From Acorus gramineus (taxonomy: Eukaryota > Streptophyta > Magnoliopsida > Acorales > Acoraceae): 64,000 nucleotides of DNA. Within the stretch, counting starts at the first letter, position 1; each line of letters starts with the position of its first letter. The position numbers and the translations under genes were made by a program. Below are positions 1 to 64,000 of this stretch, piece after piece. The notes beneath the pieces were generated by a model that did no database searches, was not told where the DNA came from, and worked only from the letters and a program-made list of their open reading frames with translations. Location: positions 8,967,434 through 9,031,433 of the forward strand of contig CM060855.1 of NCBI GenBank assembly GCA_030737835.1. Direction: 5' to 3'.

Positions 1-535
1 GATATGCAAAAAAATATTTATATTCGATATCCAATGGATATTGAAAGTAAGTATCTGTATCCGATCCGAAAATCTGAATTTAGATATGAATAATTATTTA
101 AAATATCCAAAAATTTAAAATGAATATGGAATGATTAAAATATCAAACAATTCAATATAGAAAAATAAAAATCATATATCTAATATTTGAAATATGTAAA
201 AAAAAACTAATAATTACCTATTATAAAACATAAAATTATAAGTATATACATAAAACATTAATTGCTTTAGAGTAAAAATAAAAATAAAAACTCATACTAA
301 TCTTAAAAATATAAATATATAATTAAATAAATATTATAATAATAATATTTTCGGATACGGATATTTTCTGGATCAGATATATGCATATTCATATCTGATC
401 TGAGAATTTTTTAATACAGATAATTTTTTTGGATACGAATATGGATTTTTCAGATGTTGGATATTTTCTAAATTTTCGGATACAAATTCGGATCGGATAC
501 GAATATTTTTTTAGATAATTGACAAGCTTACTAAG
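1..535. repeat. AT-rich inverted-repeat element, cut by the window edge
   Basis: Both sides of this stretch carry the same motif in opposite orientation: 'atccgatccgaaaatctgaa' near 59 and its degenerate reverse complement around 340-515 ('ttcggatcggatacgaat'). The middle is plain A/T. This is what a MITE or another element with long degenerate inverted arms looks like. No coding sequence is visible. The left end is outside the window, so no target duplication can be checked. Confidence 0.4.
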
Positions 536-976
536 CTCTCATTTAGATACAGAATATGACTTATTTATGGATATACAGTTATTTCAGTATAAGTGGGTAT
601 AGTAGTGGAATAAGTGATTTTATGTTTGGTTGTGTTTTGAATTATTGTCGTTGTGAAACGTGATAATAAGGTTTTTGTTATTTGAATAAAGTATGGATAA
701 GGATTTATAAAAGGTGAAAAAATGATAATAGTTAATTTGATATGTGATTTATAAGACGTAATGACAGATGATTTGACAATAGGCCCGTATATTCTTTAGG
801 TGAAATAACTTGAAATAATTTTAATTTCAGTTGTTGGTTGGAATCCATATATAACATTATACCAGTTTATTTTGACATAATTTATCATTGGGTATACAAG
901 GTTCCCAAACAACCAAAATCCAGAATACCCACTTATTTCAACATATTTCGACCCTTATTCCACATCTAAATGGGGG
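536..976. mobile_element. MITE with terminal inverted repeats (family A, copy 1)
   Basis: The left end reads 'catttagatacagaata' (from about 539) and the right end, reverse-complemented, reads 'catttagatgtggaata' (to about 974), a clear TIR pair. The interior holds the phrases 'tttggttgtgttttgaatta' and 'ataccagtttattttgacat'. Close versions recur at 48.9-49.5 kb and weakly at 9.2-9.5 kb. It has no coding capacity. A clean target-site duplication was not found. Confidence 0.5.
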
Positions 977-1148
977 TAACGGAGGTTAAAGGTTTGAGTA
1001 AAAAATTCATTTGATAAGATGTGTCTCACAATCATTTGTTACTCAAATCTTTAAAAAAATGTGAAGTTAAAAAAAAAAATAGACTTCTAAAAGTTTTAGG
1101 TAAGAGTACCATGGGGCAGCAAGGTGCAACAACCTTCCTTTGGTTGGG

Positions 1149-1752
1149 GGGGGGGGGTCTTGGTTCTGCTGGACGGGCCAGCCCGACCCTGGGCCCAGGC
1201 TCATGGCCAAAAAAACAGACCCAAGTCCTGCCCATGAGCCCAGGCCTGACAAGCCAGGCTCGGGCATCGGGCCCACGGGCGGGCCCAGATTTTAAACATC
1301 TTATTTTTTTTGATTTTTTTAATTTTAAGTTGTTCATTTGTATATAATGTTAAAATAAAAAAAAATTAAAAGTATAATGTTGAGAAAAAATATTTACACT
1401 TATTGAATTTTTTAAAATAAAAATATTAAATGAATTAATTATTAAAAAAACTAAATAACTATATGTGCCTAACTAGATTGACACATACACAAATATTTAT
1501 AATTTACATAATTCAACCATAATTTAAATAAAAATTACATAAATTTACATGTGATTCATTTATTGTATTGCTTCCATTGGTCTACGGTCAGTCCGAACGG
1601 GCCCAGTTCAGACGGCCAGGGCCAGGCCCTTGAATCAGCCCGGCCCGGCCAACCCTGAAAAACAGACCGGCCCGGCCCGGCCCTCGAACGGGCCCGGGCT
1701 GGGTTTTGTCCCTAGAGTCCCGGGCGGGCTTTCAGGCCCCGGGGCTTTTTAG
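1149..1752. repeat. Element with GC-rich 'GGGCC/GGCCC' arms and an AT-rich core
   Basis: Two GC-rich blocks (1149-1300 and 1575-1752) are full of GGCCC/GGGCC words such as 'cggcccggcccggccctcg'. They flank about 270 bp of A/T-rich sequence. The blocks resemble each other in inverted orientation, as in non-autonomous hAT-like repeats of plants. A run of ten or more G lies at about 1147. The short ORFs here are low-complexity and not believable genes. Confidence 0.35.
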
Positions 1753-1930
1753 AGACCCTTAATTATACCAAAAACCCGTAAGATGCGTCAAAAATACTCA
1801 AATTTGAATTCGAGCAGATTTTGAGCCCGAATTTGATTAAACTGCTTATTCTCACCTCCCGGTCACCAATTACTCATCTTCCCCAAAACACTCAAATTCG
1901 CTGAACCCCTTTTCATTCAAAGCGAAAAAA

Positions 1931-2510
1931 ATGATGAGAGGCGTCGGAGGTCCACTGCTCTGCATCGCCGATCTCCTAAGCGACCTCTCCGCCTCCACCG
2001 ACGGAGACGTTCAAACCTCTCTCCCCTCCATCTCCGTCGGATCGTCATCATCTCCCGATCTCAAACCGTCCAATCTCCACCAACTCTTCGAGGTATTACA
2101 ATCAATACAATACATCCTTCCATGTTCACCTTCACAGGTTCTATATGATCTGAATCACATCCGTCCTGAATCAGGAGACCTACAATCAATTGACCGAATC
2201 GTTGTCTGGAACGACCGACCACTCTTGGGCTCTTTTAACTCTCAAGGTGAATCGATCGATCAAGTGCACCCAAATATCTGGTTTTTTTGGGGGGCATTTT
2301 TTTATATGTTCTGTTGTTGATGCCTTTTCGCAGCTTTGCTCTGCTTTAGAGACGGCTGACAAGTTGCTTCAGACCGCCGATACGAATAGCGAATCGCTTC
2401 TGGAGAAGATCGATGTTCTCAAGGGCATCCTGAAGCGGGGTGACTCAGCTGTTGCGGTCGCCCGGGGCTTGTGTGAATCGCGGAATGTAAAGGAAGGGCC
2501 TTCGGTGTGA
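1931..2510 (+). CDS. Small plant protein of unknown function, 112 aa, two exons
   Basis: Exons are 1931..2092 and 2334..2510. The first ends at CTCTTCGAG before GT at 2093. The second follows 'ttttcgcag'. The splice keeps frame and gives 112 residues. The start is ATGATG at 1931 behind an A-rich leader. The N-terminal half has a hydrophobic motif (GGPLLCIADLL) and a Ser-rich linker. The C-terminal half (from LCSALETADKLLQ) is an amphipathic helix candidate ending in KEGPSV. I believe small proteins starting with a similar 'RG.GGPLLCI.DLL' motif occur across flowering plants, but I cannot name the family or a function. Exon GC content is clearly above the flanks, supporting a real gene. Reading through the intron would instead give 129 aa, which looks artefactual. 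Confidence 0.65.
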
Positions 2511-3929
2511 AATCTTCGTCCAATCTTTAGGTATTGACTTTACTGTGTATTTTTTTTCTTTGGCTTGTGATTTTGCTAAGGAGAGGATGAATCATGAATG
2601 GACATGTGGTTGGGAAATCGTGAAGCACTCCTTGTTTCAGTTTTATGGATGAATTTGTGTTACTAGATTGATAGAACCGTCTTTGGAATAAAAGTGAGAA
2701 GGTGTATGCAATAGAAATGAACGCGAAAACTATGAAGATGGGCACGGTGTGCTATACATCATAGGTCCCATTTACAACCCCGCATGGTAGTCTTACTGGG
2801 TTGATCCATGTAGAGGTCTTGTGTACCATGTAACGTGGATTTAGATGCACATTAATGAAGTTTAGGTGTTGGATACTAGATTCACTAAGTCTTGCATGTC
2901 CACACGTTGACTTAATTATCTTGCGGGCAGGCGTATGTGCATTCCAGCATGCACAAATGCATGCATGAAATAGGGTAAAATGTTTCTGTGAATTCTGTGA
3001 CAACTATAATCATGGGCGGAATTCAAGTTAATTCTTTTCAAGAGGAAACTGAAAAATTCTTGTCTCGTGTAAAATTTATCGCATACTTCTGTTTTATACC
3101 TTGTCAACTGTTGTAAATTGCATGGCTTTGTGATGACAATGGAAAATACCATTTACATGTGAATGAGAAGTTCAGAATTGTTGTTTTTTTGAAAAAAAAT
3201 GAAGCTTTTCCGGTTCATTATTAATGTGGATGTTGCATTTGACTACCAAATATTAGCTCTCTTTCTTGTTTTCCCGATTCACTTTCTAGAGTTTATTATA
3301 AAGTAGAATTTGAATTATTTATAGTTTTCTACATGCATAGATAGTTTTCTAGAGTTTATTTTAAAGTAGAATTTGACTACCATTTTCCAATTCAGCAAGT
3401 GATTTTAGTTGAGTTTCATCCTTATAGGTTCTTTCAGCCTCTCTGGCTCGGAATTTAAAAATTTTCAGCTGAAGGGTTTATCACTTTCTTTTCGTGTTCA
3501 GAAGGAGTCGAGCACAGATAAATTGGCCAAGTGCTTGTCTAGGTTTGAGGATGTGACCTATATCATTTTCTTTTCATGTTGATAATAGTCTAGCAAATAT
3601 AACAGTGCTTCCCTGTGCATTCTCAACTTAGTAGTCATTTCTTTTAAGATAAATGAACCCAGCAGACTGCCACCTCCCTAACAGTCACCTTCCATAATCA
3701 ACTTTCAAAATGCAAAAGTGTATGTTTCACTGGTTGGCATAACTTGAAACTCTAAGCTCGTATTGGATCAAATTTGTGTGAATTTAGTGAGTGCAAGCGC
3801 AATCTAAAGTGATAAAAAGAAGATTATGTGAGTGCAACCAAGAAAAGGACCTCACCATATATATTTAATTAAGTACTACTGAGAGCTAAGAAAGTAAATC
3901 TACAAGAAAGCCATATTACAAAAGAAAGT
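2511..3929. other. Intergenic, no gene seen
   Basis: AT-rich sequence downstream of the small gene. A short phrase ('agttttctagagtttatt') is repeated near 3280 and 3343. No coding region, RNA gene or transposon end could be supported. Confidence 0.5.
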
Positions 3930-4533
3930 TGCTTGTTGATGGAGCTGATGATTGTTTAAGGTAACTAATAGCCAGGTAGGTCAATGGTGTTCCATTGGCC
4001 ACTAATAGCTAGGTAGGTCAATGTAAACATGAATGCTCGAAGGATTTTAAGTGTAGGATGCAGCTGTTGGCTGTGGGCATCAGCTATTTTTATGGAAGCT
4101 GAAGTTACTAACATGGGGATGAAGACCGTGTTATGATTGGGGATACAATCTGCTGTTATCTATTCGGATTCACAAGTTCTTGTGAAGTTGCTCCACGGGT
4201 CAGCACCAGGTCCTCATGAACTGCATAGAATGGTGGACTGTATCAGAAATTACAAAGCACAGCTAAGATCGGTTCAGTTTAAATGGGTCCCAAAGGATCG
4301 GGTGCAGGGTACTGAAGTTTAAGCAAGGTTTGCCAGAGATGGGCAGGAGGATAGAATACTAATTACTCCACTAGATGGTATACAGCCCTTTTTAAGGCCA
4401 GTTGTACATTCACTTTTTGATTGTACAGATCTTGGGGTGAGTAACCTCACACCTACACGGCTACACAGTGTGAATGATAGAATTTTGTAGTAATGGAACT
4501 GCCCTGTGGGGGCTTTCTATCAAAAAAAAAAAA
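3930..4533 (+). mobile_element. LINE 3'-end fragment with RNase H-like domain
   Basis: The frame at 4137-4322 encodes IYSDSQVLVKLLHG ... VQFKWVPKDRVQGTE, matching the C-terminal RNase H-like (RVT_3) domain found at the end of plant L1 LINE ORF2: a DS-Q-V-L-V core strand, a helix, then a 'KWVPKD' strand. The frame stops at 4320 (TAA), and related residues (ARFARDGQEDRIL) follow directly. The same frame also has a stop just upstream, at the TGA near 4134, so it is decayed. About 120 bp further on the sequence ends with 'gtgggggctttctatc' and an A-run (4522-4533), typical of a LINE tail. Only the 3' end is present, as in 5'-truncated insertions. A host RNase H-like gene fragment is the alternative. 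Confidence 0.55.
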
Positions 4534-4826
4534 TAAATGTAGTCCTCACACACGTTTTGATTTTTCTTGTTGAATATATATTCAATTAACGAAGCTTATT
4601 CTTTTATGAAAAATAAAGTACTTACTCATACAAATTGAATGCATATATTTTAACATTTTTTGTAATGGATTATATACCATGCTAGGAATTTTTGGGGCTG
4701 CAAAATAGATTGATTGTATGTGATAAGCACCCGAACAATTTCTTTTAATAAATAAATACCTAAAAAAATGGGATTTGGAGTTGGCTGTCCCTAATTACAA
4801 TTAACAAATGTATATCTGAATTCTGA

Positions 4827-7800
4827 TCAATCACTTTTGCTAATTTTCAGTGGTCCCAGTCTAGTGGAGTTGACATAATCATGAGGACAGTGGGGTGGTA
4901 ATCCAGGTATCACCAACCCAACAAGCCTGAACAGTCTCATTGTCCACCCTTCTTTATAAGCAGGACCTCTCGCGTATCCGATGACGAAGCCCCTCATCAG
5001 CTCTATCGTTGCATTCCAGTATTTCGGTATAACCTCCAGCAGTGAAAAGTAGTTCTTGTTTGGTTCCTCACTCACAATCTGCAAAATCATTCAAGCTTTT
5101 CAGATTAATTGGATGAACAAGGGTCTAGTTTCACATATGTTTGGGTGTTATTTTAACATAAAGAAAAAAGAGTGCTGTGACATAGGGTTTTTTTTTTTTT
5201 TTTCAGTTTCAATTCCAGTCCATATACTTCCATGGAAAATTATCGGAGTATATACTCACATTAACGAGGTATGTGTTTTAATATAAATTTTTTACATTTT
5301 TCATAAATACATCTATGCAATTCATTGAAATATATGTTTTAATTTATAAAAAATATGTATCTTATTAAATGAGATATATTATTTTTAAAAAATTTAAAAA
5401 CACGTATAGATTAAAACTGGGGATGGAGAAGGAGTTATACGAAACATTATCCAATAAATTTTTTATATATGTGGGTCTAGTGTCCTGGGTCTGACTACTC
5501 ATATCAGTAATCCAGTACGAAAATGTTTTAAAATTAAATAATACATAAAAAAAAAAACATGTGAGAAAAGCATATAACAAATAGAAATTTTCACCATAAT
5601 GGTGCACGTAATGTAATCAATAGATTAATAAATTCATTATTATAATAGTAACAAATTAAAATGAACATCTATATACATAATTTTGAAGTGAACTCTAAAA
5701 CACGTCATTTGAACTTTTTAAGAGAGACGGTCTCATAATAGAGGGATATTGGTTTTGTTTAGATACGTGTTTGAATAGATTTTATATTTAAAAAATAAAA
5801 AATTCTCAAATGTAGATCTAAATGTATTTTTAGCGTTGAAAAACCTAACGCTAATTGCTAATTGAGTTTGAAATGGAGCCTAAAGCTTTAATATTCAAGT
5901 TTTAACTAATCAACAAATCTATCTACGTTACTTAACAAAAACAAATTAACTGTGATCCAAAATTTCAAGCAGAGTAAAAAAAAAAAAACAAAACAAGTGA
6001 AGCATATAGAATTCACATACCTTTCCCTTGTAGATGACATCATAGTAAACACAAGTCCCAAAATGCTTGAAGAGCAGAGTAGAATCATCATAAGGCAACC
6101 TGGGCACCATGTCATTGTTGTAAACAAACCTGAAATACCTCCCCTTCAACCTCCCCATGACGAACTCCCCGAGCTTCTCGTCCCCGACCCTCGGCTGCCC
6201 GAAAGTGTACACCCCCTCCAACCTCTCCAGCATCCACTCCTCCTCGTGCATGGCCAACACCGTCGGAAACAGCACCGCCAAAGCCCCTCCCAAGCTGTGC
6301 CCGGTCACAATGAACTTCGCCTTCTCGTTCTCGCGAAGGAGAGAACGCAGTCTCTCTCTGATGGCGTAGTAGGCGTAGACTCGCCCTTTCTGCTGTTTGA
6401 TTTCCTTGGGCCAGCCTTTGTGTTTTTGGAGGCCGAGGGCCTTCATGAAACCGCCGTGGACCTTGCCCACGTTGGGGAGTTCGTACCACGAGAAGTCGAT
6501 GTCGGTGCACCACGCCACCGCGTCGAACGGTTCCGTGCCGCGGAAGGCCACCACGATGAGCTCCTCGTCCGATGACTTGTCGCGGCACATGAAAGCTTGC
6601 GTGGATATCTGCTCTTGATAGCCTGCACGCATGGTAGGTCATTCGTGAACAAATTTCATCAGATCTTATCGGTCCCTATGATGAAATGATGATATGCGGA
6701 GGTGTATTATGATAAATAAGAAAAAGTGAAAAAAATTTCTAAACCATAAGTGGATTTTTTCTCTCACTTTTTTTTTTCTTTTGAGTGGGCATTTTTTATA
6801 TTAATTTTTTTAAAAATAGCTAGACAATGTTTGAATTGGAAATGAGAAAAAACTTATTAAAATAAAATACAGAAAAAGATAGAGACAACACATAAGGACG
6901 GAAGAGAGATATAAAAAATGTTCCTAGCTCTCCTCTCCTGACGCAAAGTCTCTTACTTTTTTTTATTTTTGTTTTATAAGGAAAAAAAAAATTTCATCAC
7001 AACATGTGAGAAAAAGTGAAGCAACTTCTTTTGTTATCTAAATTTTTTTTCTTGCTATTGGACCACACAAGAACTCATCAAAAAAACATTTTCTCACAAG
7101 TTTTCTATTTTCTACACCCACTCCTCCACAATATTTTTCTTAAATACAAATTTAGATAGTTTATAATTAAATTTATCATATGAATAATTTCTTGAATAAA
7201 AAAATGAGTTTTATTTTTCATCATTTTTTGTGATGATACAAACATGTAATTTAATTTTTTGTTATTTTTTATTTTTTATTTTCTATCATTTTCTATCACA
7301 CAAACATAAATAACATAAAAATTGATCAAAAGAAAAATGAATTTTTTTTTTTTTTGTTCTTTTTTTTTACTCAAATTCATTTCCCTTCATTTTTCATGTA
7401 AGACTCTGCACAACTACGCATGAATGGTAGGGATTTCGATCATCACTTACTGTCCCAACAATCGTAGAACTCCACAAATTCCATCTGCGCACAGTGGGGG
7501 AGAGAGAGAGAGAGAGAGAGGAATCAAGTCATTATTAACATTGGATTAAAGAGCACAATTTTGATAGAGAGATAAGTCCATACCTTCCAATGATCCTTCA
7601 CAGTTCTCCGGATGAAGGCTTCGTTCTCGTACGATATTTTGGCGGCCATGATCGACAGCTGCGCATTGTATCCGCTGTCGCCTCTCTTGATCTTCTCGTC
7701 GAGATCGACCCTCTCATCAAGCTGTCCGATCGCCGTCCTATACGTAGCGGCTGTCCTATCTGGCAATATCAGCTTGCCTGTACATGTTATATCATACGTT

Positions 7801-8156
7801 AAACATAAGATCAGTCTTTTATTGAGAACTGAAAAGACTTTACCTGTGAGAAGATTGGACAACAAGTTCATGAAGCTGCGATTCTCTGACAAGAGGTTGA
7901 GCCAAAACTCGAGGACGGAGCCGAGCAAGGCCAGTGGCCTCTTTTGGAGGAGGAGGAGTTTCTGCACGAGGAGCGACACGAAGATGAGCCACCGCCGGTT
8001 CATCTCTCGAGCCTCCACCCCCTCCGAGAAGTCCAAGGCAGGGTTTTCGAGGATCCGGCGTGACGACAACAAGCGGGCGAGGTCCGTCATCCCTGCCTTG
8101 TCCGGCCGCAGGAGCATGTACTTGTCGAAGTAGTCGGGATCGGCGTCGGAAGCCAT
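4827..8156 (-). CDS. OBL1: OBL1-like triacylglycerol lipase (class 3 lipase), 464 aa, five exons
   Basis: Coding exons in transcription order are 8156..7844, 7777..7584, 7484..7451, 6622..6021 and 5078..4827; all junctions are GT-AG and keep frame. The product should hydrolyse acylglycerols, probably on lipid droplets as described for OBL1 lipases. Residues 50-95 form a long hydrophobic stretch ([13 protein letters not shown]...) suited to membrane or droplet association. The alpha/beta-hydrolase core has FRGTEPFDA (207-215) and the nucleophile motif GHSLGG with Ser290. Asp351 lies in [10 protein letters not shown], and His444 or His447 near the C-terminus (HCPHDYVNS) is the likely third triad member. 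It is shorter than I recall for Arabidopsis OBL1 (about 520 aa), mainly in the loop before the nucleophile. MASDAD at 8156 was chosen over an in-frame ATG at 8168. Exon 3 is only 34 bp. No disabling change is visible. Confidence 0.88.
5190..5456. mobile_element. MITE family B, copy 1
   Basis: This stretch shares long collinear similarity with 33280-33553, for example 'gagatatattatttttaaaa' and then 'acacgta.aga.ta.aa.tg.g'. Inverted ends of the form 'tt(c)aattccagtc' on the left and 'agattaaaactggggatgga' on the right are visible. There is no coding sequence. It lies inside the downstream half of the lipase gene, in intron 4 (5079-6020). Confidence 0.45.
7500..7520. repeat. (GA)n microsatellite
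   Basis: A pure GA repeat of about ten units in intron 2 of the lipase gene, just before the 34-bp exon 3. Confidence 0.9.
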
Positions 8157-8249
8157 GTTGGTCTGCATGTGTTTGTGTGTGTGTGTGGGGAAGGAAAAGA
8201 GAGGTGGCTTGTATCAAGTAAATTGAGAGGAATTGATGAAAGGAAAACT

Positions 8250-8264
8250 CATATAAATAAATGA
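8250..8264 (-). promoter_or_regulatory. Candidate TATA box of the lipase gene
   Basis: On the minus strand the sequence reads 'tttatttatatgag', about 95 bp upstream of the ATG at 8156. The leader between them is CA/CT-rich with a (GT)n run on the plus strand (8172-8188), typical of plant 5' leaders. A second TATA-like word ('ctatatatggag', near 9100 on the minus strand) lies 950 bp upstream and might serve a distal start. Confidence 0.4.
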
Positions 8265-9184
8265 GGTTGGGTGGATTAGTGGTTCTTCATTAACAACTAA
8301 GCCAATACTTAATTGAAACAAAATGTGGGTAGGAATTTGGAGATTTAAGACTTTTCCATTACAAGGAACACATGTTTTGGTTTGATTCCATCACACATTT
8401 TCTTAAGCAGTTTCGTAGAAAACACCACTCACATGTGCTCCACTTGTTTGTGTGGTTGAGTAAAAAAAGGGGGGGAGAAAAAACATTGCCCATTTATTTG
8501 GCCAATTAGTCTCAATTGGCACTCTTTGAGTTATTTTCTATGCAGTAGCATCTAGTCATGCTTAACTAATGATTTCACGTGTTAGATATATATATGACAG
8601 TCTTTTATTAGTACTGACTAGATCTGATTGGATCCATCTCTTACAAAAGAATGCAAGGCAGTATTATTACAACCCACCATTGATGATCATCTCATTTGTG
8701 AGTCTTCTTTAAGCCAACCCCACTACAAGGAACCGCAGGTACAACAGCACACAATCATTATGGTCTTGGAGTGGGGCCATGGTTAATTCTCACTATGGAA
8801 GGCTTATTCCATGTTATTCAAATTTTTGTCATTTGATCAAATCTGATACAAACCATTACTTTTATTATGATCAAAGTTGATAGACTTCACAAGGGATATA
8901 AAAATCCGATGAGGGCGGCCAATCGAGGCGGCCGGAGGCTCCGCCGACCGGATCTGGCACTCCTTTTTTTCCAGTACAGAACAAGTTGAGTTGATGGTGG
9001 GGGAGAAGAATTTCTGACCTGATCAGGACAGAAGAAAGCGATAGGAAAACCAAGTTGGAGAGAAAGAGACCAAGTCATATCAATCCACTCTGTGGCTCCA
9101 TATATAGACAATTCAAAGTTCTTGGTTTTTGCTAATCCTTATATTTGGACAACCTTAAAACAGCTAATCATGGCTTATAACACT
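8265..9184. other. Lipase upstream region, no firm gene
   Basis: Intergenic. A more GC-rich patch at 8880-9110 carries a minus-strand frame of 74 codons behind a TATA-like word, with a possible donor (CAG|GTCAGA) near 9018. It could be a distal 5' leader exon of the lipase gene or an unrelated transcript. No family resemblance was recognised. Confidence 0.3.
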
Positions 9185-9224
9185 AAGCTCTATATGGATA
9201 GCCACGTAAGCTATTTTGTGATGA

Positions 9225-9480
9225 ATAACAATATAGTTAAGGAATAAATTATTTTATATTTGATTGTGTTTTTAGTTATTGTTATTAAAAAATGAAATAA
9301 TGAAGATTTTGTTATTTCATTTACTAAGAATAAATTGTCGATAAAATGTGAATAAGATGTGGATAAAAATGTATAAAATGTGAAAAAAAAAATGATTGGT
9401 AATGTGAACCTATTGATTTACAATAGTGATGACATGTGATTTAACATGTAGGCCCCCTTTTGAACTAGTGAAATAAATTG
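9225..9480. repeat. Diverged MITE family A remnant
   Basis: Phrases such as 'gaataaattattttatattt' and 'gtttttagttattgttatta' resemble the family at 48.9-49.5 kb. Ends are not clear, so this is only a probable decayed copy. Confidence 0.3.
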
Positions 9481-9724
9481 GATAGAATAACACAATTCAA
9501 GGAGAACTTAGAATATTAATACTAGCTTATGCCTGCCTATTCCTGTATACCTATATCACCTGTTCTTTGAAAAAAAAAATATATTTTTGGGCTTATCTCT
9601 CCCTATTCCTCTTTTATTCTACTACCATAGATGTCAAGAAATGCACATAAAAAATGAGAGCGCTGATACACGCAGTCCGTTTTGCAGCCCGTTTTGCAAC
9701 CCCATATGCTATGATAACGTATAA

Positions 9725-9774
9725 TATACTGCATCATCATAGTGTATACTGCACTATCATAGTATATACTACAG
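9725..9774. repeat. 20-bp tandem repeat, about 2.5 units
   Basis: The unit 'tatactgca.catcatagt.' occurs at 9725, 9745 and, partly, 9765. No coding sequence is associated. Confidence 0.7.
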
Positions 9775-10400
9775 TTAATTTTTTGTTCATTTTTTCACTA
9801 TGAAAAAAAATACATTGATGTATCTCAGTACATATTTCATTTCATATAATAGCATGCACTTCAAAGAGTGAGTGTATAATTTTATATATATAAAAAAAAT
9901 GAAATGAACTGCAATTGGAGCTACGCGTATTTTTTCCAAAAAAATGAACTCCAAATGCCTTTTTTTTTTTTTTTTGGTGTTTCAAGACGGTGGAACGCAA
10001 TTTGCTGGGACTTGGGAATCAAAATAATTTAACTATTAGTCTAGGTGAACAAGAACTAACTACTAACTATTAGTGATTAAAAATTAATTAACAACTTCAT
10101 GTCTCATTCACTTGCGCATGACTTGATTAATACATACTGTATTAAAGATTGGGTCTCTTGAAAAACCGTGTAAAACATTTTTGGTTGACGAGGACGTGCA
10201 GTGAGTACTAAAAAGTCTTGTAAGTCTGATCTCGGATAGAAACTTCAACACGGCAACACCAATGACTTGGCTTCAACTTGCAATTAATAACTTTGATAGG
10301 ATTATATGAATTTGTGTCTCTGTCACAACGCTGGTTAATTAAGCAGTCAAACCACGTGATCTGATCCCTTTTCAAATTAATATATAAGGTGAAATTAATT

Positions 10401-10784
10401 AGGGTACGTGGTTATCCGTGAATTATTTTTGAGACCCTAAAATTTTTTAAAACTTTTTTAATCCCTGGAGTAATGAAAAATTATTTTTAAGTCTCTGAAA
10501 TCGGATACTATTACTGTGTTCGTCAAAAATACCCCATGACAAATTAACACTCTCTAGTACATTTTTAAGTATCTCTAATACATTGTTAATATTTCCTAGT
10601 ACATTGTTAAACTTCACAAAATGTTAAAATGAGGCGAGGAGCATTTTCAATATTTTTTTTTTATGGACATCCAAGCGACATCCGTTTTCAAGGACTTAAA
10701 GATAATTTTTCACCGTATAGGGATCTAAAAAAACTTGAAAACTCAGGGACCTAAAAATAATTCACAGGTGATCAGAGGACCCCT
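10401..10784. mobile_element. 384-bp transposon with about 110-bp TIRs and 8-bp TSD
   Basis: The two ends are long inverted repeats. The left arm reads 'gtgaattatttttgagaccc' and the reverse-complemented right arm reads 'gtgaattatttttaggtccc'. Similarity continues through 'gaaaaattatttttaagtct'. Perfect 8-bp direct repeats AATTAATT flank it (10393-10400 and 10785-10792). The long TIR suggests MULE; the 8-bp duplication also fits hAT. It is non-coding and so non-autonomous. Confidence 0.75.
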
Positions 10785-10792
10785 AATTAATT

Positions 10793-12477
10793 TCTTTGCT
10801 ATATAATATATGAAGGAAAAGACGGACGGTCTTCACGGTAGTTGCAAAATATTAATACCCTTTTATTTTATTATGAGAGTCAAAATTACTTGTTATGCCG
10901 AGTCCTCTGTTGTCTATTAAATACATGTAAAATATCTTTATTTGTAACGTGTGACAAACAAAAGAAATAATGGAGTTTGAGACGAGAGAGATTGGTATTA
11001 TGTAAAAAATTTAATAGAGGATTTTTGAGGTGTTGAGAGTTACCTCACACACTGAAGAAGAAATCTTGTGTCGACGTAAAGGGAAGAAGAAGAAGAAGAA
11101 GAAGACCCCTTGTATCAACAATGCACACCACACATTGAATCCACAAGAAATTATACTTAAAAAGAAATTTTTTATTAATTAATTGATCATGCCTAAAAAT
11201 AGTAAAGAGTCCCACTTTATGGCATATTTACACACCATATATACTAAATACAAACTCTGCTAAAAATATTAAAGATATACTTCTAATTTTCAATTGCTGA
11301 AATCTCTACTAAAAATAAGAAAACAACATAATTAAAATCTTTAAAAATTCAAAATTCACATTCCATTAATAAAATGTTATTATTGTATATGATTATAAAT
11401 GAAAAATCTTAGCAAATATAATAAATTTAAAAAAATCATCTTAGAATTAGAATGAAATTTTTTTTTTCTCAACACATCCTCTTCATCCTAATTACTTACA
11501 TCGTGTGTGGGTGTGGGTGTAGGTGTTTTATTTTGTATGCTATTCTTGTGACTATTCTATTTTGTCTATATTGATTCATCCGTATGGTTTCACTTTAACA
11601 AAAAGTTAAGATTCTAGGACTAACAATTATCAAAACAAGTTTGACTAACAAAATCTACCTAAGCTAGGTCAATACAGTTAAGATTCAATTGGTATGATAA
11701 AACAAATTTTTTTCTTTCAACTTAATTGAAACAACATTTGTGTGTAATAACATTTGTTCTTTCAACTTAATTGAGTGGATTGAAGGTTCCTCGACTGGGT
11801 AGTTTGGTGGGCCATTCATTTGAAGGTGCCCTGTTTGAAGATTAATTTGTTGCTTATAATTTATTAATTAATGTGATATACATAGTGAGAGATTCCTTGT
11901 TCTCTTGTGTCTTTTGGGCGCCAAAGTTAAAATAGATCCGAGTCAAGCCCTCATCGATATAATGGACTTATTATATTTTATGTTCTTATAGTTGTAAATG
12001 CATTCAAATATGGCCAAATATTGCCCCACCCACGACACGGTTGGCCTTGCTCTACATGCCAATAGGAAAGAAAGGATTTATGAATTCTAAAAACAAGTGG
12101 AATTGTTATTCTCATTTGATACGCGCAATATTGAAAGCAAATTTATCTTATCAAGAAGCAATTTTCAATTGAATTTTTTCTTTCTATCGGATCATCGTTG
12201 AACAAGTTGATAAATGTACACTCTCCCTTCATTGAAGAATCATAAGTTTGACTTTTATTTCTCCTGATAGAAGATATATATTTAATAAAAAAAATAATAA
12301 TAAATTGAACTTTCCCCTAAGAATTATAATTTTCAGTTAGGACTTGTTATTAAATATAGGTTAGCGGCATATGTTGATCCAATACATGAAATGCAGAAGA
12401 AGCTGCAACATAACATTTTAATTTTTTAATTTTCATCCGTGTATGATCAGATTTTGTGTGATGGATCATAAGGAAAT
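10793..12477. other. Intergenic, no gene seen
   Basis: AT-rich sequence with an (AAG)n microsatellite at 11083-11104 and a short GTGTGG run near 11505-11522. No coding region was recognised. Confidence 0.5.
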
Positions 12478-12659
12478 CTCACTACCTTTTTAGGCAACTC
12501 AATAGATTAATTATGATATGAGTATAAAAAAATAATTTTTTTTTAAAAATACCAACAACACTTCTAATAAATTCACCATTTTTTTTTCTTCTTTCCTCCA
12601 TACCTTATTTTTTTCCTCTCATACCAAATTTTGTTGAGTGTCCTCCAACTTCCAAACCA

Positions 12660-12895
12660 AAAGGGCATCCTAGAAAGAAAATGATTAGAGGTGGAAAAGA
12701 TATAGCTAAACAAAATAAATCATGTGGTCTGTGTAAGCATATTGGTCATAATATCACCACATGCCCGGAGAGAGAAGATGACATTCCATCAAATAGTGTT
12801 CAAAAAATGAAGAAAGAGGTTACAAAAGATTTAGGAAAGAAAATGACTTCAATGGAATTGGGTCTGAGTCCAATTTTTTCAATGAAATACAGATG
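12660..12895 (+). pseudogene. C-terminal zinc-knuckle fragment of a FAR1/MULE-type transposase
   Basis: The open frame reads SKPKGHPRKK ... KSCGLCKHIGHNITTCPE. The spacing C-x2-C-x4-H-x4-C is an intact CCHC zinc knuckle preceded by a basic linker. This is the layout at the C-terminus of FAR1/FHY3-related proteins and their Mutator-like transposase relatives. Upstream transposase and SWIM domains are absent, so this is a 3' remnant. An in-frame ATG lies at 12681 but is probably not a real start. Its position just inside the left TIR supports transposon origin. Confidence 0.5.
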
Positions 12896-13019
12896 AAATA
12901 ATTTTATATTTTTGGTATGTCTATCTTTCTCTACTGTAAGCGTTGTAATCTCTTGTTACTTGTAGGAGACCAAATTTGTCACAAAACGGAATAAGAAATA
13001 AGATTATATAATTATAAAA

Positions 13020-13685
13020 GTTAAGCGTGGATACGTCGATTATGATGACAAGTGATCTAGGATGAGAAAGTCCAAGGGTCCAAATTACCCAACGGGTTAA
13101 AACAGACTCATCTTCCTTACCAGGTCGGGCAAAGAATATTGTCCGACTAGGTCAAGTCGGACTTTCACACAGGTAGGATGTTGAAATCCCTGGCTGACCA
13201 AGAACGGACATGTTATATTGCTCAACCAAGGCAAGGTGGCCGGATACAAAAGGTCCAACTTGAAGTATGAACTGTCCAAACCATAATACCCGAGCTGAAA
13301 TACAGGTCGGCTATACGTCTACCTATGAGAAATAACGGTTAACCAAGGGAATATTCACTGACATAGGAAAAGAGACTAGATATCAGAAAATCAGTTGCAT
13401 AATGGAAATCCCTAGGAAACACGTGCAATTAAGAATTCTATAGTCTTCTTCCTCTTATCATGGAGAAGTCACTGACTTGAGCGCCTGAGGGGTGTTAGCC
13501 GGCACCACACTGATGTAAGTTTCAGGTGTTTAAAGGCCGGAGAAGAAGGAGGAGGGTGAGCAGACGGAGCTTGCCTCGGATCGTTGTGAAGAGGAGTCAG
13601 CGTCAACATCATCCCGGTCCAACTTTACAAGCCCAAATCCACGTCGATCCGGCCCAAGAGTGAAGGACCTTATTTCATCCACCAC
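13020..13685. mobile_element. LTR-like retrotransposon remnant inside the MULE-like element
   Basis: This block is less AT-rich than its surroundings. It contains 'cactgacttgagcgcctgag' followed by 'ggtgttagccggcacc', which resembles a conserved stretch of many plant Ty3/gypsy-type LTRs. No internal coding region is seen, so a solo LTR or decayed remnant is likely. It is an old fossil. The ends are approximate and no target duplication was found. Confidence 0.4.
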
Positions 13686-14017
13686 ATTATTCAAACATAA
13701 TATATAAAAAAATTGACTTTATAAAAAAAAATATTGTTCAATTGTTTGGTATACATACATTTTTTTTTACATAAATATGACATTTTTTCCGAAAATATCT
13801 TATTTATGCTGGTAACATGTTTTATTTTTAAACATTGTGTAAGGGAGGGAAAAATTGGGTGAAGAAAATGTGGTGAATTTATTAGGGGTGTTGTTGGTAT
13901 TTTAAAAAAAACTTTCATTTTTGTTAACCATATCATAATTAATTTGTTGGGTTGTCTAAAAAGTGAGCGATTAATAAAGGTTAACCAGTGCCCTGAGGGC
14001 ACTCGTTAACAAAACCC

Positions 14018-14690
14018 ATTAACTAAACATTATAGCATTTGACAAACATCTTTTTAATTTACATAAATAAGACCATCTCTAAAAATATAATACATTTCCT
14101 AAATGTTTACATCTTTTACAACTATTTGTTATATTTACATAACTGTTTTACATTTTATGCAATGTTTAAACAATGTAAAAACAGATCATCTCTTCAATAG
14201 TCAATTACATTTTATGAAAAAATATCAAACACCTTTTTTTTGTGAGTTACATTTAACAAATATTACATGAACTATTTGATTCATTTTCATAAAAACTGTT
14301 ACATTTACAGAAATATAACATAACAATTACATTTACTTAAATGTTTTGCATTCTATGCAATTTACTTGTAGTTAACTGCTACATTTATGGATGTAACAAA
14401 TATAAATCAATACACAAATACGGTTGATTATTACATTTACAAATATAACAAAAATAACACAGATTTAAAAAATGACTACTTACATTGTCAATAATGTAAC
14501 AGTAACATCATACAAATTATTCATATATAAAATATAACAGTATCGAGTATTATATTTAAGATATTGGGACAAAAACAATTAAACTATGAAAAATGACATT
14601 CAATACATAAAAAAAAATTGCGTTTAAACTTAAAACAATAAGCAAAACATAACTCAATTACGAATCTAATAATGTCAAACCTGATTCGAG
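14018..14690. repeat. Degenerate 'ttacattta' repeat tract
   Basis: From about 14040 to 14560 words such as 'ttacatttac' and 'aaatgtttac' recur every 15-50 bp on both strands without strict periodicity. No gene is visible. It could be the decayed interior of a transposon. Confidence 0.4.
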
Positions 14691-14731
14691 AGACATTTAG
14701 GTGACATCCAAATCGAAGAAAAAGGGTTGTT

Positions 14732-14830
14732 CTAGGCGTCGTTGGCTTGAATCCGGGACTGGAGGCAGTGCTTGAGGAGGAACTTGAAGAAGATGCTGTA
14801 GCACTTCACTATCACGCTCGGCATCTCCAA
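14732..14830 (-). pseudogene. N-terminal fragment of a CXE11/CXE16-type carboxylesterase gene
   Basis: From the ATG at 14824 the minus strand encodes MPSVIVKCYSIFFKFLLKHC followed by LQSRIQANDA and a stop at 14732. From memory, plant carboxylesterases of the CXE11/CXE16 group begin almost the same way (MPSVAVKLYSVFFKFLLKH...LQ). Only the first 20-25 codons match. The oxyanion HGG motif and catalytic serine are absent, so this is a fragment, possibly captured by a transposon. It sits between the MULE-like element and the 540-bp MITE. A 30-bp phrase is repeated directly upstream (14915 and 14974, spacing 59). Confidence 0.5.
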
Positions 14831-15054
14831 TTTCACATCTCTCTCTTGATTTTTATTAGGATTTGTTGTTGACGAATGAGAGAGAAAGAGAGTTTTTGGA
14901 TTTGAAACAGGGATTGATTTTGACTTTGAATGAAGGTTAAATCTCAAGAGGAGAAAGGATATAATATCCTTAGGATTTTGACTTTGAATGAAGGTTGAAT
15001 CTCATGATTCTTGGAATAAATCTTGAGGTGGTTATTAAGTAAATGATATAATAG

Positions 15055-15594
15055 CATTAACCCCCCGTATGGGGTGTGACATTAGGTTATTCGCTCCTGA
15101 TAGCTATACTGGGATAGATAACAATCCAGGCTGAATAAGCAACTTTTTGTTTGGTTGTCTTTTTTGTTATTCTCATTGGGAAACGTAAAAATGACTTTTT
15201 TGTTGTTTGGTTCACCTTGGATAAAGTGATGATAAATGGTTGATAAGGGATGAATAAGAGTTTATGATTTTTTAAATGACAATTATACCCTCTGGGAATA
15301 TTGTGACATATATATGATTGATTTGATAGATGTGACAGTTTTTGGAATCTGTGTGAGTCTGTTAGGTGAGATAAATTTTTTAAAATGACAGAGAATGGTA
15401 TTTTTATCCATTGGCATAGATAAGCCTTGATAAACAATTCCACTATTTCCTTAGAATAGTTATCAGGCTTTATCCTAGCTTATCCAAACATAACTATCGG
15501 GGTTTATTCTATCAAAACAAACAACTTTTTTTAGTTATTCTCATCTATTCTTCATTATTCTTGCCTTATGTTCCACGCCATACGGGGGGTGAGG
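15055..15594. mobile_element. 540-bp hAT-type MITE with 8-bp TSD
   Basis: TIRs: the left end has 'accccccgtatggggtg' and the reverse-complemented right end has 'accccccgtatggcgtgga'. Perfect 8-bp direct repeats TATAATAG flank it at 15047-15054 and 15595-15602. The interior is AT-rich with mirrored 'tttggttgtc' and 'gttattctca' type words. It has no transposase and is non-autonomous. Confidence 0.75.
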
Positions 15595-15602
15595 TATAAT
15601 AG

Positions 15603-15997
15603 ACAATGTACACTTGCCACATCATAGGGCCTAGTTTGGGGCTTGTGAAGTTGGGGCCTGGGAATCATTATTGATATGCAAAAAACTCATTTTTAGGTAT
15701 GACATTCTCTTTTATTTGTAATTTGATAATAATTATTAAAAATTTTATTATATTATTTATGCATATATAACATGATATATTACATTGCATATAAATAAGT
15801 TTAAAAAATTGAGGGTGTTTGTTAGGGTAGTTTTTTAAAATATTTTTTTATTTACACTCACATAATACGTGGATGAAGACTAGTATATACTATGAGAAAA
15901 AGTATATTATTTGTTATATAGGATATATTTTTTGAAATATTCATTAACGGGTATATTTTTGCTATTTCAATCATGATAAATAGTAAGGCCCGAGTAA
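15603..15997. other. Short AT-rich spacer, no gene seen
   Basis: AT-rich spacer between two transposons; TAA at 15995-15997 is the left target duplication of the next element. Confidence 0.5.
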
Positions 15998-18554
15998 GGT
16001 GCTGTTTGGCAGCAGCGGAATGCGGATTTTAAGTACTGATTAATAAGTGCAGAAAGATGTTATGCTGATAATCTTTAAGGAGTTCAGAAAAAAAAGTGTT
16101 TGGTTCAATGGAAAATATTATGCAGTTATTTAGATAAGTGTGTTTGGTTGACCACTTAATATATGTGCTTATTAGGAGGGTATTTCGGTCCATTTTATAA
16201 GTGCTGAATGTTATTTTGATGTTTGGTTAAAACAATAAATTTTGTTTATAAATTTAAATTTGCTATGAAAACCAATCCAGGATTGTCGACGCTCTTAGCA
16301 AAAAAAATACACAAAATAAATAATAAAAAAAACAAAACAAAAAACAAATTCACAACACAAACAACTCCAAAATCTATGCATATGCCAAACACAAAACACA
16401 AATCCAAAATTATCAATTCCAACCTGTTCAGTGATGTTTATTATCATTATCATTATTAATACAAAAATCAAACAATTCACAAACAATTTGAGAGTTTGAG
16501 AGCTACATATCATGTCATTATACAATACATAGAGCTTGTAAATATTACAACATTCCCAATTAAAAAAACAACTCCACGGGGCCTGAACATGTGGTTCTAT
16601 TGAGAAGCCCTAATTAATATCCTGTATAGGCAAAAGGAACAAGCAAACATCAGTAGCAACAACAGATTAACATAGGCCTTTAATGGTCTATAATAAAGAT
16701 AAACATGACATGATGATAAGCATTCACTCATAACTATTTATAGTACGCTACATTTTACTCCGTTTCATAATTTTCACCCGGATGACGCATACACAGACAT
16801 GGTATGATCAAGATATGTGAAGATGCCAAATGTTGATAAATAGGACAGGATGACAGGGATAGTTAAAACATGAAATGTAATAGATTTTCAAGTGCTAGTT
16901 TCAGTACACACAACCAACAGTGCTGCTCTGATATTGTATTTGAATTTTTACAACTCTAGTAAGGTTGAGTTAAATCGAAATGTATAATACAATCTACACT
17001 ACTGTTCAGATCTGAAGTCCAGGATTCTTAATTTAAAAGTAGAGCAAGTTAACATTATTGCAAATAAGTGTGTAGATTATTGTTTTTTCCATTAAATACA
17101 TCAACCACTAATGCTCTATGTAGAACAATGAAATATTTTCGTGGATTAGTCTACACGTGAAAAACAAATATTTTGTGTTAAATGTGTCGAGAACTCTGAT
17201 AATTATAAATTTCCATCTATCTGTGGAGATTGCAAAGAAGAAATTGGAGTACAAAAATTTTCAAATGCCATTGTTGAATAGTAGGGAGAGCAAAAAAATG
17301 AACTACATCACTTGTAATCTGAAGAATGTTGCATAAACTACTGAAAATATGCACCCATTAACTCGGTTTCTTAGAGAAGAAGAGTCCACATAGACAAGAA
17401 AGAGCCTAATATATTAGTTGGTCCGACATAGGAATTAATTATAACATGATTTGAAGATTTCAACACTCCGAAACATGGGGTATCCTTAATATGTTACAAT
17501 CCTAAACATGGGGAAACCCTAAACAGTTTATTACTTTCCACATTCCAAGGGAGTCGATCATAGTTAGCACATGAAAAGGTAGTCGAACAAAATGATAAGT
17601 GCAAAATGAAACAGGAAGTAGATATTGCAATAATTGTGGCACTACTATTTCTGATTTCTTGGTGGTCTTCTTATTCCCATTGTACATGTCAATCTCTAAC
17701 CCTCTTTTTTCCATATTTGTTAAATTGTTAAATTGAACGACTCAAAACACCCTACTTTCCAGCCCTCACAGCATAGACACCACAACAAATTAAAACCTCT
17801 TTCATCATTTGATTTTAGGTTTCACTGCACAACATTCGATTATTCATTAGAGAACTCGCGTTATAAATTGTATTGAATCTTTGGTGTGGAATCTTGAACT
17901 TTGTTTAATAGTTGTCCACATGTTGATAAGAAAATAGTGTTACATCAGAATAAAATAATGTGGTGGATTTTTTTGCTGTTGTTAATAGATCCCTTCTGAG
18001 TTTGTTCAGGAAAGCACACGCCATTCAACTAACACTACACATTCTACAGTGGTTTCATACCAGTTTCTGAGTGGATGTGTCTGATTTTCTTGAATGATTA
18101 ACTTTTGTCACACTTAATCAGTATGCTTAGGAGCAATTAAAGCCAGTTAATAATGTTTAGGAGCTTTTAGTCAGTTAATTTTTGTAATGCCAGTTAAATA
18201 GTTAATCAGTGAAGCTCAATGAATAATTCAATGAGGCCCCTCTAACCATATACTTGAAGCCAAAGATTTGTTTATGGAACTCAGTTCTGTTTTGGATATG
18301 GATTATGAAACGTTTAGTGGGGAATAAAAATAATTAGATGAAGCAAAGTGTTGCATTATAGACTAGATAATATAAAAGAAAAATACCCACATGGTAACAC
18401 ATCAGTTAAACTGGAATGAAACAGAGAGAACAGTTCTAATGCAATTTATAATAATTCTGATGTGAATTTCGATGTCATACTACTGATTTTAAGTAGATCA
18501 AATGGATCTCGTGAACACCTGTTTCACTCAGAACCAGACCCTCTAAAAATCATC

Positions 18555-18660
18555 CATACCCAAAAACATATGTCAATCTAGGGTTTAGATTTGGATAAAA
18601 TTTTACGCATACCCAAAAACATATGTCAATCTAGGGTTTAGATTTGGATAAAATTTTACC
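18555..18660. repeat. 53-bp direct tandem duplication
   Basis: The unit beginning 'catacccaaaaacatatgtc' occurs at 18555 and again at 18608, nearly identical. Each copy contains 'ctagggttta', a telo-box-like word. It lies inside the Harbinger-like element. Confidence 0.9.
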
Positions 18661-18678
18661 TCGGAAGGGTTAATGGTT

Positions 18679-18950
18679 CTATGGGTATGGCCGCGGCGAC
18701 GGGTGGTTCAGACGGCAAGCGACGAGGATGGATTGATGCGGCGTCGGACGGTGAAACAACTCGTTCTGCCATGGAGAAGCGAAGAGGAGAGATGATAGAG
18801 GTGTTGTGGTGGTCGATCTGCCGAAGAGAAAGGGTGTTGCGCGACGGAGGTTTGTCTTCTTCGCTCGCGGGGCAGAGAGACAGGTGAGAGAGATCTGGGA
18901 AATCTCGAAGAGAATGGGGGTGAGGAGAGAGAGAATGTCAAAAACTCTCC
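18679..18950 (-). other. GC-rich possible first exon inside the Harbinger-like element
   Basis: This block is much richer in GC than its surroundings, with several overlapping short frames on both strands. On the minus strand a TATA-like 'tatataaggagag' near 18955 precedes a CT-rich leader and an ATG at 18941 (77 codons, Ser/Arg-rich). The plus strand has an ATG at 18681 (68 codons). Neither product resembles a known family. A promoter with first exon is the best guess. Confidence 0.25.
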
Positions 18951-19196
18951 TTATATACCACTTGTAATTATTGATAAGTAGCGGGGGTAAAACCGTCATT
19001 TCAGGTCCCCATAAATTACGAGCGGAATAAAAAGTGACGGGGAACCGCTGAAATTTTTTGGGTAACTTTTACTGATTGAGGGAATGATTATGACTTAAGG
19101 GGGTGTCAACCAAACAACCAATTTAAAGAATAAGTGCTTATTTTCCTTTTTCAGCTAAATAAGTGCTGAAACGAGTGTCAACCAAACACCGCCTAA

Positions 19197-20349
19197 ATGT
19201 ACTTGATTATATATTTCATTTTTATTAAGTTATGTACTTAATTAAAGAGACTAAATAGCAGGACTCCCCGGACATTTTTATTATGTTTAACTAAATAAAG
19301 ATGTAATAATGTTCTCAGAAAAATCTAACCACCTTGTCAAATACATTTGCCATGAGATTTATATGAAAAAAATAAGAAAAGCATAATGACTATTTTCCGT
19401 TAATTATCAAAGTATTATATTAATCTTGCAAACATCACCATAAGAGTGGGATGATGTTTCATTTTTTTTTTTTTTTTTGCTTGTGCATGGTAGGAAACAT
19501 GGTTAATAAAATCTTACAATTAATTAAAATATATATTTCATATTTTATAAAAACATATATATTTAGGTATGTTATCTTTAAAAATGTTACATTCAGTCAT
19601 TTTTACAATAAAAACGTAGACTATATATGTTTTTATTTTTAAAAAATAGTAAAGATCATTTCATGAGCTATATGTGTTGATAAAAAATATATATCGTTCA
19701 ATTTCAAATTAATGAATCTAGTTTTAGTAAGTATAAGAAAAATTTTAATGAGATATATACATCGTCTGACAATATATATGCTTTCATGAATTTTTAATGA
19801 GATATATAAAACTGTAAAAATGAACTAGTGCAACAATGCCCTAAATCAATTACCCATCATCTACCAGATGGGCCCAAACTTCACTCATAGCCCATGGACC
19901 AAAGTAGGCCCAAAGACTATTAATAAATCCACAAAAAGGCCTTGAATGATAAATCAAAGCCAGAGGATCAAAATTCTTGTTTTTTACAAACCACTATAAT
20001 AAACAGCTATAACTTCCACATTCAATCTCTATTATTCTCTAATCCACAGAGCCGATTTCACAATCATATGAAATAAGACTCGCATATGTATGATTAATCT
20101 TTCTATATCATCTTTAACATAGGCTACTAAGATGGTTTAAAATAGCAAAAACCATAAATCAATGTTTCACCAATGAGTGTCTCCGCCAGCTTCGAATGGT
20201 AAGATGATTCCAGATACAATTTTGATAAATCTAATATTTGAAGATGAATAAGTTTAATTGTCAAGGTTTTGGGGTGTTTCAAGAAAAGATAAATTAAGTT
20301 GGGAAAAACCATTACTCTAATCAAAGCAAGGGTTACATTATATTACACA
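19197..20349. other. Intergenic, no gene seen
   Basis: Very AT-rich. The words at 19650-19810 ('gagatatata', repeated) suggest a decayed MITE. No coding region was recognised. Confidence 0.45.
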
Positions 20350-20351
20350 TT

Positions 20352-20536
20352 TAGGCAGCGTTTGATAGTGAGATTGTAAAATTGATTTTCTGCAAATGTT
20401 AAGTTTAAAATTGATTTTGCATAGCTTTTAGAAATCACAGTTTTTATGCATTATTTATCTAAAATCTGTCTGCAAAAAACTGCTACAGTAAAACTATTTG
20501 AAAAAATTGTCCAATCGTGTAACCAAATGCTACCTA
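20352..20536. mobile_element. Small MITE, about 185 bp
   Basis: The left end is 'aggcagcgtttgat' and the reverse-complemented right end is 'aggtagcatttggt'. Similar words near 33908 ('aaggtagcgtttgatt') suggest another partial copy there. It is non-coding. The flanks are TTA and TAA, so the target duplication is not clean. Confidence 0.45.
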
Positions 20537-23500
20537 AGAATAAGTATATACAAAATGTAGTATTTCAAAAAAAAAATTGAAAAATAATTAACTTGTCACT
20601 AAAAACAATTTTTTAAAATAGCTTTTGAAAAAGCACATCTTTGTGAGATTTCTCAAAAACTATTTTTATACTTAAACGTTAAAAGCTGGGATTTGCGGAC
20701 ATTTGTAAATGAATTTGAATTAATTGTGAATTTTATAAAAGTAAAATCTCTAAAAATTGTTCAATCCCGCTTCCAAGAAACATATGAAAAAAAAATGTAA
20801 TGTCCTCCCAAATTGAAATAGTCCATCCCTCTCATTGGAACCAATAGAAAGAAGGGAAAACAGAAGGCCAACATGTCTCAGGGAAGCATTGGAATTCATG
20901 GAATCATGTGCTCTTTGAACAGTGGTCAGGAATCATGTGCTCTTTGGCCTTGTGGTCCACCAAATCTCCTTCCTCCCCACCATATATCAACTTTAAAAAA
21001 AAAACCATCTAAAAGTCTCTGACTCTTTCATTCAATCTCCCGGGCCCCTATCCCTCTCATGTTAAACACTGGTAAAACCTCATGAAACAATTCATGGCAC
21101 AATGGGTCATATGTTATGGCACAAAATTTGCCATTCTATTTGTCTTATCATCTGATTTAACCTCGCTTAATTTGCTCTTCCAAAACAACTGACCATATAC
21201 AACAATTCCTCTTGCCATGAGAGCAACACGTGTCCATTTCAAAGATCTCACTTGATCCTTGACAATTCTCCAAATACATCCCACCTAGCCAAGAGACAAG
21301 GTCCCCTGATGAAAAAAATCCTTGTGTCTAAAGATTATTTATTAGATTCCGTCTCTCACTCACAAGTTCAACTAACCTCATCTAGCTAAATCAATGTCAA
21401 TTTTGAGGGCCCATATATATCTTTGCCACTTTATATGCTTTCATGTGCCACCTCCCCCAGCCCCCCCCCCCCATCTGTTTTTGGGTCCCCTCTTCTATGT
21501 TGCTCTAATTATTTTTCATGGGAGGTAATGTGGCCATAAGTTAAGCAAATCCCCTAATAGTTAAAGATCTAAGTACATTTCATAGTTCAGCACGAACTTT
21601 CTTTAATTTGGAGCTCATGATGGTTTTGGATCTTTGAAACTCATATCCTTCGGTTGTAATTAATTATCAACGTGAAAAATGCTTTAGATAGAGCTGAATT
21701 GCACTTATGATAAAAGATCCTCTGTGTTAAAGATCCAAAGAGTTGTCTCCCTATTGGGAAAATCAAGACGCCTTAGATGACAAAAATCTGTTTAACATAA
21801 GCACATATGTTTTACATGCATGAATATCAATTAAAACTAATAAAGATATTTCTATTAACAAATGATTTATTTACTATCTATATGTGTAGTGTTTTTTCAT
21901 TAGTCTATATAAAGATTTTATGCTTCTGTTCTTTTATTCCCTCTTCTCTTCTTCGAAATTGTATTTTGAAATCAGAAATGAACTCGTGGTAATAATATCT
22001 ACTTTTTTAATAATAATAATGGATTGCTGCATATCTACAATTTTATCGGCTTATCATGTTTGTTATTCCCTGAATTAATAATATATGAAACCAAATCAAA
22101 CTAACATGTTCAATACCAAACGTTTATCCTTCTATATATGTAAAGCCGTTTTGTAGCTAACTATTAGAGAACTTACTACACAGAAAATCGGTTTGGGTTT
22201 TGTTCATAAATTTCAAAATTTTCACCTAAGTGGGATGTTGGGATCTCACTTTCTTTGGTCACATGGGTCCTGTACATGTGCAATTTTAGTTTGAGTACCT
22301 TTTGACCCCCTCTGTTTGCCCTCTTTTCAATTCAGTGCATGTATATGTAACACATTGCATGTTTTGATTCTCATTTAATAAATATATATGTGACACATTA
22401 ACACCACCCCTAACTATTCCTCCTACCCTTCCAAGATTTGGATGAAGTGAGAGAGGGCGCAAGAGATCTTTGGAACATGGAAATCACTGTCAACAAAAGA
22501 GAAGGATCATGTTCTTAAGGGGGGACTGGAGCCTGTCCTTCCTTCAAGAAATTTTGACACTCAGATTTGGATTCAGAGTTAATTTTTCTTAAGTTTTTCT
22601 TAAATTTTTTTTTTTTTGTTCTTTCTTTTGTTTCTACGTAGCGACACGTGGATCGATTGCATGTCTTCTGTTTGGGCTTCTGTGGAAAAATCTATGGAAA
22701 ATATATTTTGATTAGGGTTTTGTCTAGTGTGGTCCATGCATGGCCACATGCATGCATGGTCCCTGTCGGCCCTACGCGGAAACTCTTAATCCAGTTCTTT
22801 GTTTGGTTGTTCTTTTTATTTTTGACCAGGTCGTAATCACTGAATAGTTATTCTGATCATGGGGAGGTGGTCAATGTCGTTGGATGACTGATGACTGTGG
22901 TTCAACTTAGTCAAACACAGTGTTCGTACATATGAGAAGAACAGGCACTGTGAATGATAGAGAGGGCCACTTTGAGTTTCTGAGATAGACCTTGCTGTTG
23001 TGTGATGGTTCAACCGATTATTGTTATTAGATAAATTATGCCATTTGGGGGGATTGGACCAGAAACATTATCAAGTCAAATGAAAACTATTTCGTATGTA
23101 AACCATTATCATATGTAGTAGTACAGATTCTCTCTAGATAAACTGCCATCTCATGAAACTTAGTGTTGATACACTCTATGTACTTGCTCGCAGCTGTCAC
23201 GATACTCATATAATGAACTCGTTTAATGTTATATAGACTCAAGTATATATCTTCATATATATATATATATTATAAAAAACTTAAAAAAATACGCATTTAA
23301 GTTATGTGAATGTATTGCATTTTTTTATAAAAGAATGTGTTTCATTAATTAAGTATATATACTTTAAAAAAAAATTCAAAACATATATATATCAGTTGTA
23401 AAACAGAGTTACAAACATGATTGACGAAACTTTTTCCAAAAAGTTAAGTGGGATCCCATGAAGACACAATGATATGAAGCATCGTGACATTTTAGTAGTT

Positions 23501-23695
23501 TTTTACAATTATTATCATGAGTCAGTTACCTAATCAGGTGATTACATAAAAAGATCATACTCTTACAGTCTTATATGTACGAAATGTCAAGAAGTAGTTA
23601 AATTATAGAATCGGTGGGAAAGAACCGATTCACAATGTTAGATAATCCAATAACAAGGATTCTGTTTGATTCACTGCAAACCCCCCACCCCACCC
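20537..23695. other. Gene-poor intergenic DNA
   Basis: No gene is recognised on either strand. Small features: an 18-bp phrase 'ggaatcatgtgctctttg' repeated at 20900 and 20929, a C-run near 21462, a T-run near 22600 and TA repeats near 23255. Short frames here are AT-driven. Confidence 0.5.
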
Positions 23696-23696
23696 A

Positions 23697-23724
<28 letters not shown>
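23697..23724. repeat. (AC)n microsatellite
   Basis: About 14 AC units following a C-rich stretch. Confidence 0.9.
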
Positions 23725-23728
<4 letters not shown>

Positions 23729-23834
23729 AAAAAGAAAAACAAAGTGTAGTTAATTCACAATTTTATTAAATTTAATTTCGAGGTAAGTTTTGTAATGGGC
23801 CATTCCTAGGCCCATTAGATGATCATATATAATG

Positions 23835-24292
23835 TTTTTACTTTGAGTGGCCGTTGCACACGATCTCACTTTCAACCCCGTTTGTAGTCTGCCAAACTTT
23901 CAATATAATTTTTATGAAAATTTTTCATATAAGTAAGTATTAATGAGAATCTCATCATAATGTGTTGGAATGGACGATACATGTTTATTAAAGGGTATTA
24001 TGAGAATTCTATTAATATTTTTTTTAATTAATAAAATATTTTTAATTCTTTGATGGACATGTATCATCTATCAATACATGTACTAGTGAGATTCTTATCA
24101 ATACTTGTTGATATGAAAAATTTTTAATACTACGTGAAATCAATTCATTTGAGTATATATATTTATTTTTTATGAAGGTATAGTATATGTTTTATTAAAT
24201 AAAGTATATATTTTTATAATAAAACAAAGTATATGACAGATTAAAAATGGGGTTGAAAGAGGAGTTAGATGTAACATTTTCCCTTTACTTTT
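23835..24292. mobile_element. MITE with a second inverted-repeat element inside (families B and C)
   Basis: Outer arms: 'ctcactttcaaccccgttt' on the left and, reverse-complemented, 'cctctttcaaccccattt' on the right. Inner arms at about 23925-24132: 'aatttttcatataagtaagt' and, reverse-complemented, 'aatttttcatatcaacaagt'. The inner part shares words with the MITE in the RRM gene at 37544-37752 ('ggaatgga.gatacatg' type). It is non-coding and nested. Confidence 0.5.
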
Positions 24293-25774
24293 CATCATGA
24301 AATTTTATTTTTTTTTTGGTAATTTGGCCATGAATAATTGCTCTACATGAAACATAGCAATTTTACAAGCATTATTTCGGATTGTCAGTGTAGCGCCCTT
24401 TTCTTTGGTTATTATTGCCACCTTGGCTAATAAACAAAAATAAATCATAGGGTTAAAGGCCAACATCACATCCACTGGTTTGGAAAGGGGATGAATAGTG
24501 CGATAAGGAGTAATTGTAGGGTTATGTAAATGAGAGGATAATTTATCTCGTATAAAAAATAAACAGAATAAAATACAAATAGTTGTTTTTATTTTGAAAT
24601 GAAAATGTTAATTTTTTTGTTCCACTCAAAGACTTGAATAACACCCATCGTCACTATTTGTTTCAATTTGACAAATATAAATATGGATAAAATTGATAGA
24701 CTTTTAATCCCCTAAAATTAAGATTTATTTTCAAAGTCTTAACCCCTTGCTTTGAGGGGGTGCATGGTTAGGTGGAGTGCATACTTGCACACATTAATAA
24801 TTATCTCATTTAGTAATATATTTAGTTTTTAACTTTGTCAAAATATTAAACCAATCTGCATGTGAAATTAATTAATGGTAGAAACCCGGGAAACCAATTA
24901 ATAGGAGTAATTTATAGGCATCAAGGTGTACAAAGTACATGATAAGACGCAAAAAGATTATATGGAATGCCAAGGAAAGCTAAAATAAAACATAAGCAAA
25001 TCGCATAGTTATTTTGAATTAATTAAATAATTAATTATACTGAATTTAGTGGAATATTTAGTCAGATAAAAAACAAATTATCCAAAGATATATGTTAGAT
25101 TATGATTCTACCAATATAAATAATATATGGTTAACTGTTTTAGAAACTATTATTTTAGTAAAACAAAAATCTGTTTCGACATGAATTATTTCGCACGCTA
25201 TATTATCTTTGCCAAATAATACACTGCACTAATTAATTTAATCTTTAATATTTCAATACCACTTAAAGACAATTCATATGGTAACTAATGAAACATATAT
25301 CAATTTATAAATTTTCATTTTCTATTGGTGATGATGAACTTCCAATTGAATTCAGAATCACAAAATATACCAATCAATTGAAGATAAAAATGAAATTTAA
25401 ATATAAGATAGCTTGTGTAAACCACTACAACTTAAATATACCCCCATCACCCCCATCACATGCATTGGACAAAGGATGCTCATTTAGACCATTGTCGTCG
25501 GATCTAGGTCAGATGATGATGATATCAATAATATTTGAGCTTGCAAAATTATTGTTAAATATTACTTCAAATTTTCATAAGAAGATTCTTATATAACACT
25601 TGCAGGCAGTATCAGGTTATTACTTTTATTTTTCTATTTCATTTTTTGTATTTATTGATTATAATGTCAACACATTATAAGATCAGAGCGCATGCACCTG
25701 TAAACATCACTCTCCACTGGCATTGCAGGGATAAGTTATAATATTCTTTTTCAACAAATCCAAACCCTAGAAAT
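24293..25774. other. Intergenic, no gene seen
   Basis: AT-rich; a possible decayed MITE lies at 24480-24690. The 102-codon frame at 25288-25596 has no recognisable domain and AT-biased composition, so it is not called a gene. Confidence 0.45.
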
Positions 25775-25785
25775 AGAGAGAGAGC

Positions 25786-25814
<29 letters not shown>
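25775..25814. repeat. (AG)n microsatellite, interrupted
   Basis: Two AG tracts separated by 'ctag'. Confidence 0.9.
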
Positions 25815-25820
<6 letters not shown>

Positions 25821-27124
25821 ACACGGGATAAAATTTAATAGAACAAAGTGGAAACCAGAGCAGAATTTGAATTCATGCAGATGTGAGGATGTATATAACC
25901 CAGATAAATTGTTCCAATGTGGCGGATCCTTATTGGAAAGTTTTACATGATCACGAGGTACGTATATATTTGATTGATTGGTTTTGTTAGTCACTTGGGC
26001 ATACATAAAATATACATATGAACAATCTGTGCATATTTAATTATATACACACAGTTTTTTTTTTAAAAAAAGATTGATACATGATGTTAAGACAACCTAT
26101 AACACGTTGTCAAATTTTCTCTAAAATATAGTGGATCGTATAGTCTCCAAACAAAACATGAATATAGATAATATGGATATCATGGTCACCAACCTTGCTT
26201 TGTCAAGTTGAAGAGGACAAAAAAAAAAATGCAGTCTCGGGAAGTCGCAAAAATATTCAATTGAGATTATTTTTAAGCGTTTACATTGCACTATTTTATG
26301 TTTGCAAGTAGGGTTATATTTTTCAAGCCTCCATATATATATGACGACCTGTTTAGGACATGTAATATTTGTATGGGAAATTATGTTAGGGTTGTTCTAG
26401 GGTTTATGTTTCGCTATTGTTAGAGAACCAAGTGGCCTAATGTTATTCTTGAATAATTACGTAGAGAATATTATTCTGTTAACAAACAAAAAAAAAAGAA
26501 TAACAAAACTTTCCAAGGATTGTTTTGCTTCATTTGTACTAAAGTTCAACTAGTTCTGTATACGCATTCTTCTCCAACATGGTCGAATGTTATTACCTTG
26601 AGATAATCAAAGGTCATAATTTTTTAATTAAGAATATCAAGCTAGTACATCTTTGGGTCTAACTCATAATTTTTTTTTAAATATATATAGCTATAGGACA
26701 TACACTTATCTTTCTCAGGAGTCATATGTATGTAATATTAATCAAGATGAGGATAGCATGGAAATATTCTGTTTGACCAATTGCATGCTCCGAAAGTGTT
26801 ATAAATTAAAATGCATGTTGTTCTTAAATTTTTCTAAAGGATCGGAATAGCTAGCTAGATGTAATTATTCGATGCAGGGATTATGCTTGTTTGATCCAAC
26901 TTGGTTTATTTCACCTGATTAATAAAATAGATTTTATTATAAACTAAAATTATAACAAGGAGATGAGGTGGAAATTTTTAGAGACTTTATTTTATAGAGG
27001 TTCACATGTAGTTAAAACATTATATTGATTTACAAAAACCTCCCAAATAATTTAAATGGGATTTATAAGAAGTTTACTACAATGTATATACAACTCGTCA
27101 TCATCAACAACTATTTGTTAACTA

Positions 27125-27262
27125 TCCACCAGTAGCCATAGCACAACGGTTATGGCTTATCGGCGTTCAATATAGGCCTTGATATCGAGTATTGACGCTG
27201 ACTTAACTCCTGTATATTTATGTGGGAGTCCTTCCAATATGTGTGTGTGTGTGTGTGTATTT
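27125..27262 (+). mobile_element. Possible tRNA-derived SINE with a (GT)n tail
   Basis: The stretch 'tagcacaacgg' fits a Pol III box A and is followed by a weak box B-like region near 27190. The sequence ends in (GT)n at 27238-27260, as some plant SINEs do. No target duplication was confirmed. Confidence 0.3.
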
Positions 27263-27897
27263 GTTAATTGTTCACCATTTCTTGAAACTCTAACAAAGCA
27301 GATGTTCATCATTTCTATATAGATAAAACAACCAGTGAATTAGCAGTACTGAAATAAGAACAACATTGAATTATGCCATGTAAAACTGAATAAAAATGCT
27401 AGAACAGAAAATAATTAATTAGAGTGCGCGCGCATGTGTGTGTAACATTCCTTGTCCACTTAATTTATTGACATAGAAAGTCATGTGTTCGACCTATCCA
27501 ATTAACCAAGTAATGCATATTTTTGGACCTATATATATACCATATAGCTTGGTTAGGAAATGAGGGTCAAGGAAAGGCATATGACTATATTAGATAAGTA
27601 GTTAAAGAACAACTTAATTATCTTTTTTGGTTACAAGGACCTAATGAAATATGTATAATTATCCTGATTTCAATTTTTTTTTTTTTAAATAATTTATTTC
27701 ATATTTTAATGATTAGAACATCTGATCCTTTTGTCCGATTTTAATAAATATGAATAATGATAAAATTTATCAGACTTATTATCTTTTATAATATTAAATT
27801 GAACAAATTTATTTTAAAATCTTATCCCCTCACAAAATTAGACCAGAATTCTCATTAATTAGCATTTTTTTATTATAGTGTGTAACTTCCAAAATAA

Positions 27898-27959
<62 letters not shown>
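27898..27959. repeat. (TA)n microsatellite, about 30 units
   Basis: A pure AT dinucleotide run of about 60 bp. The Tyr/Ile-repeat frame through it is an artefact. Confidence 0.95.
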
Positions 27960-27960
<1 letters not shown>

Positions 27961-28759
27961 TTCTTCCACTGCAAAAAATAAAATGAAAGATATTAAAAAC
28001 AGAGGCCACATAAAAGGCCATGTGTTGTATGGTTCAGGACCCAAATAAAAACACACAAGAGTACTCTGTCACCTAATAAAGGCAGGACATTAGGGACCCA
28101 AAAAGAAGGGGAGGGACTGTACTTAGCTTTTGAATTGTGACAAGCATAACACGTAAGATGTAAGCCGGCAACCTGAGATGCGTTTTTCACGGTACCCTCT
28201 GTTCATTTTTGCATTCTTTGGAAATCTAGAAAACGATGTGTGTGTGCATGTGTTTGTGTGTCATAATTTCTTCTTCTTCTTCTTTTTTCTTTCTAGCGAT
28301 GAAAACCATGGCTACTGTGCTCATGAAATGAAATGAATGAATGACTCACACAGAGACAGAGAAAGAAAGAGAGAGTGATTGGGGGGACCAAAGTTTTTCC
28401 ATTTATTATTGCTTATAATATTGTTTTCTTTCGTTTTTATTATTTCCCTCGAGCTACCACTGCAAGTCCCGATGAGGGGGGGGGGGTGTATTATAATATT
28501 GATATGCTTTGTATTTATTTTGTGTGTTTTTATTGAAGATAAGGTAAGCCCGTGATAATGGAAAAGTTAGTGAAGAAAAGGGAAAAATAACCATAATGGA
28601 TAGGGTGGAAAAGTTGATGAAAAAGGAGGGCTGATTTTAATTTTGGGGAGAAGAAATTTTTTTTAAAGAAAACCATAATAAATACGAATCCAACAACAAG
28701 ATCTTTCACTGCATGTTAGATTCCTCCTCTCCTTCTCTCTTGTTGCAGAGAACATGTCA

Positions 28760-28796
28760 CTTCTCTCTCTCTCTCTCTCTCTCTCTGTGTGAGAGA
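28760..28796. repeat. (CT)n microsatellite followed by (GT)(GA)
   Basis: CT repeats at 28760-28786 are followed by 'gtgtgagagag', which can pair with the CT tract. Confidence 0.85.
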
Positions 28797-30644
28797 GCAT
28801 ATGTTAGACTTTTATTAACAGCCAGGGAGAGCGAGGGTGCAGTGAAGCAGTTTGTGCTGATGTAAAGCTTACGAGGGTTGTTTTTGGATTGGAGCAGCAG
28901 AGTCTGAAAAAGGAGACCAGAGGACTTTCTTTTACTATATGTACAAGAACATAATTAAATTAGCTAGTATATAATTAATCATAGTAATGTGGATAAGAAC
29001 ATAATTAATTTAGGTTTATTTTTACCTTCTTGACATTATCATATCCGTGACCTTGTTGGTTCAAAAAAAAAAAAAATGTAATAAATATTCTTTAAGAGGA
29101 CAAATAGCATAGAAAGAGAGAGACAGGGAGAGACAGAGTAATAGTAGTAGTAGATCCTTTGGACGTGCATGGATGAGCTCGGCCACACGTATTCGCATGC
29201 ACACTGATTTGACCATCCATGTAAATCTAAACATCTTTAACACAGTTCATGAATATATATATATATATATATATATCAAACATCAGTTGATGAGAAATAC
29301 TGTAGTCAAGTTGTGTGGATCACCAACAGGAAACAATAGGAAACACTGGAAGACCCACAAATAGCATCTCTTGTTGAATTGTTTCCTTCTCATTCGGATA
29401 AAAATCGAAGAGAAATGAATAAAAATTAGAAACATTGGCGAAACCCAAACCGTGACGGATTCATTTATTGAAACACACCCAGTGACCGTGTCCGAAAGCA
29501 GTAGAGACAGAGAAGCGGCATAGTCGTTTTCAAGTCCCATCTCTGCTAGTTTCAACAGTACTATTTTAATTAAGAAAATTTGTTTTTGTCAGACAGTGGA
29601 TGGTTAAAATTTTGATCAGTAAATCACATTCACCTAATAAAAATATATAAGTTCTCATGAGGTTTAATATATGGAGTCATTTTCAAAGAATTAATGTGTT
29701 GTGATTCTAATGGCTAAGTGGTTTCGGTGGAGCTATTGAATTAGTCATTGTTGGACCATCTGGGAAGGCGTTCCCCCACAGGAGCAGTAGCAGCAATAGC
29801 AGTACCTGTACCTGCAGCAACAAAGGATAATACAAGAATAATACGTGTGGGGGCCTCCGGCACCGGATGCTCGACACATGTCTGTCCCGACTACCGTCCG
29901 ATCCTGGTCGGGGCCGCTACAATGGTCGGCGGGGGCGGGGGGACACGTCATTTAAGAGGGTCCACCAGAGAGAGAGAGAGAGAGAGAGATGTATGAAGCT
30001 AGCTTTGCCCTTTCTGACCCATGTCATGTGACTGTGGGTCGAAGGGAATTAAAGAGGGTTTGGTTTGATTAACGTTTTTCAGCAACATTTGAATGTTAGT
30101 GAAGAACATACAAGTCTGAAACATATAGGTTTAACTTTGACTAGTATCTCAGTTGCGCTTCTTTTTTTTTTTTTTGTTTAGTTAGGTTGAAGTGAACTCT
30201 CAAATTACATAGAAACTCTATGTTAACCAACTAGTGGTTGTCATGTAAATGGTTTAAAAGAAATTAGCGTATGCATGCACTTATTTTCTTTTTATCACAA
30301 AGGGTAACATTTTCATAGTATTATTTTTTCATTGTTCTCTTGTAAGTTTTTATTAGACAATACAAAAATTTTATGTGATTGTCTCATAAAGGATCTGAAC
30401 TCAAATTCGTCCAGCATGCAACAAAAAAATTATATTTATGTCCTCCGTGTTTTCATATTGTGAATGGGGAACTAGGAAAATGTTCCATGTAACCCTGAAT
30501 TTTATACGAATCTCATATTCATACCCAATATTAATCTTCATTTTTAATTCATCTAACACTATCATTATTGGATAGAATTAGCTTAAACTAGACAATTGGA
30601 TTGTGTGTGTGTGTAGACAATTGGCTGTGTTGAGCGGTGGCGGC

Positions 30645-30750
30645 ATCGGGGAGGGGGAGGGGGCAATTTCATGGGGTTCTGTTGGGGAGGGTGAGAGAAT
30701 GGGTTGAGTTGGGTTGGGTTAGTGTTTGGATTGGGAATTGGTTAGATGGG
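30645..30750 (+). other. G-rich tract with quadruplex potential
   Basis: Clusters of 'gggg' and 'ggg' recur ('ggggagggggaggggg', then 'ggggaggg', then 'gggttgggttggg'). There are enough G-runs in about 100 bp for intramolecular G-quadruplexes on the plus strand. It lies about 1 kb upstream of the bHLH start. Confidence 0.5.
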
Positions 30751-31463
30751 TTGGTTAGGTTTAAAAGATGGTGGACCATTCAATGCACCTTTACCCATCC
30801 GCAAATTTTAAACATGTGAGCGTCCGTCGAAAAACAGGATTGTATGTTTGTATATGTGTGTGTGTACTCACATTTCACTAGGTTATATGTTTCTTTTATA
30901 GACACATATACGCCTTTAAATGACGTATATACGTGGTTCGCACAGAACGTATGAACCGCATGTTATCATTTTATTTTATATATATATATAGGTTACCCTG
31001 CATGTTAATCTTCATTGGTATCTTACTTAGATATATCACCGGTAATTAAAGTAAATATTTTAGAATAATAAGTTAATTATTAAACCAATTAAAGATGGTG
31101 ATTGATAATTGAGATATAAGATCCACTAAAGATTGAATCCCACACCAATGTGAGAGGAGATATCTTTAAAATATCACAAAATCCATGTACTAGGCATTTC
31201 ATATGTCACATGTCAGCGAGGGAGGATCCCAACAAGCACATTGAGCCTCTTTTTCAAAAACAAAGGACACACGTATAAATACCATTTCTAGGGGGTCATA
31301 TACATAAATATGTAGAATCTGGCCTACATGCGTGCAATCGTAATTTTTTTTTTTTAAAAAAAAAAAAGCACGGTTAAAAGTGCAAGTACATGTAAAAGAT
31401 GATGTGATGAAACATTAATGTGAAAATCAAAAGAGTATCCAATATAAAATTCACCCCCTCGTG

Positions 31464-31475
31464 TTATATATATAC
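31464..31475 (+). promoter_or_regulatory. Candidate TATA box of the bHLH gene
   Basis: 'tatatatata' lies about 270 bp before the ATG. It is followed by a CT-repeat leader (31518-31540 and 31626-31641), typical of plant 5' UTRs. Confidence 0.5.
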
Positions 31476-31741
31476 AGACTTCCTGCTCTCCTTTTTGTAA
31501 GTCGGTTCCCTATAATCCTCTCTCTCTCTCTCTCTCTCTTTTATATTCTCTTCTTTATCTCCTCTCCTCTCACCCACATCACCACCTCTTCTTCTGCAGA
31601 GTTTCAGTTACAACTCAAAGTCCACTCTCTCTCTCTCTCTCATCATCTCCATAACTGATCCAAACCCAAACCTCCATTTCTTGTTGGATTCCCACCTTTT
31701 CCTCATCTGGGTATCTCTCCTTTCAATTCAAACAATCACAA

Positions 31742-32320
31742 ATGGACGTAATGGACCTCCTGAACTCTGCCACAGACGCAGAGAAGGACATGCTCATGAT
31801 GACAATGCAGATGGATCACTACAACTCCTCCTTCGACACCCACCCCCCTCCACCTCCACCCCCCACCACCACCCTCCCCCTTCCGCCGCCATCTTCGTCG
31901 TCATCATCGACGGTGGCGGCGATGAGGGAGATGATATTCAGGATAGCTGCGATGCAGCCGATCCACATAGACCCGGAGGAGGTGAAGGCGCCGAAGAGGA
32001 GGAACGTGAGGATCTCAAAAGACCCACAAAGCGTGGCGGCTCGGCACCGGAGGGAGCGCATCAGCGAGCGCATACGCATCCTCCAGAGGCTCGTCCCCGG
32101 CGGGACCAAGATGGACACCGCGTCCATGCTCGACGAGGCCATCCACTACGTCAAGTTCTTGAAGACCCAGGTCCAGTCCCTCGAACGCGCCGCCGCCGTC
32201 ACCGCCTCCAACAACGGTTACCCGGCCGGGATGAATTATGGGTCATCGGCGGCAGGGATGGGTGGGTACCACCCTGGGTTCATTGGGGGTAGTGGGAGTG
32301 GGCACATGCTTAGTTTTTAA
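31742..32320 (+). CDS. HEC1: HECATE-like bHLH transcription factor, intronless, 192 aa
   Basis: The protein has an acidic, Met-rich N-terminus, a Pro-rich stretch (35-50) and a Ser run (51-56). It then has the HECATE signature [19 protein letters not shown] (61-79) and a bHLH domain at about 94-150 ([14 protein letters not shown], then [25 protein letters not shown]). The C-terminus is Gly/Ser-rich. In subfamily VIIIb the basic region lacks the usual His and Glu that read an E-box; here Gln and Ala stand at those places, so DNA binding is expected to be atypical or through partners such as SPATULA. Arabidopsis HEC1-3 act in gynoecium and stigma development, stem-cell control and auxin/cytokinin response. 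Absence of introns fits the family. HEC1 and HEC2 cannot be told apart here, so the symbol means HEC1/HEC2-like. The frame is intact; overlapping frames on both strands are shadows. Confidence 0.92.
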
Positions 32321-33034
32321 AGAAAAGATAGATCTTGCTATTGTCACTACCGTCACTGTAATATGTCCTGGGCACATGCTTAATTAGTTGAGGTTTGGTT
32401 TTTTTTGGTGGTGATGATTGTGGGGATTGTTATGTAAAAAAAATGGGATGCATTTGTTATTGAAATGGACCAGAGATTGATTGGTGTTTTTGGTTTGTGA
32501 AATTGATCTTTGACACTTCTTGTTGATGTTGTTTGTTTGTTGTGTCTATGTGTAGGTGACAACCTAGGATGACTAATGGCTTACCTTCCCACGTGTTTTT
32601 TTTTAACCAACTAAATTTAGTTTTTACTGTCTGTATGTAATGTAATTTATTATTAGATGGTGTTGTTGATTCAAGGATAAAATTTGGAATCGATGCTGCA
32701 CGTGTTATGATGTTGATGCATGATTTTTGGGGAATAGGAGGTGTGGGGATCCACGTGAATGTAGCCTGACGCAGTGAAATCATTGGACGTTTATTTGGGT
32801 GATGTGGCTTTCTTTCTTCTCTCTTTTGTTTTTTTTAGGCTTATATACATTTGAATTTTTTTATATATATTTATCTAGTAAACTATTTTTATAACTAAAA
32901 GATGATTTATATATTTTTATTAAATAATTCTTTATATTTTTTATAATACAGTGTATGCGAGGCTTGAAGTATATATTATGTTGTGTAAGTGACGGAACAA
33001 ACAGAGTGTCTGAGTGCGCAGTACAAAATGTAAA
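32321..33034. other. 3' flank of the bHLH gene
   Basis: T-rich 3' UTR and intergenic sequence. The phrase 'gggcacatgctta' from the end of the coding region reappears at 32370. No gene was recognised. Confidence 0.5.
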
Positions 33035-33198
33035 TGGGCCGCACCGTCACTCGCATAGCGCGATGGTTGAGTTGCACGCTCCCCCTGCGAGAGGCCATAA
33101 GCTTGAACCCTCACAACCTTCCTGTGGGTGTATTCGTATCTAGTAAGCCTCATGTTGTCTCAGTCTCTCGTGTGGGCCTAGCTTATTACCCAAAAAAA
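33035..33198 (+). mobile_element. tRNA-derived SINE
   Basis: Box A 'tagcgcgatgg' (33056) is followed 44 bp later by the box B-like 'agcttgaaccc' (33100), a plausible internal Pol III promoter. The body ends 'ggcctagcttattacccaaa' with an A-rich tail at 33189-33198. The length (about 160 bp) fits plant SINEs. It is non-coding. Confidence 0.6.
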
Positions 33199-33279
33199 AT
33201 AAATGAGCCAAGAACAATTAAGTTGCTTGTTTGTTTCTGCGGCGAGGGATTGCATGCTGAGAAAATTTTAATTTTTTAC

Positions 33280-33553
33280 CCTTGTTACACCATATCTATT
33301 TTCAACCTCAATTTCAACCTTATATGTATCGATAGAAATCTATCGACACATATGCTCATGTTAACAAGGCATATGTTTTAAAAGAATTTTTTTACATTTT
33401 CTGTAAATGCATCAATGTAATTCATTGGAATATATGCTTTATTTTTTATAAAAGCATGTATCTCATTAGATGAGATATATTATTTTTAAAAAATTCGAAA
33501 CACGTACAGACTAGAATTGAGACTGAAAATGAGACCGGATATTGTAACACTAT
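33280..33553. mobile_element. MITE family B, copy 2
   Basis: Ends: 'gttacaccatatctattttc' on the left and, reverse-complemented, 'gttacaatatccggtctcat' on the right. The interior is collinear with 5190-5456. It is non-coding. A small perfect hairpin 'atcgatagaaatctatcgac' lies at about 33328-33347. Confidence 0.55.
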
Positions 33554-34926
33554 CCTTAATTTTAATATTTGATACTTAAATACAGTTCTAGGCTTCTAGC
33601 TAGTTTTTATTTTATTTTTATTTTATATATATCACATTTTCAAATTATGTACATTAATTAATTTAATCTTCATATAATATTGAATATATACACACTAATA
33701 TAAAGAAGGCATATATCTAATCTTGAGATTAAAAATAGGGATGGGCATAGGAAATACAAACTTATCAAAATGGCTAGGAATAGCAGGCGAGATAAAAACA
33801 AAACTAAACATATCATTTTCGTTTTCAGCAATAGCAGCTCCATGCAGGTAATTTGGGAGTGTGAGGTTTAAAATCAATCCACCGCAAGATAACTCGCAAG
33901 ACTTTTAAGGTAGCGTTTGATTACATGATTTGATAGTTTTTGTATTGGGAAGAAACTGTTTTTACAATTATCCAATTAAACAGTTTTATTCTAGCAGCTT
34001 TCTATAAACAGATTTTAGATAAATTATGTTCAAAAGTTGGGGGGTGAACTTTCTATAGAATTAGTTTTAACAATCAAATTCAATCTAAATCTAAACTCGA
34101 GTAACCCAAACCGAATTCATGTGACGTTTGGGTTAAGGGTACAGGTAACCCAAGTAAGAAATGAGAAGTGAAGAATTTAAAATTTCTATGTTAAATTTAA
34201 TTGTTTCATTTGTGAGATAAAATAAAATTTAGATGGTCCATTTTATTTTTACATAAAAATTATCATTGCTATAGTTTATCTATTTATTTTTAAATAAAAA
34301 TGTTATTCAGTTTCATTTTTTTTCATTTTTTAAGTAGAACATAAACTTTTGTTAGATTTTAATTATTTATAATTTTACATTTTTTTAAATCAAAACTAAA
34401 TCCAAATCAAATCTAGCATGTTGGATTCGTGTTCAGCTTCTCGGGTTTGAGTTTCGGGTTGAATAAAATATAAGCCGTTTTCCTCAACAGGATGAATGGA
34501 GTTTCAAAACGCACGCGTGAAAGAAGAGCCCTCACGTGTTCTTTTCCATTGATTCCCGCCTTTTCGAGCGAATCGTTCTTGAAAATATATAGTCACTATG
34601 CCTTGAACAGAGAAGGGAAATCAAAGCTTGATCAGCTGTGTATGAGAGAGCGATCTCTTCGTAGAAGGTGATTCAGAGCAAACGATGATTCACACACTTC
34701 TATGCTCCACGACAGCCCTCGAAAAGGGAGAAAAATTACATATTTATCGTCTGATGGATCATCTTCCTTTTAAATTAGGGTTCGTGTGTGAGAACAATAA
34801 CTCGTGTGTGTATGTGTGTGATCCTGTGCAGGATCAAGAGTGTGAGAGTGAGATAAAGGGGAATTATGTAAGGGGAGGGAGAAGAGTGAGAGGGAGATAG
34901 AGGGTTCTCTTGCTGAGATCAGGTTT
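33554..34926. other. Intergenic and RRM-gene leader
   Basis: AT-rich to about 34480, with a partial MITE like the one at 20352 (33908-34030). From 34490 the sequence becomes the promoter and leader of the RRM gene: an ACGTG-type word near 34531 and 'atatata' near 34584. The leader contains an upstream ATG frame of 71 codons (34685-34900) that may act as a uORF. Confidence 0.4.
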
Positions 34927-34927
34927 C

Positions 34928-37900
34928 ATGGAGAACAGTCTCTTCGTGAGTTCTTGTTTTGGGCATTCTATGTTATACGTTGTGCAAAATCTTGCCCTTG
35001 TTTGATTTTCTGGAACTCATTTGATTGTGCGTATTGGGTTTTTTTTCATTTCTTTTTCTTTCAGGTTTGTAGAATTCCACGTGACGTGGACACGGAGGGG
35101 TTGAGAGAGTTTATGAGCAGGTTTGGGGAGGTGGAAGATTGCCTAGTTCTGAAGGTATTACAAAATGCTTTGGTGATGGGTGTTATTGCTAATTGAACAA
35201 GGGACTTTCAGGATATTCAAATTTGGATTCAGGTTTAAAGTTTTCTTGATTCATTGAATTGCTTGGTGATGGCACATAAGAGATATTTTGGGAATGGATT
35301 CAGTATCCAATTTTGTGATATTCTTTATTGATTCTAATATAAGCTTACATTCATGTGGGACTCACATTTAAATATGTCATTCTAATGTGTTTTCGAAAAT
35401 AAATTGTATGAGCAGATATGTGGCAAGATAGGCATTTCTTTGAAATCTTAGAGATGGATAGAGTGATTTACAAACATGGTGAATGCATTTGGTGATTTGA
35501 TGAATGATAAGGGTTATTCTCTGAACAATTGAGCCTTGTAAATCCACTCTTGTGCTTTCCCTGGAAATGCAGCTGAAATTTTCCATCTTGTGAACCAAGC
35601 ATGGTTGTTTCTTTTCTGTAAGGTAAAGATTAGCTACTTTTAGAATTGAAGAATCCATTAATCTTTTTAGGTTGATGGTTCTTAGGACTTCCACTAATAT
35701 TGGCTTCTCAGGGTAACCCTGTTTAGTAACCAACTATTTCACTTTAATATCAAATTTATAAGTGTTATTGTTATGCATGGGATGCGCAGTTACTCCTGTG
35801 AAGTTGTGATTGGGGAAGGTGATTCAATGGGTCCCTTTGGTTATTATCAGTACACTATCGCTGGTCATTGTTCTCAGGTTCAGAGTTATTGGTCTTGGTT
35901 TGATGTATTCCATGGATCTTGATTTTATTTTAAATTTGAGGGAAGATATCTTGTTTGACAACGGAGATGGAGGTGAACCATCTCCTTTTCTTGCACTATT
36001 CTTGTTAGAATTACTATGTCGTTTTAACATACTGTGTTCTGGTGATTTTTTTACCTGGCCATAGAATTGGTGCTATTGATCAGTTGGTGGAAATTTGACA
36101 CTTGAACATATATTTTTTAGCCCTTATTAAGAGCTTTATAGTTGTCGTGAAGATAACCTATGTGTTTCTCCATTTCAGGAGTGGATCACTGGTTGGCCCC
36201 GTGGATATGGTTTTGTAGCATTCGCATCAGTTGAGGATGCAAAGGTATATGTTTATTTATTATTGCAGTTAGATTCTGCAGATAGCTATTGTTTTCCTTT
36301 AGCACTGGCAAGGACTCAACAAGCGATTGCCTAGTAGTATGATTTAAAGTTCAAATATTTTTATTCTGGCAGTGAAATAACTACCAGATGCTTAATTGAA
36401 ATTTCTTTTAAATAACATATTGGATATGTTTTGTTCATGTAACATTCTTTCTTAGGGAAGCTGGTGCATTTGACTATACGAGCATGCTTGTTAGCATTTT
36501 ATTCATATATTTTGCACACCGAAGGGAATAATTTTTCATCAAGCATTACTGCCTTTTAACTTTTTAAGTAAGTTACATAATGGTTTATATGTTGATGTCT
36601 ACTACACCATTGCATCAGTTCATAATTTTCTTTTGTTGTGACTAGGACCTGACACTTTATAGGCAGGAAGTTGTAAAATGACCAATGCTTTAAATCTTTG
36701 TCTTCTAGCCCAATTGGAACAATGCAGATAGAGGGACATAAGAAGTTTTGTAATTTTTAACAAGACACTTTGTTATAGAAAAAATCGCTAAGTTTATTTT
36801 ATATATACATAAATGGAATCCTACTTATCTTTATACATTGTTTCATGATATTCTGGTGCAAGCATGTCATGTTTGCTTTTTTATGGAAGATGCAGGCATG
36901 ATTTTTTTTTTTTTTTAATTCGTCAAATAAGGGCCTTATTGATTTCTAGTTATATTATATTGGATGCTTATGTAAATGGTTTCTCATGCCTGAGTACTCG
37001 TGGTCCTGTAGACTGCACTTGCAAGTAGGCATATTCTTGGAAGCAGAAATCTTGAAGTGAAAATTGCAAAACCAAGGTATATTATAACAACGATGTTGAG
37101 CATATTATATATTTCAAAAGAGCATTTTATTTGTGAGACTTATTCTCAGCACAGTGTTTTCTTGTTAATCTCATATTGTTGGGAAATGTAATTAGGTCAA
37201 TTCTACAGGAAGAAATGAAATCTTCTGAAAAGGAAGCAACCCGGATATTCATAAACAGAATACCTAACTCTGTCACAGAAGCAGTATTGCAAAGGCAAGT
37301 TTTCCTTGCATGGACATAGAATACCTAATGTGTTCCTCAGTTGTGACAGAGCATGATTAAATGTTTGCAGTCATTTTGAGGTTTACGGGGAGATTGAAGA
37401 TCTGTACATGCCAAAGGTGAGATAAATACTTTGGATAGCTCAAAGAATATCCCAAAATGAAATATTGGCTGTTTTCACTTATCTTGTTTCAATATTGGAT
37501 TTCAAACATAAAGCGTGAACATTCCCTTGACTACTATTTGAATGGAAAATCTCGCATCGGTATATATTGATGGGAATCCTATCAGTGCATGCTTGAATGG
37601 ATGACATATATTCATTAAAGAGTGAAAAATATTTCATTTATTAAAAAACTATGGATAGAGATATCATAAATGCTTCTTGATGGAGACGTATCATCCATTC
37701 CAAGCATGTAATGATGTGATTTCCATCAGCACGTACAGATATGAAATTTTCCGGTCTGGACACTATCACAACTTGATGTATGTTGTCTAATAATTTTTTT
37801 ACACCACTTTTTAGTTCCTTTTTTTTCTCTTTTTTCCCCCCTTCCACCACGTGATGGATCCCATTTCCCCTTGACCCTCCCACCCCCCCTTCCCTTCTTC

Positions 37901-40900
37901 TAACAACGTGATGAACCCATCAACTCCCTCCCCCCCCCCCCCCAACCCAATCAGCTGCACCATTCCTTCCCCTCCATCGACCAGCCAACCATGGCTTCCC
38001 GTCTTCCTTTTTGTGCACCTCAGTACGTAATTTTAGGCCCCCTAATGCCTTTTAAAACATTGCTTCCTACCTTGAAGTTTATGATATATGTAAACCACTA
38101 TAACTGCTAATTTTAAATAAGCTATCCTGATTTTTTTTACCTGAAGGCGTTTGATCCTTAAATCTTTAATTAAACACACACACACACACACGCTTTCCCC
38201 TTGTATGATTTTCACCCATTCTTTTTACACCTTTCCTTTTTTTCGCTTGGCTCTTTGTACACCTTTCGGCTATACATATTTTAAGTCTTTGCATGTGTTG
38301 TCGATTTTTTTTGTTACAGTTTAGTGTCTTTTTTTTTGTCATAACACCTACGTCCAGGCTCCAACTTTTTAATTGAATTGATGAAGATCGGCTTACATTA
38401 AGTATAAATTTTTATAGGAACCAGTCAACAAAGCATATCGTGGTATTGGGTTCATAAGTTTTAAAAATTCAGGTAAGCCAGTTTTTTTTTTTTTTGTAAG
38501 AAAAAAAATTTAATATGTTGATTGTATTTATGTTCATACAATCAACATATTAATATGTTCATAACCTGAGATTTATTATGTATTTAACTGCTTTTGGAGT
38601 TTGTGAAAGGCATTTCCGTTGCATTTTTTACTTCCTACTCCACCCATTCTCTGATATGACATTGAATTTTGATGCAAGACTGATGCAACTTACTGGGAGT
38701 AAGTCAGGTGGTTTTATAGCAGGAATAACAACCATTGACTTACTAATCTTGTCTAGATCATTGGTGTAGAAATTTAGAAGAAGGTAGAAAGACCTTCAAT
38801 GATCTTTAATGATCTAGAAATTTTGGACTCCATTTGGTGGAATTTGAAAAAGAGCGCCTGCCAAAATTGTATGTTGATTGCATTAGGTATAGAGGGTCAA
38901 CCATCAACACTTATCTTTCACATTTCTTATGGATGTGCTGACCTTGGATTTTAAAGACAAGGTGTCTTGTGTGTGTTGTTTGCAGATGATCTAATTTAAG
39001 TAAAGTGAATGCTTTTAATTTTGGTTGTCAATTCTATAGAAGAAAAAAGACTGAAATTTTGTGAATAAAAAATTTAGTAGAGGATATTGTTGGATTGGAT
39101 TGCAAAGAGATTTTCAAACTAATTTCCGTTAGCTTTGATTCCTCCATACAAGAGGATGACAATATATTTTCCTTAAAAAAGGACAAATTAAAGACAGAAC
39201 GAAGAACCCAAGTAACCATATTTATAATGAAGTTCAATCCAAGCCGGGCAGTTCCGGGGAGGCAGGTGATTGCTATATAGAGGAACATCTCACCGAAGAA
39301 TTAAAACAGAATTGTTGGGTTGGAGAGGAGCCATTGGTGTTTTATGTGATTGCAGCATATCATTGAGGCTTAATCAAAATTATACCAGATTGTCAAGAAA
39401 CTTGGTATGCTAAATGGTTAAGAGTTTTAGGCCGTAAAGAATTACTTGAGCATAATTTATGTGCAGCAGAAATGAGGATGCTGACATGAATGGGTGGTTA
39501 TTGGGGAAAGGAATTTAAAACTGGTATAATGTTCCGTGGTGCGAGGTGGGATCTCACCACCTGTAATTTATCGATGACTGTTAAAATTCTCACAATCAGT
39601 AATTTGTTGTTGACCTTTTCTATTTGTAAGGAATATTGACTAGTCCTTTTGTCAAAATAAATTATGGACGAATTGTTAATACCAGCTCCTCATGCTAACT
39701 TGCTGAGATGATGATTGTTGACTGAACAGATTCTGTCGATACCCTTATGACAGAAACTCATACATTGGGTGGCTCTGTCCTACTAGTTGATCGAGCATTT
39801 CCAAAGGCAACTCTCAGCACACTAATCATTTACTATTGCCATTTTTGTTGAATGATTATTTTTATCTGCATATTTCGGAGGTTGTATCTTCCAGGTGTTG
39901 CAGCTATTACTGGTGATTTATTCTGATTATCTGGATCCTCTATTTGACAATATTGTTCACTTAATGATGGGTTCAGGATGAGAATGCAAGGAAACCAAGC
40001 AGAGGAATGCAGGGTCAATATGGTTTATATAATGCTTATATTACACCGGTGACTAGGTATGCAGCACATGGTGCTCTGATGAAATATGATTCTGCTGGTT
40101 TGGCATATGGAAGTAAGTATTTCCAGTTTGATGTTTATCTGAATGTAGGTTGATAATAACATGCAGTTCCTATATTGTCTTTCGATGATGATAGGGGTCT
40201 CAGGACCTTCCCGTGGAATGGGCAAGAAGTTATTTGTTGGCAAGCTTCCTCAGGAGGCTAGTTCTAAAGAATTACGCCAATACTTTGGCAAATTTGGCCA
40301 GATTACGGATGTGTATGTCCCAAAGGTAATTTGCAGTCATTTTAACTTGCATTATTGGAAAAAAAAAAAAACAGTAAACACATAAACATTTCCATTCATG
40401 TAATCAGGATCTGAAGAAAGCTGGTCATAGGGGCTTTGGTTTTGTAACATTTGCTGAAGATGGTGCTGCCTATCGTGTCTTTCACAGGGCCCATGAGATC
40501 CTTGGACAAAAGGTATTTGAATAAAATAGAAGTTCAAACATCTTATTTGTTGCACTGGTATAGGCTTTTTTCTGTTATAAAAAAAACATTGTGAGATTTT
40601 TTTGCATTTTTTCAACTTAATTATTTCAGCTTTGAAGGGTAGTGTCATGAAGAGAATCCAGTACTGATGTGGACATCATGTTAGTGCTATCCTATCTGTA
40701 ATATTAGATTCAATTTGCCAAAAAGGTCATGTGATAATGAGTTCTTTTTTTAGAAAAAATAAATACTGGACTGCTTTAGAAATCTCAAATACAGTACTAT
40801 CATTCTTAATATTATCTTTGTTTACAATGATCAGATATTCTGTTCCAAGCTGAGGTAGTGCAATCGTTTCTTCTTATCTGTCGGATGCAGGTTAGAATAG

Positions 40901-41731
40901 ATTCAGCTATACCTCGTGATGATTCTGGAGCAAATGGTAGTTACATGGAAGATGTTGGATCTTATGGTGGATATGAAGGTCCTATGCGTAATGCATATAG
41001 CCGAGTCCACGAAAGCTTGGAATTCAGGGATGTGAGTATATTCATAGTTTCGGTTAATATCTGTCACTGTTGTTTTCTTACACGGTTAGAATAGATTCAG
41101 CTATACCTCGTGCTGATTCTGGAGCAAATGGTAGTTACATGGAAGATGTTGGATCTTATGGTGGATATGGAGGTCCTATGCATAATGCATATAGCCGAGT
41201 CCATGAAAGCTTGGACTTCATTGATGTGAGTATATTCGTACTTTAGGTTAATAATATCTGTCATTGTTTTCTTCAATGGCATTAGAAATCCTTGTTCACC
41301 TGATGTGCCACATTTTTAATTAGTGTGTTGAATGTTATGAATGAGATCTGATTTTACGATTCTTTGATGTTGGTTTTGTTGGATTTGGGTTAATCAAAAT
41401 TAGAATTTTCGAGTTTATGAAATTTTTTGGTTGATTCTTCATGGAAAAATGACTCCCTATTTCTTTTCTTTTTTATTTGCCCAATTTTTCTCAAACTTAC
41501 CTGAATTTTATCTAATCGTCAATTTCTGCCTTCCCGAAATTATTCCCCAATCAGAAACTTCGTTTCATCAGTACATAACATAAATTTCACACAAATGTTT
41601 CATTTTGGGCAAGGGTCTTGTATTGCATCGACATCTATTTTATGCTTTCCTTCATGCAGTGGAGTTACAGAGGTTGCAGCAGCAACAGCAGACTCTCACA
41701 TATGGACGACTGGAGGTACAGGCCATATTGA
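34928..41731 (+). CDS. Three-RRM hnRNP-like RNA-binding protein, 13 exons, frame broken in exon 7
   Basis: Exons: 34928-34945, 35065-35154, 36179-36244, 37012-37076, 37196-37294, 37371-37416, 38418-38474, 39730-39806, 39977-40112, 40195-40325, 40408-40512, 40891-41031 and 41660-41731. RRM1 spans exons 1-4 (SLFVCRIP, then RGYGFVAF). RRM2 spans exons 5-8 (RIFINRIP, then RGIGFISF). RRM3 spans exons 10-12 (KLFVGKLP, then RGFGFVTF). The C-terminus ends DDWRYRPY. Proteins of this DAZAP1/hnRNP A-like type bind mRNA and act in processing or transport. All phases agree except at exon 7: a six-T run makes the exon 57 nt where neighbours need 55 (mod 3), so exon 8 would be read out of frame and stop within seven codons, giving about 153 aa instead of about 366. 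It may be a homopolymer error, a real lesion, or avoided by an earlier weak donor at 38458. Introns 5 and 8 start with GC. Confidence 0.8.
37295..37370 (+). other. GC-AG intron (RRM gene intron 5)
   Basis: The donor is AAAG|GCAAGT and the acceptor TTTGCAG|T. Only this pair keeps the RRM2 frame (AVLQ to S-HFEVYGEIE). The rest of the donor matches the strong consensus, as is usual for GC donors. Confidence 0.75.
37544..37752. mobile_element. MITE family C in intron 6 of the RRM gene
   Basis: The left arm has 'ggaaaatctcgcatcggta' and 'atgcttgaatggatgac'; the reverse-complemented right arm has 'ggaaaatttcatatctgta' and 'atgcttggaatggatgat'. The arms are about 65 bp each. A related copy lies at 23925-24132. 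Confidence 0.65.
38511..38552. repeat. Perfect 17-bp hairpin in intron 7
   Basis: 'taatatgttgattgtat' (38511-38527) and its exact reverse complement (38536-38552) are separated by 8 nt. It lies 37 bp after the exon 7 donor. Confidence 0.9.
39807..39976 (+). other. GC-AG intron (RRM gene intron 8)
   Basis: The donor is CAAAG|GCAACT and the acceptor TTCAG|GAT. It joins LLVDRAFPK to DENARKPSRG in frame. No in-frame GT donor is nearby. Confidence 0.6.
40891..41280 (+). repeat. 194-bp tandem duplication of exon 12 and its following intron
   Basis: Copy 1 (40891-41084) contains the used exon 12. Copy 2 starts at 41085 and repeats the same 141-bp coding unit (41085-41225) with the same GTGAGT donor. 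Copy 2 is open in the same frame with a few substitutions (for example RADSG for RDDSG, YGGYGG for YGGYEG). In front of copy 2 the sequence is 'cttacacg', so the AG acceptor present before copy 1 (gatgcag) is missing. It is therefore probably skipped. Confidence 0.9.
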
Positions 41732-42662
41732 AAACACCGTTTTTGCCCGGCTATCATATTGATGAGCAGATAACGAATATGCTTTGGCTGTCAATGTGAT
41801 TAAGGATGTATTGATGTCAATTGTCTTGAAGCCAAACATACCATCTTTGCCATTGTTTGTTGCTATTGATTACATTTCAACCTATTGAAGATTGACTTGA
41901 AACTGATCATTTTTTGGTGGTTAATGCATTCACCAGATTGAATTGTTCCCCATTTTTGGGTCTAGGCCTAGTGGTTCTTCTGAAAATGAAAGCTGTCAGC
42001 ATGCTGGATAGGCTGAGAAGCTATGTGATAGACATGCAGCATTTCCTTTTCATTGATGAGGTGGGTGTGTGATTTAATATACAATTTTGAGACTTTTGGA
42101 CATTATGTTTCTTTGAAATGCAATTGAGGTCTATACCTACCTTATTTTCAAAAATAAATAAATAAATAAACTCAGACGATACACACATATATATATACAT
42201 CCAGACTTGTGGGTATCTTTGAACCATCTTGATTTTTGTTTAAAATATATACCCGTTTAATAAAGTATATAATCATATGAAAAATGGAAAGCATACCTCG
42301 ATAAATAGTACATACTTTTTTTCTACATGCCTTTTTTTCTTTAAAAAAATCAACTTTAATTTTTTATGTACTGCACTAGTGGAGTGTGTATATTGCACAA
42401 GGAATATGTACACGCCACTAGTGAAGTGTATGTTGAGGTGGATGACCTCTTCAAAGTTGCGGTTATAAAATGAATTATTCATCAAATGATATTGTGACAT
42501 TCTGAGAGGAACACGTATATCAAATAAAACACCATCTATAAAGAACCAACAATGGAAATATGATTGTTGAACTGCATTAGGTTGGTTTTATCACCCACAA
42601 ATTAAGATAAAGCAGAACAAAGACTGAATGTACAATTCACCTTTCCTGCGAAGCTGTGCCAA
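41732..42662. other. 3'-to-3' spacer between the RRM gene and MCCB
   Basis: It holds both 3' UTRs. Near 42370-42430 an imperfect stem of about 25 bp ('gcactagtggagtgtgtat' against 'gtacacgccactagtgaagt') forms a hairpin. No gene was recognised. Confidence 0.5.
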
Positions 42663-45600
42663 TCACATCCTGAATACACCGTATTTGGTGTCCTGAGGGG
42701 CATGCTTTATTGAAGCAGACAAACAGAGGCCTAGGATCTTCCTCGTGTCTGCGGGGTCAATGATGCCATCGTCCCATAGTCTTGCAGTTGAGTAATAAGG
42801 GCTGGCTTCTCTCTCATAGGCTTCCACAACTTTGCCCTTGAATTTCTCCTCATCCTCTTCGCTCCACTGCATAGAATCATAAGTTAGTGAATGAACAATG
42901 GTGAAGTGAAACATAGCAACAGTTTTACCTCTATGCGTTGCCTTTTCTTGTTGCTCTGCTCTATTTGAGCGAGGACACCGGCCGCCTGCAGGGATGACAA
43001 AGAACTTATACACGGTCATGGAGAAATGTTCCCATTGTACAGGTTCCTATTGATTGAAAATATACATTCCCGAGATCCAACAGATAAAACTTGGGTAGTT
43101 TGCAAATCATATCAGATATTTTATTAATATACTGCAGGAATTCTTCCTTTTTGTAAAAACCACGAATCAACGATGCCCTTCTACAGTAGATGGGTATACT
43201 TGTTCTAGTTAGCCTTTAGAAATATCTGTGTCATGAAGGTTTCTCGAGGGGAAAGTTTAATTGCAGCAAAAATTATTCTAAATATATATCTGCAATGAGT
43301 CAACTTTGAAGGAATGATGCAGTGAAAGTAAACCATAAAAAATGAAGCAAATATATTAGGTTATAAAAATATGTACATCATAGAGTTTTTAGATGAATGA
43401 ATTCTGCTTATATGAATTCTTACTAATTTATGAAGCAGTCTGGATTGGATAACATCTTAAAATTATGTTTGAAGCTTGCGGTGAAAGTATACGTTCTTTT
43501 AAATTTGATGCACTCAGAGGTATTGGATAAGAGAAATGTCATTGTTTGAGTAAAATATAACTAATTCAGGCAGTTGATCATTGTCATACTGTTTATGGGT
43601 AATTATAATGCATTAGTTTGGGGGCATTGTTGGAAGAATAATGCAGCCTTGGCCATTGATAAGAAAGAATGAAGAATGACTAAATTAATTTATATGTCAG
43701 CCATTGATAAGGAAAAAGTAACGTCAAATAAGTGATCAGTACTACATCTGTTCAAATGAATAAATGTGATACTGCATAAAATGGGTTTAGTACCTGCACG
43801 CCACCCATGACAGATATTTTAGCCGTGGGCCAGAGAAAAAGGAAGTTAGGACTATACGCACGTCCACACATTCCATAGTTCCCAGCTCCAAAACTTCCAC
43901 CCACCATGATGGTCATCTTTGGAACCTGTACAAAATGGTTCAAGATGAAGTATTAAATAGTCGAAGCGCAAACAAATTACCAGCAAGAAACTATTATCTG
44001 GTCACAAATATAAAAATGCAATCAAAACCTCAGGCAAAATTCTTATGCAGAACAGATAGGCATAGAATTCTTGAGATCCACTTCTTAGAAATGGTTTAAA
44101 CACCAGGCCTCCAAGTATCTACTGGCTCAGGTCAAGATTCTAGATATAATCCAATGAAGGGTTGACCCTAGTTTGTCCATTGTAAATCATTCTCAATCCA
44201 GAGTGGAACGTGTCATGCAGGTTTTTTTACCCATTCCACTGTCTTGAGATGTGATGTGAAGATGGTGATGGTCAACCATGTTTGTGAATGAAAGGCTATC
44301 CAACTCCACTGGTTGGGATCTGGTGATGTTTATGTGCATGTACGGTTAAGGTGCTACAATTTGACTCAATGTTTGAAGAAATTGCTCATGAGACGAACAA
44401 GAGGACAGCTGATTTACAGGCTTTCTGGATTCCAAAAATATGATATGTTTGTAATGATAATTCAATGCTTATTTTAAGTTAAAATAAAAGATGGTTTGCA
44501 GAAGATATGGTTTGCTGGTTGGGGGAAAAAAAATCTAACAAGCTAACTTGTGCCAAATGTCTAGCTCAATTAAAAGATGATGCCATATAACATCAGGGAG
44601 ATGGGTGATATGTGACGGTCAGTAGATCTAATGAAAAAAAAAAAAAACTTTTTTCCATTTAGGGGACGGTAATGCTATGAAAATTATAATACATGCAAAA
44701 ATCAAAACATGACTTCCGCTTATACAATATTAAAGCACAATCACACATTGAGTAGATGAGGCCCCGTCATAGAAAAAGAACATGTGTACAGGTTTGGCTC
44801 TTAAATGGGATTGAATTGTCACTAGAAAGAGAAAAAGCCTAATATGCAGGTTAACAATTACCTTAGCACAAGATACTGCCATCACCATTTTTGCTCCAGC
44901 TTTGGCAATTCCACCTGCTTCGGATCTTGAGCCAACCTGAAATTTATAAAAATGGAAGGTCAATGATCTTACAAAATGATTAGATATTGATTGTTATATC
45001 CTTGTTTGCATGTGTTTCAGATAAAGTAGTTAATTGACAAGGGATTATATTTAAATTGCTTTGCAGTTAAACACACACCTTACACCTGTTTTGGGAAAAT
45101 TGGTACTTCCTATGCACATTTGGCAGGTGGGGTTTGATCCCGTGACCTCATTTTTGGAAACAAGGGGTGCTAACCGGCTAACCAAGTTATGCTAAAAAGG
45201 ATAAGCTAAAGTTTTTTTTTTTTTTTTCTTGAACACATTTTGCAGAAATGGTCAAACATGCAACATATAGACAAATCTGTGGCATAAAAGACAATGTTAA
45301 CATGAATTTGTGCTCAGGCAGACTGGAAGCAACTTAATAATGTGGTGGCTTACATTGGACCATGTGTTGTTCAGATTCTCTTAGGAATCTACTTCAAGGC
45401 TCATGTTACCTGGACTTGCATTTAGATAACATATGGACAGCTTTACATATATGTTCAATGTCAAGGTTAGATTTCCATGATATAAAGGAAGGTGTTCAGA
45501 ATCTTACCATGAACCCTGTAATATTCTGAAGGAATATTAAAGGAATGTTGCGCTGAGCACATAATTCAATGAAGTGAGTTCCTTTCAGAGCAGATTCAGT

Positions 45601-48455
45601 AAACAATATGCCATTGTTACCAATGATTCCTACTGACTGTCCAAATATCCTTGCAAAGCCTGTAACAAGTGTCTGTAAAAATGTAATATTTGATTTCAAT
45701 ACAACTTGAATTTTTGGTAAGACTAAACACAATTATAGTTTAAGTGATTCAAAAGCCCTCACAGTGCCATACAGCTTCTTGAATTCATCAAATTCACTTC
45801 CATCAACAATTCGAGCTATCACTGATCGAATGTCAACGGGCTGCTTCTGGTCTGCTGGTGCGATTGAACGAAGTTCCTTTACATCATATAATGGATCTTT
45901 ATATTCTAAGGTGTAATTCGGCTGACTATTTATCACCCCTTGTTTTCCAGCCATGTACAAGTTTTTAACAATTCTCCTCCCAATCGCCAGGCCATGAAGT
46001 TCATCTGTGGCAAGTAACATATCATCAGATGTTCTCAAATAATAAATACGTAAGGCTTAATTAAGAAGGTTCAATTTACAATTCACTTGCAATAAAATTG
46101 AAGTCAAAGGGCCGATAGGAGTTATATTGTAAAGAAAAACAGTTAGAAAAGTTTACATGATCTTTTTTAGATGTTAATGAAACATTGAACATTTCCAATA
46201 ATTGGAATGAATGTAGGGTAGAGTTTTGGTGTTTCATTGGCAAAGGGAGGGAAATTGACTTCTTACTAAGCAGGTTTTGTTTGTGCATTTCCCCTTTTTG
46301 ATGTAAAACAGACAAAGGAATTTATTCAAAAGCAATATAATGAAATAAAAAATTTGGTTTCATAGCCTATATTTCCAAGGATATGATATCAGTTAGGGAT
46401 CAATTATTTTGAGGCTATTATCAACTCATTTTTGTAGACAATCACCACCCCCCACTGGCATTTATTTAACAGGTACATATGATACTCCAAATAGGAAGAA
46501 ATGTATTTCCTGCTAAAGAATTACCACGCATGACAATGGATATCTAATGCAACTTCTTATCATCAGTATGTGACATAGTTTGGATGAGAATTATCAGTCC
46601 AAATGAATGAAAAATTACAGACACACTCACTATACCCATCTGCTTAACATATTATACCTGAATGAAAAGGCACACTATACGCAGTATCAACACAAAAAGT
46701 GCTACACAGATCAAATAAGGTATGTACCATCAGCAAAATGATCTGAAACCCCTGATATCTTGCAATGCAAGGATGCACCTCCTAGATCCTCTGCAGAGAC
46801 TTCCTCTCCTGTAGCAGCCTATTAAAATTGCTCCTTCAGAAATAACCTAAATTTTAGAAATGCATTCCAAACATTCGATACGCACTTAAACTAAAGACAA
46901 CGAAATTCATGAAAATTGAAGGGGAAGTGACACTATGACAACAGGCATCAAATCCCACCTTCACAAGAGGAGGCCCAGCAAGAAATATTGTACCATTGCC
47001 TTTGACTATCACACTTTCATCAGCCATGGCAGGTATATAAGCACCTCCCGCAGTGCATGAACCTAGAACCAAGGCAATCTGAGGAATACCCTCAGAAGAC
47101 ATCTGTGCTTGGTTGTAAAAAATCCGACCAAAATTGTCTCTATCAGGAAACACTTCAGCCTGTCTCGGAAGATTAGCACCGCCACTATCGACAAGATATA
47201 TGCACGGTAAATGGCACTGAGCAGCAACCTCTTGGGCCCTGAGGTGTTTCTTAACAGTAATTGGATAATATGTTCCACCCTTCACAGTAGGGTCATTAGC
47301 CACAAACATGCACAAGCGCCCATGCACTGGTCCGATGCCAGAGACAATTCCACCAGAAGGTAATGATTCATCATAAAGTTCATAACCTGCAAGCTTCAAT
47401 TTATAAATATAACGATTTAGTAGTCGAAATAGATATATGTCAACTGACTACATGGAAGCAGACATTTGAGACCCCAAATCACCTCTTGACATGTCAGTAG
47501 AGGTATCCCTCTTCACTAAAAGGTCCAAAAAAATGAGTGAAATTCTCTACTAATGATAGTAAAAACAAGATGCCTTGAGTATCATTTGTAACATTAGTAA
47601 TAAGCATAAAGAAAAAATGCTTCTTTCCTTTGTTTTCATCATCACTTGTACTCTTACGTGTCTCTCTTTTCCTTCATTATATGATCAACATTATGTTAGT
47701 TTCTTAACCCAATAAAGCAAAGTAACATTTTTTACCTTCTCAATCATTTGGAATACCTGGTAGCATTTGGAAACAAGTTTGGATGATTCTGCTTTTGTAG
47801 GAATCATATTTAACCCATACATTTAGAATATAGCCTTCAGTTCTAAAAAACGAAGAGTTCTTAGAGAAATCTGGATATCTAATTTAAAAGCAAATTTAAT
47901 TGAAAAGCTCCCTTTTTCGATGACATTCAGTGAAAAACAATATTATGGTAACCGAAGTTATATCACTCTAAACTTAGAGAACCACATCACGTATAAATTT
48001 TTTGATCCTCATAAACATGAATGTCGCTGAAATCGATATTAGAAATCGAAAGGAAACAATGACCAACCTGAGAGAGCTCAAGGAAAGACGATCCAGGATC
48101 CAACAATCGATCGATCCGCTCCCGTGGGAGCAGCTTATTCCGGCTCACGTTCCTCCGCATCGCCTCCGCTCCTCCTCCCCCGAGAACCTGCATCATCCAT
48201 GATTGTTCAATGGATCGAATAGAAGACCTATAGAGATCACAGAGAGACAGACAGACAGACCTGTCGGATGTGGGTTTGGAGGTCGGAGAGTAGCTGATCG
48301 ACGGCGAGGGAATTGCGAGCGAAGGAGTCGGAGGTCCTATCGATGCCGTCAGGGAGGACGGCGGCAGGAGAGTAGGGTCTCGTCGATCCGAGGAGGATCG
48401 CCGGTGACGGTCTCGTCTTCCATGATCGCTTCGATAGAAACCTTAGAATCGTCAT
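42663..48455 (-). CDS. MCCB: 3-methylcrotonyl-CoA carboxylase beta subunit (MCCB), mitochondrial, 571 aa, ten exons
   Basis: Exons in transcription order: 48455-48261, 48187-48068, 47393-46959, 46818-46728, 46004-45763, 45672-45508, 44936-44862, 43925-43794, 42985-42929 and 42866-42663. All junctions are GT-AG and in frame. MCCB is the biotin-independent carboxyltransferase of MCCase and moves CO2 from carboxybiotin to 3-methylcrotonyl-CoA in leucine breakdown in the mitochondrial matrix. The first 30 residues ([19 protein letters not shown]...) are basic and lack acids, as in a mitochondrial presequence. The N-terminal carboxyltransferase half holds [14 protein letters not shown] and the oxyanion loop [12 protein letters not shown] (216-227). 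The C-terminal half holds [31 protein letters not shown] and [17 protein letters not shown]. The end KYGVFRM matches the family. I recall 587 aa for Arabidopsis, so it looks full length. For exon 3 the acceptor at 47394 (before LAGYEL) keeps frame; the next AG does not. Confidence 0.94.
45085..45205 (-). mobile_element. SINE-like insertion in intron 6 of MCCB
   Basis: Read on the minus strand it gives 'taacttggttagccggttag' (box A-like) and then 'gggatcaaaccccacc' (box B-like) about 40 bp later. Both resemble tRNA-derived Pol III promoters. A poly-T run at 45211-45227 on the plus strand lies beyond the box A (5') end, so it does not look like the element's own tail. Ends are approximate. Confidence 0.45.
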
Positions 48456-48632
48456 TTGACACGCTCTCTCCCTCTGGTCCTAACTTCTATCGTGTTTATC
48501 CTGTCGTGTCCAGTCAGCAGAGGATCATTTTGTAGATATCTGCTTCAGTTGGGTATCCGTTTACAACCTATCCTCCGTGTAAAAGTTGGGAACAAACTAA
48601 TACTGTTTTGTTATGTGATAGATAATTATTAT

Positions 48633-48871
48633 ATAGTGCGTTTGGATATGAAATTAAATTTATGAGATTTTTAAAATTTTATATTTCAAATTCAGCTTTT
48701 AAAAAATTATGTTTTATTAGATTTTTAATCGTAAAATTTTTTTACTTAAAAATGAATATTGTGATTTGAAAAGTCAAACGCTAAAAATGTGTTTGGATAT
48801 GAGTTTCAGAATTTTTAACTTTTAAAACGCAGAATCTATCTAAACCCATATCCAAACTAACCCTTAATATA
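48633..48871. mobile_element. Small MITE upstream of MCCB
   Basis: The left end is 'agtgcgtttggatatga' and the reverse-complemented right end is 'gggttagtttggatatggg'; 'gtttggatatgagtttcaga' recurs inside. It is AT-rich and non-coding. Confidence 0.45.
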
Positions 48872-48879
48872 GTTGTTGA

Positions 48880-49470
48880 ATAAATCATTTTATTATTTTA
48901 GTTGTATTTTGTATTTTTTTTAATTATTTTTGTTATAAATATATGTAACTAATAAAATGAATGATGTGGGTAAACATTTTAAAATTTATAAAATAATTTA
49001 ATATGTGACCTCTATGTTTTATACAGTGGCGGACATATTCCATTCAGAGAATATGTGGGTCCACTGTCAAATCAACTATCATCATCTCTTATAAATCACT
49101 TGTCAAATCAACTATCATTATTTTTTCACCTTTTATAAATCCTTGTCCATACTTTATTCACATTTTATCCAAACAATAAAACATTTATTCTTACGATTTA
49201 CCAACAAGAATAATTCAAAACACAACCAAACACAAAATCACTTTATCATTATTTATACTCACTTATGCTTAAATAAATATATACCCAAGAATAAAATCTA
49301 TCCCCGTGCCAATCGGAGGTTAGGGGTTGATTGGAATCCATATACCACTTTATACCAGTTTATTCTGACATACTTTATCTGGGGTTATCCAAGCTTTCCA
49401 AACACAACAAAATTTCTATCTGAGGTTATTCGGGGGTTTATTCTCATTTCAAACATGGGCTTAGAACGTT
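48880..49470. mobile_element. MITE family A, copy 2 (possibly composite)
   Basis: 49100-49270 is the inverse of 600-760 ('caaccaaacacaaaatcact' against 'gattttatgtttggttgtg'). 49327-49385 repeats 834-890 directly ('ggaatccatata', 'ttataccagtttattctgac'). It is non-coding. The mixed orientation suggests either a palindromic family or two joined copies. Confidence 0.45.
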
Positions 49471-50635
49471 AGATGTATAAGCCTTCCTTTAGAATGTTTC
49501 AAACTCTCTATCAAAAGTGTCACCTATGATTTGGAGCTCTTTTACTGGGCAACACGCGTCACCATAATTGTTGCAGTCAATCCCCCTCTGCAAATAAGAT
49601 ATATGAACCCTCGTTAGGGGTGGCTAATCCTCCTTTGTAGCACGGACTAAATAATGTTACTATTGAAGAGCAACCCCCATTTATAAGTTAGAGAGATAGT
49701 ATTGCTACAACTCAATTAGCTATAGTGCAGGAAAAATAGTATGTCTAAATATGTGCACTGTCCCATCAATAATTATTAGTGACTTTTTTTTAAAAAAAGA
49801 AATATATATACTCATTTATAAATATATATTGTTATACGAATAAAAATATATATTAAAATACATGAATACATTTTTTCTTTAAAAATTTATAGTAGAAAAA
49901 CTGCGGTAAAACCTGTGCTATCGCAATGTACAAGATTGTAAATGAAATGAGTGTATCAATGTTACAAACTGTTCACATGAAAGGCTAGCCAATATTATTA
50001 CAATGGTCCATTGTAACACTATAATTTTTGAGCTGATGTGATAATAAATAAATGATGAGATACATGATCAACTTTCAATATAAATTAATAAATTCATTCC
50101 TAAAAGGCCCACCCAAAAAGTAACCATAAATCTTAAGGAACAAATAAGTTTTATAATAAAAAAAAATAGTTTTGAAATTAGCATTCAAATTAATGTGATT
50201 TTTTATACATATTTACGAATCTAAATAGAACTTTCATCTTCTAATATAACCAGATAGCGCGATTTGTTTATTTGCTTTCTTTTGTATTGTGTTCTTTTCT
50301 CTTCTGTTAAATTTTTTTAATTCGAGTTGAAAAATAAAATTGAGTAATAAATATCTATTATTTTTTTTTTCAGGAAAAATAAATGAAACTTAGTAGCGAA
50401 GGAACACCGTAGTTAATCTCAGCCCTTCGTCCTTAATCATTTAAAATTTGAAAAGATTTGAAAACGTAACAATATTTGTTGGGAATCCCAAGACTAGTAA
50501 ATCTATAGTTCATCTCAGCCGTTCATTCCAAATCAGATCAAATCAGATCTCTCGAAATTAATGCGAGGCGAGGCCGAGTGGCCAACGTCTCATTTCGCTC
50601 CAACGTCTCTAATTACCCTATATATAATACACGAG
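49471..50635. other. Intergenic, no gene seen
   Basis: AT-rich with no recognisable coding region or transposon ends. The last 100 bp lead into the promoter of the L18 fragment (TATA-like 'ctatatataatac' near 50620). Confidence 0.45.
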
Positions 50636-51165
50636 CAGATGATGATCTTTTATTTTGTTATTTTCAATATTCATTTCGATCAATCGCCTTCTGATTCTCT
50701 CTGCGAAAGGTAAAAACATCTCCTCCTTTGATTTTCTCCACAACATCGCATTTGATCCCCTCTTCTTCTCTTTTTTCGCAGGGTATCGATTTGGTCGCCC
50801 CCAAGTCCGACGACGTCTATCTCAAGCTCCTCGTCAAGGTCCATCTCTCTCTCTCACTCTCTCTCTCAATCCTCACATCAAATCTAGGGTTTCTCAATCG
50901 GATCTCTGTTTCCCAGACGACCAGCTCTACAGGTTCCTCGTGAGGAGGACCGGGAGCAAGTTCAATGCGGTCATCCTGAAGAGGCTGTTCATGAGCAAGA
51001 CCAACAAGCCCCCCATCTCCATTTCTACGCTCGCCAAGCTCATGAGCGGAAAGGTCCGTCTCTTGTCTTCTGTTTGTGTTTTTTGAATTTTGTATTGTTG
51101 ATGTGTTTCAGTGGTGCATTGTAGGAGGACAAGATCGCTGTGATTGTGCGGACTGTGACGGACGT
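50636..51165 (+). pseudogene. RPL18: 60S ribosomal protein L18 gene, truncated
   Basis: Three exon-like blocks match eukaryotic L18e: 50782-50838 ([19 protein letters not shown]), 50925-51053 ([20 protein letters not shown]...LAKLMSGK) and 51125-51165 (EDKIAVIVRTVTD). L18 is a structural protein of the large ribosomal subunit, about 187 aa in plants. The copy looks dead: about 11 residues normally after GIDL (basic GGKSKKTK-type segment) are missing. The usual ATG just before GGTATCGAT is not seen (the leader exon ends GCGAAAG). The gene ends abruptly after VTD, losing the C-terminal two thirds, where a second copy of its own 5' flank begins. The introns are retained, so it arose by DNA duplication and not by retroposition. 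Confidence 0.75.
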
Positions 51166-51300
51166 CTCTCTAGATGAGCAGATGGTCTTTTGTTCTTTTC
51201 AATAATCGTTGCGATCGCCTTCTGATTCTCCCTGCGAAAGGGAAAAGCATTCCCCTCTTTTTGACTGTCTTCACAAATCACAACATCGCATTCGTTTAGT
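51166..51300 (+). repeat. Second copy of the L18 5' flank and leader
   Basis: 51172-51300 matches 50630-50760: 'gagcagatg', 'atcgccttctgattctc', 'ctgcgaaag', then 'cacaacatcgcatt'. The duplicate lacks any L18 coding exon and runs into unrelated sequence with an ATG frame at 51352. Confidence 0.8.
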
Positions 51301-52389
51301 CTCCTCCAACCGATTGATTGGCTCAGGAACTCCGATTTCTATGCGAGGTGATGATTTCTCGTCAGTTAGGGTCCCTTATTTTCAGTTCTTGATGGAATTC
51401 TTGGTCAGTCTTTTGATTTGTTTTTGTTTTCTTGTTTTTAGTGACATAGTTTTGACCGTGAGTCACTATAGTGCAGAACAAATTACATAATGGTTGCTGA
51501 TATTTACATCTAATGTTCGTATATGTTCAAATTATTCAAAATCGTGATGATATCTGATAATTGGTGTACTGATAGTTAGATTTCATGATCCGGAGATGTA
51601 ATTCTCACATTGGAAAGAATTCTCCATGCAAACTGAGTAGCATCTGCACTAAGTGTTTCTGTTAATGTATATGAGTCTTTATGTGGATTTAATGTTTGGG
51701 GGAGATACTGTCTGAGATACCGTCTAACCTTATCCTGCTTGTTTTTTAAAAAAATTTAAAATCTATGCCGTGGCGATGATGATTTAGTCATTTGATTGTT
51801 CTAATGAATATATGATTATCTCATTTTTTTTAATATTAAAGTTTGTGCATTTTTAACCCCTTCAATTGATGTCATTGTAGACCAATATAATAGAGGATGG
51901 GGTCTTCCAGATGTTAGTTGTCAGCTGATTTGTCATTGGCCGATGCAAACCATCCATCTGGTGTTACGATGTGGAAAAGTATGTAGGGTCTCATTCATTA
52001 TAACAAAGCATCTTTCGGAGAGATATTGGATCAAACTATGACTGGAAACATGAATAATAGCCTGAGTGCTGATCCTTTCATCAGATAATACCCAAGTAAG
52101 ATACTATATAAACTTATGGTGCAATAGCTTTTCCCTATTTATTGTTTTTTTGGAAAGTTAAATGCTTGATGTTTCCCAGCCATCAAACTCCAAGGCATTC
52201 TGCTGCTAGCGCACTTGATAGTGATGAATGGTTCATGGACCATGAGATATTGGTATAATATCATAGGTGTACATTTAATGGACCATGTTTAAGTGATATT
52301 TTGTGAAAAATGTTTTGAGTTTCTTGTGCACATACATTGTATTGTTCTTTGTGCACATTCATACTTGAGTCCATTCTGTTCTCATCCAG
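51301..52389. other. Rearranged spacer, no clear gene
   Basis: A short frame starts at 51352 (MRGDDFSSVRVPYFQFLMEFL) and could be an exon ending before GTCAGT near 51403, but it was not matched to a family. From 52112 the sequence is a member of the direct repeats described separately. Confidence 0.35.
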
Positions 52390-52925
52390 GAGGTAGAGGG
52401 TGAGAGGTATATATACACTTCCTCATTGCTTAGCTTATTGGCCGAGTGTAACGTTCGTCCACCTGTTATGAATGCTTCTGCTATTATCGATGGAGCAAAG
52501 GTAATGTTTGTTTTTCCCAAACCATGTATTCCTTTCTTCCTGTTCATTTCTATCAATGTTTCACATTTTGAAAAAAAAAATGATTTACAGTTTCCGGTCC
52601 TTGAATCTCTTCGTTTGACCTTTTAAGTTTCAGCCCCATAACTAATTTTCTTTCCTTTTCCCTTCTTTTTGATAGTGTAATTTGTCACCAATTTTATAGT
52701 CATCTTTTCTACCCAGACAATATATGTAATCTGTTTTTGTTGTTACCAATTTGTCCTTGAATCTCTTCGTTGGACTTATGGTGCAATAGCTTTTCCCTAT
52801 TTATTATTTTTTTGGAAAGTTAAATGATTGATGTTTCCAAGGCATCTTGGTGCCAGCATACTTGAAGTGGTGAATGTTTATGGACCATGAGACATATGTA
52901 TAATATCGTAGTTGTATTTTCTTTA
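52112..52925. repeat. Direct repeats 662 bp apart
   Basis: 'acttatggtgcaatagcttt' at 52112 and 52774 begins about 150 bp of collinear similarity (through 'atggaccatgaga'). The phrase 'gtccttgaatctcttcgtt' also occurs twice (52597 and 52753), the second time at the join. This is a local tandem duplication. Confidence 0.85.
52390..52500 (+). pseudogene. Displaced exon of a coiled-coil protein gene (copy 1)
   Basis: This 37-codon exon is bounded by 'catccag' and GTAATG and encodes EVEGERYIYTSSLLSLLAEC ... NASAIIDGAK without a stop. A second, damaged copy lies at 56797-56899, where it is collinear with exons at 55.5-57.8 kb. The intact copy is therefore 3 kb upstream of where the gene order would place it. 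Product family unknown; a plant coiled-coil/FHA-type protein is a weak guess. Confidence 0.5.
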
Positions 52926-53640
52926 CTGCTGTAATTTCTCTAGTGCAAAATTCTATTTCTTTACAATGTTGATTTTGGTTTATAGCTTTGTAACTCACGA
53001 TTTTTTTCCATCCATCTGAAAGGAGCCCATCTCTGATCACAGCCTAGTGGCAAACATTTGAAATATTTGAACAACCTTTGTTCAAAAGTAAGAGGAGTCT
53101 CAAAATGTGGTCTGGAGATCCATGTATCAGGATATATCAGTTATAATAAGAAAAAACTTCTCTAAAAAAAATCAATTGCCCCAGCAGCAATGCAAGGGAG
53201 CACTCAAAATAATAATAGAACTTCCAAGCTATAGTGATTTGTGGTAAAGATGATCCATGGAAGTTTCGACCTTGAAATCTACCATGGGGGCATAGTGATC
53301 TAACTGCTGCCATTATTATGTAACGCAACAGAGGTGTATTATAATCTCAGAAGCAGTGTTTTAGGCTTCACAACATGAATAAAAGATAATACATTAGGAA
53401 CTCACTCACCAATCCTGTGTTTATCTACTGAACAGAAGAGCCCCTGCAGTTTTTCTACAAAGGTAACTCTTCTTGTCAGCAAATAAGAATGAATATGCAC
53501 AATTAATGTAGGACACCAAGGAGAGGGGGAAAGCTAAACATAAGGATGACAACTGAATACGCACATTCCAAAGCAGTGACAGACAGAAGATAGGGAGACC
53601 TACCTTCAAGAGTTTGATAGATGGACTCAATACAGTAATT

Positions 53641-53892
53641 CTATGTTTGTTTTAGATGCTCAAATTCACTGCAGTCAACACTGACTTCATGGAATGCTGA
53701 GTATAACTTAGGTAGAATCTTGGCCAGCATAAGCCGGAAACCAACAGAGCTTGAATGCTCGTTGCTTTGATCGGTCATGCAAGCATCTTTTGTTAGAGAA
53801 CCCACTAAGCATCCTTTCATGTACGCATCACATGCTTGCAGAATGAAAAGTCCACGCCTCCTGAAATGGTTTTTAACAAAGCCTTCAAAATG
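53641..53892 (-). pseudogene. Last exon of a UBC25/UBC26-like E2 ubiquitin-conjugating enzyme
   Basis: The exon starts after 'gatgcttgcag' and encodes HFEGFVKNHFRRRGLFILQA ... TDQSNEHSSSVGFRLMLAKILPK ... EFEHLKQT, then a stop. This is the C-terminal extension after the catalytic UBC fold in the large plant E2s of the UBC23-26/PHO2 group, closest in memory to UBC25/26. The catalytic domain with its cysteine is not found on the minus strand in the next 5 kb. The exon is therefore orphaned, although open and with a good acceptor. It lies antisense within the mosaic of coiled-coil exons. Confidence 0.6.
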
Positions 53893-55844
53893 CTGCAAGC
53901 ATCACGTGATAATCAACCAAGATTAGTGATAACATCTTTTTTTTTTTTGGCTTGATAATAACATCAAAATTCAACTAAAGGAAAGTGAGTGTACTTTAAA
54001 AGAAGTGGTTTCACAGGTATTATAGATATCCCCGGTTAAACAAATACATGAGGATCAACATCTTTTTAGAATGATAGATATTGAGTTTGAAAACGGGCAA
54101 TAGTATGAAACTTCCTAACCCACTCGGTGATTGTATGGTAAATTCAGGAAAACAAACCTTTCCAACAAACTCATTATGTGCACATCATCCATCCAATTAT
54201 GGTGGTGGTAAGATCTCTGATTGGTGAAATATTTTTATGGCTACAAAAGCCATGTCCAAAGTTTATTGAGATTTTTAGTTTTGAGGCTTATAGATGTAAT
54301 ATATAAGTAATATTTTTCCTTGAAAAATTATATAGAAGTATTCGTTTTTTAGTAATTTCAGGTTTTCAGATATAAAAGTTTACGAAGGGAGGAATCAAAT
54401 CAACGTTGGGATTTAAAGTTTACGAAGGGAGGAAGACCAAAAAAATCTAATCTTGACTCATGTGGATAAGTTGATTGTTAGTTTTTATTTTGAACAATTC
54501 ACTTGTGGGAATTTTTTTTTGAAGAAAATGTAAGAGTCTATATATTAAAAAGTTACTATAAGGATTTAATCTAGACCATAGCTCTTTAGGATTTTGAATA
54601 AGTGATTTGTGCTTTAGACAACACGGTCTTGCATAAGTTCCTAGGGGCAATATGGGAGATATGCTATGTTAAGGTTTTTTTTCAGAGCTTGAGGTGCTTG
54701 ACAAATGTTGACTGAGTGGATGTTTTTCATCTTTTTTTTTTCTCGTGTGGATTTTATGCTCTTGAGGAGATTGTAATTTTAGAATGAGGAAATATATATA
54801 ATTTTATAATAATATACTGAATTCAAATTATTTTCCAGAGTTGGATACCTCAATACCCAGATTTACTTCATAGTTGATAGACTTATATACAAAGTTCATT
54901 TATTAGATGATGTCCCATTGACAGTGACTATACCTTTCCTCCACTGATGAATGTCCTCTGACAAATTAGAAAGCTAAACAATTGGGTGGTGGGATGTTCC
55001 CATATCTAGTTGTCTGAGTCTACATTCATTTGAGAGGTGGTCTTGGTTTCATGAGTTGTGATCAAGTTGGTTTGTTGTGGCAGGGAAAATGGGCGCATCT
55101 GTTCCTTAATTGAGAGGATGTCATGCATCATAAATTCTAAAATGTGCTTATTCTCATTGACATTTGTCGAGAAGCATAAGGAGTATGCTTGTATGGGTTA
55201 AGATTTCATTTTTTTTAGAATTAATTATAGGATGGTGCAACGTGAACTATGAGTAAACATATGTAGGTATTTGAGTTCATTGAGATAGTCATGGAAATAT
55301 CCTGCATGCTTTTGTTTTGTTGCATTTGTGGCATTTTACCATAAAGGATCCTGCATGCTTTTATTTTGTTGCATTTGATTAGGCATGTGATGCTGCTGGG
55401 GGCTGAGATTTTGGAAACAAAACACCAAAATGAAATGGAAGTAAAAAAATGGCCAATAATGAATTTCAACAACTTCGTGTCTCATTTCTTTGCAGTCTCA
55501 AGGATTTATTTGGATAAAATGTGGTTTTCAAAACCTACAGGAACGTTTTGCAAGGTTACAGGCGCAGAGAAAGGAAATTCTGCTACTTGTTGATGCCTGT
55601 ATTAAGGTAATGTGAACTAGTGCTGCTTACTCAGATGCATAGTGCCTTTTATAAGTTGGTGGGCCATTCGTTTGCATTGAACATGGATATTTTCTTTTTC
55701 AGGAGCTGCACTTAGTGAATGAGAAACATGCCTTGGAAAGCAAACTTTCAGATTTAAGAAAGGCTCGTATAAATTTTGAATGGGAAAGTTAATAGATAGA
55801 TTTTTCTTGTTTATTGAGTTCTAATGAATATATTATTTTTGAAC

Positions 55845-56605
55845 ATCAGGCAATTGATGAGAAGCAGAGTGATGCCGTATCCGATACTTTTAAGGAGCTG
55901 GATAACAGAAAAGGTTACCTTGAAGAAAATAAAAAACTGACCAATGATCTGCTGGTATGGCGTCGGTCTGCATCTTTAATGAAATGCAATTTTGTCTCAG
56001 ATTTATTTTTTGCATCATGCATGCTAACTGCATAGAGTCTGTAGTGAAATCTTGAGTAAGTAATAATCGCATAAATTTAACATTAAACAAGACAACTTGA
56101 TCACCTTAAAAATGACAGCATTATTGCAATGTGATGAATTGTGTCAAGATTCAAATAAAATATCAGGATCTTGATGGATACTGACACACTGGAATGTCTT
56201 CATGTTTAACAGTAAAATTTTCAAATAATATTGATGAGAAGCAGAGTGATGCCATATTTGATGCTTTTAAAGAGCTGGATAACAAAAAAGTTTGCCTTGA
56301 AGAAATTATAAGCTGGACAACGATCTGAAAGTATATTATCGATCTCCATCTTTCATGAAATGTTGAAATCTTTTTCATGATCTTTGGGTCAGAATTATTC
56401 TTGCATCATGCATGCTAACTGCATATAGTCTCTAGCTGAATCTTGGTTGAGTAATAGTGGCATAAAGTAAACATGAAATGAGAAAACCTTATCATCTTAC
56501 AAATGACCGTATTATTGCAATGTGATGAATTGTGTCAATATATATAATAATATCAGGAATGTTGATGGATATTGGCAAAACAGAATATCTTCATGTTTAA
56601 CCATG
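55845..56605 (+). repeat. 377-bp tandem duplication covering one exon and its intron
   Basis: 'attgatgagaagcagagtga' occurs at 55853 and 56230. Similarity continues through 'gcatcatgcatgctaactgc' and 'attgcaatgtgatgaattgt' for about 375 bp. The second copy is more degraded. Confidence 0.9.
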
Positions 56606-56701
56606 AAAGGTAAAATAATATTGAGCTTTTATAATTTTTAAGGACACAGCATATCTAAATTTTTTATTACAATATATTTGGGAAATCTATGTGCATTAAT
56701 C

Positions 56702-56733
56702 TCCCCCCCCCCCCCCAAAAAAAAAAAAAAAAA
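56702..56733. repeat. C-run followed by A-run
   Basis: About 15 C then about 17 A. Length is likely unreliable in sequencing. Confidence 0.85.
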
Positions 56734-56769
56734 GAACTTTCAAGTTTCTAAGATATGTTAATAAGTTGT

Positions 56770-57195
56770 ACCTAAATCCATTCTGTTATTATCCAGGAGG
56801 TAGAGGTTGAGAGGTATGTATACACTTCCTCATGGCCGATTATATTGTTCGTCCACCTGTTATCAATGCTTCTGCAATTACCAATGGAGAGCTGAGGTGA
56901 TGTTTGTTTTTCCCAAATCATGTACTCCTTTCTTAGTGTTCATTTCTGTCAATGCCTTACATTTTGAGAATAAATTGATTTACAGTTTCCGGTCCTTGAG
57001 AATCTCTTTGTGGGACCTTTTTAAGTTTCAGCCCCATACGTAATTTTCTTTCTTTTCCTTTCTTTTTTATAGTATAATTTCCACCAATTTTATAGTCATC
57101 TCTGTACCTAGGCAAGATAGGTAATCTGTTTAAGTGATATTTTGTGAAAAATGTTTCGAGTTCTTGTGCACATTCATTGTATTGTTCTTTACCTT
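56770..57195 (+). repeat. Copy of 52290-52745 in permuted order
   Basis: 56770-57133 matches 52361-52745 (exon plus intron: 'gtttgtttttccca', 'gatttacagtttccggtcct', 'ccaccaattttatagtcatc'). 57133-57195 matches 52289-52352 ('aagtgatattttgtgaaaaa'), which precedes the exon in the first copy. The order is therefore circularly permuted, as at the join of two tandem units. Confidence 0.8.
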
Positions 57196-57806
57196 GGAAG
57201 GCACCTATAAATAGAATGAAGATATATGTGATATCTAGATGACTAGTTGAACTCATTGACTTGACTGTGAGCAATCTTAAGCTTATATTCTAATAGAACT
57301 TGACAGGTGATCAACCTTAATGTGTAATATTGATCCTGTGATCCATCAGATCATAATTATTTGTTTTTCTTGCTTTGGAACAACATCATAATTATGTCCA
57401 AAAAGGAACTTTTCTTGTTATCATGGATACTGCTGTTCTGGCAAATTTCAAGATTGTAAAAAAATTTGAAAATTTCCCCAAAGGTTGGTTAGTTACTTGC
57501 ATACATATCTGAGTATGGGAAGCTCCTTCCACTTTTCGACACAATTACATCTAAAACAATAATGATAGGATTTTGGGATATCCACCACCACCACCATCCA
57601 TTATAATACATATTATCCAACATATATGCACACAAAAAGGATTGTTGACACTTTTTATACATTTGATTGTAATTCAGTTTTTATCTTCGTTTTCTTGCAA
57701 ATGAGTATATTGAAGAGGAGCTACATATACTAACCTGATTTTCTGTTTGCTAAATAATTTTCAGCATCTATATCGTCAGTTGCAATGGAGGATAAGGCCT
57801 TCTCAT

Positions 57807-58269
57807 GTAAGTTACATCTGATAAACCTCAAAGTGACATTCTTATATATTTCTAAGCATGGTCATATTTTCAATTTTTACTTGGTTAAGACTTCATATTA
57901 TATGTCAATATTTAGTGTTGAATGTTGTTCTAAATAAGATTTTTTTGTTTTTATCATAATAATTAATAATTAAACACAAAGATGGAAATATTTATATTGT
58001 TGAGACAAATATAGGGCACTAAATTATTATGATGCTTAGACCAACTTATGAATCTTAAATATGTCTTTTTTTTACATCAAGATAAAGTGCCATTGTGCTT
58101 GTAAAGATGAGAAACTCATGACACATGTATGCGAACTTCTTAATGAAATATTTCAATCCAAAATTTTGTTAGTTGCTATATAAAATCTAAGAAGAACAAA
58201 ACATACATATAAATGACTTTATTACCATTTTAGTTTGTGTATTATTAATCACTATTTAATGGTTGAAGT
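57807..58269. other. AT-rich spacer before the copia fossil
   Basis: No coding region. It is probably intron or flank of the broken coiled-coil gene. Confidence 0.4.
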
Positions 58270-58531
58270 CAAATCTCAGGAATCAGAATATTTCAGAACC
58301 TAGAGTTAGACGATGTGTAGTGAAAAAAAGAAGAAAGTAAATGAAATATTGTTATCTACAATAATGGAGATCAAAAGGTCACAAACTCACAATATATGCA
58401 AAACATTAGAAATAGAAAAGATCAAAAAACCAATGACAAAACTTGAGCCTTCGGGCCATAGGCATATTCCTCTATAATAAGTCCAATACTCTCCCTCAAG
58501 TTATAGCGAAGATATCAATTAAGCCTAGCTT
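58270..58531 (-). mobile_element. 3' end of a Ty1/copia element: pol end, polypurine tract and LTR-like sequence
   Basis: On the minus strand the RNase H region runs on into a typical copia C-terminus (KLGLIDIF). It is followed by a purine tract 'cttgagggagag' (58489-58500) and then AT-rich sequence that should be the 3' LTR (approximately 58489 down to 58270; outer end uncertain). This is the only place in the window where the unit has this natural continuation, so it marks the boundary of the array. Fossil. Confidence 0.55.
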
Positions 58532-61500
58532 GGTAAAGTTATAACAAAGAGTAGAGAGACTGACTGACTTAGTGAACATGTCAGCAAGTTGCTCATTGGA
58601 GAAGACAAAAATTGTGTCAATGGCACCCGATTGGACTTTCTCTTGGAGAAAGTGAACGTCAACCTCAATGTCTTTGATCCTCTCATGAAGAACGGAGTTT
58701 GAGGCAAGCATAATGGCATTCCGATAATTAGAGAATAAGGTAGATGAACTTGCTACAGGGAATCCCAAGTCGGTCAAAAGAGAGCGTAGCCAAATGATCT
58801 CCGACCTTGTGAGATCGTGTCAAGTGTGGGTAAAGCTGAATACACCTAGCTTTCTCATGCCGGTATCTTTCAAGTGGTCACAAGTCACTATCACTACGTC
58901 CACGACTAAGACCATGACCACCATTGCCTTGACTGCGAGTCATATCTAGAATTGGCCGCCAATGCCATCTGGGTGTCCTAGTGGTTGCTAAAGAGGAGAT
59001 TTGACGGCGACGCTCATCACCATCAATGATAGCAAATGTCTCATATAGAGAAGGAAGTGTGGTATTCAAAATCTGAACACGAACAGACTCGAACTCTAGT
59101 CGAAGGCCCATAAGAAACACAGTCTGTTGGCGCTGCAGTCGACTAACCACAAGCTTGATGACCTCTATAGACAACTCTGAGACAAACTCATAGAGGGCAA
59201 GCTCTTCCCAATGAGCTTGAAGAAATCCAAAGTAGTTGGCAACAATCTGTGTACCTTGGGTGGCTTGGGCAATATCCTTCTACAACTCATAAATTCTTGA
59301 GTTATTCCTGGCATGAGCATAGGTCTTCATCAGTTCAGCCCACAAAGAGTTGACCGTCCCATGAAACATGAACATACTATAAATCCGGTTCTCAATGGAG
59401 TTAAAGAGCCAACCTAGTACCCTACAGTTGTCAATCTCCCATTGATTGAGGGTCGGATCGGTGGCTGCCAGCTTTGTAACGATGCCAAAAAGCAAGCCTA
59501 TCCTGCCTTGACTACCCAAATATAACCAAACAAAGTTAGAACAAAGAGTAGAGAGACTGACTGACTTAGTGAACATGTCAGCAAGTTGGTTATTGGAGGA
59601 GACAAAAATTGTGTCAATGGCACCCGATTGGACTTTCTCTTGGAGAAAGTGAATGTCAACCTCAATGTCTTCGATCCTCTCATGAAGAACGGAGTTTGAG
59701 GCAAGCGTAATGGCATTCTGATAATTAGAGAATAAGGTAGATAAACTTGCTACAGGGAATCCCAAGTCGGTCAAAAGAGAGCGTAGCCAAATGATCTCCG
59801 ACCTTGTGAGATCGCGTCAAGTGTGGGTAAAACTGAATACACCTAGCTTTCTCATGCTGGTATCTTTCAAGTGGTCACAAGTCACTATCACTACGTCCAC
59901 GACTAAGACCATGACCACCATTGCCCTGACTGCGAGTCATATCTAGAATTGGCCGCCAATGCCATCTGATCACTGGGTGTCCTAGTGGTTGCTAAAGAGG
60001 TGATCTGACGGCGACGCTCATCACCATCAATGATAGCAAATGTCTCATATAGAGAAGGAAGTGTGGTATTCAAAATCTGAACACGAACAGACTCGAACTC
60101 TAGTTGAAGGCTCATAAGAAACACAGTCTGTTGGCGCTGCAGTCGACTAACCACAAGCTTGATAACCTCTATAGACAACTCTGAGACAAACTCATAGAGG
60201 GCAAGCTCCTCCCAATGAGCTTGAAGAAATCCAAAGTAGTTGGCAACAATCTGTGTACCTTGGGTGGCTTGGGCAATATCCTTCTACAACTCATAAATTC
60301 TTGAGTTATTCCTGGCATGAGCATAGGTCTTCATCAGTGCAGCCCACAAAGAGTTGACCGTCCCATGATACATGAACATACTATAAATCCGGTTCTCAAT
60401 GGAGTTAAAGAGCCAACCTAGTACCCTACAGTTGTCAATCTCCCATTGATTGAGGGTCGGATCGGTGGCTGCCAGCTTTGTAACGATGCCAAAAAGCAAG
60501 CCTATCCTGCCTTGACTACCCAAATATAACCAAACAAAGTTAGAACAAAGAGTAGAGAGACTGACTGACTTAGTGAACATGTCAGCAAGTTGCTCATTGG
60601 AGAAGACAAAAATTGTGTCAATGGCACCCGATTGGACTTTCTCTTGGAGAAAGTGAACGTCAACCTCAATGTCTTTGATCCTCTCATGAAGAACGGAGTT
60701 TGAGGCAAGCATAATGGTATTCCGATAATTAGAGAATAAGGTAGATGAACTTGCTACAGGGAATCCCAAATCGGTCAAAAGAGAGCGTAGCCAAATGATC
60801 TCCGACCTTGTGAGATTGTGTCAAGTGTGGGTAAAGCTGAATACACCTAGCTTTCTCATGCTGGTATCTTTCAAGTGGTCACAAGTCACTATCACTACGT
60901 CCACGACTAAGACCATGACCACCATTGCCTTGACTGCGAGTCATATCTAGAATTGGCCGCCAATGCCATCTGGGTGTCCTAGTGGTTGCTAAAGAGGAGA
61001 TTTGACGGCGACGCTCATCACCATCAATGATAGCAAATGTCTCAAATAGAGAAGGAAGTGTGGTATTCAAAATCTGAACACGAACAGACTCGAACTCTAG
61101 TTGAAGGCCCATAAGAAACACAGTCTGTTGGCGCTGCAGTCGACTAACCACAAGCTTGATGACCTCTATAGACAACTCTGAGACAAACTCATAGAGGGCA
61201 AGCTCTTCCCAATGAGCTTGAAGAAATCCAAAGTAGTTGGCAACAATCTGTGTACCTTGGGTGGCTTGGGCAATATCCTTCTACAACTCATAAATTCTTG
61301 AGTTATTCCTGGCATGAGCATAGGTCTTCATCAGTGCAGCCCACAAAGAGTTGACCGTCCCATGATACATGAACATATTATAAATCCGGTTCTCAATGGA
61401 GTTAAAGAGCCAACCTAGTACCCTACAGTTGTCAATCTCCCATTGATTGAGGGTCGGATCGGTGGCTGCCAGCTTTGTAACGATGCCAAAAAGCAAGCCT

Positions 61501-64000
61501 ATCCTGCCTTGACTACCCAAATATAACCAAACAAAGTTAGAACAAAGAGTAGAGAGACTGACTGACTTAGTGAACATGTCAGCAAGTTGGTTATTGGAGA
61601 GACAAAAATTGTGTCAATGGCACCCGATTGGACTTTCTCTTGGAGAAAGTGAATGTCAACCTCAATGTCTTTGATCCTCTCATGAAGAACGGAGTTTGAG
61701 GCAAGCGTAATGGCATTCTGATAATTAGAGAATAAGGTAGATAAACTTGCTACAGGGAATCCCAAGTCGGTCAAAAGAGAGCGTAGCCAAATGATCTCCG
61801 ACCTTGTGAGATCGCGTCAAGTGTGGGTAAAACTGAATACACCTAGCTTTCTCATGCCCATATCTTTCAAGTGGTCACAAGTCACTATCACTACGTCCAC
61901 GACTAAGACCATGACCACCATTGCCCTGACTGCGAGTCATATCTAGAATTGGCCGCCAATGCCATCTGATCACTGGGTGTCCTAGTGGTTGCTAAAGAGG
62001 TGATCTGACGGCGACGCTCATCACCATCAATGATAGCAAATGTCTCATATAGAGAAGGAAGTGTGGTATTCAAAATCTGAACACGAACAGACTCGAACTC
62101 TAGTCGAAGGCCCATAAGAAACACAGTCTGTTGGCGCCGCAGTCGACTAACCACAAGCTTGATAACCTCTATAGACAACTCTGAGACAAACTCATAGAGG
62201 GCAAGCTCCTCCCAATGAGCTTGAAGAAATCCAAAGTAGTTGGCAACAATCTGTGTACCTTGGGTGGCTTGGGCAATATCCTTCTACAACTCATAAATCC
62301 TTGAGTTATTCCTGGCATGAGCATAGGTCTTCATCAGTTCAGCCCACAAAGAGTTGACCGTCCCATGAAACATGAACATACTATAAATCCGGTTCTCAAT
62401 GGAGTTAAAGAGCCAACCTAGTACCCTACAGTTGTCAATCTCCCATTGATTGAGGGTCGGATCGGTGGCTGCCAGCTTTGTAACGATGCCAAAAAGCAAG
62501 CCTATCCTGCCTTGACTACCCAAATATAACCAAACAAAGTTAGAACAAAGAGTAGAGAGACTGACTGACTTAGTGAACATGTCAGCAAGTTGGTTATTGG
62601 AGGAGACAAAAATTGTGTCAATGGCACCCGATTGGACTTTCTCTTGGAGAAAGTGAACGTCAACCTCAATGTCTTTGATCCTCTCATGAAGAACGGAGTT
62701 TGAGGCAAGCATAATGGCATTCCGATAATTAGAGAATAAGGTAGATGAACTTGCTACAGGGAATCCCAAGTCGGTCAAAAGAGAGCGTAGCCAAATGATC
62801 TCCGACCTTGTGAGATCGCGTCAAGTGTGGGTAAAACTGAATACACCTAGCTTTCTCATGCCCATATCTTTCAAGTGGTCACAAGTCACTATCACTACGT
62901 CCACGACTAAGACCATGACCACCATTGCCCTGACTGCGAGTCATATCTAGAATTGGCCGCCAATGCCATCTGGGTGTCCTAGTGGTTGCTAAAGAGGTGA
63001 TCTGACGGCGACGCTCATCACCATCAATGATAGCAAATGTCTCAAATAGAGAAGGAAGTGTGGTATTCAAAATCTGAACACGAACAGACTCGAACTCTAG
63101 TTGAAGGCCCATAAGAAACACAGTCTGTTGGCGCTGCAGTCGACTAACCACAAGCTTGATGACCTCTATAGACAACTCTGAGACAAACTCATAGAGGGCA
63201 AGCTCTTCCCAATGAGCTTGAAGAAATCCAAAGTAGTTGGCAACAATCTGTGTGCCTTGGGTGGCTTGGGCAATATCCTTCTACAACTCATAAATCCTTG
63301 AGTTATTCCTGGCATGAGCATAGGTCTTCATCAGTGCAGCCCACAAAGAGTTGACCGTCCCATGATACATGAACATATTATAAATCCGGTTCTCAATGGA
63401 GTTAAAGAGCCAACCTAGAACCCTACAGTTGTCAATCTCCCATTGATTGAGGGTCGGATCGGTGGCTGCCAGCTTTGTAACGATGCCAAAAAGCAAGCCT
63501 ATCCTGCCTTGACTACCCAAATATAACCAAACAAAGTTAGAACAAAGAGTAGAGAGACTGACTGACTTAGTGAACATGTCAGCAAGTTGGTTATTGGAGG
63601 AGACAAAAATTGTGTCAATGGCACCCGATTGGACTTTCTCTTGGAGAAAGTGAATGTCAACCTCAATGTCTTTGATCCTCTCATGAAGAACGGAGTTTGA
63701 GGCAAGCGTAATGGCATTCTGATAATTAGAGAATAAGGTAGATAAACTTGCTACAGGGAATCCCAAGTCGGTCAAAAGAGAGCGTAGCCAAATGATCTCC
63801 GACCTTGTGAGATCGCGTCAAGTGTGGGTAAAACTGAATACACCTAGCTTTCTCATGCCCATATCTTTCAAGTGGTCACAAGTCACTATCACTACGTCCA
63901 CGACTAAGACCATGACCACCATTGCCCTGACTGCGAGTCATATCTAGAATTGGCCGCCAATGCCATCTGGGTGTCCTAGTGGTTGCTAAAGAGGTGATCT
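58532..64000 (-). repeat. Tandem array of about 1.0-kb units derived from a Ty1/copia retrotransposon, about 5.5 copies, running off the right edge
   Basis: The same unit is repeated head to tail. The same landmark (the Met of MTDLGFPVAS) falls at 58777, 59774, 60778, 61774, 62778 and 63775, giving spacings of 997, 1004, 996, 1004 and 997 bp. Each unit contains, on the minus strand, the C-terminal part of copia RNase H (NSVLHERIKDIEVDVHFLQE, QLADMFTKS) and the N-terminal and middle part of copia gag (LNQWEIDNCRVLGWL; FLMGL.LEFESVRVQILNTT; DGDERRRQ). Protease, integrase, reverse transcriptase and LTRs are absent from the units. Every unit is broken, with a few interruptions each, and none looks functional. 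Units appear very similar, so amplification is probably recent relative to the parent insertion. Confidence 0.92.
59529..60533 (-). repeat. One representative unit of the copia-derived array
   Basis: The window shows units with borders near 58532, 59529, 60533, 61530, 62533 and 63530. Within a unit, gag-like sequence occupies roughly the upper and lowest coordinates seen from the RNase H landmark and RNase H-like sequence the middle. The order along the minus strand is gag part, RNase H part, gag part of the next unit. The border used here is the place where the first unit stops resembling the others. Confidence 0.6.

Follow-up and report, generated by a model that had tools for sequence, protein, structure and literature searches.

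A tandem array of fused gag and RNase H sequence inside a dead Ty1/copia retrotransposon copy of Acorus gramineus

Tandem arrays born from retrotransposons, some of them derived from gag, are already published, and as far as these sources describe them the array reported here belongs to this known kind. In maize, CRM1TR and CRM4TR are described as tandem arrays built entirely from the sequence of a single LTR retrotransposon (PMC3648361). Their monomers comprise LTR and UTR of Ty3/gypsy centromeric elements and are 97–98% alike to the extant parents; CRM4TR has a monomer of about 1.4 kb and is confined to a single locus. In CRM1TR conversion over at least 71 bp, and up to about 200 bp, was reported. 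Illegitimate recombination was proposed for the start of these arrays, and short direct repeats at the joint were reported absent (PMC3648361). The Ogre satellites of Lathyrus sativus are reported to come from short repeats downstream of gag-pol, which expanded into long arrays; two of the nine are often found in non-autonomous copies that lost pol by large deletions (PMC7004042). A review mentions rye E3900, a satellite with a partial gag frame, and chicken HinfI, a satellite with part of CR1 ORF2 (PMC9659126). For Cassandra, a non-autonomous retroelement, head-to-tail tandem arrays of at least 12 copies with the LTR in the unit are described (PMC7215508).

In the stretch of Acorus gramineus DNA analysed here (the window; 64,000 nucleotides of contig CM060855.1) an array of 16 head-to-tail units of about 997 bp each was found at window positions 58535–74480, at about 9.03 Mb in the 20.4-Mb contig. 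A Bet v 1 search gave 12 matches, each above the cut-off, as fits a plant genome. An initial annotation had placed about 5.5 tandem units on the minus strand and let them continue past the window. Place, strand and number hold (5 full units at 58535–63535 and 465 bases of a sixth), and the array does extend beyond the window end in the same contig. The features are as follows.

57792–58311, minus strand (strand taken from the copia piece rather than from the flank): left flank, older repeated DNA
58327–58489, minus strand: 3' LTR of the dead copia fragment, about 160 bp, with a polypurine-like tract on the array side, seen by eye
58535–59534, minus strand: unit 1, left edge unit, with the RNase H end at about 58535–58801 and gag at about 58799–59534
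59525–59553, no strand assigned: first tandem joint, where the gag side of one unit meets the RNase H side of the next, with a 3-base overlap AAA at 59532–59534
59535–60538, minus strand: unit 2, 1004 bp, with the 7-base insert allele
60539–61535, minus strand: unit 3, 997 bp
61536–62538, minus strand: unit 4, 1003 bp, with the 7-base insert allele
62539–63535, minus strand: unit 5, 997 bp
63536–64000, minus strand: the first 465 bases of unit 6 (997 in full); the remaining units 7–16 lie outside the window, to 74480

Matches by blastn had E = 0.0 at each of the 16 unit places, which excludes chance. The units are 987–1004 bp long, with a mean pairwise identity of 98.15% (range 97.0–99.7). Full-length copia elements between units, which would have contradicted the annotation, were looked for and none was found, the 14 spacings from joint to joint being 987–1004 bp. 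The array was absent from the output of TRF, in which the longest period reported was 500.

Over its whole length the unit is former coding sequence of a Ty1/copia element, in which gag is fused to the RNase H end. To judge its content, units 3 and 4 were taken together as a dimer, and the proteins of L017, a full-length copia element of this genome, were mapped onto it by tblastn. The gag part begins at about residue 61 and reaches through the zinc knuckle (L017 gag residues of about 61–320 map onto the unit), and the RNase H part covers about 90 residues near the RNase H end. Measured against L017, the annotated content, a copia RNase H end joined to part of gag, proved correct. The view of an internally deleted copia element, with units made of former coding sequence, is right as well. 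The L017 ORF has Pfam matches to Retrotran_gag_3 (43–85), rve (595–691) and RVT_2 (977–1220) in one frame; the Ty1/copia order of gag, integrase and reverse transcriptase is thus read on this relative, not on the array itself. Four unit ORFs sent alone to Pfam gave no gag or RNase H match, and the RNase H frame of L017 gave no match. We therefore call this part RNase H because it lies behind RVT_2, as is generally known of copia elements. An LTR-sharing tandem was rejected, because the unit is fully explained by gag and RNase H and the joint spacings are too tight for an LTR.

At the fusion joint gag and RNase H share 3 bases, GAG on the sense strand. Joints were counted in the genome by patterns with mismatch limits; a DNA search that skips common words omitted even the window's own array. 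The fusion joint occurs 16 times in the array and on C4, C7, C1 and C9 (at 16.71 Mb), always singly outside the array, and a gag-internal pattern at 3 mismatches was found in the 16 units and at 33 other places, including L017. The deleted element is not private to the array site; the same fusion stands singly elsewhere. The copies on C7, C4 and C1, in which a single-copy parent form is present outside the array, are collinear with it and have mean identities to its units of 88.9%, 84.9% and 85.8%, respectively (about 97 bases are missing at one gag end on C4). From these single-unit copies with the same fusion we therefore conclude that an old, dead copy with pol deleted was the site of the array's growth.

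The surroundings of the array were also compared. The left flank is present at 10 other loci examined, three of which (L026–L028) have no copia piece, and ten ORFs of this flank gave only a ribosomal L18 match above the Pfam cut-off. The 3' LTR is 70–72% identical to the short LTRs of L016 and L017 over about 115 bp, 76–80% to the same place in L013–L015, L024 and L025, and 77% in L022–L023. To the right of the array leader and primer-binding-like sequence extends to about 74760 and is followed by a degenerate minisatellite. A search for a 5' LTR found none; over 31.5 kb to the right of the array LTR matches were only 19–29 bp long. Both array edges are clean.

A kept reading frame was rejected. 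In each of the 16 units the gag frame is broken by a stop codon at an identical position. A motif with this stop matched all of them and the copies on C4 and C1; the C7 copy had no match to the motif, but its sequence, read by eye, has a stop at this point next to a 3-base insertion. Over codon positions 1/2/3 the variable SNP columns are distributed as 5/8/9 in gag (first 470 bases) and 4/5/4 in RNase H. Since the stop is common to all units and the variants indicate no coding constraint, no function is proposed.

The same tandem joint was found at all 15 unit boundaries, each with zero mismatches. In 398.6 Mb, allowing up to 3 mismatches, it was matched 15 times, always in the array, and the reversed-pattern control gave 0 matches. 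Further arrays with the same joint or a genome-wide satellite were thus not detected at this limit, which more diverged arrays could escape. The annotated term satellite-like applies to the form but not to the abundance, since the 16 units make up a single array at a single locus. Fifteen identical joints with a 3-base overlap, all in the array, speak for one short-homology duplication, followed by expansion. An overlap of 3 bases is, however, short enough for chance occurrence.

Among the units 83 variable columns were counted, gap columns included, all of them two-state. Between informative SNP columns all four combinations were present in 483 of 946 pairs, corresponding to at least 11 exchanges. 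Mean r2 was 0.73 within 10 bp, 0.19 at 30–60 bp and 0.11 at 60–120 bp, against 0.06–0.07 in shuffles; a small excess of linkage reached up to 500 bp (0.09 vs 0.07). Neighbouring units were not more alike than others (98.02% at lag 1 vs 98.15% overall), edge units were not more diverged (98.18 and 98.43%), and mean identity by lag was flat at 97.9–98.4% for lags 1 to 15. A higher-order repeat was rejected on this flatness, despite the alternating insert-bearing units at the left end. In an outgroup comparison of 53 SNP columns exactly one allele matched in 46, both in 6 and neither in 1.

In a rough simulation flat lags and undiverged edges fitted conversion-like exchange, not unequal exchange alone. 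The simulation was small (13 settings with 6 runs each, fixed at 16 units, hand-chosen rates), and no setting fitted every measure. The observed r2 within 10 bp (0.73) exceeded that of each setting which yielded a value, 0.22–0.30 for conversion and 0.28–0.58 for unequal exchange. By this rough simulation the fine shuffling of variants between units is better fitted by conversion-like exchange than by unequal crossing-over. The unequal crossing-over named in the initial annotation is plausible for the expansion; the mosaic now seen, however, is more in keeping with short conversion-like exchange. We tentatively suggest a 16-unit array in a dead retroelement that is near linkage equilibrium at tens of bases, in which short non-reciprocal exchange may outpace unequal crossing-over, hence neighbours and edges the same as the rest. 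If true, the array and its single-unit relatives would be a clean natural system in which to measure, for a young array, how long conversion tracts are and in which direction they run.

As a whole explanation, deletion, duplication at a single locus, expansion and conversion-like homogenisation are considered quite probable. A Ty1/copia element was deleted over most of its interior, the loss starting behind the gag zinc knuckle and ending within RNase H. One dead deleted copy came to the edge of a degenerate minisatellite, within an older repeated segment with relatives on several contigs; the shared fusion joint, the shared flank and the collinear single-unit copies show this history. At one locus a stretch of 997 bp, all of it within the fused coding region, was then duplicated in tandem where 3 bases matched, as seen from the joint, perhaps by end-joining or template-switch repair. 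Unequal exchange or steps of a similar kind may have raised the number from two units to 16, and later homogenisation, presumably mostly by frequent short conversion-like exchange, would have left the fine two-state mosaic.

Copy number and mosaic depend on a single assembly. An assembly artefact, by which the true unit number would be lower or higher or the mosaic would stem from consensus polishing, does not fully exclude the course just given, and we regard it as unlikely. Middle-frequency two-state sites with short-range linkage could be a product of polishing that mixes reads between units. However, the outgroup allele pattern, one allele matching at 46 of 53 columns, is what mutations that arose after duplication would give and random error would not; the units differ by 0.3–3% and by indels, the clean edges argue in the same direction, and there are no N bases in the window or in L001–L030. 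Somewhat more doubtful still is an extrachromosomal circle of the fused element put back as a concatemer, possibly into the same element by homologous exchange. Retroelement circles are known, and a uniform joint with head-to-tail units is expected from them, but circles from LTR recombination carry one LTR and the unit has none. The circle, also invoked in the initial annotation, is not needed, because the array is collinear with the single-unit copies on both sides inside an old element, both unique edges are kept and the joint has its 3-base overlap. A repeat made by template switching during reverse transcription and inserted as an array, already disfavoured, is very improbable: the gag–RNase H fusion is a short-match internal deletion, a common outcome of such switching, but the old flanking segment is common to one-unit loci, therefore the insertion is older than the array, and a dead element is unlikely to have given an RNA of 16 kb.

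With deletion, duplication, expansion and homogenisation as the preferred course, the locus represents an early array stage whose before state is extant, namely the single-unit fused dead element at several loci. The joint made by the first duplication can be read exactly, and so can the expanded, homogenised array at one locus. Since before state, joint and array are all present, the order of steps can be read as deletion, death, duplication, expansion and homogenisation. Knowledge of satellite origins is unchanged by the array.

Compared with known classes, homology to the retrotransposon spans the whole unit, as in retrotransposon-derived tandem repeats. The 16 head-to-tail, homogenised monomers (98.15% mean identity) correspond to satellite DNA, the high copy number usual there at several loci does not, all 15 tandem joints being at one place. 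From the TR-GAG type, a gag-only non-autonomous LTR element with two LTRs and an open gag, the array differs by having a 3' LTR only, and by the stop in 16 of 16 units. The initial annotation had called a unit of coding sequence less usual; given the gag- and ORF-derived cases in a 2022 review (PMC9659126) such repeats are less rare than implied. In literature on retrotransposon-, copia- or gag-born satellites, with subscription journals thinly covered and the negative thus weak, a monomer of only copia gag and RNase H appeared in no title or abstract start among the matches listed.

As far as the accounts of the other systems go, the Acorus array is wholly retrotransposon-derived like CRM1TR and CRM4TR and confined to a single locus like CRM4TR; unlike both, its unit is only Ty1/copia gag and RNase H coding sequence, its joint has a 3-base overlap and the single-unit copies are 85–89% alike. 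With the Ogre satellites it shares a retrotransposon source and a place in a pol-deleted copy, but here the coding region itself forms the unit, at one locus. Former retroelement coding sequence within the monomer is common to E3900 and HinfI, in which it is part of the monomer according to the review, whereas gag and RNase H take up the Acorus monomer over its whole length. The head-to-tail array of a non-autonomous retroelement resembles Cassandra, the LTR-sharing tandem type, with the difference that the Acorus unit contains no LTR. In general, the array is a well-preserved, not unprecedented case of old mobile DNA starting a tandem array.

The units were followed from 58535 in the window to 74480 in the neighbouring stretches (window coordinates continued on the same contig) in the genome of 398.6 Mb in 137 contigs, where the window corresponds to C9:8967434-9031433. 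This genome contains genes of the Bet v 1 family and is probably that of a plant. An array of about 1.0-kb head-to-tail units on the minus strand, reaching beyond the window, had been claimed in the initial annotation. This was confirmed, with 16 units up to 74480. The units are about 997 bp long (987-1004 bp) with a mean pairwise identity of 98.15% (range 97.0-99.7), and the GC content is 0.446 for the array versus 0.345 for window positions 1-58000. No N bases occur in the window or in the 30 further stretches fetched from this genome (L001-L030). Both the unit number and the variant mosaic derive from one assembly and could partly be artefacts. The features are:

18555-18659, tandem repeat, 53-bp unit in 2 copies, 100% matches
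40890-41253, tandem repeat, 194-bp unit in 1.9 copies, 94% matches
50646-51083, plus strand, ORF, 44 residues of which match ribosomal protein L18 (Pfam PF17135, E 2e-16), perhaps a gene fragment or exon
51282-58311, left flank, a patchwork of older repeated DNA
58535-74480, minus strand, tandem array
up to about 74760, leader of the dead element
about 74760-87000 (L010-L012), directly behind the leader, long degenerate minisatellite with a motif near CATGAATCCGAGACATACTCCCC, with few or no repeats at about 80000-82000 and 84000-85000

The content of the unit was examined with a full-length related copia element from the same genome, L017:3823-9222, which has a long open gag-pol frame. Its ORF of 1285 residues carries copia gag, followed by integrase and RVT_2 domains. 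For the frame at its RNase H end (156 residues in all) no Pfam match was obtained; we take it to be RNase H from its position behind RVT_2 and the general copia order. Residues 61-320 of this gag and 56-143 of the RNase H-end frame cover the whole unit in the alignment. Thus, the unit consists entirely of former coding sequence, and the earlier assignment, RNase H end of pol joined to part of gag, holds. The gag portion lacks the first approximately 60 residues and includes the zinc knuckle; the RNase H portion comprises about 90 residues and stops about 13 residues before the RNase H end. Four unit ORFs taken alone gave no useful Pfam match. Upstream of the L017 element there is LTR-like DNA together with another RNase H end (411 bp, 99.5%), as if two elements shared one LTR.

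The longest open frame inside any unit has at most 133 residues, and ORFs of 178 residues span the tandem joint. Over the first 470 bases of gag, variable SNP columns at codon positions 1/2/3 numbered 5/8/9; for RNase H the numbers were 4/5/4. Their spread gave no sign of selection for protein in these two regions. A gag stop lies at the same place in all 16 units.

One-unit versions of the structure, collinear with the array on both sides, were found on contigs C7 (L013), C4 (L014) and C1 (L015); the C4 copy is without about 97 bases at one gag end. The gag stop motif was also matched in C4 and C1. In the C7 copy it was unmatched, and the stop, next to a 3-base insertion, was read by eye. As the stop is common to the units and these copies, death of the element preceded its amplification. 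The fusion joint, searched with the C9, C7 and C1 forms of the pattern (up to 3 mismatches), was detected at the 16 array places and once each at C4, C7, C1 and C9:16.71 Mb. Three bases (GAG) at this joint are assignable to either side. At L022:3900-4321 and L023:5563-5984, overlapping matches to one piece (1-122 and 33-231) show a partial duplication of the RNase H end; here a relative of this dead element seems to have undergone a small tandem duplication of its own.

The tandem joint was matched 15 times genome-wide (at most 3 mismatches), always identical and always within this array, and the reversed-pattern control had no match genome-wide; such searches miss arrays more than 3 mismatches away, and DNA similarity search can hide arrays. 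Comparison with the single-unit copies shows that AAA is common to both unit ends at this joint. The simplest reading of these sequences is that the array started with one short-homology tandem duplication of the unit, which would have occurred across the AAA match. Since both unique edges are kept, distant reinsertion is not needed.

The left side of the array carries a 3' LTR about 160 bp long; LTR queries against 31.5 kb to the right gave only matches of 19-29 bp. The flank 57792-58311 was present at 10 other fetched loci, which are all other places reaching it among the 40 of 178 candidates that were scored. Beside it the copia piece was found, whole or in part, at seven (L013-L015, L022-L025) and was absent at three (L026-L028). 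Thus, an older repeated segment had already taken up the copia piece, by insertion or trapping, when it spread to most of the places where it is now found. Left-flank pieces of at least 100 bp have counterparts of 73-91% identity at other loci on C1, C4, C7 and C9, L013-L015 and L022-L025 included, so the array sits in an old dispersed segment. Each of the 10 related loci used for comparison had matching stretches related to the minisatellite.

Among the units 83 columns vary (gap columns included), all of them two-state. Compared with the outgroup copies, one allele alone matched in 46 of 53 SNP columns, both in 6 and neither in 1. Identity does not drop with unit distance (98.02% at lag 1, 98.32% at lag 5, 98.24% at lag 10), and the edge units are no more diverged (98.18 and 98.43%). 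For informative SNP columns the mean r2 was 0.73 within 10 bp, 0.36 to 30, 0.19 to 60 and 0.11 to 120 bp, then 0.075-0.09; column shuffles gave a baseline of 0.06-0.07. At least 11 exchanges are required by the mosaic. Linkage was 0.04 across the tandem joint versus 0.11 between opposite ends of the same unit, values that show little as only 56 site pairs were available. In a rough simulation (16 units, number fixed; 13 settings with six runs each) neighbours were of above-average likeness under unequal exchange, the edge units were diverged, and r2 at 60-250 bp was 0.21-0.35. Under conversion-like exchange neither neighbours nor edge units stood out, and r2 over this distance was 0.07-0.15. 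The strong linkage within 10 bp was reproduced by none of the 13 settings.

Tandem repeats born from retrotransposons are already established (PMC3648361, PMC9659126, PMC12628747, PMC7004042). For maize, CRM4TR is described at one locus, its monomer being close to 1.4 kb; for CRM1TR, conversion over no less than 71 and no more than about 200 bp is reported (PMC3648361). A review reports satellites from gag and ORFs and states that any element part can serve (PMC9659126); gag and pol are also named among satellite sources in a second review (PMC12628747). Lathyrus satellites arise from repeats within Ogre elements, and for two of these satellites the copies have often lost pol (PMC7004042). Compared with these cases, a monomer of copia coding sequence only, together with a surviving single-unit form, is less common and represents a detail within a known kind of repeat.
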